A program made the position numbers and the translations under genes. Positions 1 through 64,000 of a DNA stretch of 64,000 nucleotides are shown piece by piece (positions within the stretch are counted from its first letter, which is position 1; every line of letters starts with the position of its first letter). The stretch lies in contig NZ_CP025003.1 of NCBI RefSeq assembly GCF_002812485.1, positions 1,054,001-1,118,000 of the forward strand, read 5' to 3'. A model generated the notes under the pieces. It had not been told where the DNA came from, made no database searches, and worked only from the letters and a program-made list of their open reading frames with translations. Source of the DNA: Dickeya fangzhongdai. Lineage in GTDB: Bacteria > Pseudomonadota > Gammaproteobacteria > Enterobacterales > Enterobacteriaceae.

Positions 1-3000
1 CCCCCAACGCCAACTTTAACGGCACCGATACCGTGACCTATACCGTCAGCGACGGCGCCGGCGGCGTGGTCACCGGCACCCTGACCATTACCGTCACCGC
101 GGTGAATGATGCGCCGGTCACCGGTAACGACAGCGCCACTACCACGGAAGACACGCCGGTGACGGTGGATGTGCTGGCGAACGACAGCGATGTCGATGGT
201 AATCCGCTGACCGTCACCGCCGCGACCGCCGGTAACGGTACGGTGGTGATTAATGCCGACGGCACCCTGACCTACACCCCGGCCGCCAACTTTAACGGCA
301 CCGACACCGTGACCTATACCGTCAGCGACGGCGCCGGTGGCGTGGTCACCGGCACGCTGACCATCACCGTGACGGCGGTGAACGATGCGCCGGTGGCGGG
401 CGCGGATACGGCGACCACCACCGAGGACACCCCGGTGACGGTGGATGTACTGGCGAACGACAGCGATGTCGATGGCAACCCGCTGACGGTCACCGCCGCC
501 ACCGCCGGCCACGGCGCGGTGGTGATCAACGCCGACGGCACGCTGACCTATACGCCCAACGCCAACTTTAACGGCACCGATACGGTGACCTATACCGTCA
601 GCGACGGCGCCGGTGGCGTGGTCACCGGGACGTTGACCATCACGGTGACGGCAGTGAACGATGCGCCGGTGGCGGGCGCGGATACGGCGACCACCGCCGA
701 GGACACGCCGGTGACGGTGGATGTACTGGCGAACGACAGCGATGTCGATGGTAATCCGCTGACGGTCACCGCGGCCACCGCCGGTAATGGATCTGTCGTC
801 ATCAACGCCGACGGCACGCTGACCTATACGCCTGACGCCAACTTTAACGGCACCGACACCGTGACCTATACCGTCAGCGACGGCGCGGGCGGCGTGGTGA
901 CCGGCACGCTGACCATCACGGTGACGGCGGTGAATGATGCGCCGGTGGCCGGGGCGGATACGGCGACCACCGCCGAGGACACCCCGGTGACGGTGGATGT
1001 ACTGGCGAACGACAGCGATGTCGATGGTAATCCGCTGACCGTCACCGCGGCGACGGCCGGCAATGGATCTGTCGTCATCAATGCCGACGGCACCCTGACC
1101 TATACGCCTGACACCAACTTCAACGGCACCGATACGGTGACCTATACCGTCAGCGATGGGCTGGGTGGGATCGCTACCGGGACATTGATTGTGACGGTTA
1201 CGGGCACCAATACCGCGCCGGTGGCTGGGGCGGATACGGCGACCACCGCCGAGGACACCCCGGTGACGGTGGATGTACTGGCGAACGACAGCGATGTCGA
1301 TGGTAATCCGCTGACGGTCACCGCGGCGACGGCCGGCAATGGATCTGTCGTCATCAATGCCGACGGCACCCTGACCTATACGCCTGACACCAACTTCAAC
1401 GGCACCGATACGGTGACCTATACCGTCAGCGATGGGCAGGGTGGGATCGCTACCGGGACATTGATTGTGACGGTTACGGGCACCAATACCGCGCCGGTGG
1501 CTGGGGCCGATACGGCGACCACTGCCGAGGACACGCCGGTGACGGTGGATGTGCTGGCGAATGACAGCGATGTCGATGGTAATCCGCTGACCGTCACCGC
1601 GGCGACCGCCGGCAACGGTACGGTGGTGATCAACGCCGACGGCACCCTGACCTATACGCCTAACACCAACTTCAACGGCACCGATACGGTGACCTATACC
1701 GTCAGTGATGGGCAGGGTGGGATCGCTACCGGGACATTGATTGTGACGGTTACGGGCACCAATACCGCGCCGGTAGCTGGCGCGGATACGGCGACCACCG
1801 CGGAAGACACGCCGGTGACGGTGGATGTGCTGGCGAATGACAGCGATGTCGATGGTAATCCGCTGACCGTCACCGCGGCGACCGCCGGCAACGGTACGGT
1901 GGTGATCAACGCCGACGGTACGCTGACCTATACGCCCAATGCCAATTTTAACGGCACCGATATCGTGACCTATACCGTCAGCGACGGCGCCGGTGGCGTG
2001 GTCACCGGCACGCTGACCATCACCGTGACGGCGGTGAACGATGCGCCGGTCACCGGTAACGACAGCGCCACCACCGCGGAAGACACCCCGGTGACCGTCG
2101 ATGTGCTGGCGAACGACAGCGATGTCGATGGTAATCCGCTGACGGTGACTGCCGCGACGGCGGGCAACGGCACGGTGGTGATCAACGCCGACGGCACGCT
2201 GACCTATACGCCCAATGCCAACTTCAACGGCACGGATACGGTGACCTACACCGTCAGCGACGGCGCCGGCGGCGTGGTGACCGGGACGCTGACCATCACG
2301 GTGACGGCGGTGAATGATGCGCCGGTCACCGGTAACGACAGCGCCACCACGGCGGAAGATACGCCGGTGACCGTCGATGTACTGGCGAACGACGGCGATG
2401 TGGACGGCAACCCGCTGACCGTCACCGCGGCCACCGCCGGTAACGGTACGGTGGTGATCAACGCCGACGGCACCCTGACCTATACGCCCAACGCCAACTT
2501 TAACGGCACCGATACCGTGACCTACACCGTCAGCGACGGCGCCGGTGGCGTGGTCACCGGCACGCTGACCATCACCGTGACGGCAGTGAACGACGTACCG
2601 GTGACCGGTAACGACAGTGCCACTACCACGGAAGACACCCCGGTGACGGTGGATGTGCTGGCAAACGACAGCGATGTCGATGGCAATCCGCTGACCGTCA
2701 CCGCGGCGACGGCCGGCAACGGTACGGTGGTGATCAACGCCGACGGCACCCTGACCTATACGCCCAATGCCAATTTTAACGGCACCGATACCGTGACCTA
2801 TACCGTCAGCGACGGGGCCGGCGGGGTGGCGACGGGCACGCTGACCATCACCGTGACGGCAGTGAACGACGCGCCGGTCACCGGTAACGACAGCGCCACC
2901 ACCGCGGAAGACACCCCGGTGACCGTCGACGTGCTGGCGAACGACAGCGATGTGGACGGCAACCCGCTGACGGTCACTGCGGCGACGGCGGGCAATGGAT

Positions 3001-3429
3001 CTGTCGTCATCAACACTGACGGCACGCTGACCTACACCCCGGCCGCCAATTTTAACGGCACGGATACGGTGACCTATACCGTCAGCGACGGCGCCGGTGG
3101 CGTGGTCACCGGGACGCTGACCATTACGGTGACGGCAGTGAATGACGCGCCGGTCACCGGTAACGACAGCGCCACCACGGCAGAAGACACCCCGGTGACG
3201 GTGGATGTGCTGGCGAATGACAGCGATGTCGATGGCAATCCGCTGACGGTGACCGCCGCGACGGCGGGCAATGGATCTGTCGTCATCAACACTGACGGCA
3301 CGCTGACCTATACCCCGAACGCCAACTTTAACGGCACCGACACCGTGACCTATACCGTCAGCGACGGCGTGGGTGGGGTGGTCACCGGCACGCTGACCAT
3401 TACGGTGACGGCGGTGAACGATGCGCCGG
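1..3429 (+). repeat. 276-bp tandem repeat array inside the adhesin gene
   Basis: The unit is exactly 276 bp (92 codons) and recurs in phase about 12 times with a partial copy at the window start. Copies differ by few substitutions, many silent. Two subtypes alternate in blocks: one ends in AVNDAP, while the units around 1,160-1,800 end in GTNTAP and carry an IATGTLIVTVTG segment. The clustering of subtypes suggests duplication of multi-unit blocks and gene conversion. Short-read assemblies are prone to collapse such arrays, so the copy number may not be reliable. Confidence 0.95.
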
Positions 3430-4220
3430 AAGTGATCGGCGAGACAACGCTTACCACGTCGGCGAATACCCCGGTCTCGGTAAATGTGCTGGATAACAGC
3501 CGTGATGTGGACGGCGACCCGCTGACGGTCACCTCGATATCGGTTACCAACGGCAGGGTGCTGGTTAGCGCCGACGGCATGATGACCTACATACCCAACC
3601 CCGGCTTCAGCGGGACGGATGTGGTCAGTTACACCCTCAGCGATCCGCAGGGTAGTACGGTGCGTGGCTCGCTGACGGTGGTGGTCAGCGCGTTGCCGGG
3701 AACGGACGGCAATACGGCAGGCGGTGGGACCGGGCAGATGAACTATGTGCCACCGCCGGATAGTGCCGGCTTGCCGCCCACGTTCACGCCAGGACGACTG
3801 AGCGCGGAAATGGAAGCCAGAGAGTATGACCCCATATTGCTGGACGCCGTGAATGCGATCAAAGGATTGGGCGGCAGCGCGCCATTGCTCGGCAATCAGC
3901 CGGGTAACCAGGCTGTCGCCGGCGTGAAGTCGCTTGGCACCAGCAGTGGACTTGATTTGTCGCAAGGGAGTATTAACCAGGTTGTCCGCGATTTTGAACC
4001 GACGGCAACATTCGAGTTTTTGAATGATGCACAGAATCAGCCCGTAACCAATCCGGCAACACTCGGTGAAGGCATACCCATGGGGCCTGAAACCGCACAG
4101 AACAATAACACGATAATACCTGCGCAGGATGAACCCGCTGTCACGGTAGAGCAGCAATTGCAGACCATTGCGATGCGTGATCAGCAAGCATTGAGGGATC
4201 TTATCCGTGCGTTGAGTTAA
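1..4220 (+). CDS. giant cadherin/Ig-like repeat surface protein, 3' part (5' end outside window)
   Basis: The reading frame is open from the window edge (first full codon at base 3) to TAA at 4218-4220, giving at least 1,405 residues. It holds about 12 near-identical 92-residue repeats, each with EDTPVTVDVLANDSDVDGNP-type, DGTLTYTP and NGTDTVTYTVSDG motifs, as in bacterial cadherin-like/Ig repeats of large adhesins. A diverged last repeat (about residues 1137-1230) is followed by an about 165-residue non-repetitive tail rich in Gln, Asn and Pro. I see no RTX nonapeptides and no LPXTG or autotransporter barrel. The N-terminus, hence any retention or signal module, is not visible. The genes just downstream encode a TolC-like channel and adaptors, so I infer it is their cargo. 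Function as an adhesin or biofilm protein is inferred from the family. Confidence 0.85.
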   Translation, partial: PNANFNGTDTVTYTVSDGAGGVVTGTLTITVTAVNDAPVTGNDSATTTEDTPVTVDVLANDSDVDGNPLTVTAATAGNGTVVINADGTLTYTPAANFNGTDTVTYTVSDGAGGVVTGTLTITVTAVNDAPVAGADTATTTEDTPVTVDVLANDSDVDGNPLTVTAATAGHGAVVINADGTLTYTPNANFNGTDTVTYTVSDGAGGVVTGTLTITVTAVNDAPVAGADTATTAEDTPVTVDVLANDSDVDGNPLTVTAATAGNGSVVINADGTLTYTPDANFNGTDTVTYTVSDGAGGVVTGTLTITVTAVNDAPVAGADTATTAEDTPVTVDVLANDSDVDGNPLTVTAATAGNGSVVINADGTLTYTPDTNFNGTDTVTYTVSDGLGGIATGTLIVTVTGTNTAPVAGADTATTAEDTPVTVDVLANDSDVDGNPLTVTAATAGNGSVVINADGTLTYTPDTNFNGTDTVTYTVSDGQGGIATGTLIVTVTGTNTAPVAGADTATTAEDTPVTVDVLANDSDVDGNPLTVTAATAGNGTVVINADGTLTYTPNTNFNGTDTVTYTVSDGQGGIATGTLIVTVTGTNTAPVAGADTATTAEDTPVTVDVLANDSDVDGNPLTVTAATAGNGTVVINADGTLTYTPNANFNGTDIVTYTVSDGAGGVVTGTLTITVTAVNDAPVTGNDSATTAEDTPVTVDVLANDSDVDGNPLTVTAATAGNGTVVINADGTLTYTPNANFNGTDTVTYTVSDGAGGVVTGTLTITVTAVNDAPVTGNDSATTAEDTPVTVDVLANDGDVDGNPLTVTAATAGNGTVVINADGTLTYTPNANFNGTDTVTYTVSDGAGGVVTGTLTITVTAVNDVPVTGNDSATTTEDTPVTVDVLANDSDVDGNPLTVTAATAGNGTVVINADGTLTYTPNANFNGTDTVTYTVSDGAGGVATGTLTITVTAVNDAPVTGNDSATTAEDTPVTVDVLANDSDVDGNPLTVTAATAGNGSVVINTDGTLTYTPAANFNGTDTVTYTVSDGAGGVVTGTLTITVTAVNDAPVTGNDSATTAEDTPVTVDVLANDSDVDGNPLTVTAATAGNGSVVINTDGTLTYTPNANFNGTDTVTYTVSDGVGGVVTGTLTITVTAVNDAPEVIGETTLTTSANTPVSVNVLDNSRDVDGDPLTVTSISVTNGRVLVSADGMMTYIPNPGFSGTDVVSYTLSDPQGSTVRGSLTVVVSALPGTDGNTAGGGTGQMNYVPPPDSAGLPPTFTPGRLSAEMEAREYDPILLDAVNAIKGLGGSAPLLGNQPGNQAVAGVKSLGTSSGLDLSQGSINQVVRDFEPTATFEFLNDAQNQPVTNPATLGEGIPMGPETAQNNNTIIPAQDEPAVTVEQQLQTIAMRDQQALRDLIRALS

Positions 4221-4232
4221 TGGAATGTCACA

Positions 4233-5759
4233 ATGCCTGATTTTATTAAACAGTCTGTTTTGGCGTCTTTTGCTGTCTGGGGAGTGGTGACGATTACCGG
4301 GTGTGCGGTGACGTCGCCACCGATTGATACCGATAAACAAACCTGGGGTGCGTATGACCGTATCAATGAGATCGTGTCCCGTGATGAGGCGGTTTCGGGG
4401 CCGATTTCGTTGTATGAAGCGATGGCGCGAGCGCTGAAATACAACCTCGACCAGAAAATCGAACTGATGGATGAGGAATACAAAAGCAAACTCAGCGAGC
4501 TGGGAAGGCTTGGCATGTTTCCGTCGGTGGTGGCGTCGGTGGGCGGCAGTCAGCGCAACAATGACTCCGGCTCCAGCAGTCGTTCATTGATCGACGGCAG
4601 CCAGTCGTTGCAGTCTTCGACATCTTCCGAACGGCGTACCTATACCGCTCAGTTAGCGGCCAGTTGGGATATTCTGGATTTCGGCCTGTCCTATATTCAG
4701 AACAAACAGAATGTGGACGAGCAATATATCTCCCAGGAGCGGCGACGTAAGGTCATCAGCCGTATTCTGGAGGATGTGCGTACGGCTTACTGGCGGGCGG
4801 TCAGCGCCGACCGTACCCATGAAAAACTGATCAAGCTGGAAGCGCTGGCGCAGAAAACCTTGTACCAGTCCGAACAACTGGCGAAACGGCGCAACGTGTC
4901 GCCGCTAAAGGTGCTGAACTATCAGCATGATCTGCTGGAGATTCAGGCTAATGTGCAGCGCATGCAGCGTGAATTGTTTTTTGCCAAAAAGCAGCTGGCG
5001 GCGCTGATTAACCTGAAACCCGAAACACCGTTCAAATTGGTTCTGCCGGACCGGACCGCCGTCGTGCCGGAATTACCCGGTTCGGCGGAGCAGATGATAT
5101 TGATTGGGTTGAAATACCGCTCTGAATTGCGTGAATCCAGTTATCGAAAACGGATCAATGATAATGAATTGACGAAACAGTGGGTTCGCAATTTGCCTTC
5201 ATTTAAAACGTTATTGGGCATGAATTACGACACCAATAAATATCTCTATAACAATGAATGGACGAATCTCTCCGGCACGGTCAGCTGGAATCTGATGAAT
5301 GTCTTCAGTTATCCGATGCAGCATAAGGTGGTGCAGGCCGAAGCGAAAGTGATTCAGGCGCGTGAGGATGCGCTGATAATGGCTATTCTTACGCAAATCT
5401 ATGTCGCCAGGGCGCGTTTTATCCGTCTTTCTCAGGAGTTAAATACGGTGCGTCAGAGTCATGAGGTTCAGGACAATATATTAGAACTGACCCGTGCTGG
5501 TTTTCAGGGAAAAATCATCAGCCAGATGGATCTGGTACAGGTTGAGATGAAAACCATTCTGGACGAGGTGCGTTACGACACCGCCTACGCCGATTTACAG
5601 AATGCCTACGCCAATCTGTATGCCTCAATGGGTATCGATAATTTTGATTCTGACATTACTGAAAAGGATTCCGTCTCCAGTATTGCGAAAAAACTCCAGT
5701 TTTATTGGACGGAAGAAATTACCACCTTACCGGAAGTATCAAGGCGGGAAAATCCATGA
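4233..5759 (+). CDS. TolC-family outer-membrane efflux lipoprotein
   Basis: The 508-residue product starts 12 bp after the adhesin stop. Its N-terminus has a signal with a lipobox-like TITGC, so it is probably a lipoprotein. The body is long alpha-helical sequence with the two-fold TolC layout (for example YEAMARALKYNLDQKIELMD near residue 65 and AYADLQNAYANLYASMG near 455). Known role of the family: trimeric channel-tunnel across the outer membrane that docks with HlyD-type adaptors. It overlaps the next gene by the ATGA at 5757, indicating one operon with the adaptors and the M50 protein. I infer it is the outer-membrane exit of the export system for the repeat protein. Confidence 0.85.
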   Translation: MPDFIKQSVLASFAVWGVVTITGCAVTSPPIDTDKQTWGAYDRINEIVSRDEAVSGPISLYEAMARALKYNLDQKIELMDEEYKSKLSELGRLGMFPSVVASVGGSQRNNDSGSSSRSLIDGSQSLQSSTSSERRTYTAQLAASWDILDFGLSYIQNKQNVDEQYISQERRRKVISRILEDVRTAYWRAVSADRTHEKLIKLEALAQKTLYQSEQLAKRRNVSPLKVLNYQHDLLEIQANVQRMQRELFFAKKQLAALINLKPETPFKLVLPDRTAVVPELPGSAEQMILIGLKYRSELRESSYRKRINDNELTKQWVRNLPSFKTLLGMNYDTNKYLYNNEWTNLSGTVSWNLMNVFSYPMQHKVVQAEAKVIQAREDALIMAILTQIYVARARFIRLSQELNTVRQSHEVQDNILELTRAGFQGKIISQMDLVQVEMKTILDEVRYDTAYADLQNAYANLYASMGIDNFDSDITEKDSVSSIAKKLQFYWTEEITTLPEVSRRENP

Positions 5760-6658
5760 AAAACTGTCGACTCGTTATTATTTTGGTGATTGCCGCCCTG
5801 TCGTTTTCCGCCCACGGCGCCGGGCCGGAAAACAATGCGTCGGAAAAAAATGGGGCGGTGATGAAAGGGAATTCCCGCGCGGTATTATCGGGTAACCGGG
5901 CTTTTGCTGAAGAGAATGGCGTTTATCAGGCGCATGGTATTTTGCGGGCGATAAATCGGGCCACGCTCTCTTCGGAACTGGGCGCCCAGGTATTACAAAT
6001 TCCGTTTCGCGAAGGAATGGCGTTTAAAAAAGGCGACCTGCTGGTCGGGTTTAATTGCGCGCGTCCTCGTGCCGAGGCGGACGCGGCCAATGAAGAAGTG
6101 AAGGTAAAAAAGAACGCCTGGGATACCAATATCGAGCTGGATAAATTCCAGTCGGTGGGGCGTTATGATTTGCTCACCTCACAGGCGGAATACAATCAGG
6201 CGGTCGCCAAAGCGCGCGGGCTGGCGATTCAAATCAGTTATTGCGAAATTCGCGCGCCTTTCGCCGGCGTGGTGCAGGAACTGAAAGTCTCGCCGTATGA
6301 AGCGGTGTCGGTTAGCCAGCCGTTGATGACCATTGTGGACCCGAGCGCGCTGGAGCTGAACGTGATTGTGCCGTCTTCGTGGCTGAACTGGTTGAAGGCC
6401 GACATTCCGCTCCAGTTTATGGTGGATGAAACCCAGTCGGCTTATCAGGGCCATGTCACTCAGGTGTTGCCGCAAATCGACGCGGTGAGCAAGACGGTAA
6501 AAATTATCGGCCAGCTCGATGCCGACGCATTGAACCACCAGGTGTTTGGGCCCGGTATGAGCGGCTCGGTCATTTTCAAACAGTCGGCCGTCTTAAAACA
6601 GTCTGATGTCTTAAAACAGCCGAATGCCTTAAAACCACAGGGGGACGGTCATGAATAA
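5757..6658 (+). CDS. HlyD-type periplasmic adaptor
   Basis: I chose ATG 5757, which overlaps the stop of the preceding gene and precedes a clear signal peptide (MKNCRLVIILVIAALSFSAHGA). The 300-residue product has the biotinyl/lipoyl-like hairpin (YQAHGILRAINRATLSSELG and later IRAPFAGVVQELKVSPYEAV) and a short helical hairpin, as in membrane-fusion adaptors. Known role: bridging an inner-membrane component to a TolC channel. Its C-terminus is odd: three tandem near-copies of KQS/P-x-x-LK between about residues 278 and 295. The gene overlaps the next one by 8 bp, so translation is probably coupled. Confidence 0.8.
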
Positions 6659-8015
6659 TACGATCCCCGCACAAAGCAATAACAACGCTGCGCCGTTGGG
6701 GCAACTGGCGCTGCCCGCCCTGAAACTGCTGCAGTTTGAAGCCGCGATCAGAAAGCTGGCGGACGAACGGCTCATGAAAGCGCATATCGCCAATGCGGTG
6801 CGGCAGCTGTTGCCCTATGAGCAGGCGATTGTCTGGCAGCGCAATCAGTTCTCCGGCAAATTGCGCGTGGTGCAGGTATCGGACGTAAAGGGCGTGGAAC
6901 GCAAAGCGCCGTTGCTGCTGGCGCTGGAGCGGTTTCTCAATAAAAAAGGCCAGGCGCTGGAGGACTGCCGGGTCATGAATCTGCAGCAGGCGACGGCAGT
7001 CGAACTGAAAAACTATCCGCTGCAACATGGGCTCTGGTTGCCGCTCGGCTATCGAGAGCAGCCGGAAGCCGGGGTGCTCTACCTGCGCAGCGAGCAGGAC
7101 TTTAATGAAGCCGAGCAGTCGCTGGCGCTGCGTCTGTCCGAAACGTATACCCATGCGTGGCTGGCGTTGCGGCGCGAGCCGCGGCTGTCGCAGGGAACGC
7201 GGCTGCTGCGTCACTGTCTGTGGCTGGTGCCGGCTATTCTGGCGGCGGGCGGGTTTATTCCGGTGCCGCTCAGCGTGGTGGCGCCGGTGGAGGTGATCGC
7301 CCGCGATCCCTACCGCCTGACCGCGCCCATCGATGGCGTGGTACGTCAGATTCTGGTCGCGCCCAACAGTCAGGTGGCGTCCGGAACGTCGCTGGTGCAG
7401 TTCGAAGATCTGAAACCCTACAACGAAATGGTGCTGGCCGGGCAGGAACTGGCGGTCGCGGAAGCGCACAGCGGCCAGGTCAACGCCTCGGCGTTTGAGG
7501 ATGAAAAATTCCGTCAGGAGATGGCGGTCGCCAGTACCGAATACCTGCTGGCGAGGGGGCGCTATCAGTACATGACGGACATTTACCAGCGCACCAAAGC
7601 CGTCGCACCGCAATCCGGCATCGCCATCTATACCAATAAGCGCGACTGGGAAGGCAAAACCGTGCGGGTGGGCGAGGAGATCATGCAGGTGGCGGATCCG
7701 CAAAAGATCCAGTATCAGATTGCGCTGCCGGTCAATGACAGCATCCACCTTAAAGTCGGCGACCGGATCCGCATCTTTCTCGACAGTTCGCCGTTGAAAT
7801 CCTATAACGCCACGCTGACCACGTTCAGTTATACCCCGCAGATCACGCCGGAGGGCGTCAGCAGTTATACGCTGCTGGCCGAAGCGGATAGCGACGACGT
7901 CTACCCGCGTATCGGCGCCCGGGGAACCGCGCGCATCTACACGGAAGACGTGCCGCTGTGGTTTCAGCTGTTGCGCCGTCCGATTGCGTCGGCCAGACAA
8001 TTTCTGGGGATCTGA
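6651..8015 (+). CDS. HlyD-type adaptor with N-terminal sensor-like (GAF-like) region
   Basis: The 454-residue product begins inside the end of the previous adaptor gene, after the AGGGGGAC ribosome site. Residues 1-180 look like a soluble GAF-type domain (LWLPLGYREQPEAGVLYLRS), followed by one membrane segment (about 187-207, LWLVPAILAAGGFIPVPLSV) and an HlyD-like barrel-sandwich region (VVAPVEVIARDPYRLTAPID, then TKRDWEGKTVRVGEEIMQVA-like sequence). The helical hairpin is short. This domain order places the N-terminal region in the cytoplasm and the adaptor part in the periplasm. I infer that it senses or gates transport. The GAF assignment is by overall pattern only. Confidence 0.7.
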   Translation: MNNTIPAQSNNNAAPLGQLALPALKLLQFEAAIRKLADERLMKAHIANAVRQLLPYEQAIVWQRNQFSGKLRVVQVSDVKGVERKAPLLLALERFLNKKGQALEDCRVMNLQQATAVELKNYPLQHGLWLPLGYREQPEAGVLYLRSEQDFNEAEQSLALRLSETYTHAWLALRREPRLSQGTRLLRHCLWLVPAILAAGGFIPVPLSVVAPVEVIARDPYRLTAPIDGVVRQILVAPNSQVASGTSLVQFEDLKPYNEMVLAGQELAVAEAHSGQVNASAFEDEKFRQEMAVASTEYLLARGRYQYMTDIYQRTKAVAPQSGIAIYTNKRDWEGKTVRVGEEIMQVADPQKIQYQIALPVNDSIHLKVGDRIRIFLDSSPLKSYNATLTTFSYTPQITPEGVSSYTLLAEADSDDVYPRIGARGTARIYTEDVPLWFQLLRRPIASARQFLGI

Positions 8016-8017
8016 AT

Positions 8018-10099
8018 ATGGTTGACGACAGCACGGCGCTGCCCCGTTTACGTCAGGAACTGCAACTCGAATCCAGCCCCGGCAGCGACGGAGAGATGAG
8101 CTGGCGCATTTACGATCCCTGGCAGCATCGTTTCTTTCAGTTGCCGGAAAGTGATGTGATGCTGATTTCCCGGCCCGGCTGCCGCACCATCGGTCAACTG
8201 AAACCGCTGCTGGATTCGCGCGGGCTGCGTTTCAATATTGAACAGTTCGGTTCGCTGACGCTGTTTCTGCGCCAGCAGCATCTGCTGATGGCGCAGGACT
8301 ACGCGGAATCGGTGGAGGAAAAGCCCAAGGCGCTATTGCTGCGCAAACCCAGCGTCCGGCAACTGCCGCTATGGGATCCGATGCCGCTGCTGAACCTGGT
8401 GGCCGGACATCATCTTCGCTGGCTTACCCGAGCGCTGTTGACGCTCTGGCTGGTAGTCACGCTGGCCGGGTTGTATCTGACGGCCAGACAGTGGGACAGC
8501 TACCTCGCCACTTTTCGGGATTTCTATTCGCTGCAGGGTGTGCTGGGGTTTGGCGTGGCGATCCTGTTTTTGAAGTGGTTTCACGAAATGGGGCATGCCT
8601 TTGTGGCGTATCGTCAGGGATGTCGGGTAGGGAAAATGGGCATTTCCCTGTTTGTTATCTTTCCGATGTTTTACACCGATCTGACCGACGCGGCGCGGGT
8701 TGTCCAGCCGCGTCGCCGTATGTGGATTGCGCTGGGCGGCGTGGGGGCCGAAACGCTGATCGCCGGTCTGGCTACCGCGGGATGGGCGTTGCTGCCGCCG
8801 GGCACGCTGCGTTCCATCTGCTTTGTGCTGGCGACCACCAGTTGGGTGACGACGCTGGCTATCAACCTTAATCCGTTTTCCCGTTTTGACGGTTACTACT
8901 TTTTAAACGACCTGACCGGGGTGGAAAACCTGCAGCCGCGCTCACGCTCGCTGCTCAATTATTACTGGCACCGATGGGTACTGGGGCCGGTGCTGGACAA
9001 GCCGGAGCCGGTCGGCGGCCTGCGCCCCAAGCTGATGGCGCTGTATGGCCTGATGGTGCTGGCGTATCAAATGTTTCTGATTCTGGGCATCGGTTACCTG
9101 GCTTATCGGTTTTTCATTCCGCTCATCGGGATACTGATATTCGCTTACATCCTTTATCACTATGTGCTGCAGCCGCTTTTGCTGATGGGGAGAGATATGG
9201 TTCGACACCGGGAGAAAATAACCTGGAGACGTAAACTGGTGCTGACATTGCTGCCGTTCGTGGCGATTATCGCCTTTTTTTGCCCTCTTCCCCGCACCGT
9301 CAATATCCCCGCCATGGTGAATATCCAGGGGCAAACCCTGATTCACGCGCCGGATAAAGCGCGGCTGGAGACGGTCGCTATCGGTAATGGCGACCGGGTG
9401 CGGCAGGGGCAGGTGCTGCTGCGTTTTTCCTCGCCGGAGCTCACCTTTCAGCGCGAGCAGGCGATGATGGAGCATGACCTGATGCAATTCCGGCTCAACC
9501 GCATCAGCAGTTCCGAGGCGGAAAAACTGGAAACCGTGACGCTGCGGCAGAAGTTGCAGGAAGCGGAAGAAACGTTGGCCGGGTTGGATAATCAACTGGC
9601 GCAGCTGGTCTGGCGTTCGCCTGTCGATGGTGTGGTGGTGGATTTGATCGCCAATCTGCAGCCGGGGCAGTGGTTTTCGCCGGATCAGGTCATCGGTCGG
9701 ATTCTGGAAGGCGACAAGCAGGACATCATCGGCTATGTGGATGAAACCTTTGTTTCCCGCCTGTCGCCCGACCTGACGGGCAAATTTATCCCGAATAACC
9801 TGTCGATGCCGTCCCTGCCGGTCAAGGTTGAACAGTTGGATCCGAACAGCTCCGAATTTATCACGCCGAAATCCCTGAGCGTCCTGTATGGCGGGCCGAT
9901 CGCGTCGCTGAAAAATGATAAAGGGGATGCGGTGCCGGTGGTGGCGATGCACCGAATCCAGTTTCTGTTTAGCGACGCCAGCCTGCGCAATCAGCAGGCG
10001 TCGCAGGGCGTAGTGGTGTTGCGGCTGGCGCCGGAGAGCCTGGCCAGTCAGTCGGGAAAACGTTTGTGGCGTTTGATTATTTCAGAGCTTAACCAGTAA
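8018..10099 (+). CDS. multi-pass M50-type zinc metalloprotease fused to HlyD-like domain
   Basis: ATG 8018 lies 2 bp after the preceding stop. The 693-residue product has a soluble N-terminus (PqqD-like in character, about 1-110), then membrane segments. The site-2-protease motif HEMGH sits in the second one (about residue 190) and the partner motif NPFSRFDGYYFL about 95 residues later. After about residue 430 it carries an HlyD-like lipoyl/hairpin region (INGDRVRQGQVLLRF-type and WRSPVDGVVVDLI). Such M50-HlyD hybrids occur beside adaptors in clusters lacking ABC ATPases; their mechanism is not established to my knowledge. Zinc ligands are present, so it is probably an active protease or has kept the fold. 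I infer it is the inner-membrane engine or processing protease of this exporter. Confidence 0.8.
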   Translation: MVDDSTALPRLRQELQLESSPGSDGEMSWRIYDPWQHRFFQLPESDVMLISRPGCRTIGQLKPLLDSRGLRFNIEQFGSLTLFLRQQHLLMAQDYAESVEEKPKALLLRKPSVRQLPLWDPMPLLNLVAGHHLRWLTRALLTLWLVVTLAGLYLTARQWDSYLATFRDFYSLQGVLGFGVAILFLKWFHEMGHAFVAYRQGCRVGKMGISLFVIFPMFYTDLTDAARVVQPRRRMWIALGGVGAETLIAGLATAGWALLPPGTLRSICFVLATTSWVTTLAINLNPFSRFDGYYFLNDLTGVENLQPRSRSLLNYYWHRWVLGPVLDKPEPVGGLRPKLMALYGLMVLAYQMFLILGIGYLAYRFFIPLIGILIFAYILYHYVLQPLLLMGRDMVRHREKITWRRKLVLTLLPFVAIIAFFCPLPRTVNIPAMVNIQGQTLIHAPDKARLETVAIGNGDRVRQGQVLLRFSSPELTFQREQAMMEHDLMQFRLNRISSSEAEKLETVTLRQKLQEAEETLAGLDNQLAQLVWRSPVDGVVVDLIANLQPGQWFSPDQVIGRILEGDKQDIIGYVDETFVSRLSPDLTGKFIPNNLSMPSLPVKVEQLDPNSSEFITPKSLSVLYGGPIASLKNDKGDAVPVVAMHRIQFLFSDASLRNQQASQGVVVLRLAPESLASQSGKRLWRLIISELNQ

Positions 10100-10130
10100 C
10101 CGAAGTTAACCAGTAACGCGGGAGGGTGAC

Positions 10131-11117
10131 ATGACATTGACTCGACGTGCATTTCTGGCAGGCGCCTCCGCCTGTATGGTCGCGCCCTGGTTGGGAGCGG
10201 GAGCCGCGGAAACCGCGCCATCCGGCGAATTGATCTTCGGGTACGGCAAAACCGGGATCGGCAGCTCACTGGCGGTCGATACTGCGGCGTCGCTGGCGCA
10301 ATCTTATCAGCAGAACCTTTACAAGCTGGTCAATATTCCCAGCGGAAACAGCCTGCGCGCCGTTTCGACGGTTAAACGCGCTGCCCCCGATGGCCGCACG
10401 CTGTTGCAGGCCCAGTCGCCGCAGATGAATCTGCTGCCGGTGATCTATCGCAGTTTGCCGTATGACCCGCTCACGGATTTCGAGCCGCTGGCGATCATGG
10501 GGGAATACACCTTGTTCCTGACCGTCGGCAAGCTGGTGGATCCCCGGGTCAAAACGCTGGATGACTACCTGCGTTGGGTAGAGAGGAACCCGGAATACCG
10601 TAATGTCGGTTTTACCCAGTTCGGCTCGACCGGCCATATCGCGCAGGCGATTCTGTCGCGCCAGAAAGAAGTGGCGATCCAGCCGGTGGCCTACTTTGGT
10701 TCTTCGATGATGATCGAGGATTTACTGAATGGCTACCTCTCCGCCGGGCTGGTGATTTCGGGGAATGCCTCCAGCGCGTTTCGAAGCGGTCGCCTGCGCG
10801 CGGTTGCCATTACCAGCACTGAACGTCATCCCGGCTGGGAAAACATTCCGACCTGCAAGGAACAGGGCGTGCCGGAAATGGCGATTAGCGGCTGGTACGG
10901 CTGGTTTGCACCGGCCTCAATGCCCGACCGCGTCTACGCGCCGCTGGCCGAGGCGTTACAACAGCGCATTCAGCATGAACATTATGCCTCTGTACTGGAA
11001 CGTTATTCTCTGAAGCCGGTAGCGTCGTCGTCGCCCGACAGGATTCGGGAGCGTATCCGCGATGAGCAGGAGTACTACCGCGAGTTGGTTGACAGTTATC
11101 ACATCAGCCGGATCTGA
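10131..11117 (+). CDS. Bug/TctC-family periplasmic binding protein with Tat-like leader (copy 1)
   Basis: The 328-residue product follows a good ribosome site (GGAGG). It starts with a twin-arginine-type leader (TRRAFLAG, then a hydrophobic stretch and AGAAETA), so export by Tat is likely. The body matches tripartite-tricarboxylate-transporter receptor proteins: a PSGNSLRAVSTVKRAAPDG region, LPYDPLTDFEPLA, and GWYGWFAPASMP near the C-terminus. Normal partners TctA and TctB are absent nearby. It lies 31 bp after the M50-HlyD gene on the same strand and is followed by a paralogue. I infer a role with the export cluster or sensing of a carboxylate ligand; the ligand is unknown. Confidence 0.8.
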   Translation: MTLTRRAFLAGASACMVAPWLGAGAAETAPSGELIFGYGKTGIGSSLAVDTAASLAQSYQQNLYKLVNIPSGNSLRAVSTVKRAAPDGRTLLQAQSPQMNLLPVIYRSLPYDPLTDFEPLAIMGEYTLFLTVGKLVDPRVKTLDDYLRWVERNPEYRNVGFTQFGSTGHIAQAILSRQKEVAIQPVAYFGSSMMIEDLLNGYLSAGLVISGNASSAFRSGRLRAVAITSTERHPGWENIPTCKEQGVPEMAISGWYGWFAPASMPDRVYAPLAEALQQRIQHEHYASVLERYSLKPVASSSPDRIRERIRDEQEYYRELVDSYHISRI

Positions 11118-11167
11118 GGTGAGGCTGCCTTGATGGAACATCCGCAAATCGATTGGGAGACGAACAT

Positions 11168-12154
11168 ATGGCTATGACCCGGCGAACATTCCTGGCGGGC
11201 TGCTCTTCGCTGCTATTCCCCGCGCTGTATTCGCGTGGACCTCAGGCCGCCGCGCCGCAGGAAGGCGTGGTGATGTTTGGTTATGCCCAGACCGGGTTGG
11301 GCAGCAAGGTGGCGAACGAAGTGTCGGTACTGCTGGAATCTCAATATCGTGCACGCCGTTATCGGCTGTATAACGAACCCGGTGAGAACAGCATCAGGGC
11401 GGTGATGTCGGCGAAAAAATCGCCCGGCGATGGCAGCGTGCTGCTGATGGCGCAATCGCCGCAGCTGATTATTTTCCCGTCTATCTACAACCACTTACCC
11501 TACAATCCTCTGACTGATTTCAAGCCGCTGGCGATAACCGGCGAGTATACCTTGCTGCTGACGCTGGGGCCGATAGTGGACGCCAGGGTAAAAAGCCTGG
11601 ACGATTATGTGCGCTGGGTGGAAAGCAACCCGGAGTTCAGCAATATCGGCTTTGCCCAGTTTGGCTCTCCCGGCCACATGGCGCAGCTGGTGCTCGGGCG
11701 CGAAAAGAACGTGGCGCTGCAACCGCAATCCTACTATGGCACTTCCATGATTGTGGATGATTTGCTGAACGGGCATCTGGCGGCGGCGTTTCTGATTTCC
11801 GGTAACTCGCTCGATCTGTATAAGAATGGCAAGCTGCGGGCGATCGCCTCTACCAGCCGTTTGCGTCAGCCGGGGGTGGATGACGTGCCGACCTGCCGCG
11901 AGCAAGGGATTCCGTCGATGAATATTAATGGCTGGTACGGCTGGTTCGCACCCGCCGGCATGCCGGACAGTGTTTATCGTCCGCTGGCGGACGCGATGCA
12001 ACGCACCATCGTGAGCTACGACTATCTGGAAATGCTGCGAAAATATTACCTGAAGCCGGTGTACGACAATCCCGATAAAATCCGGCAGCGAATTCAACAG
12101 GAGCAGGCGTATTACGCCGACCTGATTGAGACGTATCGGGTGAGCAAAGTGTGA
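11168..12154 (+). CDS. Bug/TctC-family periplasmic binding protein with Tat-like leader (copy 2)
   Basis: I chose ATG 11168 (MAMTRRTFLAGCSS), preceded by GGGAGA, over an upstream start at 11153 because it begins directly at a twin-arginine-type leader. The 328-residue product is a clear paralogue of the gene 50 bp upstream: same length, SLDDYVRWVESNPEFSNIGF against TLDDYLRWVERNPEYRNVGF, and GWYGWFAPAGMP. The pair therefore arose by tandem duplication and has diverged considerably. No membrane subunits of a TTT transporter are present. Its stop codon lies inside a 37-bp tandem duplication. Confidence 0.8.
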   Translation: MAMTRRTFLAGCSSLLFPALYSRGPQAAAPQEGVVMFGYAQTGLGSKVANEVSVLLESQYRARRYRLYNEPGENSIRAVMSAKKSPGDGSVLLMAQSPQLIIFPSIYNHLPYNPLTDFKPLAITGEYTLLLTLGPIVDARVKSLDDYVRWVESNPEFSNIGFAQFGSPGHMAQLVLGREKNVALQPQSYYGTSMIVDDLLNGHLAAAFLISGNSLDLYKNGKLRAIASTSRLRQPGVDDVPTCREQGIPSMNINGWYGWFAPAGMPDSVYRPLADAMQRTIVSYDYLEMLRKYYLKPVYDNPDKIRQRIQQEQAYYADLIETYRVSKV

Positions 12155-12222
12155 GCCGCGTTCGCGCCGGGCTATCGTCCCCGTAGTGTGAGCCGCGTTC
12201 GCGCCGGGCTATCGTCCCCGTA
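12149..12222. repeat. perfect 37-bp tandem duplication across the end of the Bug-2 gene
   Basis: The unit starting GTGTGAGCCGCGTTCG and ending TCGTCCCCGTA occurs twice back to back (12149-12185 and 12186-12222) with no mismatch. The first copy contains the last codon and the TGA stop of the gene. The exact identity suggests a recent slippage or duplication event. Confidence 0.95.
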
Positions 12223-12328
12223 ATGACCGCACGTCGCGCTATTTATGAAAAAATCATCTTTCGGCGCGGTTCGGTAATGTCAAAAACGTTTATCAAATAG
12301 CCCTGCTTTTGTTGTGTGATTAATGATG

Positions 12329-12344
12329 CTGTGTTTATATACAG
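12329..12344. promoter_or_regulatory. LexA (SOS) box upstream of sbmC
   Basis: The 16-mer CTGT-GTTTATAT-ACAG matches the enterobacterial LexA consensus CTGT-N8-ACAG with an AT-rich centre. It lies 30 bp before the sbmC start, where sbmC is known to be SOS controlled in E. coli. Confidence 0.85.
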
Positions 12345-12373
12345 TAATGTTAATCGAGCAATGAGGGGGAAAT

Positions 12374-12850
12374 ATGACACTGCGTTTTGACGTGGCACAG
12401 CCTAAAAAGGTGCATTGCCTGCGCGTTATCGGGCCTTATCATCAATCGGTGCCCGATGGATTTCAGAAACTGATTGCGTGGGCGCAGGAGCAGCAATTGC
12501 CCTGGACGGAAACGCTGGCGTTTTACTGGGACGATCCATCAGAAACGGAACAAGATCAGCTGCGGGCGGATGTGGCGCTGGTGCTGCCGGCTGAAACAGC
12601 GATAGGCGAGAATACGCTGGGTGTCCGCGAGGAAACGATTCCAGAGGGATTGTTCGCGGTCTTGCATACCATTGTCAGCAACGGTGAATTCGCCAAAGCC
12701 TGGGGCGAGCTATATGACCTGATTGCCCAGAATGGGTATAGGCCGGCCAGAGGCGTATGCTTTGAACGGTATTTATGCGATGGCAGCAATGGAAACTGGG
12801 AAATTGAAATCTGGCAGTCGGTCGACCCGAATGACGACGACCAACAATGA
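12374..12850 (+). CDS. sbmC: SbmC-like DNA gyrase inhibitor (GyrI)
   Basis: The 158-residue product starts at ATG 12374 after GAGGGGGAA. It matches the GyrI-like effector-binding fold typical of SbmC: an initial FDVAQPKKVHCLRVIGPYHQ strand region, the middle segment ADVALVLP, and the C-terminal CFERYLCDG with WEIEIWQSV. SbmC binds gyrase and protects against gyrase poisons such as microcin B17; in E. coli it is induced by SOS. The LexA box just upstream supports this identity. It stands alone, without co-transcribed neighbours. Confidence 0.85.
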   Translation: MTLRFDVAQPKKVHCLRVIGPYHQSVPDGFQKLIAWAQEQQLPWTETLAFYWDDPSETEQDQLRADVALVLPAETAIGENTLGVREETIPEGLFAVLHTIVSNGEFAKAWGELYDLIAQNGYRPARGVCFERYLCDGSNGNWEIEIWQSVDPNDDDQQ

Positions 12851-13388
12851 AGATTGCGCGTCTTCGCTGATGGCAAGGATGCCATAAAGCCGGACGTAAT
12901 ATGCTCCGGCTCCAGCGCCGGCGGCGATCAAACCGCGATACCCTCAGGTTTTCCCGTTCCGGTATGCGTCTGGAAATAGCTGACGGCGTGGTACGCACTT
13001 GCGCGCCGCAGCTGGAACCCTCCCACTTTGAACGACCCCATCGAGCGCTTCCGGTGGCTTGATGCCATCGCTGTTGCCTGCTCGGCATACCGGTTGATGG
13101 CCTTACCGCGATGACATCACGCCCCTTTGCGGGAATAACAGACAACGTATTCAGGAGTTATGCGGCATATTCTCCAGCGATGTGCCGGTCAGTGAGGCGT
13201 GTGCCGGTGTCGTCATTTTTTACCGGCAATGATGATGGTTTAGTCATGCATTTTTTATGTTTCGTGTATGATTCGCTGTCTGAATATTGCGAATGATCTG
13301 GCCCCGAATGAGCAAGCGATGTTGCCTTGCCCGGTATCCGGCGGCGCCGGGCAGGCGGAAATAACGGGCATCACCAAAGGATGGAGTC
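12851..13388. other. intergenic region with a possible gene-tail remnant
   Basis: No complete gene is supported here. On the minus strand from about 13113 to 12929 there is an open stretch of about 60 codons ending in TGA (contains GSFKVGGFQLRRASAYHAV), which reads like the end of a protein but has no start or ribosome site. It may be a decayed gene tail. The remainder shows only short chance ORFs. Confidence 0.4.
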
Positions 13389-14114
13389 ATGCAGGAAGGC
13401 CGGTTCGACACGCCACCGGGAACATCGGCCCCCGGTCTGATACAGCTGGAACAGGTTAGCCACGCTTATCCCTCCGCGTTAGCGTCGCACCCGGTTCTGC
13501 ATAATGTTTCCCTGTCGGTTGACGCAGGGCAGAGTTGCGCCATCGTTGGCGCTTCCGGCTCAGGGAAAAGCACGCTGTTGAACATTATCGGGCTGCTCGA
13601 TAAACCCTCGTCGGGGCGACTGTGGCTGAACGGCTGTGACATGGCGCAGGCTTCGGCCGATGAACGCGCCAGAATACGCAACCAGACTATCGGGTTCGTT
13701 TTTCAGAGCTTTAATCTGCTGCCGCGTCTTAGCGTGCTGGATAACGCGGCGCTGCCGCTGCTCTATCGCGGTTATTCCCACCGTGATGCCCATCAGGCGG
13801 CCAGGCGTCAACTGGAACGGGTTGGGCTGGCCGAGCGCCTCCATTACCGCCCGGCGGATCTGTCCGGCGGCCAGCGACAGCGCGTCGCCATCGCCCGCGC
13901 CCTCACCGGCGAGCCGTCACTGTTGCTGGCCGATGAACCCACCGGCAATCTCGATAGCCAGACCGCCGGCGATATTCTGTCGTTATTGCTGGCGCTGAAC
14001 CGGGAACAAGGGGTGACGCTGGTGATGGTCACGCATGACGAATCCATCGCCCGGCAGATGCAGCGTCGTATTCAGGTGAGCGATGGCCGCGTTCAGGAAT
14101 ACATCAATAGTTAA
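13389..14114 (+). CDS. MacB/LolD-type ABC transporter ATP-binding protein
   Basis: The 241-residue product has Walker A GASGSGKST (about residue 57), Q-loop FVFQSFNLLP, signature LSGGQRQR, Walker B LLLADEPTGNLD and the H-switch VTHDE, in the order and spacing of MacB/LolD-family ATPases. It heads an operon that continues with a small secreted protein, an FtsX-type permease, a TolC-like channel and an adaptor. MacB-family complexes are mechanotransmitters that expel substrates already in the periplasm. Here the ATPase and permease are separate polypeptides, unlike fused E. coli MacB. Confidence 0.9.
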   Translation: MQEGRFDTPPGTSAPGLIQLEQVSHAYPSALASHPVLHNVSLSVDAGQSCAIVGASGSGKSTLLNIIGLLDKPSSGRLWLNGCDMAQASADERARIRNQTIGFVFQSFNLLPRLSVLDNAALPLLYRGYSHRDAHQAARRQLERVGLAERLHYRPADLSGGQRQRVAIARALTGEPSLLLADEPTGNLDSQTAGDILSLLLALNREQGVTLVMVTHDESIARQMQRRIQVSDGRVQEYINS

Positions 14115-14169
14115 ATGTTTTTATATGGTTACTAATTTATTTGTAAAGGTTTGGTCGGATGAGTCGATA

Positions 14170-14263
14170 TTGACTAGCGGCAAAGTTTCTGACTTATTGC
14201 CTTATTTTATAAAGGATGCTGTCTTTTTTATGACAGCGTAAAACGAAACCAAGGGAGGTTTCC
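14170..14263 (+). promoter_or_regulatory. possible promoter and leader hairpin before the small secreted protein
   Basis: TTGACT at 14170-14175 is a good -35 candidate, but the matching -10 is poor. A GCTGTC/GACAGC hairpin occupies 14219-14238, and a strong AAGGGAGG ribosome site precedes the next ATG. The 149-bp gap and hairpin suggest the small gene may be expressed more than, or apart from, the ATPase gene. Confidence 0.35.
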
Positions 14264-14671
14264 ATGCACCTTAAATCATTAAAAAAATTGTTAGTTGTTA
14301 GTGCGCTGGCTCTGGGCGCCGCCTCTCAGGCGAACGCGGCAAGTTGCGGCCCGACCCGTGTGACCGTTCCGGTATCGGGCTCGGTTAATCCTCAAACCGA
14401 AGTGCAGATCTATTCCAAAACGTACAACTGCTCGGCATACCTGATGGCGTCTTTAACGCCGAATTTTGGTTCCTCTTCCGTTTCTCTGTCGTTGACGCTC
14501 AAGTTGTATCAGCAGGTGGGTGGAAGCTGGCGTAGCGTCAGTGAAGGCCGCAATGTTTCCTATCAGATGGGCAGCACCGGCGGTACTTACAAACTGGTTG
14601 TCTTCAATAGCAATACCAGCGGTAACGCCCTTAACTGGACCGGAAATTATAAATCCCCTCTCAATAACTAA
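14264..14671 (+). CDS. small secreted protein embedded in an ABC exporter operon
   Basis: The 135-residue product has a strong ribosome site (GGGAGG) and a textbook signal peptide (KKLLVVSALALGAASQANA, cleavage before ASCGPT). The mature part, about 110 residues, has two cysteines about 23 residues apart that could form a disulfide, and it is rich in Ser, Thr, Gly and Asn with beta-strand character. I do not recognise the family. Its position between ATPase and permease genes suggests it is the transported substrate or an accessory periplasmic factor. Alternatives are a small lectin-like or bacteriocin-like protein; nothing in the sequence decides. Confidence 0.75.
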   Translation: MHLKSLKKLLVVSALALGAASQANAASCGPTRVTVPVSGSVNPQTEVQIYSKTYNCSAYLMASLTPNFGSSSVSLSLTLKLYQQVGGSWRSVSEGRNVSYQMGSTGGTYKLVVFNSNTSGNALNWTGNYKSPLNN

Positions 14672-14683
14672 TTGACAGGGAAA

Positions 14684-14719
14684 TGACCCACGCCGTTTCT
14701 GCCACAAAGGTGTGGGTCA
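14684..14719 (+). terminator. hairpin after the small secreted protein gene
   Basis: TGACCCACGCC pairs with GGTGTGGGTCA across a 14-nt loop, one G-T pair included. There is no U-tract after it, so it may act as an attenuator or mRNA-stabilising structure rather than a full terminator. Confidence 0.5.
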
Positions 14720-14747
14720 GTTAACAGCACGAATCAGGGAGGATAGC

Positions 14748-14852
14748 GTGAACATTCAAATTTTATCCGTGACGGCGCAGAGACAATGGGCCGGGCGGTT
14801 TCCTCGTCTGGTTGCTGCCTCTCGCGTGGTGACGGAAAAGACTGTTTCCTGA
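14748..14852 (+). CDS. short ORF, 34 residues, with strong ribosome site
   Basis: GTG 14748 is preceded by AGGGAGGAT at ideal spacing, the best ribosome site in the operon after that of the secreted protein. The peptide (MNIQILSVTAQRQWAGRFPR at its start) is basic, has no Cys and no obvious leader, and ends 21 bp before the permease start. It may be a leader peptide coupling translation to the permease, a small exported peptide, or chance. I do not recognise it. Confidence 0.35.
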   Translation: MNIQILSVTAQRQWAGRFPRLVAASRVVTEKTVS

Positions 14853-14873
14853 TGCGATAAAGGCTCGGTATTT

Positions 14874-16160
14874 GTGTTAAAGCGCGACGGGGACTACGCC
14901 AAAGGGATACATTCCGCGAAACAGCCGGAAGAACGGCACGCGGCCTTACCTGATGTCGCCCGTTCTCCCTACGGCGCTTCTCTGCATTACATGCTGACCG
15001 AACCGTTGGATAGCCTGCGCCAGTTAGGGCGACGGGCGGTGCTGGCGTTGCTGGGCATCACGGTGGGGTGCGCTGCGGTGGTAGCGTTGCTGAACATCGG
15101 CCACAACGCGGCGGCGGATGCCCTCCGCGCCTTTCGCGATATGGGCAGCGATATGCTGGTCGCCGGCTTTGCCGACGCGGCGCAGACCAGCCAGCGCCGC
15201 GTGCCCGCCACGCTGGATATCGACGCGCTAACCCGCGCCTTGCCTGGAATCCGGTACGCCGCGCCGCTTATTCTCACTTCGACCACTGCCCGCCTGCACC
15301 GACGTCAATTTAATGCCATCGTGGCCGGCGCCGGCGCCGAACTGGCGCAGGTGCTGGCGTTGCGGGTCGCACATGGCCGCTTCCTGACCCGTTACGATCG
15401 CCAGAGCACCTACGCCGTGCTTGGCGCGAAAACGGCGGTCGAACTGGGCGAAGCCGGTACGCCGGCGACGCTTGGCAGCCGAATACAGCTTGGCGGTTAT
15501 CTGTTTGAGGTAGTAGGGATTTTACAAGAGCAGGGGCAAAACCCGTTGCTTCCGGTGCCGGTGGACGAGGCTATCATCCTGCCTATCGAAGGCATGCACC
15601 GTCTTCTCTCCTCTCCTGAAATCAGCAGCGTGGTGGCGCGCAGCCGCCGTAGTGAAACGTTGCAGCAAGAGGCTGCGGCACTGCGTGATTATATGATGGC
15701 ATTGGCGCCGGGACGCGAGGTGTCGGTGCAACTCTCGCAGCAACTGCTGGAAGGTATGGCGCGGCAGTCGCGCACCTTTACCTGGCTGCTCGCCGGATTG
15801 GGCGGCGTGTCGCTGCTGATGGGAGGCGTGGGCGTGATGAACGTCATGGTGATGAACGTTGCCGGACGGCGACGCGAAATCGGTGTGCGTATGGCGCTGG
15901 GCGCCCGCCCAAAAGATATTGGCCGCCTGTTTCTGCTGGAGGCGGCGGCGTTGGCGATCGTCGGCGCGCTGGCCGGAGCGATTGTCGGCCTGCTCGCCGC
16001 CTGGTTGTTTGTGAACATGTCCGGCTGGACTTTTGCTTTGTCCCCGCTGTCGCTGCCTTTGGGCATGATCAGTTCGCTGGCGGTCGGGGTGTTCTTTGGT
16101 CTGCATCCCGCCCTGACGGCGGCCCGGCTGGAGCCGGTAAAGGCGCTGCGTGATGATTAG
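14874..16160 (+). CDS. FtsX/MacB-type ABC transporter permease
   Basis: The 428-residue product starts at GTG 14874. It has a first membrane segment at about 45-67 (AVLALLGITVGCAAVVALLN), a large periplasmic MacB-like domain, and three C-terminal segments with the family signatures GGVGVMNVMVMNVAGRRREIG and VRMALGARPKDI, ending with LEPVKALRDD. This is the membrane subunit for the ATPase encoded at 13389. The Arg-Arg-Arg-Glu-Ile-Gly-Val-Arg coupling helix is intact. The next gene overlaps its stop. Confidence 0.9.
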   Translation: MLKRDGDYAKGIHSAKQPEERHAALPDVARSPYGASLHYMLTEPLDSLRQLGRRAVLALLGITVGCAAVVALLNIGHNAAADALRAFRDMGSDMLVAGFADAAQTSQRRVPATLDIDALTRALPGIRYAAPLILTSTTARLHRRQFNAIVAGAGAELAQVLALRVAHGRFLTRYDRQSTYAVLGAKTAVELGEAGTPATLGSRIQLGGYLFEVVGILQEQGQNPLLPVPVDEAIILPIEGMHRLLSSPEISSVVARSRRSETLQQEAAALRDYMMALAPGREVSVQLSQQLLEGMARQSRTFTWLLAGLGGVSLLMGGVGVMNVMVMNVAGRRREIGVRMALGARPKDIGRLFLLEAAALAIVGALAGAIVGLLAAWLFVNMSGWTFALSPLSLPLGMISSLAVGVFFGLHPALTAARLEPVKALRDD

Positions 16161-17619
16161 AACGGTTGCCTTCGTCCTGTTGCTGCTGGTTGGGCTGGAT
16201 GCGTCCGCCGCGCTGACCGACCGCCTGCTGCCTTCTCAGGCGACCCGTGCGGGCAGCAGCACCTTGTCTCCCAACGCGCAGATTATCGATCTGACGCTAA
16301 GCGACGCTATCTATCTTGGCTTGCGCGATAACCGCGCCATTCGTAGCGCCTATCTGGATCGCGTCGCGCAGAAATTCGACCTGCTGGTGGCCGAAGACCG
16401 CTTTACTCCCAAGCTGGTGTTGAGCGGCAGCTATCTGGCGGCGCGCAATCAGGATGACCGCTACCGTCAGGGCGAAATCGCGCCCACCACCACGCTGCTG
16501 ACGCCTTATGGCACCCGCGTGAGTCTGGCCTGGACGCACCGCTCCACGCTGGCGGATGAAGCCGGTCGTACCCGCAATGACGGCGCCACGATCACGGTTA
16601 TCCAGCCGTTGCTGCGCGGTGCAGGTAAAGAGATCGCCACCGCGCCGGTGCGGCTGGCAAAGCTGTCCGAGCAGATCAACCGGCTGACGCTGAAGGCCAC
16701 CGTCGCCCGGACTATTACCCAAGTCATCATGGCCTATCGGGCGTTGCTGCAGGCGCAGGAGCAATTGAACATTGCCGATGAAGCGCTGGCGCGTTCACGC
16801 CAGTTGCTGGAGGTCAACCGCTCTCTGATCGCCGCCGGGCGCATGGCCGAATTCGAAATCATCCAGACGGAAGCGGATGTCGCGACTCAGGAGCTGTCCC
16901 GTGAAGAAGCGATCAATCAGCTTGACGTCAGCCGCCTGGCGCTGCTGCAACTGCTGGCGCTGGATTTGCGCACGCCTGTCCGCGCGACCGAGCGGTTGCA
17001 GGCCAGCCGCGTCGACGTCAGCCCCGCCGCCGCGTTGTCTCAGGCCGAGGCGCTGCAACCCGCCTACCTTACGCAACTGATCGTCGATAAACAGGCCGAC
17101 ATTAGTCTGGCGGTGGCGCGCAATGACCGCCTGTGGGATGTGTCGCTGGTAGGGGGAACCAGCCAGCTGCGCGATCGCAACAGCGCGGTGGGCGGGTCGC
17201 GCAACTGGGAGAACTATGTCGGCGTGCAGGTGGACATTCCCATCGGCGATATGAGTCAGCAGCAGGCGGAGGTGCAGGCGCGGGTTAACGTGCAGAATCA
17301 ACGCATTCAGCTCGCCGAAAGCCGCCAGCAACTGGAGCGCGACGTCACCAACGCCGTGCGCGATATCGGCACCCGCTGGCGCCAGTTTGAGATAGCCCAG
17401 CGCGCGCGGGATCTTTCGCGTCGCAAGCTGGATATCGAACGGGAAAAACTCACCGCCGGGCGCTCCAGCAACTTTCAGGTGCTGAGTTTTGAAACCGATC
17501 TGCGTAACGCCGAAAACGCCCGGCTCAGCGCCCTGATTACCTATCTCAACACCCAGGCCGATCTGGATCAAACGCTGGGTACGACGCTGCAAAGCTGGGA
17601 TATCTCACTCAATGATTAA
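16153..17619 (+). CDS. TolC-family outer-membrane channel of the MacB-type exporter
   Basis: ATG 16153 overlaps the permease stop (a GTG at 16150 is also possible). The product of about 488 residues has a signal peptide (LLLLVGLDASAA) and long coiled-coil helical repeats typical of TolC-like channels (LAKLSEQINRLTLKATVART, later LDIEREKLTAGRSSNFQVLS). The signal has no lipobox cysteine, unlike the outer-membrane lipoproteins at 4233 and 26548. It provides the outer-membrane exit duct for the ABC complex. Confidence 0.85.
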   Translation: MIRTVAFVLLLLVGLDASAALTDRLLPSQATRAGSSTLSPNAQIIDLTLSDAIYLGLRDNRAIRSAYLDRVAQKFDLLVAEDRFTPKLVLSGSYLAARNQDDRYRQGEIAPTTTLLTPYGTRVSLAWTHRSTLADEAGRTRNDGATITVIQPLLRGAGKEIATAPVRLAKLSEQINRLTLKATVARTITQVIMAYRALLQAQEQLNIADEALARSRQLLEVNRSLIAAGRMAEFEIIQTEADVATQELSREEAINQLDVSRLALLQLLALDLRTPVRATERLQASRVDVSPAAALSQAEALQPAYLTQLIVDKQADISLAVARNDRLWDVSLVGGTSQLRDRNSAVGGSRNWENYVGVQVDIPIGDMSQQQAEVQARVNVQNQRIQLAESRQQLERDVTNAVRDIGTRWRQFEIAQRARDLSRRKLDIEREKLTAGRSSNFQVLSFETDLRNAENARLSALITYLNTQADLDQTLGTTLQSWDISLND

Positions 17620-18904
17620 TCTTTCACGATACCGGCAACGCCCGCTGCGCCGGCGCCTGGCGCTGATGGTCGCCCTCGCGCTGGGCGTGGCGGCGACTAT
17701 CTGGACGTTCTGGCCGCCGGCGACCAGCGCCATGCCGCAGACGCAATGGCTACGCGTTGAACCGCAGGTGCTGGAAAACCGTCTGGGGTTGACCGGGCGG
17801 ATTCAGGCCGCCGCCACGTTGACGCTCTCCGCGCCGTTTGACGGCATGATCAAAGACGTGCTGGTCAATGAAGGGCAACGGGTGGAAGCAGGCCAGCCGT
17901 TGCTGACGCTGGATACCGGCCTGCTGGATATCCAACTGCGTCAGGCGCTGGCCGACTTGCTAAAAGCGCAGCGCACAGTGCAGGACATGCAGCACTGGGA
18001 ACAAGGTCAGGATGTGGCGCGGGCGCGACGTACCCTGAATAACGCGCGTATCAGCCTGACGAACACCGAGGCCAACCTGAAAGATACCCGCACCCTGTTT
18101 GAGCGCGGCATCGTCGCCAGAATGGAAGTCGATGCGCTGGCTCAACAGGCTCAGGCGCAACGGCTCGATCTGTCCGCCGCGCAGGAGGAATTGCAGGCGG
18201 CGCTGGACCGGGGGCGTGGCGAAAACCGTCAGATCGCCGAGATGGAACTGGCTAACGCTCAGTCGCGCCATCAAACGCTGATGGCGATGCAGGCGCAGCA
18301 GGTGGTGCGTGCGCCGTTTGCGGGCGTACTGGTGCGCCCCGCCGCGCCGGAAACCGATAAACGCCAGCCATTGCAGCCGGGGATGCGGGCCAATCAGGGG
18401 ATGCCGCTGTTCGGGCTGATCAATCCTGATCGCCTACAGGTCGTAGCCAGTCTCGAAGAGGCCGACCTGCATCAGTTGCACGAAGGGATGGCGGTGGAGA
18501 TCAGCGGCGACGGTTTTGCCGGGCTGACGCTGAACGGCCATATCCAGACCATCGGTATTGAAGGGCGCGCTGGCGACATGGCCGCCGCCAGCGCCCGCTA
18601 CGATGTGCTGGTTACTCTTGCTACTCCGCCGGCGGAACAGCGCCAGCGTCTGCGGCTGGGGATGAGCGCCCGGCTGTCGGTGGTCACGTATCGTAATGAG
18701 CACGGCATCGCCGTTCCCGTCGAGGCATTGCACACGGACGAGGCCGGCAACAGCTATGTTCTCTTCCGTCAGGATGCCGACAGCGTGCCGCAGCAACGTG
18801 CGGTGGTGCCGGGCGTGGCGGTGCCGCAAGGCGTGGAAGTGAAGGGTCTGCCTGACGGACCAGGGTACGTCGAAATCACGAACAGCAGCGGCGCTGCTGA
18901 ATGA
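17612..18904 (+). CDS. MacA/HlyD-type periplasmic adaptor
   Basis: The 430-residue product overlaps the channel gene by 8 bp. An uncleaved N-terminal anchor (about 15-35) is followed by the lipoyl half-motif (DGMIKDVLVNEGQRVEAGQP), a long helical hairpin (about 115-215) and the second half (VRAPFAGVLVRPAAPE), then the beta-barrel region. This is the layout of MacA-type adaptors that link the permease to TolC. It closes the five-gene exporter operon starting at 13389. Confidence 0.88.
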   Translation: MINLSRYRQRPLRRRLALMVALALGVAATIWTFWPPATSAMPQTQWLRVEPQVLENRLGLTGRIQAAATLTLSAPFDGMIKDVLVNEGQRVEAGQPLLTLDTGLLDIQLRQALADLLKAQRTVQDMQHWEQGQDVARARRTLNNARISLTNTEANLKDTRTLFERGIVARMEVDALAQQAQAQRLDLSAAQEELQAALDRGRGENRQIAEMELANAQSRHQTLMAMQAQQVVRAPFAGVLVRPAAPETDKRQPLQPGMRANQGMPLFGLINPDRLQVVASLEEADLHQLHEGMAVEISGDGFAGLTLNGHIQTIGIEGRAGDMAAASARYDVLVTLATPPAEQRQRLRLGMSARLSVVTYRNEHGIAVPVEALHTDEAGNSYVLFRQDADSVPQQRAVVPGVAVPQGVEVKGLPDGPGYVEITNSSGAAE

Positions 18905-19063
18905 AGCCGATTGATGCATCACGTCCGGATGAAAGCAGCTTACAGGCCGGGCCGGTCGCGATATCCACGTATTGAAAACGACGCTTATCAATAACGGGGG
19001 ATTATGGCGGATTATTTATGGTGGACTGTTATGACGGGCCAATATGGCTGATGATTGAGATGG

Positions 19064-19591
19064 CTATCTCGTGAGCTCCCATTCATCAAACTGTTTATTA
19101 ATGTCGTTAATCGAGGTCAGTTTGATTTTTGGTATGGTCAACGTGTCAAAGAGTTCAGCATAGTGTTTTCGGTTTTTAGGCGTGACGGCAGCAATATGAT
19201 GGAACATTTTCCAGTTAAGCCGGTCTTGCCCCCCTTCCAGACCACCATAGCGCTTATATTGAAATAGCGTCCGGTTTACATAACGCAGCAAGCTCGACAG
19301 CGTAGAGACATCCAGCAGAATCAGTCCCGTGGCGCGGGACAAACGCTGCGGCAGGCATCTTTTGTAATTGCCATCGATGACCCAGCTTTCCTTATTTATT
19401 GCCAGCTCATGCAATAACATAAACTCATTCAGAGGGCGTTCTTGCCAGTTTGAATGGGGGACATGAAAAAGTTGGTCCAGATGGATCACTTCCAGATTAC
19501 GTTTCTGCGAAATCGCATTAGCAAGGGTAGATTTGCCGCTGTTTGACGGCCCCATAATGCAAATTCTGTCTCCTAAATCTGAAAGCTTCAT
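19064..19591 (-). CDS. P-loop kinase-like protein (topology modulation/shikimate-kinase-like)
   Basis: I chose the internal ATG at 19591 (MKLSDLGDRICIMG) because it follows GGGAGAAG and directly precedes the P-loop; an upstream start would add an unusual Arg-rich extension. The 175-residue product has Walker A GPSNSGKST (about residue 15), an HLDQLF motif and WVIDGNYKRCLPQRLSRAT, hallmarks of the FlaR/adenylate-kinase-like family often called DNA topology modulation proteins. Substrate unknown. It is monocistronic, convergent to the exporter operon. Confidence 0.75.
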   Translation of the reverse strand: MKLSDLGDRICIMGPSNSGKSTLANAISQKRNLEVIHLDQLFHVPHSNWQERPLNEFMLLHELAINKESWVIDGNYKRCLPQRLSRATGLILLDVSTLSSLLRYVNRTLFQYKRYGGLEGGQDRLNWKMFHHIAAVTPKNRKHYAELFDTLTIPKIKLTSINDINKQFDEWELTR

Positions 19592-19933
19592 CGTCTTCTC
19601 CCTACAGCGCCGGGTCTGGTATCCAGGTGAGCGCACGGCCGGGCGCCGCCGCCACAGCGAATGTCTCATTCCCCCTATGGTATAAGGAAAATTATTATTT
19701 TTTTATATTTCAATCACACCGTCACAAACTGTGTCGTTGTCTGCGCATTGCTGATGGCTGCGGCATGAGACTGGATCTGCTTCCACTCTGTACAGGCGCT
19801 CTGCATATCTGACTTTTGGCTTCGACGTCAATACCGATCAGAATACGTGCGATAGATATTAATTTTAATCAGTTTATCAATGGATGATAGCTACCGGGCC
19901 AGCCTGTGTGCGCTATCCATATGGCTTTTTCGG

Positions 19934-20578
19934 TTACTTAAATAATGACGATGCCTTGTTAAAGCCGTAGGGCAGGAACAATGTTGTACCAGCCAGAAAA
20001 TAGCGCCAGGCATCGAGCGCATCCTGGATGGGTTGACCGTTACAGAGTTGCCAGACCACATAATAGCCAATCGCCAGAAAAAACGTCCCGAGAATGATAG
20101 TCCCTATCAACGCGATCAGCCTCGAGGTACTGGCTACCATCAATGGCATGACGCCGGATGCCGGCGGCGGCGTGCCGGCGGGCAGCTCGACTTCCTCCTC
20201 AAGCGCATTCTTCAAACTCCATTGATCTTTGCGCAGTGTTTTTGTCACTACGCCAAGCGCGCACACCCATATCAGCGTGATGCCGGCCAGAATCAAATAC
20301 GTCAAAGTTTTGGGTAATGGACTAACGGCGATATAAGGCAATGGATTCACCGGTGTTGGTGGGAGCAACTGTCCGGAGCCGGCTATTCCGGATACGCTGG
20401 CCGGGCTGGACATCGGCGGCAACGATATCGCCGCCGGGGGAAGAGGGGATGCCGTATTCGTCTCTGCCGCCTGTACCAACGCGGGCAAGACCAGACCGAC
20501 CATCAACATGACCAGCAGGCTGTGCCGACGGAAAAAAGCAGATAAAAAGCGGCTGAAACATGAATTTTGCATAAACAT
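19934..20578 (-). CDS. uncharacterised membrane protein with signal peptide
   Basis: The 214-residue product starts with a signal sequence (HSLLVMLMVGLVLPALVQA), then a Pro/Ser-rich linker (about 42-88), a membrane segment (about 92-112, TYLILAGITLIWVCALGVV), a short cytoplasmic stretch and one or two more segments (LIALIGTIILGTFFLAIGYY and the C-terminus). I do not recognise the family. It is followed downstream in the same direction by nothing; upstream on the same strand are the DUF1906 and amidase genes. It may be anchored with its linker in the periplasm. Confidence 0.65.
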   Translation of the reverse strand: MFMQNSCFSRFLSAFFRRHSLLVMLMVGLVLPALVQAAETNTASPLPPAAISLPPMSSPASVSGIAGSGQLLPPTPVNPLPYIAVSPLPKTLTYLILAGITLIWVCALGVVTKTLRKDQWSLKNALEEEVELPAGTPPPASGVMPLMVASTSRLIALIGTIILGTFFLAIGYYVVWQLCNGQPIQDALDAWRYFLAGTTLFLPYGFNKASSLFK

Positions 20579-20652
20579 CTGAACCTACCGGTTGTATTGG
20601 TTTATGTCATACCTGATTGATGACAGGGACGGTTTATGAGTGATTGCCCGTT

Positions 20653-21321
20653 TTAGCAGGAAGGATCCTTAACCGTACTGCTGCTGAGGTCCACCGTCAG
20701 AGAACAGGCGTCATCACCAGCGGTAACTACACAGTTTTGTCGCAGTTGCCACATTGTGGCTTCCGGATATCCACACCCATCCGGCGCTACCGTCGGAAAA
20801 TCTGTGCCAGGAAAGGGTTCCTGTTCGGTTGTGTTTACCCTGAATGCCCAGATACGGCTGGCAGGTAATTGTTGTTGTACCGCGGCAGCCAGGTCATGAG
20901 AGCAGTAAATTCCTGCGAGATATCCTCCGGTTTGCACCGCGCTTGCCCACGCCTGTACATAGCCGGATTGCGCAGTTGGGTAAGGCGGGCCATTTTCGAG
21001 ATCCAGATAGACCCAACTGTTGGCGGGAAAGCCCTCGCTATTCATGAGTTGCACCGTGTGTTGGCCGTCTTCTGAACCCTGCGACGGCGTTACTTCATGA
21101 GAACCCGGACCGGTGACTTGCTGCCCAACGTATATTGGCGCTAATCCCCAGCCGTCAGACTGCAGGGTTGCTCGTTGTCCCATCCAGCTCGTATCTTCAT
21201 GGCTCGGCGCTGCGGCAAGATAATACCCACACCATGTCAGGTTGGTATTTTCTTGGAACCAGCCCATCAGTTCATTACCGGGGAATGTAGAAGAATCAAA
21301 CCCAGCGAAATATGTCGGCAT
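20653..21321 (-). CDS. DUF1906 (Rv2525c-like) glycoside-hydrolase-like protein
   Basis: The 222-residue product begins FAGFDSSTFPG and contains WCGYYLAAAPSHEDTSW, GWGLAPIYVGQQ, WVYLDLENG and GIYCSHDLAA, the TIM-barrel pattern of DUF1906 proteins, which resemble GH25 lysozymes. No signal peptide is visible, so it is either cytoplasmic or exported by another route. Proteins of this group are linked to peptidoglycan or polysaccharide recognition in other bacteria; the substrate here is unknown. The C-terminus has several Cys residues. Confidence 0.75.
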   Translation of the reverse strand: MPTYFAGFDSSTFPGNELMGWFQENTNLTWCGYYLAAAPSHEDTSWMGQRATLQSDGWGLAPIYVGQQVTGPGSHEVTPSQGSEDGQHTVQLMNSEGFPANSWVYLDLENGPPYPTAQSGYVQAWASAVQTGGYLAGIYCSHDLAAAVQQQLPASRIWAFRVNTTEQEPFPGTDFPTVAPDGCGYPEATMWQLRQNCVVTAGDDACSLTVDLSSSTVKDPSC

Positions 21322-21519
21322 AATATCCTCATATCAAAATAGTGCGAGATTCTCTCTTGCGGCTTCAGGATGTAAAACTGCTCGTGTTAATTCGCGTTAT
21401 CGGTGGAAAAGTATCTTAGTGGCGTTGGCAGCTATCGCTGACCAGCACGCTAAATACTTTCTGGTATATTCCTGGTTCATACCAATTGGCTATCTGACAT
21501 GCTATTGATATATCATCCG

Positions 21520-21557
21520 CCAGATGATTATCCCTCCATAGAGAAGGGATAATCTGG
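21520..21557 (-). terminator. hairpin downstream of the amidase gene
   Basis: ATTATCCC pairs with GGGATAAT, extended by CCAG/CTGG with a small bulge, starting 10 bp after the amidase stop on the minus strand. No U-run follows, so terminator activity is uncertain. Confidence 0.5.
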
Positions 21558-21566
21558 TGTGATACC

Positions 21567-22703
21567 TTATATTCCGGCGAACTTGAAGGGCTCTGCTTTC
21601 TTAAATTGCTCTGAAACCTGCCCGGAGTAGATCGTACTTTGGTTCGGCCCCAGATCCAGTTTCATGGCGCTGCCATCACGTGGAGAGAAATCAATCTTTT
21701 TCAGGTCGACCCAAAAGATATTGGGAGATAAGGCCGATTCAAAGAAATATTGCATGGATTTATGATCAATTACGCTACGCCACCGGGTTGAGGCGATATT
21801 CGGTTGATCAGGTTCATTTGGTCCAGCCGGCTTATTCAATTTATCCAGTTTGTTCGGTTTGTCCGATTCATTCTTCAGAGTATAACCGTAGGGAACGGAA
21901 ACATTACGTATCACACTGAATGCACTGGCTAAAGCTTTATCATGCCCTTCATTTTTGGCAATATTATCCACATAGAATGAGGCGCGCACAAAACGATCCG
22001 CCGCCCGATTCGTGCCCGGCAACATGACGCTTCCACCTATTTCTTTCCAGTAGGCATTGAGCGCCAATTGCTGGTTGAAAACCGGCGAATTGGTCATTAC
22101 CTGATACTCCCGGCTATGGTGAATGACCTGTTTGCCGTCGATATATTCAATAATCGCACTATCGCCGGATGCATCGGATAATGACAAATGCAGCGTTGCC
22201 AGCCGTTCTTCGTCAGGAACATTGGCGGTGACCAGCGTAAATTTATCCTGCTTTAGCGCCTGAACCGCCTCATCGACGGTGGCGAAGTTATCCAGCACAT
22301 ATTGCGCCCAGGCGGCGATACTTAGCCCCGGTTTTTCAGCGGTAGGCGCAGTAGTGGGATATTTTGATTCTACCAGCCACAGCAAATTGGCGGCTAACCC
22401 TTTTTCATTGATGCCATCTGTTGTCGAGATATCGTAAGCCGATGCGATGACGCTGCCATATTTAGACACCCACTTAAGCGAGTGCTGTCCCGCTTCGCCA
22501 GAACGAGGTAACTCGCGTGGGAATACCCATAAGTTTGTTCCCACATCTTTTTTCCAGTCCATCGAGCGAGCGGTGATCGTTTCATTATTATCACCCAGAT
22601 AAACTAGCCGTGTGCAGGCAAACGTTACGGATGAGCTAAGTATTAATGCGCCCAGCGATATAATGCAAGCAACAGAGTTAACTCGCTTATTATTTCTCTT
22701 CAT
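21567..22703 (-). CDS. exported choloylglycine-hydrolase-type (Ntn) amidase
   Basis: The 378-residue product has a signal peptide ending ...SSSVTFA before CTRLVYLGD, so signal cleavage would expose the nucleophile Cys, as in periplasmic penicillin V acylases and other linear-amide C-N hydrolases. Supporting motifs are RSMDWKKD (conserved Arg and Asp) and an NSP motif at about residue 178 (TNSPVF). Substrate may be an N-acyl compound such as an acyl-homoserine lactone or a bile-acid analogue; this is not decided by sequence. An odd Lys/Asn/Pro/Asp-rich stretch (about 277-298, SDKPNKLDKLNKPAGPNEPD) looks like an expanded short repeat. Confidence 0.85.
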   Translation of the reverse strand: MKRNNKRVNSVACIISLGALILSSSVTFACTRLVYLGDNNETITARSMDWKKDVGTNLWVFPRELPRSGEAGQHSLKWVSKYGSVIASAYDISTTDGINEKGLAANLLWLVESKYPTTAPTAEKPGLSIAAWAQYVLDNFATVDEAVQALKQDKFTLVTANVPDEERLATLHLSLSDASGDSAIIEYIDGKQVIHHSREYQVMTNSPVFNQQLALNAYWKEIGGSVMLPGTNRAADRFVRASFYVDNIAKNEGHDKALASAFSVIRNVSVPYGYTLKNESDKPNKLDKLNKPAGPNEPDQPNIASTRWRSVIDHKSMQYFFESALSPNIFWVDLKKIDFSPRDGSAMKLDLGPNQSTIYSGQVSEQFKKAEPFKFAGI

Positions 22704-23362
22704 GTTTTTTCCTTTCAGTTTTTCAATGCCAACTAATTATAGATGGCATCTGCCATTGCATTCGTATTTTTTAGATTTTCAATTGTTGATTATTTTTAGC
22801 GGATTAATTTTTTGTTTCTATATTTTCAGTGGATTAATATTTTAATTTCTTGTTCTGATTTAATTGTCGTCCGGTTTTGAATTGCGATCATTGCTACTGT
22901 TTAATCGCCTTCTGCGAAGGCATATGTTTTCTTTGTAATATTAATCTTATGATCAGTGTGGAAATGGTTTCAGTTCTTCATCGATAAATTCAACGGCTTC
23001 TTCAACGTCACGCATGACGGTGGCCATCCCTCTAACCGTGGTGACAGGATCTGTCACTACGCTGCTCCAGACTACGTTTTCTTTTCATAACGAAGGAAAA
23101 CTATCATGACCAAAATGAGTAACAAGGCCCTGGAAACTGAGGTGATCTACGACGCTACGCCGTTCGCAGCTTAATTCCGAGATGAGACGGGTTCTGGACG
23201 ATGACACGCTCTGTGTCGGCCATCAAAAGGAAATAGCATCGACAGACCTTGGCTACCGGCGTGCTTAGTTACTCTTGCGTCAGGGCAATGTTCTTCGGTG
23301 AATCGCGACTTTTCATCGGCACCACCTCCGTTCAGGGGAATTAACATCATTTCGAGTAAGGG
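22704..23362. other. intergenic region with small ORF remnants
   Basis: No full gene is supported. A minus-strand stretch at about 23040-22960 reads MATVMRDVEEAVEFIDEELK before a stop and looks like the end of a decayed gene. On the plus strand, ATG 23106 opens a 22-codon ORF (MTKMSNKALETEVIYDATPF start). The 5' part is strongly AT-rich and probably holds the amidase promoter. Confidence 0.4.
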
Positions 23363-24466
23363 TCAATTCGCTACGGTTTGTTGTCCTGAGGGATTAGCGA
23401 TTTTTCGTTCCTGCATGCCTATAACGCTATCCTTAGCATCAAAATAAATTAAATAATCAAGAAACGGTAAATACCCAGAATTAATAAATGGTGTGTCATA
23501 TACCCTGTTAAGCGATTTAAAAGAAATCAATGCCGGATTGTAGTGCAATAATTCCTTTGATTCTTTCCCTGGATTTTGGGCTGAAGTGAATTTTAAGACC
23601 ACTTTTTGATCGTCTCTATCGCCATCAAATAGACTCAGTTTTACTAAAGTGCCCGGTGACATCACATGGTTCTTAACATTGCGTTCAAAAATAAAAACAT
23701 GCGGATCGCCGCTATCTAGCACAGTTGGAAGGCATAGGATCTGCGTAGCGTTGCCACTATCAAGGCAAGCGGGAACAGACCCGTTTTTATCTACTTTGCT
23801 TCGAGTAAACCCTTTTAATTCTGCCATTGATGGGTTGAGAATAAGTGCTCCTTGCTCTTCTCCAGGGCGCGGAAGTTGCACAATCCACCCCTTAAAGCCC
23901 GCGGCTCTTAAAGGATTGGGTATCAATCGATCATGTGAATAGAGCCGAATACCCATGATGCCACCAAATTCTTGGCTACTACGGCCGTCAATGCCTTGTG
24001 CAAATGGGGTGGAAGGGGCAAGCTTGGCTACCGTGCAATTCGGCACCTGCGCACTACATCTTAATTGATCGACAACTTGAATCGGTATGATTCCAAGTTG
24101 ATGTTCACCTGCGGTAATACGCTCATTTGAAACACTACCGTGTAATTCGTTGCCGCTCTCATAGCTGTAAACAATAGTTCGGCCAAATTGATTTCTATGG
24201 GGTACTACCGTAGATATAGCCCGGAGCCCGATAGAACCTGTATCAAGGATAACATTAGTTTCCGGGCCGTCTCCAATCCGCAGCCGGACATAGTAAAAAC
24301 GATTTCCTGCTACTACCTTAGACATCACGGGAAGAGATATTCTTGATGCCACCGCTATAGCATCAGTACTGCGCGAGATAGCTACCGGCTTGTTTGCTTT
24401 ATTATTTACTAGATTTGTGCAGCCCGATATTAATATAAGGATGAATATTTTTATGAGTAATTTCAA
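23363..24466 (-). CDS. aspartic-protease-like lipoprotein (DUF3443-like)
   Basis: The 367-residue product has a lipobox (LILISGC) and so is probably membrane anchored. It carries two pepsin-type motifs, DTGS (VILDTGSIGLR, about residue 76) and DSG (VLDSGDPHVFIF, about residue 248), the arrangement expected of a two-lobed aspartic peptidase fold. GIMGIRLYSHD between them and conserved-looking Cys pairs fit the DUF3443 family. Proteolytic activity is inferred. The upstream flank (24467-24710) is AT-rich and holds no gene. Confidence 0.7.
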   Translation of the reverse strand: MKLLIKIFILILISGCTNLVNNKANKPVAISRSTDAIAVASRISLPVMSKVVAGNRFYYVRLRIGDGPETNVILDTGSIGLRAISTVVPHRNQFGRTIVYSYESGNELHGSVSNERITAGEHQLGIIPIQVVDQLRCSAQVPNCTVAKLAPSTPFAQGIDGRSSQEFGGIMGIRLYSHDRLIPNPLRAAGFKGWIVQLPRPGEEQGALILNPSMAELKGFTRSKVDKNGSVPACLDSGNATQILCLPTVLDSGDPHVFIFERNVKNHVMSPGTLVKLSLFDGDRDDQKVVLKFTSAQNPGKESKELLHYNPALISFKSLNRVYDTPFINSGYLPFLDYLIYFDAKDSVIGMQERKIANPSGQQTVAN

Positions 24467-24719
24467 GATGATTTTCTCCTATCGAAAAATCATTATCAAG
24501 AAGAAGTTATTACGTAATTTATTAAAAATCGGATAGGTGGGTGATGGTTTATTTTATAAACGATAATGAAACGTATATAGTAACATATTGATGATATCAT
24601 TGTTTTTCTATTAGATGAGATGGAATTACTTTAATAAAGGTAAAATTTGTTTCAATGAAGTTACTATTTCTAATAGCCAAATCATTAGATGTATTTACCT
24701 TATTTTTGAAGTTCGAGGT

Positions 24720-25065
24720 GGATCGTGCGGTAGCCATATACGCAACCGGACTCAAGCCAAAACTGCTTAATTAGCCCCGTCAGTAAATTGCTTTAGTTCC
24801 TTCTGGAGCCGTCGGATCTCAGCCTGAGCATCTGACTGAACGTTATTGGTGGAAGAGCCCGAGCCGTACTTCTTTACCCAGGCGTAAAGGCTATGGGTGG
24901 TGATATCAAGGCGTGTTGCCACGCTATAAACAGAATGGCCGAGACCAACAACCTGTTTCAGCGCTCCGATTTTAAACTCTTCGGGATAACGTTTACCGCT
25001 CATAGGCACCTCTTTTTTTAAGTCATTTCAAATGACTTTGAGGTGTCTGTAAACCCGTGGCGATG
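24720..25065 (-). pseudogene. IS3-family transposase remnant (orfA fused by deletion to an orfB scrap)
   Basis: The minus-strand ORF at 25009-24767 (80 residues, KRYPEEFKIGALKQVVGLGH) is the helix-turn-helix OrfA of IS3-type elements and breaks off after RRLQKELKQ. Directly after it, codons at about 24775-24722 in another frame read as the OrfB piece LIKQFWLESGCVYGYRTIHL, so most of orfA's end and orfB is deleted. The outer end near 25020-25060 has the AAGTCATTTCAAATGACTT palindrome. Cannot transpose by itself. Confidence 0.8.
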
Positions 25066-25105
25066 TATTAGGCTACCCCGATAAGCTTGATGTTACTTTG
25101 CCAAA

Positions 25106-26515
25106 TCAAGCCCCAGTCGATATGGCCAAACGGTTTGACCGTCCAATGCCTAAGCTGGCCGCTACAGTTATGGCGCCATAAACAAAAGCACTCAGCGCGA
25201 CGATCTTGAAAAGCGATGACAAGTCAGCATCAAACTGTGTAACAGCCAGCCATCCCACCAAAGCCGCGATAGCCATGCGTGCGGTTCCGGCTAATACGGG
25301 CCAGAGCACGCGTTTCGCACCTTGACCGGCGAAATAGAGTGCCATGCCGATGCCTATAGCGCCATAGAACGGCGCTACGTTCTGTAGGTAGCGGGTTCCC
25401 GCCGTCACGATGGGCTGATCTGCGCTAAAAAGAGTGAGCCAGAGGTGTGGATAGGCCGCCACGCCAAGTCCGATTAGCTCCGTAAACGTAAACGCGACGG
25501 CTGCGCCAACCCAGGCAATGCGTTGCGCGCGTCGCACTTGCTTCGCTCCAAGATTGACGCCGACCATGGTCATGATGGCCGTACCAAGACCAAACAGCAG
25601 AGGGATTTGTAGATAATCCAGCCTTGAGGCGATGCCATACCCGGCAATAGCATCAGGTCCAAACCGACCTACCGCGGCGGTCACTACGGCAACGGTCAAA
25701 TTGATTTGCACGGTACCGATAGCGGATAGCAGACCAACGCCAAGAATATCCTTGAACAACCGTGAGCGCAGCGGCGCCGTTGATAGCCTGATAACGCTTT
25801 TAGCTGACCGCATGTGCTTTGCCAGCAATAGGGTGGCGAAGAGGTAATAGACCAGAATCGCCAGGCCAGCCCCGGCGACGCCAAATGATGGTATTGGCCC
25901 CCACCCTAAAATCAAGGCTGGTGACAAAGGCAGTAGGATCGCGGCACCCAACAGGGTGATACGCGCAGGAGTCTTAGTATCGCCCGCTCCACGTAGCGCG
26001 GCTGACAACAACGCAACTACCCAGATCAGCGGCGCCCCTGCAAAGACAACGCTCGAATAGGTAACCGCCGCCGCAAGCGCTGGCCCTTTAACGCCCATCA
26101 AGTGATACAAGGTATTACCGCCAATGAGGACAAGGGCGGCAAAGGCGGCTCCCATAACACCAGCAATAATAACGCCATGCCACACCAGCGCCTGAGCATC
26201 CTGCCATTGACCCGCGCCGGATGCCCGCGCCACCGCCGATGATAATCCGCCGCCAATGCCGCCGTTCGTCATCATTTGCATCAGCATCAGCACGGGAAAT
26301 ACAACAGCCACCCCAGCCAGAACATCAGCTCCAAGCGAACTCACGAAGTAGGTTTCTATCACGCCTACCAGCGTCTGCACCACCATAACCGCAACCGTCG
26401 GCAACGCCAGACGAAGCATGACCGGCAGGATGGGTCCGGCCAGCATATCCGTGGTCAATTGTCTTGCGGTCGGCTCATGGCTTCGGTTTACGTTCGGTAA
26501 TAACTTAGTCATCAT
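25106..26515 (-). CDS. MATE-family multidrug transporter
   Basis: The 469-residue product has about 12 hydrophobic segments and MATE-type sequence in both halves (LALPTVAVMVVQTLVGVIET in the first segment, GLGTAIMTMVGVNLGAKQVR in the second half). Known role: sodium- or proton-coupled export of cationic drugs through the inner membrane. It starts 33 bp after the end of the outer-membrane lipoprotein gene on the same strand, so the two are probably co-transcribed from the divergent promoter near 28.05 kb. Confidence 0.88.
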   Translation of the reverse strand: MMTKLLPNVNRSHEPTARQLTTDMLAGPILPVMLRLALPTVAVMVVQTLVGVIETYFVSSLGADVLAGVAVVFPVLMLMQMMTNGGIGGGLSSAVARASGAGQWQDAQALVWHGVIIAGVMGAAFAALVLIGGNTLYHLMGVKGPALAAAVTYSSVVFAGAPLIWVVALLSAALRGAGDTKTPARITLLGAAILLPLSPALILGWGPIPSFGVAGAGLAILVYYLFATLLLAKHMRSAKSVIRLSTAPLRSRLFKDILGVGLLSAIGTVQINLTVAVVTAAVGRFGPDAIAGYGIASRLDYLQIPLLFGLGTAIMTMVGVNLGAKQVRRAQRIAWVGAAVAFTFTELIGLGVAAYPHLWLTLFSADQPIVTAGTRYLQNVAPFYGAIGIGMALYFAGQGAKRVLWPVLAGTARMAIAALVGWLAVTQFDADLSSLFKIVALSAFVYGAITVAASLGIGRSNRLAISTGA

Positions 26516-26547
26516 TCAGGCCCGACACTCAGTGTTATGTATAAAAT

Positions 26548-28029
26548 TTAAACGCCGTTATGGCCGCGCTGACCGGGCGCGACCGTTCCCGTTTCACCGG
26601 GTTGCCAGCCGCCGCCGAGCGCTTTGAAAGCCGCTACCGCCGCGCGTGCGGATTCGGTTTGTGCCTGCAGTTGCGCATCGGAAGCCCGCAGCATATTTTC
26701 GTCGGCTTGCAGCACCTCTATCAGGCTGAGGGTGCCATGCCGATAAGCCGTAAACGCGGCATCCCGCGCCCGGCTCAATGAGTCAACTCCTCGCATAAGC
26801 ACACGGGCTTGCTCTTCATGGTTAACCAGCGCCGAGAAGGCGTTTTCCACATCTTCAGCGGCCCGTAGTACCGCCAGCCGATAGGCTGCCAGCATCTCGG
26901 CTTCCTGGCCTTTGGCCTGGTTGATCTGTGCGTTGATGCGGCCAAAGTCGAATAGCCGCCAGCGCAGGCCTATCACACCGGACGATTGGCTCGCGCCACC
27001 GGTAAACAGGTTGCCGCTGGATACCGTCGTCGTGCTGCCAAGCAGCCCACTCAGGGAAAATTTGGGGTAATATTCGGCAACGGCGACGCCAATACGCGCG
27101 TTGGATGCGGCTAAGCGACGTTCAGCCACGATCAGGTCTGGCCGGCGCCGAAGCAGCTCGCCCGGCGATCCGGTCGCGGCGATTTGCGGAGCGGCTGGAA
27201 TGGATCCCGCGTCAGCCAGCGCTGCCCGGTGCGTACCGGGTACAGAACCCAGCATCACATCCAGTGCGTTCATGGCCGCATCCAGCGCCGTTTGTAAAAC
27301 GGGTACCGATGCTTGCACCTGCGCCAGTACGCCTTCGGTTTGCCTCACCTGAAGTTCCGCCGCCAGCCCCTGGTCATACAAGCGATTAACGGTCGAGAGC
27401 AGTTCCTGTTCCGTCTGTACTTGCCGACGGGCAACGTTCAGACGAGCCTGCAATCCACGAATGGTGATGTAGATGTCGGCGGTCTGTGCGGCTACCGCCA
27501 GACGCGTTGCTACCGCCCCCGCTTCAGATGCCTGATACTCAGCGAGTGCGGCTTCTCGTCCACGGCGCAAACCGCCGAACACATCCAGTTCCCAACTGGC
27601 GCCGAGATTGGCCTCGTAAGCATTGCCGTAGCGGTCAAAATTAGGTGTCGAATTCAATACTTTCCCCAACGGGGTTTCGACAGACTGGTAAGCTCTGCTC
27701 GCCTGACCGGAAATATTGCCGGAAGGCAGTAGTGCGGCATTCGCCGCACCAAGACCGGCACGAGCCTGCAGCACCCGTGCGGATGCCTGCGCGAGATCGA
27801 GATTCTGTTCCTGCGCGAGGGTGACAAATCGGGTTAATTGCGGATCGCCGAATCCCTCCCACCATGTAAGAAGCTCAGCACGGGTGGCAGTATGTCGTTG
27901 ATTGACTGCCGCCTGACCAAGGTATTTTTCCTGCATTGGCGTATCGGGCCGGTTGTAATCAGGGCCGACGGCGCAACCGGCTAACAGACCAGCCACGATA
28001 AGTACGATAAAAGGAGGCTTGGGTAACAT
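26548..28029 (-). CDS. NodT/OprM-family outer-membrane efflux lipoprotein
   Basis: The 493-residue product starts with a signal peptide and lipobox (VAGLLAGCAVGPDY). It has the two-fold helical pattern of OprM (LAQEQNLDLAQASARVLQAR; LVVAERRLAASNARIGVAVA-like segment; YRHGTLSLIEVLQADEN). It forms the outer-membrane duct for RND pumps. Although it is transcribed opposite to the RND adaptor and pump at 28.9-33.0 kb, sharing the regulator between them suggests it serves that pump. Confidence 0.9.
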   Translation of the reverse strand: MLPKPPFIVLIVAGLLAGCAVGPDYNRPDTPMQEKYLGQAAVNQRHTATRAELLTWWEGFGDPQLTRFVTLAQEQNLDLAQASARVLQARAGLGAANAALLPSGNISGQASRAYQSVETPLGKVLNSTPNFDRYGNAYEANLGASWELDVFGGLRRGREAALAEYQASEAGAVATRLAVAAQTADIYITIRGLQARLNVARRQVQTEQELLSTVNRLYDQGLAAELQVRQTEGVLAQVQASVPVLQTALDAAMNALDVMLGSVPGTHRAALADAGSIPAAPQIAATGSPGELLRRRPDLIVAERRLAASNARIGVAVAEYYPKFSLSGLLGSTTTVSSGNLFTGGASQSSGVIGLRWRLFDFGRINAQINQAKGQEAEMLAAYRLAVLRAAEDVENAFSALVNHEEQARVLMRGVDSLSRARDAAFTAYRHGTLSLIEVLQADENMLRASDAQLQAQTESARAAVAAFKALGGGWQPGETGTVAPGQRGHNGV

Positions 28030-28065
28030 ATTTTTCCCATGTAGGCACAGTGCTGAGTTGTGACC

Positions 28066-28100
28066 ATATTACAAAATAGTCACTCGTTGTCAACGGGTAG
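28066..28100. promoter_or_regulatory. candidate TetR operator in the divergent promoter region
   Basis: AATAGTCACTCGTTG at about 28075 is the inverse of AGTGACTATTGAC found before the adaptor gene. It sits between the divergent outer-membrane lipoprotein and regulator genes, which is where a TetR-type autorepressor would bind. Confidence 0.5.
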
Positions 28101-28153
28101 GTCAGGGGGGTAAACTGCCCCCTATGTATTACGTCAGGGGTAAATTGCAGACC

Positions 28154-28771
28154 ATGAGTAAAGAAAACCCTTATCCCGTTTCGAACCGGGGCCCGGCTGA
28201 CCATGATGTTCGAGATCAAATAGTTAGCGCAGCGACCGAACACTTCAGCCGGTATGGCTACGAAAAGACCACCGTTTCTGACCTCGCCAAAGCCATCGGT
28301 TTTTCCAAGGCCTATATTTATAAGTTCTTCTCATCTAAGCAGGTGATTGGTGAGATGATTTGCGCCAACTGCCTGCGAGAGATCGAAGCTGAAGTGCGTG
28401 CTGCTGTTGAGGAAGCCGGGCGGCCGCCGGAGAAGTTGCGGCGGATGTTTAAGGCCATCGTTGAAGCGAGCCTTCGTTTGTTCTTCAAGGATCGAAAGCT
28501 TTATGAAATTGCAGCTTCGGCCGCAACCGAACGCTGGCAGGCAGCACGCGCCTATGAGGAACGCATCCAGATATTACTGCAGGACATCTTGCAGGAAGGT
28601 CGGAAGAGCGGGGATTTTGAACGCAAGACCCCTCTTGATGAAACGACAGCAGCGATTTATCTCGTCATGCGACCTTATCTTAATCCACTGATTTTGCAGC
28701 ATAGTTTTGACCACACCGATGAGGCGCCGGCGCAATTGTCCAGCCTGATACTCCGCAGCTTATCGCCATAG
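28154..28771 (+). CDS. TetR-family transcriptional regulator of the efflux cluster
   Basis: I prefer ATG 28154 (MSKENPYPVSNRG); a start at 28124 is possible. The product of about 205 residues has the TetR N-terminal helix-turn-helix (VRDQIVSAATEHFSRYGYEK, TTVSDLAKAIGFSKAYIYKF). It lies between divergent efflux genes, the usual arrangement for a drug-responsive repressor. Matching AGTGACTATT / AATAGTCACT motifs occur on both sides of the gene (28075 and 28794), consistent with control of both arms. The ligand is unknown. Confidence 0.85.
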   Translation: MSKENPYPVSNRGPADHDVRDQIVSAATEHFSRYGYEKTTVSDLAKAIGFSKAYIYKFFSSKQVIGEMICANCLREIEAEVRAAVEEAGRPPEKLRRMFKAIVEASLRLFFKDRKLYEIAASAATERWQAARAYEERIQILLQDILQEGRKSGDFERKTPLDETTAAIYLVMRPYLNPLILQHSFDHTDEAPAQLSSLILRSLSP

Positions 28772-28792
28772 TACAGCGGTTACGATGCCATT

Positions 28793-28822
28793 AAGTGACT
28801 ATTGACTAAATTGGTCACGTGA
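28793..28822. promoter_or_regulatory. candidate TetR operator before the RND adaptor gene
   Basis: AGTGACTATTGACTAAATTG followed by GTCAC forms a GTGAC/GTCAC dyad, and its left part repeats the motif of the divergent region in inverted orientation. It lies about 50 bp before the adaptor start, overlapping the probable promoter. Confidence 0.5.
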
Positions 28823-28865
28823 TTAAAGATGAGTCTCCTGATTAATCAGCCAAGGGGACTCTACT

Positions 28866-29978
28866 ATGGCTCGTCGCCGCTTCCTTTCATTTGCAGTCAT
28901 CTGCACATTGCCGCTCGCCCTGGCCGCTTGCGGTGAAAAAGCACCATCCGATCCACGTACTGAAGCACCGCTGGTGCGCGCCGCAATCGTCCGGGGAGCA
29001 GGGATTGAATCACGATCTTTCACGGGGACTGTGGCTGCCCGGATAGAGAGTGAGCTGGGATTTCGTGTCTCCGGCAAAGTGCTGGAGCGGCTGGTGGATA
29101 CGGGGCAAGCGGTCAAACGTGGTCAGCCGCTCATGCGTCTTGACCCTGTCGATCTGGATCTCGCCGCGCGTGCGCAGCAGGAGGCGGTAGCCGCCGCCCG
29201 TGCGCGAGCGCTGCAAACTGCCGAAGATGAAGCCCGTTATCGCGGCCTGCGCGGAACCGGGGCGATATCGGCATCAGCCTATGACCAGGTGAAAGCGGCG
29301 GCAGATGCGGCCAAAGCCCAGCTCAGTGCGGCACAAGCGCAGGCCGACGTTGCCCGCAATGCCAGCCGCTATGCCGTCCTGATCGCCGATGGTGATGGCA
29401 TCGTCATGGACACGCTGGCCGAGCCGGGCCAGGTGGTCAATGCCGGGCAGACTGTGGTTCGCCTGGCTCAGGCTGGGCAGCGTGAAGCGGTTATTCAGTT
29501 ACCGGAAACGTTGCGCCCCTCGCTCGGATCAACCGGGCTGGCGACACGTTTCGGCAAAGCAGGCAACGGCAGTCCGGCCACCCTGCGACAACTCTCCAAC
29601 ACGGCAGACAAGCTGACGCGCACATTCGAAGCGCGCTATGTACTGCAAGGTGAACTGGCCGACGCCCCGTTGGGAACAACGGTTACGATCCAGGTACCAG
29701 AAGAACAGGCCTCCACACAAGATAGCTTGCAGGTGCCGATAGGTTCCTTATTTGACGCCGGCAAAGGGCCGGGCGTATGGGTCATTCGTGGTGAACCGGC
29801 GACGGTAACCTGGCGTCCGGTAGCCGTCCAGCACATGGGGGACGACGACATCCGACTCACTGGGCAGATACAGCAGGGTGAACGGATAGTTGCGCTCGGC
29901 GCACATCTGCTGCGCGAAGGTGAAGCGGTGCGGGTCGCTGAGGTTGCCGCTACGACTGTTGCTGGAGGTCGCCCGTGA
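28866..29978 (+). CDS. RND efflux periplasmic adaptor (MexA-type lipoprotein)
   Basis: The 370-residue product has a lipobox signal (LPLALAACGEK), the barrel-sandwich halves (VSGKVLERLVDTGQAVKRGQ and IVMDTLAEPGQVVNAGQTVV) and a helical hairpin between them. It joins the inner-membrane pump to the outer-membrane channel. The pump gene starts within its last codons (4-bp ATGA-type overlap at 29975), showing translational coupling. Confidence 0.9.
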   Translation: MARRRFLSFAVICTLPLALAACGEKAPSDPRTEAPLVRAAIVRGAGIESRSFTGTVAARIESELGFRVSGKVLERLVDTGQAVKRGQPLMRLDPVDLDLAARAQQEAVAAARARALQTAEDEARYRGLRGTGAISASAYDQVKAAADAAKAQLSAAQAQADVARNASRYAVLIADGDGIVMDTLAEPGQVVNAGQTVVRLAQAGQREAVIQLPETLRPSLGSTGLATRFGKAGNGSPATLRQLSNTADKLTRTFEARYVLQGELADAPLGTTVTIQVPEEQASTQDSLQVPIGSLFDAGKGPGVWVIRGEPATVTWRPVAVQHMGDDDIRLTGQIQQGERIVALGAHLLREGEAVRVAEVAATTVAGGRP

Positions 29979-32900
29979 GCGAAAGCCGTTTCAACCTGTC
30001 GGCGTTCGCTGTACGCGAACGCGCCATCACCCTGTTCCTGATTCTGTTGATCTCGCTGGCGGGGGGGATCTCCTTCGTCAAACTGGGCCGTGCCGAAGAC
30101 CCGGCATTTACGATCAAGGTGATGACGATCATCACGGCCTGGCCCGGCGCTACCGCACAGGAGATGCAGGATCAGGTCGCTGAAAAGATCGAGAAGCGCA
30201 TGCAGGAACTGCGCTGGTATGACCGTACCGAGACGTACACCCGCCCCGGTCTTGCCTTCACCACGCTGACATTGCAGGACCGCACGCCGCCGTCCGACGT
30301 GCAGGAAGAGTTCTATCAGGCCCGTAAAAAGGTCGGTGACGAGGTGCGTAATCTGCCGCCCGGCGTAGTCGGGCCGTTTGTGAACGACGAGTATTCCGAT
30401 GTGACGTTCGCCCTGTTTGCACTCAAGGCGAAAGGCGAACCACAGCGGCTGTTGGTGCGCGACGCGGAGACGCTGCGCCAGCGGCTGCTGCATGTTCCCG
30501 GCGTAAAAAAGGTCAATATTATCGGCGAGCAATCGGAACGCATCTATGTTGAGTTCTCGCATGAGCGGCTTGCAACGCTGGGAATCAGCCCGCAGGACGT
30601 GTTCGCCGCGCTCAATAACCAGAACGCCCTGACACCTGCTGGTTCCATTGAGACCAACGGTCCGGAGGTGTTTATTCGTCTGGACGGCGCGTTCGATGAA
30701 TTACGGAAAATCCGTGATACGCCGGTGGTGACGCAAGGTCGAACCCTGAAACTGTCGGATATCGCCACCGTCAAGCGTGGCTATGAAGACCCGGCTACCT
30801 TCATGGTTCGCAGCGGAGGCGAACCGGCCCTGCTGCTCGGCATCATCATGCGCGACGGCTGGAACGGGCTCGATCTGGGCAAGGCGCTGGATGGCGAGGT
30901 CAAAACGATCAACGCTGGCTTACCTTTAGGCATGAGCCTGACCAAAGTGACCGATCAGGCGGTAAACATCAGCTCTGCGGTCGATGAGTTCATGATGAAA
31001 TTCTTCGCCGCACTGCTGGTGGTGATGCTGGTGAGTTTCCTCAGCATGGGCTGGCGTGTGGGTGTTGTGGTTGCTGCCGCCGTGCCGTTGACGCTGGCTG
31101 TGGTGTTTGTGGTGATGCTGGCGACAGGCAAGAACTTCGACCGCATCACCCTGGGCTCGCTGATTCTGGCGCTGGGACTGTTGGTGGATGACGCCATCAT
31201 CGCTATTGAAATGATGGTGGTGAAGATGGAAGAAGGCTACAGTCGCATCGCCGCTTCTGCTTATGCCTGGAGCCATACCGCGGCACCCATGCTCTCCGGC
31301 ACGCTGGTCACGGCCGTCGGCTTCATGCCGAATGGTTTCGCCCGATCTACTGCGGGTGAGTACACCAGCAACATGTTCTGGATCGTCGGCATCGCGCTCA
31401 TTGCCTCATGGGTGGTCGCGGTGGTGTTCACGCCTTATCTCGGCGTCAAACTACTGCCCGATTTCAGGAAGGTCGAAGGCGGCCATGAGGCACTCTACGA
31501 TACGCCGCGCTATAACCGTTTCCGTCAACTGCTGGGACGCGTCATCACCCGCAAGTGGCTGGTTGCCGGTTCAGTCGTAGGCCTGTTCACCCTGGCCATA
31601 CTCGGTATGTCTGTGGTCAAGAAACAGTTCTTCCCGATCTCTGATCGTCCGGAAGTGTTGGTCGAGGTACAGATGCCTTACGGCACGGCGATCACCCAAA
31701 CCAGCGCCAGCGCGGCGAAAGTGGAAGCCTGGCTGGCCAAACAAAAGGAGGCCAGGATCGTCACCACCTACATCGGCCAGGGAGCGCCACGCTTCTATTT
31801 CTCAATGGGACCTGAGTTACCTGATCCGTCGTTTGCCAAAATTGTGGTGCGCACCGACAACCAGAATGAACGCGAAGCGTTGAAATACCGGCTGCGTCAG
31901 GCTATCGCCGATGGCCTGGCCCCTGAGGCCCGCTTACGCGTCACTCAATTGGTATTCGGGCCCTATTCACCGTTCCCGGTGGCTTATCGGGTTACGGGGC
32001 CGAATCCTGACCAATTACGCCACATCGCCGCTGAGGTGCAGCAGGTCATGGATGCCAGCCCGATGATGCGCACCGTCAACGCCGACTGGGGCACACGCAC
32101 GCCTACGCTGCACTTCACCTTGCAGCAGGATCGATTGCAGGCTGTCGGGCTGACCTCCAGCGCGGTGGCGCAGCAACTGCAATTCTTGCTGACCGGCGTG
32201 CCTGTCACCTCGGTACGAGAGGATATCCGCACCGTGCAGGTTGTGGCGCGCTCGGCAGGAAATACCCGACTCGACCCGGCTCAAATTGGCGACTTCACGC
32301 TGGCAGGCGCTAACGGGCAGCGCATCCCGCTATCTCAAGTGGGCGCGGTGGATGTGCGTATGGAAGAGTCGATTATGCGTCGGCGCGACCGCATGCCGAC
32401 CATCACCGTCCGGGGCGACATCGCCGACGGTTTACAGCCGCCGGATGTATCAACCGAGATAACCCGCCGGCTTCAGCCCATCATCGAAAAGCTGCCGAGT
32501 GGCTACCACATCATAGAAGCAGGGTCGATTGAAGAGTCAGGTAAGGCAACGGCTGCCATGTTGCCGATCTTCCCCATCATGCTGGCTATCACACTGCTCA
32601 TCATCGTCTTACAGGTGCGCTCACTCTCGGCGATGGTGATGGTGTTCCTGACCAGCCCGCTGGGGTTGATCGGCGTGGTGCCGACGCTGATCCTGTTCCA
32701 GCAACCATTCGGCATCAACGCACTGGTTGGTCTTATCGCGTTGTCGGGGATCCTGATGCGCAACACGCTGATACTGATTGGACAAATTCACCACAACGAA
32801 CAGGCTGGTTTGGATCCGTTCCGTGCAGTCGTCGAAGCCACCGTGCAGCGGGCTCGACCGGTAATCCTGACGGCGCTGGCGGCAATTCTGGCGTTTATCC

Positions 32901-33037
32901 CGCTCACCCATTCGGTGTTCTGGGGAACGCTGGCCTACACGCTGATTGGCGGCACCCTGGCCGGAACGATCCTCACACTGGTGTTCCTGCCGGCCATGTA
33001 TTCCATCTGGTTCAGGATCAAGGCGGTCCGTCACTAA
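29975..33037 (+). CDS. RND-family multidrug efflux pump (HAE1-type)
   Basis: The 1,020-residue product has the RND architecture: first membrane helix (ITLFLILLISLAGGISFVKL), a large periplasmic loop, helices 2-6 with the proton-relay Asp pair in LGLLVDDAIIAIEMM (about residue 400), and a second repeat with a matching layout. Length is normal for the family. Substrates cannot be read from the sequence; the family includes drug, dye and solvent pumps. With the adaptor upstream and the divergent OprM-type channel it makes a complete tripartite system. Confidence 0.93.
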   Translation: MSESRFNLSAFAVRERAITLFLILLISLAGGISFVKLGRAEDPAFTIKVMTIITAWPGATAQEMQDQVAEKIEKRMQELRWYDRTETYTRPGLAFTTLTLQDRTPPSDVQEEFYQARKKVGDEVRNLPPGVVGPFVNDEYSDVTFALFALKAKGEPQRLLVRDAETLRQRLLHVPGVKKVNIIGEQSERIYVEFSHERLATLGISPQDVFAALNNQNALTPAGSIETNGPEVFIRLDGAFDELRKIRDTPVVTQGRTLKLSDIATVKRGYEDPATFMVRSGGEPALLLGIIMRDGWNGLDLGKALDGEVKTINAGLPLGMSLTKVTDQAVNISSAVDEFMMKFFAALLVVMLVSFLSMGWRVGVVVAAAVPLTLAVVFVVMLATGKNFDRITLGSLILALGLLVDDAIIAIEMMVVKMEEGYSRIAASAYAWSHTAAPMLSGTLVTAVGFMPNGFARSTAGEYTSNMFWIVGIALIASWVVAVVFTPYLGVKLLPDFRKVEGGHEALYDTPRYNRFRQLLGRVITRKWLVAGSVVGLFTLAILGMSVVKKQFFPISDRPEVLVEVQMPYGTAITQTSASAAKVEAWLAKQKEARIVTTYIGQGAPRFYFSMGPELPDPSFAKIVVRTDNQNEREALKYRLRQAIADGLAPEARLRVTQLVFGPYSPFPVAYRVTGPNPDQLRHIAAEVQQVMDASPMMRTVNADWGTRTPTLHFTLQQDRLQAVGLTSSAVAQQLQFLLTGVPVTSVREDIRTVQVVARSAGNTRLDPAQIGDFTLAGANGQRIPLSQVGAVDVRMEESIMRRRDRMPTITVRGDIADGLQPPDVSTEITRRLQPIIEKLPSGYHIIEAGSIEESGKATAAMLPIFPIMLAITLLIIVLQVRSLSAMVMVFLTSPLGLIGVVPTLILFQQPFGINALVGLIALSGILMRNTLILIGQIHHNEQAGLDPFRAVVEATVQRARPVILTALAAILAFIPLTHSVFWGTLAYTLIGGTLAGTILTLVFLPAMYSIWFRIKAVRH

Positions 33038-33082
33038 TGATCCATAAATTCACTCCTATTATCTGATTTGAGAGGACTTGCT

Positions 33083-33889
33083 ATGTCAAAACAAAAGGTT
33101 GTGGTGGTTACCGGGGTGTCATCAGGCATAGGACGTGCCGTAGCACAGAAATTTGCCAGCCAGGGCTGTGTCGTCTTCGGTACTGTGCGCAACATCAATA
33201 CGGCGAATACCTTGCCCGGTGTGGAGCTTATCGACATGGATGTGCGTGACGATGACGCCGTACAGCGCGGTATTCAGTCTATCGTTGAGCGAACTCAACG
33301 CATTGACGTGCTTATCAATAACGCAGGAACGAGCTTAGTCGGCGCAGTGGAAGAGACATCGATAGTGGAGGCCGCCGCGCTGTTCGATACCAACGTGTTC
33401 AGTCTTTTGCGCACGGTACAGGCGGTGTTGCCGCATATGCGGGCACAGGGTAGCGGGAGGATCGTCAATGTCAGTTCGGTACTCGGTTTCCTCCCGGCGC
33501 CGTACATGGGGTTGTACTCCGCCTCCAAACATGCGGTGGAAGGACTTATGGAAAGTTTGGATCACGAAGTACGCCAGTTTGGTATCCGCGTCACGCTGGT
33601 GGAACCGTCCTTCACCCGAACCAACCTGGATATCAATGCGTCGCAGGCCAGCGCCAAAATCGACAGCTACGATCGCGAGCGGGGGCAGGCATCACAAACC
33701 ATCGTCAACAGTGTCAAAAGTGCTCCCGATCCTGAGGGGGTGGCAACCACGATTGTTGATGCTGCTCTGGGGCCGTGGCAGATGCGCCGTACCCCGGCGG
33801 GGCAAGCCTCTCTATTGCGCAAATTGCGCCGCTTTATGCCTGCCGGGCCTGTCGACGCCAGTTTACGCAAAACCTTCGGGCTCAGTTGA
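33083..33889 (+). CDS. short-chain dehydrogenase/reductase
   Basis: ATG 33083 ([17 protein letters not shown]) follows GAGAGGA. The 268-residue product has the classical SDR features: TGVSSGIG nucleotide-binding loop, NNAG, the catalytic Ser region (VNVSSVLGF) and YSASKH. It lies 45 bp after the pump gene and may share its transcript. The substrate is unknown; such SDRs are often co-regulated with efflux pumps by TetR regulators and may modify the toxic inducer. Confidence 0.88.
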
Positions 33890-33935
33890 AAATCCAGTTA
33901 GTCCTCAACCCATCAGCACCTTAGAGATATACGCC

Positions 33936-34005
33936 ATGAGTACGGGAAACGCTGTGCGCATCGTCGTGACAGGAACAGGTGTTGTCGGGCCATTGGGGGA
34001 GGGGG
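33936..34005 (+). pseudogene. truncated start of a beta-ketoacyl synthase-like gene
   Basis: ATG 33936 opens MSTGNAVRIVVTGTGVVGPL, which is the typical N-terminus of FabF-type ketosynthases, but similarity ends abruptly at GEGG within a G-rich run near 34003. The remaining more than 390 residues are missing. It is 46 bp after the SDR gene, so an original SDR-ketosynthase operon was probably cut here by insertion or deletion. Confidence 0.6.
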
Positions 34006-34037
34006 GACCGAAACCGTTTGGTCCCGCCTGCTTTGCT

Positions 34038-34132
34038 GTCAAGAATCATGGCGTGACTCGTGTTTTCATAGATAGGTCAGAATGATGGGATGCATACGAT
34101 AAAAAACGCCCAGTTCGTTCCTTCGGTTCATT

Positions 34133-34133
<1 letters not shown>
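34038..34133 (+). repeat. about 85-95 bp dispersed repeat, copy A
   Basis: TTTTCATAGATAGGTCAGAA and the following TGATGGGATGCATA...AAAACGCC..TTCGTTCCTTCGGTTC recur at 37531-37628 in the same orientation with about 85% identity. This copy lies directly before the GNAT toxin remnant. Origin unknown, perhaps the end of a lost mobile element. Confidence 0.75.
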
Positions 34134-34495
<362 letters not shown>

Positions 34496-34521
34496 AATTG
34501 ATGTTGTGCTCGTGAATCATT

Positions 34522-34557
34522 AAAAATGAATGGTTTGTTTTAGTGGGATATTTGCAC
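34522..34557 (-). repeat. solitary IS3-type end, left of fic
   Basis: The sequence with TGAATGGTTT and TTTAGTGGGATA resembles the terminus at 36053-36088 (about 31 of 36 positions). It is in the same orientation, so the fic gene lies between two copies of the same IS end. Confidence 0.65.
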
Positions 34558-34732
34558 AGGCAACGGCCTGTTTCTCTCCATATTGAACATCTTTTAAACG
34601 TAGATTTGATATGTCGGCTTTGTATTTTTTGAGATAATCATAAATAATGTGATTTGTAATTTATGGATTATATTGATATTTTTGCTATCATTTTGAGATG
34701 TCGTCATGCTCGGTTTGAGATAACTACATATC

Positions 34733-35875
34733 ATGGCTCAATTTAATCACTTTGAACTCTCGCTTCTGAACCCCAGTTTTGACTCCCCTTTAGTCGACGC
34801 GCTGACGGAACTGGAGTTACTCCGGCATCTGAGGCTGGAAACGGATGTTCACCCTATCCTGTTTGCGCAGTTGAAGGCCGTTTTCCACATGCTGGAAAGT
34901 CTGGGCTCTGCGAGGATTGAGGGAAACCACACCACGCTTGCCGATTATGTTGAAAGCAAAGTCGAAGGGACGCAAAGTTCGACGGATCAACTGAAAGAAA
35001 TCAACAATATTGAAGCTGCGATGGAATTCATCGACGTGCATCTAAATAATGGTGATGACATAACGGAATATTTTATCCGCGAGCTACATAGTCTGGCGGT
35101 TGTCGGGTTGCAACAGGAAGGTGATAAAACTCCCGGTGCCTATCGACAACATAACGTCAGCATCGCTCAGTCTGACCATTTACCGCCGGATCACATCCGC
35201 GTTCCTGATTATATGGCAGAACTGACCGCCTTTATTAACCGTGCTGATAAACCAAAATATGATCTGATGAAGATTGCGCTGGTGCACCATCGTTTTGGCT
35301 GGATACACCCATTTGGCAACGGTAATGGCAGAACGGTCAGACTGCTGACCTATGCGTTATTGATCAAGTATGGTTTTAATGTGCAGGCAGGTGGCCGGGT
35401 TCTCAATCCGACAGCGGTATTTTGTAATGATCGCGAGCGTTATTACGCCATGCTTTCATTAGCGGATAAAGGAACTGAGCAGGGTTTAGAAGAATGGTGT
35501 TTGTATGTACTTTCGGGTATTTCATCTGAGTTGAAGAAAGTCGATCAACTGACAAACCATGCTTTTTTGAGTACAAAAATACTGTATCCGGCGCTCGACT
35601 TCTCATCTGAAAGAGGGCTGATAAACCCGCTGGAATCTAAAGTTCTGAAACGCGCCGTTGAGCTAGGCACGATAAAAGCGGGTGATCTCCGTACCGCTTT
35701 ACCTGACCTAAAACCGGCACAGGTGACTTATCAACTTGGTAAGCTGATCGACCGGGGACTGCTCCAGCCAGTGGAAGAGGGCGCTCGTTCCTATACGGCG
35801 AAGTTTTCTAACTCATATTTGATTCGTGGGGTGATTAAGGTTCTGAGGGAGGAAGGGTTTATTCCTGATTTGTGA
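34733..35875 (+). CDS. Fic-domain AMPylase-type protein with N-terminal inhibitory helix
   Basis: The 380-residue product has the complete catalytic motif [12 protein letters not shown] (about residues 188-199), so the AMP-transfer chemistry should be possible. The N-terminal part contains SARIEGN (about residues 60-66), matching the (S/T)xxxE(G/N) inhibitory helix of class II Fic proteins, so activity is probably self-restrained. The C-terminus (about 285-380) is a winged-helix-like region ([20 protein letters not shown]). It stands alone, flanked by IS3-type ends, and no separate antitoxin is seen. Target unknown. Confidence 0.85.
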
Positions 35876-35879
35876 AGTA

Positions 35880-36088
35880 GGCATTAATTGTAGAATTATT
35901 ACTTTTAGATAACAGCGCTTCGCGGCAGACATCTTTTATGGTACGTCCTGCTTCGGTGGACTTCAAAACAGCGATGACCGGGTGTGCAATGAATCGAGCT
36001 TTACGCATAGCGATCTCCTCAGAGGGACATAATCAGTATGTCGGAAGATCGCTAAAAGTGAATGGTTTGGTTTAGTGGGATACTTACA
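35880..36088 (-). pseudogene. IS3-type element remnant inserted in ccdB
   Basis: Reading the minus strand from the terminus TGTAAGTATCCCACTAAACC (36088), a leader and good ribosome site (GAGGAG) precede ATG 36008. This opens MRKARF..VIAVLKSTEAGRTIKDVC, the start of an IS3-type OrfA. Similarity ends after about 32 codons and the frame runs into the end of fic, so the rest of the element is lost. Insertion point is inside ccdB. Confidence 0.75.
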
Positions 36089-36197
36089 GAATGACCATGC
36101 GCCGCTTTGGTGTTTCAACAATATCGCTTTGCACATCGACAAATATTTTGTAATGACTGACTTGTTTGTATGGATAAACAAGAAACTACACGATCAC
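36089..36197 (-). pseudogene. ccdB: ccdB toxin remnant, disrupted
   Basis: It aligns with the intact ccdB at 51347-51658: [19 protein letters not shown] is nearly identical. Three lesions are visible: the start region GTG-ATC-ATG-CAA has become GTG-ATC-GTG-TAG, giving an early nonsense codon, and after RRMVIL the IS terminus replaces the remaining about 65 codons. The toxin cannot be made. Confidence 0.85.
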
Positions 36198-36412
36198 CAG
36201 TTCCTGTTTTCATCAGAGAGAGGACTATGCTGTGCGATAAATTTGGCGACTTCCTCCATTCCTTCGCGGTTTTCCTTCTTCCACGCCTCAGCCTTTAGAT
36301 GACTGGCTCCTTCATCTATGACGTTATTCTCCAGAACAGAAATATTTATCTCATTACCATTAGGAACCTGATAATCGTCGTTGTATACGACAATGCTAAT
36401 CCGGTGTTTCAT
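36194..36412 (-). CDS. ccdA: CcdA-like antitoxin (orphan copy)
   Basis: The 72-residue product (MKHRISIVVYNDDYQVPNG) is a diverged paralogue of CcdA at 51655-51873, with the C-terminal [13 protein letters not shown] and DENRNW region conserved, which is the part that neutralises CcdB. Its frame is open, but the N-terminal ribbon-helix-helix region is more diverged. The partner toxin is destroyed. It could remain as an anti-addiction module against incoming ccdAB, or be drifting. Confidence 0.75.
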   Translation of the reverse strand: MKHRISIVVYNDDYQVPNGNEINISVLENNVIDEGASHLKAEAWKKENREGMEEVAKFIAQHSPLSDENRNW

Positions 36413-36426
36413 TGCCGTGCTCTTCT

Positions 36427-36678
36427 TTATCCAAGCGCTTTGTATTTTATAGGGATCTTAGCAATAATGCTGGAGGGGTCTAGAGAAAGTAAACGGGCGA
36501 TATGGATAAATTCCACGATATCTAACCTTCTTTCTCCATTCTCAACTTTAGCGATGAACGATTGAGGACGATCTAGCGCGAGCGCCAGGTTTCCCTGTGT
36601 GATGCCTTTGGCAATCCGTGCTTCACGTAATGCCTTGATAACGATTTGATATTCATCAGAGTAAATAGAAGCCATCAA
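36427..36678 (-). CDS. XRE-family helix-turn-helix regulator (copy 1)
   Basis: The 83-residue product is essentially one HTH domain (ARIAKGITQGNLALALDRPQ followed by SFIAKVENGERRLDIVEF). It is a sibling of the regulator at 36760-37014, sharing MASIYS-EYQ at the start and NGERRLD-VEF. A perfect-armed palindrome lies 45 bp upstream, so autoregulation is likely. It starts 15 bp before the orphan ccdA on the same strand, and the two may be co-transcribed. Confidence 0.8.
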   Translation of the reverse strand: MMASIYSDEYQIVIKALREARIAKGITQGNLALALDRPQSFIAKVENGERRLDIVEFIHIARLLSLDPSSIIAKIPIKYKALG

Positions 36679-36722
36679 TTCAACCCCATAACATTTGGGA
36701 TCAAATATCAGTTGCTTAGCGC

Positions 36723-36743
36723 TTTATCCCAAAATGGGATAAA
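36723..36743. promoter_or_regulatory. palindromic operator of XRE copy 1
   Basis: TTTATCCCA-AAA-TGGGATAAA: 9-bp perfect inverted arms around 3 bp, upstream of XRE copy 1. The same core is found before XRE copy 2. A half site (TTTGGGATC) also lies at about 36690. Confidence 0.75.
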
Positions 36744-36759
36744 TAGATGTTTGCGTTGA

Positions 36760-37014
36760 TTACTTAATATTATCTGTCTGTATTTTATGCACTATTTTTT
36801 CTAAAACTGTGGATGCATCTACAGATAGCAGGTGAGCTATGTGGGCAAATTCGACAACATCCAGCCTGCGCTCCCCATTCTCGATTTTGGCTACAAAGGA
36901 CTGAGGTCGACCTAAAGCATTGGCTAAATTTTCTTGGGTTATGCCTTGCTTGATTCTGGCTTCCCGCAAAATTTTTATAACTGATTGATATTCTAATGAA
37001 TAAATTGATGCCAT
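36760..37014 (-). CDS. XRE-family helix-turn-helix regulator (copy 2)
   Basis: I chose ATG 37014 (MASIYSLEYQSV) because it aligns with the start of copy 1; the ORF extends to 37053. The 84-residue product has an HTH (ARIKQGITQENLANALGRPQ) and NGERRLDVVEFAHIA. It lies upstream of copy 1 on the same strand and divergent from the Ner-like gene, with a shared palindrome between them. Two sibling repressors with the same operator core may cross-regulate. Confidence 0.8.
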   Translation of the reverse strand: MASIYSLEYQSVIKILREARIKQGITQENLANALGRPQSFVAKIENGERRLDVVEFAHIAHLLSVDASTVLEKIVHKIQTDNIK

Positions 37015-37065
37015 TTTGGTGACCTTGATTGATATCCCAAAATCGAATATCAACCATTTTCTTTT

Positions 37066-37084
37066 TTATCCCAAAATGGGATAA
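37066..37084. promoter_or_regulatory. palindromic operator between XRE copy 2 and the Ner-like gene
   Basis: TTATCCCA-AAA-TGGGATAA with 8-bp perfect arms. A further half site (GATATCCCAAAAT) lies at 37031, just upstream of XRE copy 2. Placement suggests coordinate repression of both divergent genes. Confidence 0.75.
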
Positions 37085-37119
37085 TTGGGTCGGTTCATCT
37101 AGAGGGAGAGGTTAGATAA

Positions 37120-37362
37120 ATGGATAAGCACGATTGGCATCCGGCAGACATCATTGCCGGGTTAAGAAAGAAAGGAACAACGCTGGCGGCGGTATCAAGA
37201 GCATCTGGATTAGCATCTTCAACACTCGCTAACGCATTGATAAGACATTGGCCGAAAGGTGAGAGATTAATTGCTGGTGCATTGGGAAAGCAGCCGGAGG
37301 ATATCTGGCCGTCACGCTATCAGGATATGGGCCAGAATCATGGGGAAGGGGAGACGCAATAA
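37120..37362 (+). CDS. Ner/Nlp-type DNA-binding regulator
   Basis: The 80-residue product starts DKHDWHPADIIAGLRKKGTT and continues LAAVSRASGLASSTLANAL and PEDIWPSRYQ. This is the compact HTH of Mu Ner and enterobacterial Nlp/SfsB proteins. Ner represses early phage transcription; chromosomal homologues are regulators of unclear target. The gene is divergent from the XRE pair, with the shared operator in its promoter. It has the look of a phage control-region remnant. Confidence 0.8.
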   Translation: MDKHDWHPADIIAGLRKKGTTLAAVSRASGLASSTLANALIRHWPKGERLIAGALGKQPEDIWPSRYQDMGQNHGEGETQ

Positions 37363-37381
37363 TCCCTTCGTAGAAGCGAGT

Positions 37382-37449
37382 CATCGAACGTAGTTCGATG
37401 GAGAGTCCGCAAGCTGAAAAGCAAAAAACCAGCCTGTAGGCTGGTTTTT
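37382..37449. terminator. two hairpins, the second probably the original tRNA-Phe terminator (minus strand)
   Basis: AAAAACCAGCC-TGTA-GGCTGGTTTTT (about 37425-37449) is a perfect intrinsic terminator with T-runs usable in both directions. Read on the minus strand it follows the tRNA-Phe 3'-end copy (37458-37478) by about 9 nt, as a tRNA terminator should. A second hairpin CATCGAAC-GTA-GTTCGATG (37382-37400) lies between it and the Ner-like gene. Confidence 0.85.
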
Positions 37450-37457
37450 CTGAATAA

Positions 37458-37478
37458 GTGGTGCCCGGACTCGGGATC
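37458..37478. other. distal island attachment site: copy of the tRNA-Phe 3' end
   Basis: GTGGTGCCCGGACTCGG is identical to the tRNA-Phe end at 55814-55830, in direct orientation; extended by GATC against AATC it matches 20 of 21. It is followed, on the minus strand, by an intrinsic terminator, so it is the end that was separated from the tRNA when the island inserted. Confidence 0.88.
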
Positions 37479-37530
37479 ATTCAGCTTTCTATTAAGTTGA
37501 AATGTAGCATAAATTTTAACCGTGGTTGTT

Positions 37531-37628
37531 GTCAAGACCCGTAGGTTGACCCGTATTTTCATAGATAGATCAGAATGATGGGATGCATATATGCGAAAAA
37601 CGCCCGGCTCGCTCCTTCGGTTCGATTC
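37531..37628 (+). repeat. about 85-95 bp dispersed repeat, copy B
   Basis: Direct copy of 34038-34133 (shared TTTTCATAGATAG and AGAATGATGGGATGCATA). It lies just inside the island, upstream of the TacA-like gene, whereas copy A lies outside the island before the GNAT toxin remnant. Confidence 0.75.
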
Positions 37629-37708
37629 CCAAGCTACAAATCGTAATGATATAAGCCTTATGCAAACTGTATAATTATTATCCAGAAGGAACCGCGAGGG
37701 ATGACATT

Positions 37709-37933
37709 ATGTCGGCATCAAAAGACGTTTCTGCTAAACGCGTGGCATTAAATTTACGTACCGAGCCTGATGAACAAGCCGTTACTGAGGAGACGTTGAT
37801 CGATCAGCCGATTATCATGGCAGGTCCAGATGCTTATCAGGAATTCCTCGTCCGCTTGGGTCAGCCTCCTGCACCAAATGCCTCACTTTGCAACACCATG
37901 CAAACACTTGCACCGTGGGAACAGAAAAAATGA
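37709..37933 (+). CDS. shortened DUF1778/TacA-like antitoxin
   Basis: The 74-residue product starts MSASKDVSAKRVALNLRTEP and ends with GQPPAPNASLCNTMQTLAPW, matching both ends of TacA-type antitoxins (ribbon-helix-helix start; C-terminal toxin-binding tail). The middle about 20-30 residues of the family are missing, so the gene looks internally deleted but in frame. A GAGGGA ribosome site precedes it. No toxin follows; the related GNAT toxin remnant is 3.2 kb away outside the island. Confidence 0.6.
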   Translation: MSASKDVSAKRVALNLRTEPDEQAVTEETLIDQPIIMAGPDAYQEFLVRLGQPPAPNASLCNTMQTLAPWEQKK

Positions 37934-38011
37934 GCTCAGCCCCTGAGCCACCCCACGCCGCATTGGAAGGTTCATGCGAGCAGAGACCTAAATGTGCGCT
38001 CTAATTTGTTG

Positions 38012-38047
38012 TATTGTCTTTCCCTTTGACCAATAGGGAAGACAATA
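38012..38047. promoter_or_regulatory. inverted repeat directly before the second integrase
   Basis: TATTGTCTTTCCCT pairs with AGGGAAGACAATA (one extra T in the left arm) around a 9-bp loop, ending 4 bp before GTG 38051. It may be an operator or an mRNA hairpin that hides the start. Confidence 0.55.
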
Positions 38048-38050
38048 GTA

Positions 38051-39175
38051 GTGAAAAAACGTATAAAAAAGATACTGTTAAGTAAAGCGTTGGATAAGTA
38101 TTTTTCCACGGTTTCGCGACATAAACGAGGACAATTGCAGGAGTTCTATCGAATCAATGTTATCAAGCGTTCGCGTTTGGCTAATAGAAATATGGATGAA
38201 ATTTCATCCATAGACATTGCGGAATATAGAGATAATAGATTATCGGAATTTAACGCCAGAACGCAAAAGCCTATAAGTGCGAATACTGTGCGACTGGAAT
38301 TAGCATTGTTATCGGCGCTTTATAATCTGGCAAAAGTTGAGTGGGGCACATGCTCTATAAACCCTGTTGAAAATGTTCGTAAGCCTACCGTATCGTCAGG
38401 CCGTACCCGAAGGTTAACCACTCAGGAAGAACGACAGCTAACCAGATACTTCAAAGATAAAAATCCTGAATTATTGGCTATTTTTCAGATCGCATTGGAA
38501 ACGGGAATGCGGCAAGGCGAAATTTTGTCGTTGAGATGGGAATATACCGATCTTCGCCTTGGTGTTGCCCATTTGCCTTTGACGAAAAATGGGACATCGC
38601 GAGACGTTCCATTATCATCAAAAGCACGGCAAATTCTGTGTGGCTTGGGTGAACGGCCACATCATGAGAATGGCTATATTTTTAGCTACACGTCGAGTGG
38701 GTTTAAAAGCGCATGGCGTGTGGCTTTGAAGGCTCTGGCTATCGACGATCTACATTTTCACGATCTCAGACATGAGGCAATCAGCCGATTCTTTGAACTG
38801 GGAACGTTAAATGTTATGGAAGTGGCTGCGATATCAGGTCATAAATCAATGAATATGTTGAAACGCTATACCCACCTTCGTGCAACACACCTCGTGAGCA
38901 AACTGGATGCACATAAGAAACAGGCTAAAAAACTAGCATCCATCTTTATTCCTTACCCAGCGGATATTGATGTCGATGATACAACGGTTACACTGAAATT
39001 TTCCGATCTTGATAACCTGTCTGTGACGGCTTCAACGCATGATGATGCCTTGAAAATTGCCTCTGTGGAATTACTTCGATTTCAGGCTATAGCAGCGAAA
39101 AACGGTAAGAGGCTTCCGCCACCCGGCGCTATCTCAGTGAATTCGGTTGATAGGGTTCTTATTAGCCCACTGTAG
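38051..39175 (+). CDS. tyrosine recombinase with HicB-like C-terminal domain
   Basis: The 374-residue product has an N-terminal core-binding domain (about 10-110) and a catalytic domain with all key residues: Arg in [18 protein letters not shown] (His-x-x-Arg), ISGHKS, and the nucleophile Tyr in LKRYTHL (about 277). After about residue 300 an extra segment ([20 protein letters not shown], then [21 protein letters not shown]) resembles the partly folded HicB antitoxin pattern. It is far from the tRNA, so it is probably not the integrase that placed the island. It may act on local sites or be from an older element. Confidence 0.85.
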
Positions 39176-39282
39176 AGATGCAGATAACCTTTAGATGACG
39201 ATGTTGAGCTAAATATCGTCATTTTTTATGTCGGGAACCTCGACTAACCAAACTGTCTATTCCGACGACGTGTTTTACATAT

Positions 39283-39302
39283 CACACTGATAATCCGGTG
39301 TG
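39283..39302. repeat. 20-bp inverted repeat, copy 1, left of the type III system
   Basis: CACACTGATAATCCGGTGTG is itself an imperfect palindrome. Its inverse complement recurs at 39411-39430 (CACACCGGATTATCAGTATG, one mismatch), and a shorter form GGATAATCAGTGTGG is at 44434-44448. Confidence 0.75.
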
Positions 39303-39406
39303 TTTTAGTGATTGTTGTATATAACATATGGATGTTACGAGTCATTGAGTAGATAGCAAAACTTAATTTAGCACTTCAGAGTGAGGATGCCTGCTGATTC
39401 TGACTG

Positions 39407-41410
39407 ATGTCACACCGGATTATCAGTATGGCAAATGAACGTATTACTGAATATAGCGCTAAACAGAAAGAAAATGCGGAACAACGTTGCAGTATTGATG
39501 CTTTGGCTGAGGGTCGACAGGATGAATTTTGTTCATCACTTTCCGATATCAGTAACGACCTCTTTGGGATCCCGAGCACTACCCCGAATTTCCGTACCGA
39601 ACTGGCTGGTCAGCTTGCCGAACTAATTCCTGAGGTTGTCGCTGATGGCAAGCTGGATGTTGAAAAACTCCGCGAGCTGCTGGCCGATGATGTGGCCGAC
39701 AGTAACGAGCGCTTTGGCCTGTTTTGGCCGGGGAAAAAGCGCGCGCTGCGCGCCGCACAAGCCCCGACAACTGCAACACTGAAACCAGACTTTGCTAACT
39801 CAAAAGACTGGGACGCGACGCAGAATGTGTTTATTGAGGGAGACAACCTTGAAGTACTGAAGATCCTGCAACAACACTATCACAACAAGGTCAAGCTGAT
39901 TTATATCGATCCCCCTTACAACACCGGCAACGATTTTGTTTACCCTGACAACTACAGAGAGGGGTTGGATACTTACCTTGAGTGGACGCGGCAGGTGAAC
40001 GAGGAAGGCAAGAAGGTTTCCACCAATAGCGATACCGAAGGGCGCTATCACTCTAACTGGCTGAACATGATGTACCCGCGTCTGAAATTAGCTCGTAATC
40101 TGCTCACCGATGATGGCGTAATTTTTATTTCGATTGATGACAATGAACAGGAAAACCTTCGTAAACTTTGCAATGAAGTTTTTGGTGAAGGGCGCTTTAT
40201 TGCGCAACTTATTTGGAAGTCTAGAGTAAGCGAAGATACTCGAGCTACGACGGGTGTTTCAACTGACCACGAGTACATTCTCGTTTATTCAAAAACTGAG
40301 AATGCTGTTTTTCGTGGAACGGAAAAAGACAAAACGAAATTTAATAATCCAGACAATGATCCACGTGGCCCATGGCGTAGTGCCGATCTTACAGGATTAG
40401 CGGCAAAAGATGCTCGACCCAACTTACACTATGACCTGATAAACCCTGCCACTTGCGAAAATTATGGATGCCCACCGAAAGGATGGCGATTCGAGCCGGA
40501 AACCATGCGAAAAAAGATCATGGAAGGCAGAATCTTATTCCCAGCGAATTCTGGTGGTCGCCCCAGACATAAATTGTTTCTTAAAGAAATGCGAAGTCTT
40601 TTTAAGAATATGAGTTCGGTAATAACTGATTCAAATACCGCTGCGGGAACCAGGGAAACAAACGCACTAATTGGAAATGGTGTTTTCAGTTTTCCGAAAC
40701 CTGTTTCGCTTATTTTTTCACTTGCAGAGCAAATCATGAGCGATGAAGACATTGCCCTAGATTTCTTCGCTGGCAGTGCCACCACCGCCCACGCCGTAAT
40801 GCAGCTTAATGCTGAAGACAATGGCAAGCGTCGTTTCATCATGGTGCAACTGCCCGAACCTACTCCTGAAGCTTCAGAAGCGCGCAAGGCAGGCTTTGCC
40901 ACTATTGCTGATATCTCGCGTAAGCGCATCGAACTAGCGGGCGAGAAAATAAAATCCGATGTTGCAGAAAGCAATATAGATACCGGCTTCCGAGCCTATA
41001 AGCTGACGGACACCAATTTCACCAAATGGCGCGTCACCAGCGATATCGAACCTGACAAGCTAACCCAGCATTTGCTCGACCTGCGTGGCAGTAGCGTTGA
41101 TGATGCCAGTCCCGATGACCTGCTTACTGAGCTGCTGTTGAAACTCGGCTATTCGTTGAACGAACATCTCAGTATGCAGACTATCGCCGGGCTGGACATC
41201 CGTGCCATCGCTGGCGATACCGATAAGCCACGCCTGCTAACCTACTTAAACGAGCGAATCAAACCCTCATTGGAACAATTGCGGGAACTGGTGAATGCCG
41301 AACCTATGCGTCTGATCGTTCTGGAGGATGCCTTCCAAGGCGACGACGAACTGAAAACCAATATTGCTCAATATGCTAGGAGTAAAGGTATTGAGCTGAG
41401 GACGGCGTGA
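39407..41410 (+). CDS. mod: type III restriction-modification methyltransferase (Mod)
   Basis: The product (667 residues from 39407; ATG 39428 is an alternative) has catalytic motif IV DPPYNTG (YIDPPYNTGNDFV, about residue 168) before the SAM-binding motif I region (DFFAGSATTAHAV, about residue 450), the beta-class order of type III Mod proteins. RFGLFWPGKKRALRAAQAPT and EGRYHSNWLNMMYPRLKLAR are typical. It methylates N6-adenine and gives the complex its specificity. The variable central region (about 260-420) is the probable target-recognition domain. The N-terminal about 60 residues look unlike the family. It overlaps res by 4 bp. Confidence 0.9.
   Translation: MSHRIISMANERITEYSAKQKENAEQRCSIDALAEGRQDEFCSSLSDISNDLFGIPSTTPNFRTELAGQLAELIPEVVADGKLDVEKLRELLADDVADSNERFGLFWPGKKRALRAAQAPTTATLKPDFANSKDWDATQNVFIEGDNLEVLKILQQHYHNKVKLIYIDPPYNTGNDFVYPDNYREGLDTYLEWTRQVNEEGKKVSTNSDTEGRYHSNWLNMMYPRLKLARNLLTDDGVIFISIDDNEQENLRKLCNEVFGEGRFIAQLIWKSRVSEDTRATTGVSTDHEYILVYSKTENAVFRGTEKDKTKFNNPDNDPRGPWRSADLTGLAAKDARPNLHYDLINPATCENYGCPPKGWRFEPETMRKKIMEGRILFPANSGGRPRHKLFLKEMRSLFKNMSSVITDSNTAAGTRETNALIGNGVFSFPKPVSLIFSLAEQIMSDEDIALDFFAGSATTAHAVMQLNAEDNGKRRFIMVQLPEPTPEASEARKAGFATIADISRKRIELAGEKIKSDVAESNIDTGFRAYKLTDTNFTKWRVTSDIEPDKLTQHLLDLRGSSVDDASPDDLLTELLLKLGYSLNEHLSMQTIAGLDIRAIAGDTDKPRLLTYLNERIKPSLEQLRELVNAEPMRLIVLEDAFQGDDELKTNIAQYARSKGIELRTA
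39411..39430. repeat. 20-bp inverted repeat, copy 2, overlapping the mod start
   Basis: CACACCGGATTATCAGTATG matches copy 1 in inverted orientation (19 of 20). It overlaps both possible mod start codons (39407 and 39428). The palindromic elements around the mod promoter could bind a regulator or be recombination sites. Confidence 0.7.
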
Positions 41411-44394
41411 TGAACCATCATTCTCAAAATACGGGCTTTCAATTTGATTCGCAGCAGCAGTATCAGCTTGATGCCATCAATGCCGTGGTGGATTTGTTCG
41501 ATGGTCAGCCAAAGGATGCCGACAAGATCGCGATTGCCTTGCGTGGCAGCGTTGCCAGCCGGGAAGGTGAGCTGGATTTAGGCATTGAACAGGAGGTCGG
41601 CGCTATCGGCAATAATCTGGTGCTGGATGAAGGCACTATCTTTGCTAACTTACAAACAGTACAGGATCGCAACGGGCTGGAGGTCAGCGAAAAACTGGTT
41701 GATGACAAACTGGATTTCGACATCGAAATGGAGACCGGTACGGGTAAAACTTACGTTTATCTGCGTACCGTTTTCGAACTGGCAAATAAGTACGGTTTCA
41801 CCAAGTTTATCGTTCTGGTTCCCAGCGTTGCCATCCGTGAAGGTGTGAACACCAGTATTCGCCTGATGTGCGAGCACTTCCGCAGCCTCTATCCGGCTCA
41901 GCCTTTCGATGCCAATGTCTACAGCGGCGACAAGGCTGAGGAAGTACAGGCTTTTGCTACTGCGACCAACGTGCAAATATTGGTGATGACAATCGACGCG
42001 ATACGCGGTAACAAGAATACGCGCATCATTCACCAGCAGCGCGACAAACTCAATGGCTTGCGTCCTCTGGATTACCTCAAAGGCACGCATCCCGTGGTTA
42101 TCATGGATGAACCACAGAATATGGAGTCGCTACTATCGCAGTCGGCAGTGGGCGAACTCGATCCTGTATTTACGCTGCGCTACTCGGCCACGCATAAGCA
42201 GCGGCGAAATCTAGTCTATCGGCTCGATCCGGTTGACGCGCACGATCTCGGTTTGGTGAAGCAGATCGTTGTGGCTGAAGTCGCTCAGCACGGTGCGGAT
42301 GTTGCACCTTACGTCAAGCTGATGGAAGTGAAAGACACAAAAGCTGCGAAACTTGAACTGGCTTGTCGAAAGGCCGATGGATCTATCGCGCGTCGTAGCA
42401 AAAAAGTCAAACCGCATCAGGAATTGTCCGATGTCACTGGAAATCCGGCTTACGCTGGCTGGCGTATTAATGCTTTAAGCATCGCCGCCTTCGGTGCATC
42501 AGCCAGTATTGAACTGACGCCGAATGGAAACCTGCTGCACGAAGGTGAATCTCTGGGCGGCGCAACGGGCGCGATTTACAAGGAAATGATTCGGGAAACC
42601 GTGCGTGAGCATTTGCGTAAGGAAGCGATGTTACGTCCGAAGGGGATTAAAGTATTGAGTCTGTTTTTCGTAGACAAGGTGGTGAGTTTTCTTGGCGACG
42701 GGGTGAATAACGAAGACGCAAACGGCGAGTTCACGAAGTGGTTCGATGAGGTGTTCAGGGAAGAGCGTAACAAGTCTGACGTCTACCAAAAATTGCTGCC
42801 GCAGGATCCTTGCGAATTACGGCGTGCGTATTTTTCCCAACTGAAAACGCGTGGTGGAACGGCCTTTGTGGATTCATCCGGTACAACGGCCAAAGATGAC
42901 GATGCCTACAAACTCATTATGCAGGATAAGCAACGTCTGCTGGACGGCGATGAACCGGTTCGCTTTATTTTTAGCCATTCCGCATTGCGCGAGGGCTGGG
43001 ACAACCCCAACATATTTCAGATTTGTACGCTGCGTGAAATGGGGGCGGAAACGGAACGTCGGCAAACTTTGGGACGTGGTCTTCGCCTGCCGGTAGCGAA
43101 AACAGTAAAAGGCTATGAGCGTGTTGCCGACCGCAGCATTGCACAGCTCACCGTGGTTGCTAACGAATCTTACGCTACGTTCGCTCAGAATCTGCAAGCC
43201 GAATACAAAGACGCGGGCGTAGCCATCGGACAGGTACGACTTAATGAATTTGCCAAGCTGATGAAGCGGGATCCTTATGGCGCGATGACAGATGACATGC
43301 TGGGATTCAAAGCCTCTTCTGCCGTCTTCAAACATCTGGAAAACGCAGGATTCATCAGGGATGGTAAGACAACCTCCATGTTTCTGCCGGATGCAGAAGG
43401 ATTCTCGTTACATCTGCCTGCCGAGTTCAGGTCCTACGAATCAGATATTATCCGGTGCATCCTTAATGCGGGTATTGAGAAATATGTGAAGCCTGTAAGC
43501 ATGAGGGCCAAGCGTAAATTCAACAAAGAACTCTACGCCTCGCCGGATTTTGAGAGGCTTTGGATCGCTATCAGCCAGAAAACTACTTATCGGGTGACAG
43601 TTAAACACCCTATGCTGATCGAGGCGTGTATAAAGGCGATCAAGGCTGAACCCAAAATCCAGCCGTTACGTATTGATGTCACCCGTGCGGGTGTCAGGGT
43701 GCTGCGTGGCGGCACGCGAGGGCAAGAGCTGGGTGCGCGGACTGTCGACCTAAAAGGCAGCTATGACCTGCCGGACATTATCGGTGAGTTGCAGCAAGGT
43801 ACGTCTCTTACGCGCAAGACGCTGGTGGACATTCTCACCGGCAGCGGCAGACTGGACGAGTTCATTGCTAATCCGAACGACTTTATGGCGATGGTACGCC
43901 GTTGTGTAGAGGGCGAACTACAGCGCGTCATTGTCGAAGGCGTTCAGTATGAAAAGATTGGCGGATCCGTCTATGAACTCCGCGAGTTGCAAGCCGACGG
44001 CCTTGCCGAAAAGGATTTCTTCAAAGAGCATTTGTACCGCGTCGAACACCCCGAGAAAACCGATTTTGATTACGTCGTGTTTGATGGCGGGCCGGATAGC
44101 CCAGAGCGAAAGTTTGCCGAGTTTCTCGATCACCGCGAGGATATCAGGCTGTTTATGAAGCTGCCGCCAAGATTCCAGATCGACACGCCGGTTGGCCCTT
44201 ATAACCCCGACTGGGCCATCATCAAATCCGAAGGCGGCGAAGACCGCATCTATATGGTTCGCGAAACCAAGAGCACCATGGATGAACAAAAAAGGAGGCC
44301 CTCCGAAAATGCCAAAATCAAGTCTGCCGAGGCACACTTCAGAGAAATTGGCATCGAGTATGCGGTTTCAGTACCTGAACAGTGGAATATCTGA
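41407..44394 (+). CDS. res: type III restriction enzyme (Res, helicase-nuclease)
   Basis: The 995-residue product has Walker A (ETGTGKTYVYLR, about residue 114), a DEPQ box (VVIMDEPQNM), helicase motif VI (ERRQTLGRGLRLPV, about 560), and a C-terminal PD-ExK nuclease core (NPDWAIIKSEG...RETKST, about residues 937-961). All catalytic elements appear intact. It needs Mod to cut DNA. Known role of the pair: cleavage of unmodified phage DNA between two inversely oriented sites. Confidence 0.92.
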   Translation: MMNHHSQNTGFQFDSQQQYQLDAINAVVDLFDGQPKDADKIAIALRGSVASREGELDLGIEQEVGAIGNNLVLDEGTIFANLQTVQDRNGLEVSEKLVDDKLDFDIEMETGTGKTYVYLRTVFELANKYGFTKFIVLVPSVAIREGVNTSIRLMCEHFRSLYPAQPFDANVYSGDKAEEVQAFATATNVQILVMTIDAIRGNKNTRIIHQQRDKLNGLRPLDYLKGTHPVVIMDEPQNMESLLSQSAVGELDPVFTLRYSATHKQRRNLVYRLDPVDAHDLGLVKQIVVAEVAQHGADVAPYVKLMEVKDTKAAKLELACRKADGSIARRSKKVKPHQELSDVTGNPAYAGWRINALSIAAFGASASIELTPNGNLLHEGESLGGATGAIYKEMIRETVREHLRKEAMLRPKGIKVLSLFFVDKVVSFLGDGVNNEDANGEFTKWFDEVFREERNKSDVYQKLLPQDPCELRRAYFSQLKTRGGTAFVDSSGTTAKDDDAYKLIMQDKQRLLDGDEPVRFIFSHSALREGWDNPNIFQICTLREMGAETERRQTLGRGLRLPVAKTVKGYERVADRSIAQLTVVANESYATFAQNLQAEYKDAGVAIGQVRLNEFAKLMKRDPYGAMTDDMLGFKASSAVFKHLENAGFIRDGKTTSMFLPDAEGFSLHLPAEFRSYESDIIRCILNAGIEKYVKPVSMRAKRKFNKELYASPDFERLWIAISQKTTYRVTVKHPMLIEACIKAIKAEPKIQPLRIDVTRAGVRVLRGGTRGQELGARTVDLKGSYDLPDIIGELQQGTSLTRKTLVDILTGSGRLDEFIANPNDFMAMVRRCVEGELQRVIVEGVQYEKIGGSVYELRELQADGLAEKDFFKEHLYRVEHPEKTDFDYVVFDGGPDSPERKFAEFLDHREDIRLFMKLPPRFQIDTPVGPYNPDWAIIKSEGGEDRIYMVRETKSTMDEQKRRPSENAKIKSAEAHFREIGIEYAVSVPEQWNI

Positions 44395-44433
44395 GTGTCG
44401 GCTGTAGCTGCATGGGCCTGTGAGGAATAGGCT

Positions 44434-44482
44434 GGATAATCAGTGTGGTAAACCTGTCTCCCTGCTGGAAGACAGGTTTACC
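44434..44482. terminator. 13-bp perfect hairpin between convergent res and invertase genes, joined to a repeat
   Basis: GGTAAACCTGTCT (44447-44459) pairs with AGACAGGTTTACC (44470-44482). It begins with the third copy of the GGATAATCAGTGTGG repeat seen before mod. No long U-run follows on either strand, so it is a stable hairpin that may or may not terminate. Confidence 0.6.
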
Positions 44483-44510
44483 AAAAATAGATTACTTGAT
44501 CTTTTCAACG

Positions 44511-45080
44511 TTACGTTTTGGCCCTCAGTTTTCTGCCGACGGGGAATTTTCGATATAAGGTATCTACTGCTACGTCATAAATCAGTGCCACCTGCTGTCG
44601 CGGGACGCCATTAGCCAGAAGATGTCCGGCTTGCGCCCATTGCTCTGGCGTTAGCTTAGGCCTGCGGCCACCGATGCGCCCTTTAGCTCTGGCGACAGCC
44701 AAACCCGCACGGGTTCGTTCGACAATAAGCTCTCGTTCCATTTCAGCCATCGCACCCATAATGTGAAAAACAAACCTTCCCATTGGCGTGGCGGTATCTA
44801 TGGAATCGGTCACACTACGAAAATGAATCCCGCGTTGTTGCAACGTGTCCATTAATTTGACAAGTTGTCTCATGCTTCGTCCCAATCGATCCAGTTTCCA
44901 CACCGCGAGTGTATCCCCCGCCTGTAATGCCTTCAGAGCACTATTGAGTTTCGGTTTTTTCTCTGTAGTCCCACTGATTTTCTCTTCAAATATCTGTTCA
45001 CATCCTAGCCGTTCCAACGCTTCGCGTTGTAAATCGGTGTTTTGGTCATTTGTTGATACCCTGACATAGCCTATTAACAC
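44511..45080 (-). CDS. serine recombinase of the Pin/Hin DNA invertase type
   Basis: I chose GTG 45080 (MLIGYVRVSTNDQNTDL) with the ideal ribosome site AGGAGG; the ORF extends to 45104 without signal. The 189-residue product has the catalytic Ser in YVRVSTNDQ, the LDRLGRSMRQL and DSIDTATPMGRF segments, the E-helix MERELIVERTRAGL, and a C-terminal HTH (GGRRPKLTPEQW, RQQVALIYDVAVDTLYRKFP). Size and order are those of DNA invertases, which flip segments between inverted sites with help from Fis. It lies next to a 5'-end-bearing segment in reversed orientation. The reversed N-terminal ORF reads toward it and overlaps its start. Confidence 0.9.
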   Translation of the reverse strand: MLIGYVRVSTNDQNTDLQREALERLGCEQIFEEKISGTTEKKPKLNSALKALQAGDTLAVWKLDRLGRSMRQLVKLMDTLQQRGIHFRSVTDSIDTATPMGRFVFHIMGAMAEMERELIVERTRAGLAVARAKGRIGGRRPKLTPEQWAQAGHLLANGVPRQQVALIYDVAVDTLYRKFPVGRKLRAKT

Positions 45081-45132
45081 GCCATTTCCTCCTGCTAAAA
45101 GCACGGAGAATGCCAGATCGCCAGATAACGCT

Positions 45133-45258
45133 CATCTGCATAATTGTTGATTTAGGAAAATCAAAAGCGGCCATAAAACCATAAATAAATTCATCACGAT
45201 TCAGCTCGTGGGTTATCTGTTCAAGCTGCTCGAAAATCCTCGCCTGATTCACTGCCAT
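45133..45258 (-). CDS. detached N-terminal fragment of the adenine methyltransferase
   Basis: ATG 45258 opens MAVNQARIFEQLEQITHELN and continues RDEFIYGFMAAFDFPKSTI, the typical first about 40 residues of MmeI/type IIG-like methyltransferases (FIYD-LLAYGLPKATITRL pattern). After Met-Gln-Met the frame leaves the family and runs on to a stop at 45046 inside the invertase gene. In the current orientation it gives a peptide of about 70 residues. It overlaps the invertase start at 45080, so translation of the invertase may be coupled to it. Confidence 0.7.
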
Positions 45259-45341
45259 ACATGATCCTTCAGAATGCATAACTTGTTTTTTGCCATAACT
45301 ATATACCGCTTGTAGGTAAACCAACGATTACACAGGTGCGC
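45133..45341. other. probable invertible segment carrying the start of the methyltransferase gene (OFF orientation)
   Basis: The about 200-bp stretch holds, on the minus strand, a promoter-like AT-rich region, a GAAGGA ribosome site, ATG 45258 and 42 codons that fit the family N-terminus. It stops exactly where the downstream plus-strand gene lacks its head. The borders share ATTA..CAG-TG-G in inverted orientation: minus strand ATTATGCAGATGAGC (from about 45144) and plus strand ATTACACAGGTGCGC (from 45327), 11 of 17 positions. Flipping between them makes ATG-CAG-ATG-CGC-CAG, an in-frame join to the body at 45339. Inferred from protein logic; the reverse orientation is not observed here. Confidence 0.7.
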
Positions 45342-47957
45342 CAGGGCAGTAGCCGTAACATCGCTAAAGAGCCTGGCCAGGTCGGTATCAAGAATAAACT
45401 CTGGTTTCAGTCTGCTGCGGAAGGAGAAGAGCTTGAGACTCTGCTAAATCAGTGCATTGATGACCCAGCGATAGCTAAAAATAAGATCCGCTTCGTGCTG
45501 ATCACTGATTTTACTCGCTTTCTGGCTTGGGATACCGCAAGTAAAGAGCGGCTCGACATTGAAATGGACGAGTTACATAGCAACTATGGTTTCTTTTTGC
45601 CGTTAGTGGGCCTTGAGAAAGCCATTATCAGCAGTGAAAACCCTGCTGATGTGAAGGCCGCCGAGAAGATGGGGAGATTGTTTGACCTCATCCGAGTCCA
45701 CAATGACCTCAGTAAGTCGGAAGATATTCATGCCCTTAACGTCTTCCTGACTCGTTTGTTATTTTGCCTTTTTGCCGAAGACACCGGTATTTTTGCCCTC
45801 GCCCAGTTCACGTCTGCTGTCAAAAGTTTTACCGAAGAAGATGGCAGCGATCTGGATTCATTTCTTTATCAGTTATTTGGTGTGTTAGATGAGAAGCCTG
45901 ACAGCCCGCAGCGGCAAAGGCTACCCGCCCATCTTGCAGCATTTCCGTATGTAAATGGTGGATTGTTTGCCAGCGATGAACCGGTTCCCGAACTGCGCAA
46001 AAAGGGGCGCAAGATCTTACTCGAATGCGGAACCATGAACTGGAGTGAGATTAACCCAGACATTTTCGGCAGCATGTTCCAGGCTGTGATTGATGTGGAA
46101 CAGCGCAGCCGCTTAGGGCAGCACTACACTTCATATCGCAATATCATGAAGGTGATTCAGCCCCTGTTTCTTGATCCGTTACGCGTTGAACTGGATAAAC
46201 AACGTAGCAATGCCAAGGGGCTTAAAGCGTTACTGGTGCGACTCGGCAAGATCAAAGTATTCGATCCTGCATGTGGATCCGGTAATTTCCTGATTGTGGC
46301 CTACAAAGCGTTACGCAATCTGGAAATTGAAGTGATTGAGGCTCTGCGTGAGCTGGAACCTCAAACATTTTCAATGAGCGGTCTTCATCTGTCACAGTTT
46401 TACGGCATTGAGATTGATGATTTCGCCTGCCAGATTGCTCGATTATCCCTCTGGCTGGCGGAGCACCAGGTGAATAGTCAGTGGGAAAAGGCGTTTGGTT
46501 TCGCGCCACCGGCATTGCCGTTACGTGAAAGTGGAAATATTCATAGTGGTAATAGCTTGCGTCTTGACTGGTATCAAGTCTGTCCTAAGCAAGCTGATGA
46601 CGAAGTGTATGTAATCGGTAACCCACCCTTTTTAGGAACACTGGGACGTTCAGATGAGCAACGTGCTGATATGCAGGCTGTATTTAGCGACTTTAAAGCG
46701 TTAGGAACCTTAGATTTTGTTGCTTGCTGGTTCTGGAAAGGGGCGCAATACATTCAACATTCACGTGCTGAGCTGGCTCTGGTAGCAACCAATTCCATTT
46801 GTCAGGGAGAGCAGGTTGCGACACTGTGGCCGCCAATTTTTTCCCTCGAGCTAAATATCCATTTTGCATACCCAACATTTCCATGGGCAAATAATGCCCG
46901 TGATAAAGCGGCGGTACATGTAATCATTATTGGGCTTTCAGCGAGATCAGAAAAGAGCAGACTTTATCAATACGTACAAGGCGAATGGCATTGCAAAATG
47001 GTCGACAATATCAGCCCATACTTAGTAGAAGGAAGCCGACTGGCAATTATTCCACGAAACTCCCCGTTAATAAAAGGTGTACCTCCATTACTTTTTGGAA
47101 ATAAACCGACTGATGGTGGTTATCTACTGTTAGATAGTTTTGAACGTGATGAATTACTCAAACAAGAACCGCAAGCTGAACGCTGGCTCAAAAAGGTATT
47201 AGGTGCCGATGAGTTTTTTAATGGAAAAGAACGTTGGTGCTTATGGTTGGTTGAGGCGAGTGTTGCTGATTTAGAATCAATGCCATTAGTCGGAAAAAGG
47301 GTTCTTGCTGTTAAAAATGCCCGTCTTAAAAGCTCCAAATCTGGCACAAGAAAAAAATCGAATAGCCCGCATCTGTTTGACGAAAACAGACATCCAGCAT
47401 CAGGAAGTTACATTCTTGTTCCAAGTGTTTCTTCTGAACGCCGTATTTATGTTCCTCTTGGTTTTTTTAATGCAGAAGTAATTTCAACAAATGCAAATTA
47501 TATTATCCCTGACGGCACGTTATACGAATTCGCAATACTTTCTTCGTCAATGCATAACGACTGGATGAGGCTGGTAGCTGGCAGGTTGAAAAGTGACTAT
47601 CGCTATTCTGCATCGGTAGTTTACAACCCTTTTCCCTGGCCTGAAGTGGCCGCAATACAACGCAAAGAAATCGAGGTACTTGCCGAAGACGTGATTTTAA
47701 TCCGAGAAGAGTTTCCCGGCCATACGCTGGCTGAACTCTATGATCCCGACAAGATGCCATCAAAGCTGTTAACTGCCCATCAGGCTCTCGATACCGCGGT
47801 GGATCGACTTTATCGTGAGCGCCCATTCAAAGATGCAGCGGACCGCTTAAGCTGCCTGCTGGCACGTTATGAAGCACTGACGCAGAAACTGACAGTAACT
47901 CAGGCTAAACCAAGAAAGAGCAGAACATCGGCCAACGCAGGAAACCATAATGAATAA
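45336..47957 (+). CDS. type IIG-like (MmeI-type) N6-adenine DNA methyltransferase, headless body
   Basis: The frame is open from a GTG at 45336. It begins RQGSSRNIAKEPGQVGIKNK, which in the family follows about 42 earlier residues; those lie reversed next door. It has FLAWDTASKERL, LNVFLTRLLFCLFAEDTGIF, LGQHYTSYRNIMKV, SAM motif I DPACGSGNF (about residue 309) and catalytic motif NPPFLG (about 431). The C-terminal half holds the target-recognition region. I see no PD-ExK motif, so cleavage would have to come from partners. The helicase gene overlaps its end. If the segment is in the OFF state, at most a truncated protein can be made. Confidence 0.88.
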   Translation: MRQGSSRNIAKEPGQVGIKNKLWFQSAAEGEELETLLNQCIDDPAIAKNKIRFVLITDFTRFLAWDTASKERLDIEMDELHSNYGFFLPLVGLEKAIISSENPADVKAAEKMGRLFDLIRVHNDLSKSEDIHALNVFLTRLLFCLFAEDTGIFALAQFTSAVKSFTEEDGSDLDSFLYQLFGVLDEKPDSPQRQRLPAHLAAFPYVNGGLFASDEPVPELRKKGRKILLECGTMNWSEINPDIFGSMFQAVIDVEQRSRLGQHYTSYRNIMKVIQPLFLDPLRVELDKQRSNAKGLKALLVRLGKIKVFDPACGSGNFLIVAYKALRNLEIEVIEALRELEPQTFSMSGLHLSQFYGIEIDDFACQIARLSLWLAEHQVNSQWEKAFGFAPPALPLRESGNIHSGNSLRLDWYQVCPKQADDEVYVIGNPPFLGTLGRSDEQRADMQAVFSDFKALGTLDFVACWFWKGAQYIQHSRAELALVATNSICQGEQVATLWPPIFSLELNIHFAYPTFPWANNARDKAAVHVIIIGLSARSEKSRLYQYVQGEWHCKMVDNISPYLVEGSRLAIIPRNSPLIKGVPPLLFGNKPTDGGYLLLDSFERDELLKQEPQAERWLKKVLGADEFFNGKERWCLWLVEASVADLESMPLVGKRVLAVKNARLKSSKSGTRKKSNSPHLFDENRHPASGSYILVPSVSSERRIYVPLGFFNAEVISTNANYIIPDGTLYEFAILSSSMHNDWMRLVAGRLKSDYRYSASVVYNPFPWPEVAAIQRKEIEVLAEDVILIREEFPGHTLAELYDPDKMPSKLLTAHQALDTAVDRLYRERPFKDAADRLSCLLARYEALTQKLTVTQAKPRKSRTSANAGNHNE

Positions 47958-49959
47958 TTTATTGCATGCTGAGTATGGTCAGACGGGGCGGAGTTCCGGC
48001 CTTAATTCGATGGGAATGCGTGAAATGCAGGCCCGAGCTTTTGCTGAACGCAACAGCCAGTATTTGTTGATCAAGGCTCCTCCAGCTTCGGGGAAATCGC
48101 GTGCATTAATGTTTCTGGGGCTGGATAAACTGGAAAATCAGAGCGTGCGAAAAGTGATTGTCGCCGTCCCAGAAAAGTCTATCGGTGGCTCTTTTCAGGA
48201 GACCAATTTAACCGAACAAGGTTTTTTTGCTGACTGGCGTGTTACATCCGAGAACAATCTGTGTGTGGATGGTGGGGAAGCGGGTAAGGTTCAGGCTTTC
48301 CAACGCTTTATGCATGGCAACGAACGTATTCTGATATGTACTCATGCGACCTTGCGTTTTGCCTTTGATAAATTAGTGGTAACAGATTTCGATAATTGCC
48401 TGGTGGCTATTGATGAGTTTCACCATGTTTCTGCCGATGGTGATAATCGGCTTGGTAATCTTATTGATGAGCTCATAAAAAAATCGAGTGCGCATATCGT
48501 TGCCATGACCGGATCATATTTCCGAGGCGATACCGTGCCGATCCTGTTGCCTGAGGATGAAGCGCTGTTCACTAAGGTGACATACACCTATTACGAGCAG
48601 CTGAATGGCTATCAATATCTTAAATCTCTGGGTATTGGTTATCATTTTTATCAGGGGCGTTATATTGATGCATTGCCCACGGTACTCGATACCAGCAAAA
48701 AAACGATTATTCATATCCCGAATGTTAATTCCGGTGAATCGACCAAAGATAAATATGGAGAGGTTGATGCTATCCTTGATGTGATTGGCAGCGTGATAAA
48801 ACGCGATCTTCTGACTGGGGTTTATTATATTGCGGGAAAAAATGGCTGTGAGCTCAAATTAGCCAATCTGGTTGATGATAATCCTAACGAACGATCCAAA
48901 ATCCAGGCGTATTTACGTAATATCAAAGCGGCGGATGACATGGACATCATTATCGCCTTAGGCATGGCGAAAGAAGGGTTTGACTGGCCTTACTGTGAGC
49001 ATGTGTTGACGATTGGCTATCGCAGCTCTCTGACAGAAATTGTGCAGATTATTGGCCGTGCGACCCGAGATTGTACGGGAAAACCGCATGCTCAGTTTAC
49101 CAATCTCATCGCTCAACCCGATGCACAGGATGATGATGTGAGGGCATCGGTCAACAATATGCTTAAGGCGATCACCACATCGTTATTGATGGAGCAGATC
49201 CTCGCCCCCAACATCCAGTTTAAGCCTCGTTCTCAATGGGACGGTCAGCCACTGCCACCTAATACTCTGCTCGTAGATGATTCCGCAACCTCACCGGTAT
49301 CCCCGAAAGTGTTGGATATTCTGAACAGCGACAAGAACGAAATTATGGCGACTCTGATGGCTAACGAACAGTTGGTCAAAGAGACAATTAGTGAAACCAC
49401 ACCCCCCGAAACTTTCACTCAAGTGGCTTTGCCTGCTGTGATTCAGACACTTTACCCAGATTTGACCGACGAAGAGCAGGAACAGGTACGCATAGGAGTA
49501 TTACAAAGTATGTTGATCACTCAGAAAGGGGGCGTGGTTGATTGGGAAGACCTGCCGCAGGATGCCAATGTGGATATGGCGAATGGCGCTGAAGAAGAGT
49601 CAGTAAACAGTGTCGCAGGTAAGCAGTTCCTGAAGATGGGTGAAAAGTTCATCTGTATTGATAATCTGGATATAGACCTGATAGATGCGGTTAATCCGTT
49701 CCATGGTGCTTATGAAATTCTCTCTAAATCGGTAACTGCGCCTATGCTGAAAACCATCCAGGAAGCGGTAAGTGCCAGCCGATCGCAGGTCTCCGAAGAA
49801 GAAGCAATTATACTTTGGCCTAAGATCAAGCAGTTCACCCGAGAACAACAGAGAGAGCCGTCGCTGAATGCCAGTGATTCGATTGAGAAGCGTTATGCCG
49901 AAGCGCTCGCCTTTATCCGCAAAATGAAGCAACAGAAGTTGGCTAATCAGGAGCAGTAA
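47950..49959 (+). CDS. SF2 DEAD/DEAH-type helicase of the methyltransferase operon
   Basis: The 669-residue product overlaps the methyltransferase gene by 8 bp. Motifs: Walker A APPASGKS (about residue 42), DEFHH as the DExH box, MTGSYFRGD (motif III) and QIIGRATRD (motif VI). The C-terminal about 230 residues are unlike known domains that I recognise. It resembles helicases of restriction and DISARM-like systems in overall plan, but no DISARM partner is near. I infer that it works as translocase for the GIY-YIG nuclease under control of the methyltransferase. Confidence 0.85.
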   Translation: MNNLLHAEYGQTGRSSGLNSMGMREMQARAFAERNSQYLLIKAPPASGKSRALMFLGLDKLENQSVRKVIVAVPEKSIGGSFQETNLTEQGFFADWRVTSENNLCVDGGEAGKVQAFQRFMHGNERILICTHATLRFAFDKLVVTDFDNCLVAIDEFHHVSADGDNRLGNLIDELIKKSSAHIVAMTGSYFRGDTVPILLPEDEALFTKVTYTYYEQLNGYQYLKSLGIGYHFYQGRYIDALPTVLDTSKKTIIHIPNVNSGESTKDKYGEVDAILDVIGSVIKRDLLTGVYYIAGKNGCELKLANLVDDNPNERSKIQAYLRNIKAADDMDIIIALGMAKEGFDWPYCEHVLTIGYRSSLTEIVQIIGRATRDCTGKPHAQFTNLIAQPDAQDDDVRASVNNMLKAITTSLLMEQILAPNIQFKPRSQWDGQPLPPNTLLVDDSATSPVSPKVLDILNSDKNEIMATLMANEQLVKETISETTPPETFTQVALPAVIQTLYPDLTDEEQEQVRIGVLQSMLITQKGGVVDWEDLPQDANVDMANGAEEESVNSVAGKQFLKMGEKFICIDNLDIDLIDAVNPFHGAYEILSKSVTAPMLKTIQEAVSASRSQVSEEEAIILWPKIKQFTREQQREPSLNASDSIEKRYAEALAFIRKMKQQKLANQEQ

Positions 49960-49960
49960 A

Positions 49961-51220
49961 ATGATCCGGTTATCGACAACGCGATTAGCGGCCAAATCAA
50001 CATTAGATGAGATCCTCAGTGAAGAAGATGATCTCTGTTTATTGAATGTTCACCCTCTGAAGCACAAGGCGAGTCCTGTCGATTTGGCTGGCAATCAGTT
50101 TGCTGAAATTGCCGCGTTTTACGATCGGCATGGCCGTATGCCAACTGAAAACAGCACCGCTTCTCTTGATGAAAAACGCCTGGCAAGACGATTGCGCATC
50201 ATTAAAGAAAATCCCAACATATGTGCTTCGTTGCAAACGCTGGATTGCCGGGGGCTTCTGGCTTCAAATCATATTGAAAATGGTAGAACCCCACTAGCCG
50301 CTGAACCAACACCATTATCCTATGCCAACAAATCAGAACTGGTGACTTCTTTAGAGGATATTTTTGCCGACGATGAGGACGGTTTATTAAATTTTGCAGA
50401 ACCTGATATCTTCAGCTTACAGTATGTTTCTGCTGATAAAAAAGAGCAGCCAGATGACATTGCTCAGCGCCAGCCGTGTCAAGACTTCCAGCGTTTCGAA
50501 CCCTTGTTTTATAGCCTGCATCAAGGCTTAAAAAATGGGGTTTTTAGTCTTGAGCGTTTTACCCATAAATTGAAAATTGTTGAAGGCGATTTTTTTATTC
50601 TTAATGGGTTACTGGGATATGTCCATAGTGCTGGTGAACGTCTGGGTCAGTACCGTACTTACAACGCCCGATTGCGACTGATATTTGAGAATGGCACCGA
50701 AATGAACATGCTCTATCAATCCTTAACTCATGGTTTGGTGAGGGATAAAGAAGGGCGCAAGGTGCAACTCAATGGCAAGACGTTGCAACCATCAGATACT
50801 GCGGTGCCGACCGGCTTGGTTTATGTGCTCGCGACCACAAGTACAGACCCAGCGCTTATTCCTTATAAACAAAGTCTTTACAAAATTGGTTTTACTGAAA
50901 CAACTGTGGAGCAGCGCATTGAGCATGCCGAGAAAGATCGTACTTTCCTTGAAGCACCTGTCAGGATTGTGGCTACCAGTCAGTGTTTTAACCTCAATGC
51001 CCAAAAATTAGAGGCATTGGTACATGGTTTCCTCGCTGCCCGTCGGCTCAACATTACGCTCAAGAGCCATAACGGTCAGATCTATACTCCAAGAGAGTGG
51101 TTTAATGTCCCATTGGCTACAGTTCAGGCCGTTATCCAGCACATTGTGGACGGAACTATTTCGCAATACCGACTGGATAATACGACTGGGAAAATTGTTG
51201 CGAAACACCCTGGGTTATAA
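49961..51220 (+). CDS. GIY-YIG (T5orf172-type) nuclease
   Basis: ATG 49961 follows the helicase stop by one base. The 419-residue product has an uncharacterised N-terminal part (about 1-270, with repeated Asp/Glu-rich helices, DEILSEEDDLCLLNVHPLK) and a C-terminal GIY-YIG domain: VYVLATTS as the first strand, LYKIGFTETTVEQRI, and a Glu in QKLEALVHGFLAARRL. These fit T5orf172/MUG113 nucleases, which cut DNA in restriction-like systems. It is the only candidate nuclease in this operon. Confidence 0.82.
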   Translation: MIRLSTTRLAAKSTLDEILSEEDDLCLLNVHPLKHKASPVDLAGNQFAEIAAFYDRHGRMPTENSTASLDEKRLARRLRIIKENPNICASLQTLDCRGLLASNHIENGRTPLAAEPTPLSYANKSELVTSLEDIFADDEDGLLNFAEPDIFSLQYVSADKKEQPDDIAQRQPCQDFQRFEPLFYSLHQGLKNGVFSLERFTHKLKIVEGDFFILNGLLGYVHSAGERLGQYRTYNARLRLIFENGTEMNMLYQSLTHGLVRDKEGRKVQLNGKTLQPSDTAVPTGLVYVLATTSTDPALIPYKQSLYKIGFTETTVEQRIEHAEKDRTFLEAPVRIVATSQCFNLNAQKLEALVHGFLAARRLNITLKSHNGQIYTPREWFNVPLATVQAVIQHIVDGTISQYRLDNTTGKIVAKHPGL

Positions 51221-51254
51221 GGCTATGGCCTGTAAGTATACCAATAAGCTGAGG

Positions 51255-51318
51255 CATTCACTTTTAGAGCTCTTCCGACATACTGATTGTACTCAGCTTA
51301 AGAGACGCTATGCATAAG
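51255..51318 (+). repeat. remnant of the same IS3-type leader
   Basis: CATTCACTTTTAGAGCTCTT and CCGACATACTGATTGT, then GAGACGCTATGCATAAG, match the leader of the IS remnant at 36008-36062 in opposite orientation. Only a few codons of OrfA remain. Both ccdAB copies therefore have this element beside them. Confidence 0.7.
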
Positions 51319-51346
51319 ACTTGATGCAAGCACAATGAACCCCCTC

Positions 51347-51658
51347 TCATATCCCCCAAAACATAAGATTAATAGCATCCTTGATCTCATCTGCGTAGCC
51401 GCCAAGATCCGCGATAACTTCACCAATGACCTCAACAGGAACGCTCGATAGCTCAGTGGTCATCAGCCGATAATCTTCCCCATCGATGCGAATCAGCGGG
51501 AACAGCGTTTTATTCACTTTCTCAGACAGGTGGTGCGATTCGATAAGCGGGATAGCCATACGCCGCTTGGGAGTCTCGACAATATCACTTTGCACATCGA
51601 CAAACATTTTGTAATGACTGGCGCGTTTGTATTCATAAACAATGAATTGCATGATCAC
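51347..51658 (-). CDS. ccdB: CcdB gyrase toxin
   Basis: The product (101-103 residues; ATG 51652, or GTG 51658 that overlaps the ccdA stop) has the CcdB pattern [40 protein letters not shown] and the C-terminal Trp-Gly-Ile needed for poisoning gyrase in the F-plasmid toxin. It is intact. It is translated after its antitoxin, as usual for the module. It probably stabilises the island. Confidence 0.92.
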
Positions 51659-51873
51659 CAGTTCCTGTTTTCATCCGCAAAGGAGCCATGCTGTGCGATG
51701 AGTCGGGCGACTTCCTCCATCCCTTCGCGGTTTTCCTTTCTCCACGCTTCAGCTTTGATGCGGCGGGCTTCTTTGCCAATGGCATCATTCACCAGCCCGG
51801 AAATATTGACTCCGGCAGCACTCAGAACCTGATAATTGTCTTTGTCCACGGTAACGCTGACGCGGTGTTTCAT
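51655..51873 (-). CDS. ccdA: CcdA antitoxin
   Basis: The 72-residue product starts [20 protein letters not shown] (ribbon-helix-helix DNA-binding domain) and ends with the toxin-binding tail [16 protein letters not shown] and DENRNW. An AGGAG ribosome site precedes it. It overlaps ccdB by a GTGA. Known role: neutralises CcdB and, with it, represses the operon. The orphan copy at 36194 is its diverged paralogue. Confidence 0.92.
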
Positions 51874-51931
51874 GATAATGCTCCTCTCTTATGCATACTG
51901 TGAGTATATACTTCGTGTGGTTGTTCAGCAA

Positions 51932-52675
51932 TTAGCCAAGATTCAAATCCAAACCCCTCAACTCATCAACCGTATAAACCCGAAAAACATTGCGGTGCTT
52001 CGCTTCCAGCGGGATACGCTGATGGCTGACGATGGCGTATTTCACGCTATTGAACATCCGCTCAATAGCTCGCTTTATCTGTGGATCGGGCACGATATAG
52101 AAGACGTACATCCAACGTTTTTGAGTTCGAGTTATCAAATGTTGGGTGATAATTGCCTGATAACGGGCCTTGGTTTTCAGATGGCGCTCAGTCTCAACGG
52201 CGATGACGGTTCCGTCTGGTAACGTTATCACTCCGGCCGGGCGATGATATACCTCATAGCGGCTGCGGAATGTTGAATCAGCGCCGCTGATCCACCCATA
52301 AGCGCCTTTCTTCTCAAGAAGGAGCCGTGCTAGCTGACGATCAAGGCGCTGCATCAGCGTCCAGCCAGTGACTTTCGAGGGCTCAAACCGTGCAGGAAAA
52401 CCATCCTCATGGGGTGTGGCAACAACGGATAATCCGTCATTGGTGATCCCCCACAGAGAGGTTTTCACCATTCTGGTGTTTATTTCATGCTTTTGGATCA
52501 ATCCCATGTCGATGGCTTTTGCCAGCAACAGATAAAGCGGCTTGTGATTTTTATAATCAAAAAGCAGCATCAGGGTTTTAAAATCGCTGTAGGTTTCTTC
52601 TTTCAGAAAGGTGAGCAGAAGTCGCATTTTTTCGTGACTACGCGCCCGGCGTTCATGGTAATCAGAAATCAGCAT
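51932..52675 (-). CDS. MobC-like / replication-relaxation family protein
   Basis: The 247-residue product starts MLISDYHERRARSHEKMRLL and has an N-terminal winged-helix region (DFKTLMLLFDYKNHKPLYLL) followed by a PDDEXK-like alpha/beta region (RYEVYHRPAGVITLPDGTVI, AVETERHLKTKARYQAII). This matches proteins annotated MobC or Replic_Relax on enterobacterial tRNA islands. The IAVETE..LK.KARY core hints at a restriction-endonuclease-like fold. It lies 58 bp upstream of ccdA on the same strand. Role in mobilisation is inferred. Confidence 0.65.
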   Translation of the reverse strand: MLISDYHERRARSHEKMRLLLTFLKEETYSDFKTLMLLFDYKNHKPLYLLLAKAIDMGLIQKHEINTRMVKTSLWGITNDGLSVVATPHEDGFPARFEPSKVTGWTLMQRLDRQLARLLLEKKGAYGWISGADSTFRSRYEVYHRPAGVITLPDGTVIAVETERHLKTKARYQAIITQHLITRTQKRWMYVFYIVPDPQIKRAIERMFNSVKYAIVSHQRIPLEAKHRNVFRVYTVDELRGLDLNLG

Positions 52676-53576
52676 GGTTCCTCCTTCGCATTTTACTGGG
52701 GTGTTCGCTCTTTCGGCTTTATCGCCTCATTACATGGGCGCATACCTTGGGGTACTGGCATGAGTCGACGTCATGAGGCGATCTTGTGGGGATAAAGAGG
52801 TGGCTGCTTTGCAGCCATGTGCCAGAAAATACATTTCCCGGCACAAAATGGCGTGCGCCAGTTCATGCGGGCTGGACGCCCTTATTGCCTGGCACATGGG
52901 GGTAATGTCGCGGCTGGACGCCACGCCAAAACCCCCAGGGTCAACGGCGGCACACCGTCGCGCGCTACGCGCGACTACCCCCTTTGAGACGCCGTTTTTC
53001 GCCCACTTTTTCTTTTGCCCGTGCCGGTCAGCGAAAAAATGGGAAAACGCCTTCAAAGTGGGTAGTCGCGCCTCGCTACCGGCTGGTGGCCGGAGACTTA
53101 GCGGCGACGGTGTGCGGGGCTGTCGCCCCCCAAATAAACCGACGCGTGGGCGCGTCTTTTTGCTCGCTGGGGCGGCAAAATTTATTCGGCTCCCCCTGGC
53201 CTGCTCGGTTTCCCTTGGGGGAAACGCTCGCCGGTGGGTTCGGGCGACGCAAATTAGCAATTTCTGCGAAATTGAATTTACTCGCCTCACACCACGGGTG
53301 AATGCCCGCGGGGCGCAGGCATCCACCCGCCTAAACCCGTCGCGTCCTGCGTCGTGCCTGGATGGCCTGTTGAGCGCTGTCAGTGTTGCGAAAATAAAAC
53401 CTGCGGGCATGTCTTCTCCCTACTGAAATCAGCCGGTAGAAAAGGCTATCGGGAAAAGGGGAGGAGGCCTGCAAACAACTCAATATCGCATATCAAGAAT
53501 TAGGGGGATTCAGTTATGGCAGCAAAAAAGCCCTGACCGTGAGTCACTCACGGCAGAGCTTTAATCAGGCGCGGGT
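52676..53576. other. GC-rich stretch without supported gene; candidate oriT or structured region
   Basis: Both strands are open for more than 650 bp (52730-53410 minus, 52773-53426 plus), as expected by chance in GC-rich DNA with few stops. Neither frame has a ribosome site or recognisable domain. There are many short inverted repeats, for example GTCGCGCG-CTA-CGCGCGAC at about 52957-52976, and repeated GGCTGGACGCC (52871 and 52911). It adjoins the MobC-like gene, which is where an origin of transfer would be expected. The end at 53460-53520 is AT-richer. Confidence 0.5.
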
Positions 53577-53927
53577 TCAGAGGTTTATCGGGCGGGTCGG
53601 TGCGTGTGCGCGTCTGTGCATATCGTTAAGCGCCGGGATGAGTAGGCTGATGGCGTTTAGCCCATGCCCCAACTGGCATAAACTTTCCGGCGTGGATTCG
53701 CACACGTCATTATCGGCAAAGGTAATCAGCGCATCGCCAATAAAATTCAGGCAATGACACAGCCCGGCGCTGGTTTCGGCGCAATACTCTGCCACCTGCG
53801 AGAGTTCGTCATCGTCCATGTTTGAAAAATCCAGACGCGCCAGCGCGGCATTCATGGCGGAATACAGGCTCTCGCAATCCGGCAGTGATTGGTAAGACGG
53901 GCCCGTGTTACTATTGGTGTCAGCCAT
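53577..53927 (-). CDS. uncharacterised small island protein
   Basis: The 116-residue acidic product (MADTNSNTGPSYQSLPDCES) follows the good ribosome site AAGGAGAC. It is predicted helical (DDELSQVAEYCAETSAGLCH, LNFIGDALITFADND), has no signal peptide and no known domain that I recognise. Such short proteins are common next to the integrase in P4-like islands. No function is proposed. Confidence 0.65.
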   Translation of the reverse strand: MADTNSNTGPSYQSLPDCESLYSAMNAALARLDFSNMDDDELSQVAEYCAETSAGLCHCLNFIGDALITFADNDVCESTPESLCQLGHGLNAISLLIPALNDMHRRAHAPTRPINL

Positions 53928-54026
53928 AGCATTAGTCTCCTTAATGTTGTGGTCAGAAGCCCGGAGAGTGTTCCTAGCACTGCCGGGCTTCGCTCTTTAT
54001 CGTTGCAAAATACCGTGTAATTGCGG

Positions 54027-54068
54027 TGTAATTACAACAAGACCATGCTATGGAGTTTGTAATTACAA
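54027..54068. promoter_or_regulatory. repeated palindrome before the RHH gene
   Basis: TTGTAATTACAA (54057-54068) is a perfect 12-bp palindrome that touches the ATG at 54068. TGTAATTACA recurs at 54027-54036 and a half site GTGTAATTG at 54015. Spacing of about 30 bp between centres fits cooperative binding by ribbon-helix-helix dimers. Confidence 0.65.
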
Positions 54069-54238
54069 TGTCAAGTGAAAAATCAAAAACAGACCAGTAT
54101 CAGATTCGACTGTCCCACGAGTTTCGGGCGCAATTGGAAGAACAAGCCCACAAAGATGGCGACAAGACATTGGCTACATGGATAAAGCGTATTCTGCGCA
54201 AAGAACTCCAGACCCGAGGCATCGAACCCAAAGGTTAA
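54068..54238 (+). CDS. Arc-like ribbon-helix-helix DNA-binding protein
   Basis: I prefer ATG 54068 (MSSEKSKTDQYQIRLSHEFR); an in-frame ATG at 54050 would add six residues. The 56-residue product has the RHH pattern: DQYQIRLS beta strand, EFRAQLEEQAHKDG helix, and TLATWIKRILRKEL helix. Palindromes overlap its start, so autoregulation is likely. It lies divergent from the 116-residue gene and convergent to the integrase gene, so it may control excision or the integrase. Confidence 0.75.
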   Translation: MSSEKSKTDQYQIRLSHEFRAQLEEQAHKDGDKTLATWIKRILRKELQTRGIEPKG

Positions 54239-54320
54239 CGGTGATTCGGGGCCGTCAATGTCGCAAATCCTAACGTGTAAGAAACGTTTGGCAGAATGCC
54301 TGGATGGTTTTACGACAACG

Positions 54321-54361
54321 CTCCTGACGGGTTTTCTATCACATAGAAAGCCCGTCAGGAG
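54321..54361. terminator. long hairpin between the RHH and integrase genes
   Basis: CTCCTGACGGG pairs perfectly with CCCGTCAGGAG, and inside it TTTCTAT pairs with ATAGAAA. No U-run, but the convergent position (RHH gene end and integrase end) suggests a bidirectional terminator. Confidence 0.6.
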
Positions 54362-54390
54362 CCAACAAGCGCAGCGCGTTAGCCGCAATA

Positions 54391-55653
54391 TCACTCTTCT
54401 CCCCGGTAGCTCCGCGCATAAATATACGGTGCGACGTAGCCTTCGCGGTTTACATCCAAATAATCTGACCACCACTGCATCATCTCGATTCTGGCTTCCA
54501 GATGCTCCGCTTTATGCACATAAGCCGCCCGCACGCCGTTGCGCTCTTTGTGGCTCATCTGCCGCTCAATAGCGTCTTTTGACCAGCGCCCGGACTCGTT
54601 CAGCGCGCTACAGGCCATGGTTCTGAAGCCATGGCCGCATATTTCGGTTTTGGTGTCATAGCCAATCACGCGCAGCGCCTTGTTGATGGTGTTTTCACTC
54701 ATCGGCTTGTTCAGGGTATGTGCGCCCGGGAAAACGAAGACCGATTCGCCGGAAAGCGCCTGAATCTGTTTCAGCAGAGCGACCGCCTGCCGTGACAGCG
54801 GCACCAGATGTTCATCCTTCATCTTGGCGCCACGCTCTGAGAACCGCACGCCGTCTACCGCTTCGCGCTGGGCGGGCACGCTCCAGATATGCGCTTTGAG
54901 GTTGAATTCATCCCAGCGGGCAAAACGCAGTTCGCTGGAGCGCAGAAAAACATGCAGATTCAGCTCCAGCGCCAGACGGGTGAGCATCCGGCCTTTGTAG
55001 CTCTCTATCTTCGCCAGCATTTCAGGCAGGCGTTTCAGCGGCAGAGCGGGGTGATGTTGGGTCACAACCGGGGTCACGACACCATCCAAATCGTAAGCCG
55101 GATTGTATTTGATGACGCCCTGCTGGACGGCGTGGCGCATGATTTTGGTCAGATGCTGGCGCACCCGTCCGGCGACGTCATGCACGCCTTTATCGTCAAT
55201 CGCCTTAACCAACTGCGCCAGATGGCGGGTTTCAACCTTTGCGATATCCATCGCACCAATGGCGGGGAAAACGTAGCGTTTCAGGCAGATAAGAATTTTA
55301 TCGGCGTGCGCGTCCGACCAGAGTTTAAGGCTGCTGGTGTGCCACGCCTGAGCGACATACTGAAAGGTGCGGGATTCATCAACGGCGGGGTTGTTCGCCT
55401 TGCGAAGCTGAGAAGGGCTGATGCCGGACGCCAATAGCTTACGCGCTGCATCGCGCTTTTCGCGGGCTTCTGCCAGTGTAGTTTGAGGGTAGGGTCCAAA
55501 GGCCAGACGGTTTTCTTTACCGCCGAAGCGATAGCGGAAATACCATAGCTTAGCGCCGCTGGGTGATACCGTGAGGTACAGGCCTTGCGAGTCTGTGAGC
55601 TTATAAGATTTTGCGAGGGGATTCGCGGATCGGACTTTGCTGTCAGTTAACAT
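54391..55653 (-). CDS. P4-type tyrosine integrase of the island
   Basis: I chose ATG 55653 (MLTDSKVRSANPLAKSYKLT), the usual P4-integrase start; the ORF extends to 55674. The 420-residue product has the DUF4102 N-terminal arm-binding domain (DSQGLYLTVSPSGAKLWYFR), a core-binding domain and a catalytic domain with Arg in LRSSELRFARW, His-x-x-Arg in CGHGFRT, His in RQMSHKE and the nucleophile Tyr in RAAYVHKAE. It lies 161 bp from tRNA-Phe and reads away from it, the standard arrangement. Confidence 0.93.
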   Translation of the reverse strand: MLTDSKVRSANPLAKSYKLTDSQGLYLTVSPSGAKLWYFRYRFGGKENRLAFGPYPQTTLAEAREKRDAARKLLASGISPSQLRKANNPAVDESRTFQYVAQAWHTSSLKLWSDAHADKILICLKRYVFPAIGAMDIAKVETRHLAQLVKAIDDKGVHDVAGRVRQHLTKIMRHAVQQGVIKYNPAYDLDGVVTPVVTQHHPALPLKRLPEMLAKIESYKGRMLTRLALELNLHVFLRSSELRFARWDEFNLKAHIWSVPAQREAVDGVRFSERGAKMKDEHLVPLSRQAVALLKQIQALSGESVFVFPGAHTLNKPMSENTINKALRVIGYDTKTEICGHGFRTMACSALNESGRWSKDAIERQMSHKERNGVRAAYVHKAEHLEARIEMMQWWSDYLDVNREGYVAPYIYARSYRGEE

Positions 55654-55813
55654 GTGAGGGTCACTCCCGTTCATCGAACTGAATGACCCGCAATCTGACC
55701 CACAAATTCCCCGATACGAAGGGATAAATCAAAACGCATCGGAAAAGATTTTCACGCCAACTTATTGAATCGCAACAATACAGGGATTGATAAGGAGGCA
55801 TAAAAAAGGAAAT

Positions 55814-55834
55814 GTGGTGCCCGGACTCGGAATC
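55814..55834. other. proximal island attachment site within tRNA-Phe 3' end
   Basis: GTGGTGCCCGGACTCGG is shared exactly with 37458-37474. The tRNA remains complete, since the island brought a matching 3' end. Confidence 0.88.
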
Positions 55835-55890
55835 GAACCAAGGACACGGGGATTTTCAATCCCCTGCTCTACCGACTGAGCTATCCGGGC
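55815..55890 (-). tRNA. pheV: tRNA-Phe (GAA)
   Basis: The minus strand gives a full 76-nt cloverleaf: GCCCGGATAGCTCAGTCGGT at the 5' end, anticodon loop TTGAAAA with anticodon GAA, TTCGATT in the T loop, and an encoded CCA. The position next to speC matches pheV in E. coli. Confidence 0.97.
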
Positions 55891-56555
55891 AACGGGGCGC
55901 ATTAAACCGTATATCGTGGGGAGCGTCAACGAGTTTCTGTCATAAACGCTGCGGTTGGTCTATTTTCAGTCAGTTACCTCCATTGGCAGCCGGTTTCCGG
56001 CGTGCCGGAACGTTCCTGCGATGACGTGGCAGGCCAGACGGCGCGCGGTGTTGCGTCGATAAATACTGTCACATTCGTTTTCTTGAATTCGGCGAAAAAT
56101 AATGCCACTATTGCGCGGTTTTTAACTTACCTTTCACCTGCGGTTATTAGAGGGTTGCGGATATGTCGGATTCAATGCTCATGGTACAGACGCCGTGCGC
56201 CGGATCTCTGCTGCTGTCGCCGCACCCTGAACGCCCTGCGTTAACCCCGTCCCTGTTTTCCCGATTATCCCTCGCCACTATGCGGTGAGGCGTGCTGACG
56301 CTCCCTGTTAGGCATGATTAAAAATAGAGCCGGTCTCTGATTTTACTGATGTCTATCGGACGGTGCTGGTCCCAGATGATGTGATGTTTGCCTGCGCTAT
56401 CAGCGCGGGTCATACGTTTGTCGTGGTTGGCCGGCATGCTGTTCGTCGTTTTGGGCAGTAGTTGATCGGGTGCGTTACGCTTAAAGCGTGGCGTTATCCC
56501 TGCGAGGTGTCTTTTAGACACGTGCACTCATTCTTAACCGTTTGGGTTTGGTTAC
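55891..56555. other. intergenic region upstream of speC
   Basis: It holds the tRNA-Phe promoter (minus strand) near its left end and the speC 5' region. Apart from a 41-codon ORF listed separately I support no gene. A minus ORF at 56318-56527 overlaps the speC leader and has no ribosome site. A long leader of this kind could carry polyamine-responsive control, but I do not see a recognisable SpeFL-type peptide. Confidence 0.5.
56163..56288 (+). CDS. possible short leader ORF upstream of speC
   Basis: ATG 56163 after AGAGGG opens 41 codons (MSDSMLMVQTPCAGSLLLSP start). It ends 267 bp before speC. The peptide has no recognised family. It may be a leader peptide or chance. Confidence 0.25.
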   Translation: MSDSMLMVQTPCAGSLLLSPHPERPALTPSLFSRLSLATMR

Positions 56556-58709
56556 ATGAAACAGTTAAAAATTGCGGCTAATGCGGCGGTTGCCTCCCGT
56601 CTAATCACCCTGCGTCCGGTTGTGGCGCTCAGTCAAACCGATTTTACCGACATCGCGGCCGTGGTGGTATCGGTTGAGGAGGCGCGCAGCGGCATCCTGT
56701 CGGTGATGCATCACTCCGGTTTCGGTATCCCGGCATTCGTAGTGCGGGAATCGTGGCACACCAGTCAGGAAGTACTGCCGCCGGGCAGCGAGTGGCTGAG
56801 TCTGGATAAAGGCGGGGATCACGCGCTCCAGTTGGAAAAAGCGGCGGCGGAGTATCAGGCGCGGTTGTTGCCGCCGTTCTTTGACACGCTGTCCAAGTAT
56901 GTCGGCATGCGCAACACCACTTTTGCCTGTCCGGGTCATCAGGGCGGGGCGTTTTTTCGCAAGCATCCGGCGGGTCGCCAGTTTTTCGATTTTTACGGCG
57001 AAAACCTTTTCCGGTCCGATATCTGCAACGCGGATGTGAAGCTGGGCGATCTGCTGATTCATGAAGGGGCGGCCAAAAAGGCGCAGAAGTTCGCGGCCAC
57101 CGTGTTCAACGCCGACAAAACCTATTTTGTGCTGAACGGTACCTCGGCAGCCAACAAAGTGGTGACCAACGCCTTGCTGACGCGCGGCGATCTGGTGCTG
57201 TTCGACCGCAATAACCACAAATCCAATCATCATGGCGCGCTGATTCAGGCCGGCGCGACGCCGGTTTATCTGGAAACCGCCCGCAACCCGTTTGGTTTTA
57301 TCGGTGGGGTGGACGCGCACTGTTTTGACGACGGTTACCTGCGTGAGCTGGTGCGCGAAGTCGCGCCGGAGCGTGCCGATGAAGCCCGCCCGTTCCGTCT
57401 GGCGGTGATTCAGCTAGGCACCTACGACGGTACTATCTATAACGCCCGGCAGGTGGTGGACAGCATCGGTCATCTGTGCGACTACATCCTGTTCGACTCC
57501 GCCTGGGTGGGATACGAGCAATTCATCCCGATGATGGAACAGTGCTCGCCGCTGTTGCTGGACCTTAACGAGAACGATCCGGGGATTTTTGTTACCCAGT
57601 CGGTGCATAAGCAGCAAGCCGGTTTCTCGCAGACCTCGCAGATTCACAAGAAAGACAACCATATTCGCGGACAGAAGCGCTTCTGCCCACACAAACGCCT
57701 CAACAATGCGTTCATGTTGCACGCGTCCACCAGCCCGTTTTATCCGTTATTCGCCGCGCTGGACGTCAACGCCAAAATGCACGAGGGGCCGAGCGGCCGC
57801 CGGCTGTGGATGGAGTGCGTCAGGCTGGGGATCGAGGCGCGCAAGCAATTGCTGGAGCGTTGTTCCCTGATCAAGCCGTTCGTGCCGCCGACGGTAGGCG
57901 GCATGCGCTGGCAGGACCATGACACCGACGTGATGGCGCAGGACGTGCGTTTCTTCAACTTCGAACCGAGCGACAACTGGCACGCCTTCGAAGGCTATGC
58001 GCAGCAACAGTATTTTGTCGACCCGTGCAAACTGCTGCTGACTACGCCGGGGATTGACGCGGTGACCGGCGCTTATACCGAGTTTGGTATTCCGGCGACC
58101 ATTCTCGCCAACTATCTGCGTGAACACGGCATCATTCCGGAAAAATGCGATCTTAACTCGATTCTGTTCCTGCTGACCCCGGCGGAAGACAGCGTGAAGA
58201 TGGAGCGTCTGGTGGCGGCGCTGGTGCAGTTCGAGCAACTGATCGAGCAGGATGCGCCGTTAAGCGAAGTCTTGCCGAATCTGTATCACAAATATGAGCA
58301 GCGCTATGCCGGTTATACCTTGCGCCGCCTGTGTCAGGAAATGCACGATTTTTACGTCAGCCACGATGTGAAGCGGCTGCAAAAAGAGATGTTCCGCAAA
58401 GCCTCTTTCCCGCAGGCGGTGGTGTTACCGCAGGATGCTCACACGGCGTATATCCGCGGCGAGGTGGATCTGGTGCCGCTGGCCGACGCGGAAGGGCGCA
58501 TCGCGGCGGAAGGGGCGTTGCCTTACCCGCCGGGTGTGCTGTGCGTAGTGCCGGGGGAAGTCTGGGGCGGGGCGGTGTTGCGTTATTTCCAGGCGCTGGA
58601 GGCAGGCATCAACCTGATGCCGGGTTTTGCGCCGGAATTGCAGGGCGTCTACAGCGTGGCGCAGGAAGACGGCAGCAAACGCCTGTGCGCGAATGTGATT
58701 GCTCGCTAA
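56556..58709 (+). CDS. speC: ornithine decarboxylase SpeC
   Basis: The 717-residue product is colinear with E. coli SpeC: N-terminal wing domain, ACPGHQGGAFFRKHPAGRQF, the PLP-binding Lys in SVHKQQAGFSQ (about residue 353), QIHKKDNHIRGQKRF, and PYPPGVLCVVPGEVWGG near the C-terminus. It converts ornithine to putrescine, the first step of polyamine synthesis. Length matches the constitutive enzyme. The gene is monocistronic with its own terminator. Confidence 0.97.
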   Translation: MKQLKIAANAAVASRLITLRPVVALSQTDFTDIAAVVVSVEEARSGILSVMHHSGFGIPAFVVRESWHTSQEVLPPGSEWLSLDKGGDHALQLEKAAAEYQARLLPPFFDTLSKYVGMRNTTFACPGHQGGAFFRKHPAGRQFFDFYGENLFRSDICNADVKLGDLLIHEGAAKKAQKFAATVFNADKTYFVLNGTSAANKVVTNALLTRGDLVLFDRNNHKSNHHGALIQAGATPVYLETARNPFGFIGGVDAHCFDDGYLRELVREVAPERADEARPFRLAVIQLGTYDGTIYNARQVVDSIGHLCDYILFDSAWVGYEQFIPMMEQCSPLLLDLNENDPGIFVTQSVHKQQAGFSQTSQIHKKDNHIRGQKRFCPHKRLNNAFMLHASTSPFYPLFAALDVNAKMHEGPSGRRLWMECVRLGIEARKQLLERCSLIKPFVPPTVGGMRWQDHDTDVMAQDVRFFNFEPSDNWHAFEGYAQQQYFVDPCKLLLTTPGIDAVTGAYTEFGIPATILANYLREHGIIPEKCDLNSILFLLTPAEDSVKMERLVAALVQFEQLIEQDAPLSEVLPNLYHKYEQRYAGYTLRRLCQEMHDFYVSHDVKRLQKEMFRKASFPQAVVLPQDAHTAYIRGEVDLVPLADAEGRIAAEGALPYPPGVLCVVPGEVWGGAVLRYFQALEAGINLMPGFAPELQGVYSVAQEDGSKRLCANVIAR

Positions 58710-58738
58710 CTGACTTGCACGGTATCAACCAAAGAGAA

Positions 58739-58769
58739 AACCGGGGGAAATAAACCCCCGGTTTTTTTA
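58739..58769. terminator. bidirectional terminator between speC and ansP
   Basis: AACCGGGGG-AAATAAA-CCCCCGGTT followed by T7 on the plus strand; on the minus strand T-rich sequence also follows. It serves both convergent genes. Confidence 0.9.
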
Positions 58770-58782
58770 TCGCTATCGGTCA

Positions 58783-60240
58783 TCAGACCGCGGCTTTCTC
58801 GTGTTCCGCTTTCAGCCGGTTAACTTCTTCTTTCTGTTTACGCAGCCCGTACCAGCCGGCAATCAGCAGGATCGCCAGCACCGGGATGGTGGCGATAGTC
58901 CAGGTGCCGTTCGGATAATCCAGCGCCATCAGCACCAGCACACTGAACAGAAACGCCAGCGTCAGCCAGGAAGAGAACGGCGCCAGCGGCATACGGAAGG
59001 CTACCGGGCTGGCTTTGCCCTGATTAATGGCCTGACGCAGCTTCATCTGGCAGATGATGATGAATGCCCAGGAGGTGATGATGCCGAGCGAAGCCACGTT
59101 CAGAACGATTTCAAACACCTGCGACGGCACGATGTAATTCAGAAACACCCCGATAATGTGGATGCAGACGGTGACCAGAATCCCGGCGTAAGGCACCGAT
59201 TGCGCGTTCATATTGCCGAGGAATTTCGGCGCGGAACCGCCCTGAGACAGCGAACGCAGGATACGGCCGGTGGAATACAGCCCGGAGTTGAGGCTGGAGA
59301 GCGCCGCCGACAGCACCACGATATTCATGATGGTGCCGATATAAGGCACGCCCAGTTTGCTGAAGAAGGTGACGAACGGGCTTTGCCCGGCCTGGTAGGC
59401 ATTCCACGGCAGCAGGCACACCAGCAGAATGATCGACCCGACGTAGAACAGGCCGATACGCCAGATCACGCTGTTGACCGCTTTGGGCAGCGTTTTTTCC
59501 GGGTCTTTACACTCGCCGGCGGCGGTGCCGATCAGCTCTACCCCGGCGAAGGCGAAAATCACGCCCTGAATCAGCACCAGCGCCGGCAACAGGCCGTGCG
59601 GGAACAGGCCGCCGTTATCGGTAATCAGGTGCAGCCCCGGCACGTTGCCGTCCAGCGTTTTGCCGGTACCGAGGAAAATGGTGCCAACGACCAGGAACAG
59701 GGAAATCGCGGCGACCTTGATCAGCGCGAACCAGAACTCCATCTCGGCGAACCATTTCACGCCAATCATGTTCATGGTGGTGACGATCGCCAGCGCGCCG
59801 AGCGCGAACATCCATTGCGGTACGTCGGCAAAAGTGCCCCAGTAGTGCATGTAGAGCGCGACCGCGGTGATATCGACGATGCCGGTCATCGCCCAGTTGA
59901 GGAAGTACATCCAGCCGGCGACATACGAAGCTTTTTCACCCAGAAACTCGCGGGCGTAGGAAACAAAGCTGCCGCTGGACGGACGGTGTACGATCAGTTC
60001 GCCCAGCGCCCGCAGAATGAAGAAAGAGAAGATGCCGCACACCAGATAAACCAGCGCCAGCGCCGGGCCGGCCATCTGCAGTCGTGCGCCTGCGCCCAGA
60101 AATAAACCGGTGCCAATCGAACCGCCGATGGCGATCATCTGCACCTGACGGTTACCCATGCTTTTGTGATAACCCGCTTCATGTGAATCGAGCCAGCGTC
60201 GTTTGGCGTGGTGTTCGGTCTCATTTTTGTGTTGATTCAT
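58783..60240 (-). CDS. ansP: AnsP-type amino-acid (asparagine) permease
   Basis: I chose ATG 60240 (MNQHKNETEHHAKRRWLDSH), preceded by AAGGGA; an upstream ATG at 60267 lacks a ribosome site. The product of 485 residues has 12 membrane segments, GNRQVQMIAIGGSIGTGLFL at the first, and QMAGPALALVYLVCG. It is very close in sequence to E. coli AnsP over its length (RPSSGSFVSYAREFLGEKA, VPQWMFALGAL). The E. coli order has nupG here, so the permease replaced it or was inserted. Substrate assignment is by homology; paralogous permeases with other substrates exist. Confidence 0.85.
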   Translation of the reverse strand: MNQHKNETEHHAKRRWLDSHEAGYHKSMGNRQVQMIAIGGSIGTGLFLGAGARLQMAGPALALVYLVCGIFSFFILRALGELIVHRPSSGSFVSYAREFLGEKASYVAGWMYFLNWAMTGIVDITAVALYMHYWGTFADVPQWMFALGALAIVTTMNMIGVKWFAEMEFWFALIKVAAISLFLVVGTIFLGTGKTLDGNVPGLHLITDNGGLFPHGLLPALVLIQGVIFAFAGVELIGTAAGECKDPEKTLPKAVNSVIWRIGLFYVGSIILLVCLLPWNAYQAGQSPFVTFFSKLGVPYIGTIMNIVVLSAALSSLNSGLYSTGRILRSLSQGGSAPKFLGNMNAQSVPYAGILVTVCIHIIGVFLNYIVPSQVFEIVLNVASLGIITSWAFIIICQMKLRQAINQGKASPVAFRMPLAPFSSWLTLAFLFSVLVLMALDYPNGTWTIATIPVLAILLIAGWYGLRKQKEEVNRLKAEHEKAAV

Positions 60241-60704
60241 TGCCCGTTTGATTCCCTTGTCTGTCATTCAGGAGAATGAAATTGGCTGTTGTGTCACAGC
60301 CTGGCTCATTGAGTGGATGGTGTTTTTCGGGCCGAGCCGGAACCGGACTCCCTGTCAGGGCCGGGCCAAAAAACGTCAGCGATGCTACCGTTTCCTGACC
60401 CGAGAGGCAAAAATTCTCTGCGCTAATCCGGTGGGTTTGTTTTGTTTGTGTGCTTTGGTTTTTATTTATATCAAACGATTAATCCGTAAATTATTTATTT
60501 TTAAGTCTTTAAGGCTATTAAATGCTGTTGAGATAGTGTTTGCTTATGACTGTAACCAATCGTTTGCATTGGTTATTTGTTAATCATTGCTGATGTAATC
60601 ATGGCGGCGAGAGAGGAGTTAGCAGAAAAACGCTGACCGGGAGCCGGCGAGCGGTGTCCTGTGCCGGACAGGAACACCGCTTGTTCGGGGCTGACGCTGT
60701 GCCG
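60241..60704. other. intergenic region between ansP and mltC
   Basis: It contains the ansP promoter region (AT-rich at 60470-60540) and the mltC 3' end. GCGGTGT-CCTGT pairs with ACAGG-ACACCGC (60651-60680, one bulge), the likely mltC terminator on the minus strand, followed by GCGTTTTTC. No gene seen. Confidence 0.6.
60651..60680 (-). terminator. probable mltC terminator hairpin
   Basis: GCGGTGTCCTGT and ACAGGAACACCGC form a 12-bp stem with a one-base bulge about 25 bp after the mltC stop. The U-run is weak and distant. Confidence 0.5.
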
Positions 60705-61787
60705 TCAGCGACTGTAGCCGCGATAGTTTTTCTGCGCGGTGTTGACCTTATACAGATAATGCCGCGATTCAGCGGACGGATGGCGCGTCGTCAGGGTTTG
60801 GTAGACCTCGCCGGGCGACATGCTATTGATGCGGCTGAACGCGGCGTCCTTATCGCTGGAGAACACTCGCAGCACGCTGCCCGCGCCGCCGTTATAGGCG
60901 GTGATGACGGCGTAGCGCTGCGACGTCGGATCCTGAATACCCGACAGGTAGACGTTTTTCAGCATTGACAGATAAGCCGTGCCGGTGTCGATGTTGTTTT
61001 CCGGGTCAAACAGGTAGCTGCGGCTCGGCTGTCCCCATTTGCCCTTCATTTTGAACACGTCGCGGCCGGCGCTGTGCTGCACCACCTGCATCAACCCCAG
61101 CGCGTCGGAACGGCTGACCGCGTAGGGGTTGAAACTGGATTCGGTCTGCATGATGGCCAGGATCAGCGAGGCGTCGATACCGTAGCGTTCGGAGGCCTGA
61201 CGCACCATCGGCAGATATTTGTGCGCGCGTTGATCCAGGTGGTTCGGCACCAGTTGAATGGTGACCGACCAGATCACGCGCATGCCGGAGGTGCGGCGCT
61301 GTAGCTTGTTCTGAATCAGATAATCGGCAAAGTTGCCGGCGCGGCCTTCCCAGCGAATCGGCTGGCCGGTGTTATCCAGCACCTGACCGTACAGCAACGG
61401 CTCACGGCTGATCTGGATGTCGTTGGCGTCGGAATAGAGGTCGGTGTTGCTGGCGTTATCGCCCATCAGCAGGGTGGTGATGATCGCCTGACGCAGGCTG
61501 GCCTGATAATTGGTAGAAGAAATGGTTTCGATGGTGATGCTACCGGCGTCGAAGTTGACGTGACTACGCGTCATATATTGGTCGGAGTATTTGACGTAGT
61601 CTTTGGGGCCGGCGATCAGAACCTCGTTCAATCCCCAGATGTTTTCGATGTTGTTGGCGAATTGCCCCATCAAAATGTCGAAGGCGTTGGTGTCTTTGAT
61701 AAAAGCCTCGTTGTTCTCGCCTCCTTTTTTGCTGGAGCAGGAAATCAACAACGGGGCAATAAGCAGCAAAGCAAACAGTTTCTTCAT
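60705..61787 (-). CDS. mltC: membrane-bound lytic murein transglycosylase C
   Basis: The 360-residue lipoprotein precursor has signal and lipobox ([12 protein letters not shown]), an N-terminal domain (about 30-190), and a Slt-type catalytic domain with the Glu in [20 protein letters not shown] (about residue 218) and [13 protein letters not shown]. It cleaves peptidoglycan glycan strands with 1,6-anhydro product formation, anchored to the outer membrane. It is the last gene of the mutY-yggX-mltC operon. Confidence 0.96.
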
Positions 61788-61841
61788 CGTATCAAGCCGT
61801 ACGGGATCAGGGACGCGTCAGGGCCTGGCGGCCCCTGTCAT

Positions 61842-63202
<1,361 letters not shown>

Positions 63203-63360
63203 AGAGGCGTCGTTATCCGGCTGGTAAAAATTTGACAGCGATTGCAGCACAGAGTGAATGTACTGTAAACCGGAACTTTCCGCCTCCGGCTACTTGCTAA
63301 ACAACCGTATCCTTGGATAATGCGCGTTTTCCCAACCCAATCAGACTTACAGAAAGCATT

Positions 63361-64000
63361 ATGATCAATAACGTCATCTCTCCGGAATTTGATGAAAACG
63401 GACGCCCGCTGCGCAGAATCCGCAGTTTCGTGCGCCGCCAGGGCCGCCTGACCAAAGGGCAGCAACAGGCGCTGGATGATTTTTGGCCGGTGATGGGCGT
63501 GGAGTATCAGAATGAGGCGCTGGATTTCGCCCGGCTATTCGGACGCGATGCGCCAGTGGTGCTGGAGATCGGTTTTGGGATGGGGGCGTCTCTGGTTACG
63601 ATGGCGCAGCAGCATCCGGAACAGAATTTTATCGGTATAGAAGTACACGTGCCCGGCGTAGGGGCTTGTCTGGGCGCGGCGCAGGAAGCGGGCGTCGACA
63701 ACCTGCGGGTGATGTGCCATGACGCGGTGGAAGTGCTGGAGCGCATGATCCCTGACGGTTCGCTTGCTATGGTGCAGCTGTTTTTCCCCGATCCGTGGCA
63801 CAAGGCTCGCCATAATAAACGCCGCATTGTGCAAGTGCCGTTTGCCGAGCTGGTGCGCAGCAAGCTGGCCGTCGGCGGCGTGTTTCATATGGCGACCGAC
63901 TGGGAACCTTATGCGCAACATATGCTCGAAGTGATGAGTTCGCTCGCAGGTTATCGCAACCTGTCGGACCATAATGATTATGTGCCGCGCCCAGCGTCGC
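63361..64000 (+). CDS. trmB: tRNA (guanine-N7-)-methyltransferase TrmB, 3' end outside window
   Basis: ATG 63361 opens [20 protein letters not shown] and stays open to the window end (213 codons of about 239). The SAM loop [12 protein letters not shown] (about residue 64), [13 protein letters not shown] and the signature [15 protein letters not shown] are clear. It forms m7G46 in tRNA. It is divergent from mutY, as in E. coli. No promoter is certain. Confidence 0.97.

Follow-up and report, generated by a model that had tools for sequence, protein, structure and literature searches.

The closest described counterparts of the locus analysed here are operons of the DnmA-YeeB-YeeC kind. According to excerpts of the report on these systems (PMC9973331), DnmA lacks a nuclease motif and the DnmA-YeeB-YeeC gene order is conserved; deletions of the Vibrio crassostreae homologues raised sensitivity to some phages, and the B. 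subtilis genes gave no phage protection. Because no phage defence was seen, the B. subtilis operon is interpreted in the same excerpts as a relic with an orphan DNA methyltransferase (MTase). Phase variation driven by adjacent recombinases is raised there as a possibility; repeats were not found, and methylation was homogeneous. Our locus has the gene order that these excerpts give for B. subtilis and V. crassostreae, namely an MmeI-like MTase, an SF2 helicase and a T5orf172/GIY-YIG protein, but it differs in that the start of the MTase gene is located in an inverted segment accompanied by matching sites and a serine invertase gene.

Switches of the Hin/Gin/Cin/Pin type also consist of a small serine invertase gene beside a segment with short inverted sites, as is the case here, and inversion by Hin turns a promoter round (excerpt of PMC3798978). 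By contrast, the segment described here is about 174 bp long, carries the start codon and first codons of the target itself, and lies outside the invertase gene; furthermore, the operon that it targets encodes a DNA MTase, and no Fis pair was found. Site-specific inversion likewise controls DNA methylation in hsdS systems such as that of S. pneumoniae (PMC4948785, consulted in excerpt). While those systems exchange specificity parts, only the start is concerned here, which makes for an on/off outcome. Specificity switching of the hsdS type was rejected as an explanation because the segment carries a leader and start codons only. Intragenic invertons, or gene-altering inversions with one end inside a coding region as proposed here, are reportedly the subject of the surveys Chanin 2024 and Milman 2023. 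Among the literature matches listed, we recognised no report in which a DnmA/MmeI-type MTase gene has its start inverted, although these two surveys could contain one.

The window, a stretch of 64,000 nucleotides of Dickeya fangzhongdai DNA to which all coordinates refer, contains on its plus strand a gene for a headless DnmA/MmeI-like DNA MTase of 873 amino acids (45336–47957; nominal GTG start; Pfam MmeI_N, MmeI_hel, MmeI_Mtase, MmeI_TRD and MmeI_C). Immediately 3' of it, in DnmA-YeeB-YeeC order, follow genes for a YeeB-like SF2 helicase (47950–49959; DEAD, Helicase_C, ResIII), which overlaps the MTase stop codon, and a YeeC-like T5orf172/MUG113 protein of the GIY-YIG type (49961–51220; T5orf172, MUG113). 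Since the three genes overlap or nearly abut, they are likely to be expressed as a unit. The MTase shares its MTase, spacer, TRD and C-terminal domains with the type IIG/IIL enzyme MmeI (PDB 5hr4). In contrast to MmeI, however, E80 and K82, which we take to be catalytic residues, are replaced (they align with Q and S; D70 is not aligned), and the helicase and GIY-YIG protein are encoded by separate genes. A type IIG/IIL enzyme with nuclease and MTase in one chain was rejected on the basis of this change of the ExK motif to Q and S relative to 5hr4; PADLOC nevertheless labels the MTase as REase_MTase_IIG. The initial annotation had likewise spoken of a type IIG-like gene, a description better replaced by that of a DnmA/MmeI-like MTase without nuclease residues in a three-gene operon. 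Judged from its predicted proteins, the operon thus appears to be of the DnmA-YeeB-YeeC kind rather than a true type IIG enzyme. The DNA-methylating gene probably has a role in defence.

The MTase ORF begins abruptly at residue 42 of the joined form described below, close to residue 43 of the family as estimated initially. The first 41 residues are missing, and the Pfam match of the body to MmeI_N starts only at profile position 84. The missing head is encoded on the minus strand by a frame that starts with ATG 45258, specifies MAVNQARIFEQLEQITHELNRDEFIYGFMAAFDFPKSTI and is preceded by an SD-like GAAGGA (45270–45265); ribosome site, start codon and N-terminus were all found on the opposite strand where the initial annotation had placed them. 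By reading the sequence, no well-placed ribosome site was found ahead of the MTase GTG at 45336. In the present orientation the gene start is stranded in a minus-strand ORF of 70 amino acids (45258–45046); its first 39 codons correspond to the head of the MTase, and it extends over the GTG of the invertase at 45080. Homologues were taken as the best 120 of 7999 scored, comprising 12 from the immediate clade and 108 from outside. In all 108 of these outside homologues the head is present at the N-terminus (in two after a short extension), and the initially named counter-case of full-length homologues without head was not encountered among them. Seventeen head positions are nearly invariant (at least 90%) in a 25-row alignment, in which row P0005 is without head. 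Head and body belong to a single family protein.

The gene next to the segment (44511–45080, minus strand, GTG start at 45080) encodes a Gin/Hin-type serine DNA invertase of 189 amino acids. The Pfam domains Resolvase and HTH_7 are those of a small serine recombinase of the invertase type with HTH, and the best matches among solved structures are 3uj3 (E 4.9e-84), presumably Mu Gin, and 4m6f (E 1.2e-82), both named DNA-invertase, in line with the identification made initially. An SD-like AGGAGG is present on the minus strand at 45093–45088. The 90% cluster to which the invertase belongs (98% to the window) comprises 28 sequences, with the next best at 77%. A search of 44480–45360 with a crude pattern yielded no consensus Fis enhancer pair at 46–50 bp spacing, and a scan of 44380–45480 gave no match to a sigma-70 promoter. 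Of the promoter-plus-start-codon inversion in the OFF state proposed by the initial annotation, the start codons and the orientation hold, and the promoter is presumed, from position only, to lie within the leader inside the segment (45259–45322, minus strand), where TATAGT at 45303–45298 is likewise a candidate by position.

The two broken ends are alike in inverted orientation, as had been noticed before: the best 26-mer matches at 19/26 positions, a value reached by 11 of 2000 dinucleotide shuffles. This match is modest by itself but becomes convincing because it is placed exactly at both broken ends and goes along with an in-frame join. Sites of Hin and Gin have dyad symmetry about an AA-type core. 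Here, the candidate crossover sites A (45135–45160, minus strand, inverted; core TT on the plus strand at 45147–45148) and B (45311–45336, plus strand; core AA at 45323–45324) are identical at 17/26 positions in a 26-bp register about the AA core. Compared with the two inverted 26-bp sites with dyad symmetry and a 2-bp core that are typical of an invertase switch, the locus has an inverted pair with an AA core, dyads that are partial (GTAAACC-AA-CGATTAC and CTAAATC-AA-CAATTAT; GTAA....TTAC around the core of site B) and outer halves that are divergent and bear poor likeness to hix/gix/cix sites (3–6 of 12). The distance from core to core is 176 bp; site B shares sequence with the MTase codons at about residues 38–42, and site A lies beyond the start codon. 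In the 5.03-Mb genome of the organism, a 19-nt pattern common to both sites gave two exact matches (by construction), none with one or two mismatches and four with three, as compared with five matches in all for the reversed pattern used as control. The site pair is inverted in all five genomes that carry the locus (15 loci from these five, of 55 loci).

The joined relatives P0002 and P0012 read FPKSTITQVRQ at the junction, where the head side supplies the codon for serine and the body side that for the second threonine. From this reading, exchange is placed within C-AAC-(A/G)-ATTA, and TT 45147–45148 together with AA 45323–45324 are the best-fitting candidates for the cores. The interior of the segment, present here in OFF orientation, would then extend from about 45149 to 45322 (174 bp between cores); the inversion itself as proposed initially is retained, but not its extent of 45133–45341. 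When the interior is flipped in silico, a single intact ORF of 914 amino acids results, in frame and of the length foreseen in the initial annotation (about 914 residues). Across the junction it is identical at 60/60 residues to P0002 from Pectobacterium versatile and at 74/80 to P0012 from Klebsiella, which likewise has 914 amino acids. Since the core was chosen with the joined relatives in view, agreement across the junction was not predicted independently; frame and length, by contrast, are independent. The junction proposed originally, ATG-CAG-ATG joined to CGC-CAG, is slightly off: it predicts KSTIMQMRQ, which is absent from all fetched proteins.

Joined and unjoined forms were both found among the 12 clade proteins (P0002–P0013). 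Two are joined in frame (P0002, which is 5'-incomplete, and P0012), and the joined arrangement predicted initially is thus represented in the databases. A third, P0003, is joined out of frame, five begin at the position that corresponds to the window's GTG (OFF), three are partial from (T)ITQV and would be compatible with OFF, and one is uninformative. The four entries named P. versatile (P0002, P0003, P0004, P0009) include joined as well as unjoined forms. As deduced from the protein, P0003 has four extra nucleotides at its junction, by slippage or an imprecise join. P0012 may represent an unsplit copy without invertase. In a tree of MTase bodies, the clade of 14 rows is fully supported (100/100) and the window protein is sister to the joined P0002 (99/97); flips were not counted on this tree because 9/18 inner branches are unsupported. 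The TRD (47028–47660) of 13 compared members is 68–81% identical to that of the window, with nearly the same TRD in G455 (206/211). Since it differs sharply between otherwise close relatives, recognition sequences appear to be exchanged among strains.

At the DNA level, copies 98–99% identical over 45081–46300 were detected in G022, which belongs to another genus, and in G455, G464 and G471. G022 is the only such genome besides the window's own among 391 family genomes, which further gave three MTase matches at greater distance and a short one that looks like chance; the other three are among 25 genomes of one genus. No copy was found in eight other genomes of the window's own genus or in two and five genomes of two further genera. 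The genome from which the window comes gave two pectate-lyase matches, as would suit a soft-rot bacterium such as Dickeya. The segment is OFF in all five genomes (the window and these four), so that the OFF state reported initially for the window extends to these four; joined forms are represented only among predicted database proteins of relatives. Protein and DNA counts overlap since the P. colocasium protein P0008 and G464 come from the same genome. Across the five genomes, the invertase is 98–99.5% identical and the head 42/42. The three-gene operon is also present on a Klebsiella plasmid, where the MTase gene is unsplit and no invertase was found within the 17.3 kb examined; the annotated 'recombinase' there is RecA-like. 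Plasmids gave no match to the segment, and six plasmid records matched elsewhere, one with an MTase at 74% and five over roughly 100 bases of the invertase gene. There was no match to the locus in an E. coli collection of 20,395 records, phage records contained only relatives under 60% and viral contigs none, and one Vibrio locus at 68% was present among genome contigs.

We consider it quite probable that the locus is a phase-variation switch that acts at the very start of a DnmA-YeeB-YeeC-like operon of three genes for DNA modification/defence, within its opening codons, and very likely that it is a reversible on/off switch, seen here OFF. This model is based on a split gene with its head inverted, a pair of sites, an adjacent invertase, joined and unjoined relatives, and a conserved unit. 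The Gin/Hin-like invertase would recombine the inverted sites A and B. In the ON state, the body would be read in frame behind the leader, the ribosome site, the ATG and the 37 initial codons to yield the 914-amino acid MTase, after which the helicase and GIY-YIG protein would be expressed. In the OFF state, leader and head face the invertase gene and the MTase therefore lacks a proper start, whereby the whole operon would presumably be silent until the segment flips back.

The main alternative to be weighed against a reversible switch is that the gene was disrupted just once, by an inversion in the past that was then passed on by horizontal transfer, leaving a dead relic. That all five genomes are OFF at the DNA level agrees with such a scenario, as do the identical heads, without a single difference among the five, which may stem from a recent common source. 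A relic should decay, however, and low dN/dS values together with the absence of stop codons from the locus genes of all five OFF genomes argue against it. Mean dN/dS, from simple pairwise estimates that recombination may disturb, was 0.03 for the invertase, 0.13 for MTase residues 1–560, 0.20 for the TRD, 0.19 for the C-terminal part of the MTase, 0.10 for the helicase and 0.14 for the GIY-YIG protein. Moreover, joined forms occur inside the same clade, and a single species name covers both joined and unjoined entries. We regard a dead relic as unlikely. A 193-bp invariant run over the segment, which was equalled in 0 of 5000 uniform placements on 2.5 kb, was rejected as evidence because it is no longer significant once the low variation around it is taken into account (0.21). 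An assembly or annotation artefact comes into consideration in that invertible regions can be mis-assembled, but its probability is next to negligible: the same arrangement recurs in five genomes from three genera, which also makes the assembly error considered by the initial annotation improbable.

Two further alternatives concern the parts of the locus. Production of a working shorter MTase (873 amino acids from GTG 45336) with altered activity in the OFF orientation would be consistent with this GTG being in frame and with five relatives listed with the same first residue, yet such a protein would lack the 17 conserved head positions and has no well-placed ribosome site before its start, which makes it very improbable; the structure model (mean pLDDT 54) is too poor to judge it. 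That the invertase serves another segment and is present here by chance is less credible still. Related invertase genes often serve phage tail genes, and they are common: 94 of 390 genomes match a query spanning the invertase and the MTase start, mostly in the invertase part. But no other place in the genome matches the sites with fewer than three mismatches, the invertase accompanies the operon in five genomes, in which its other neighbour varies, and the one invertase-free copy examined, that of the Klebsiella plasmid, is unsplit.

If the switch model is correct, a whole MTase-helicase-nuclease operon and its methylation pattern would be governed by a single flip at a start codon. Operons of this type may go unexpressed in most of the cells that have been sequenced and still be usable, and database MTases that are 'partial' or have a short start can represent OFF states rather than pseudogenes. 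It is tempting to speculate, if with considerable doubt, that the leader serves two masters: it would express the operon in the ON state, leaving the invertase without that promoter, and in the OFF state would read through the 70-amino acid ORF into the invertase gene. Invertase production would then be higher in OFF cells, which would tend to flip back; the switch would thus have an intrinsic way of returning from OFF to ON, and the ON state would be stable. The OFF orientation of the DNA in five of five genomes speaks against this idea.

Some observations concern the surroundings of the switch. Invertase, head, MTase, helicase and GIY-YIG gene are found together in the five genomes, with a neighbouring R-M cassette that varies: the cassette beyond the invertase is type III Mod/Res in three of them (with Mod at only 74% in G455) and a different MTase/specificity pair in two, including G464. 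The slot at 38051–44510, between integrase and invertase, is perhaps an exchange site for R-M cassettes (also in L052 and L054). A presumably P4-like integrase gene in the region 54391–55890, beside tRNA-Phe (55815–55890), probably marks an island end. A strong hairpin at 44446–44484 (z −5.8), whose arms contain GGTAAACCTGTCT, is situated in the gap that separates the invertase gene from the type III res gene; it has no U tract, and GGTAAACC in its arms also occurs in the inner half of site B. The same region further encodes a Fic-domain protein (34733–35875; Pfam Fic, PADLOC SoFic).
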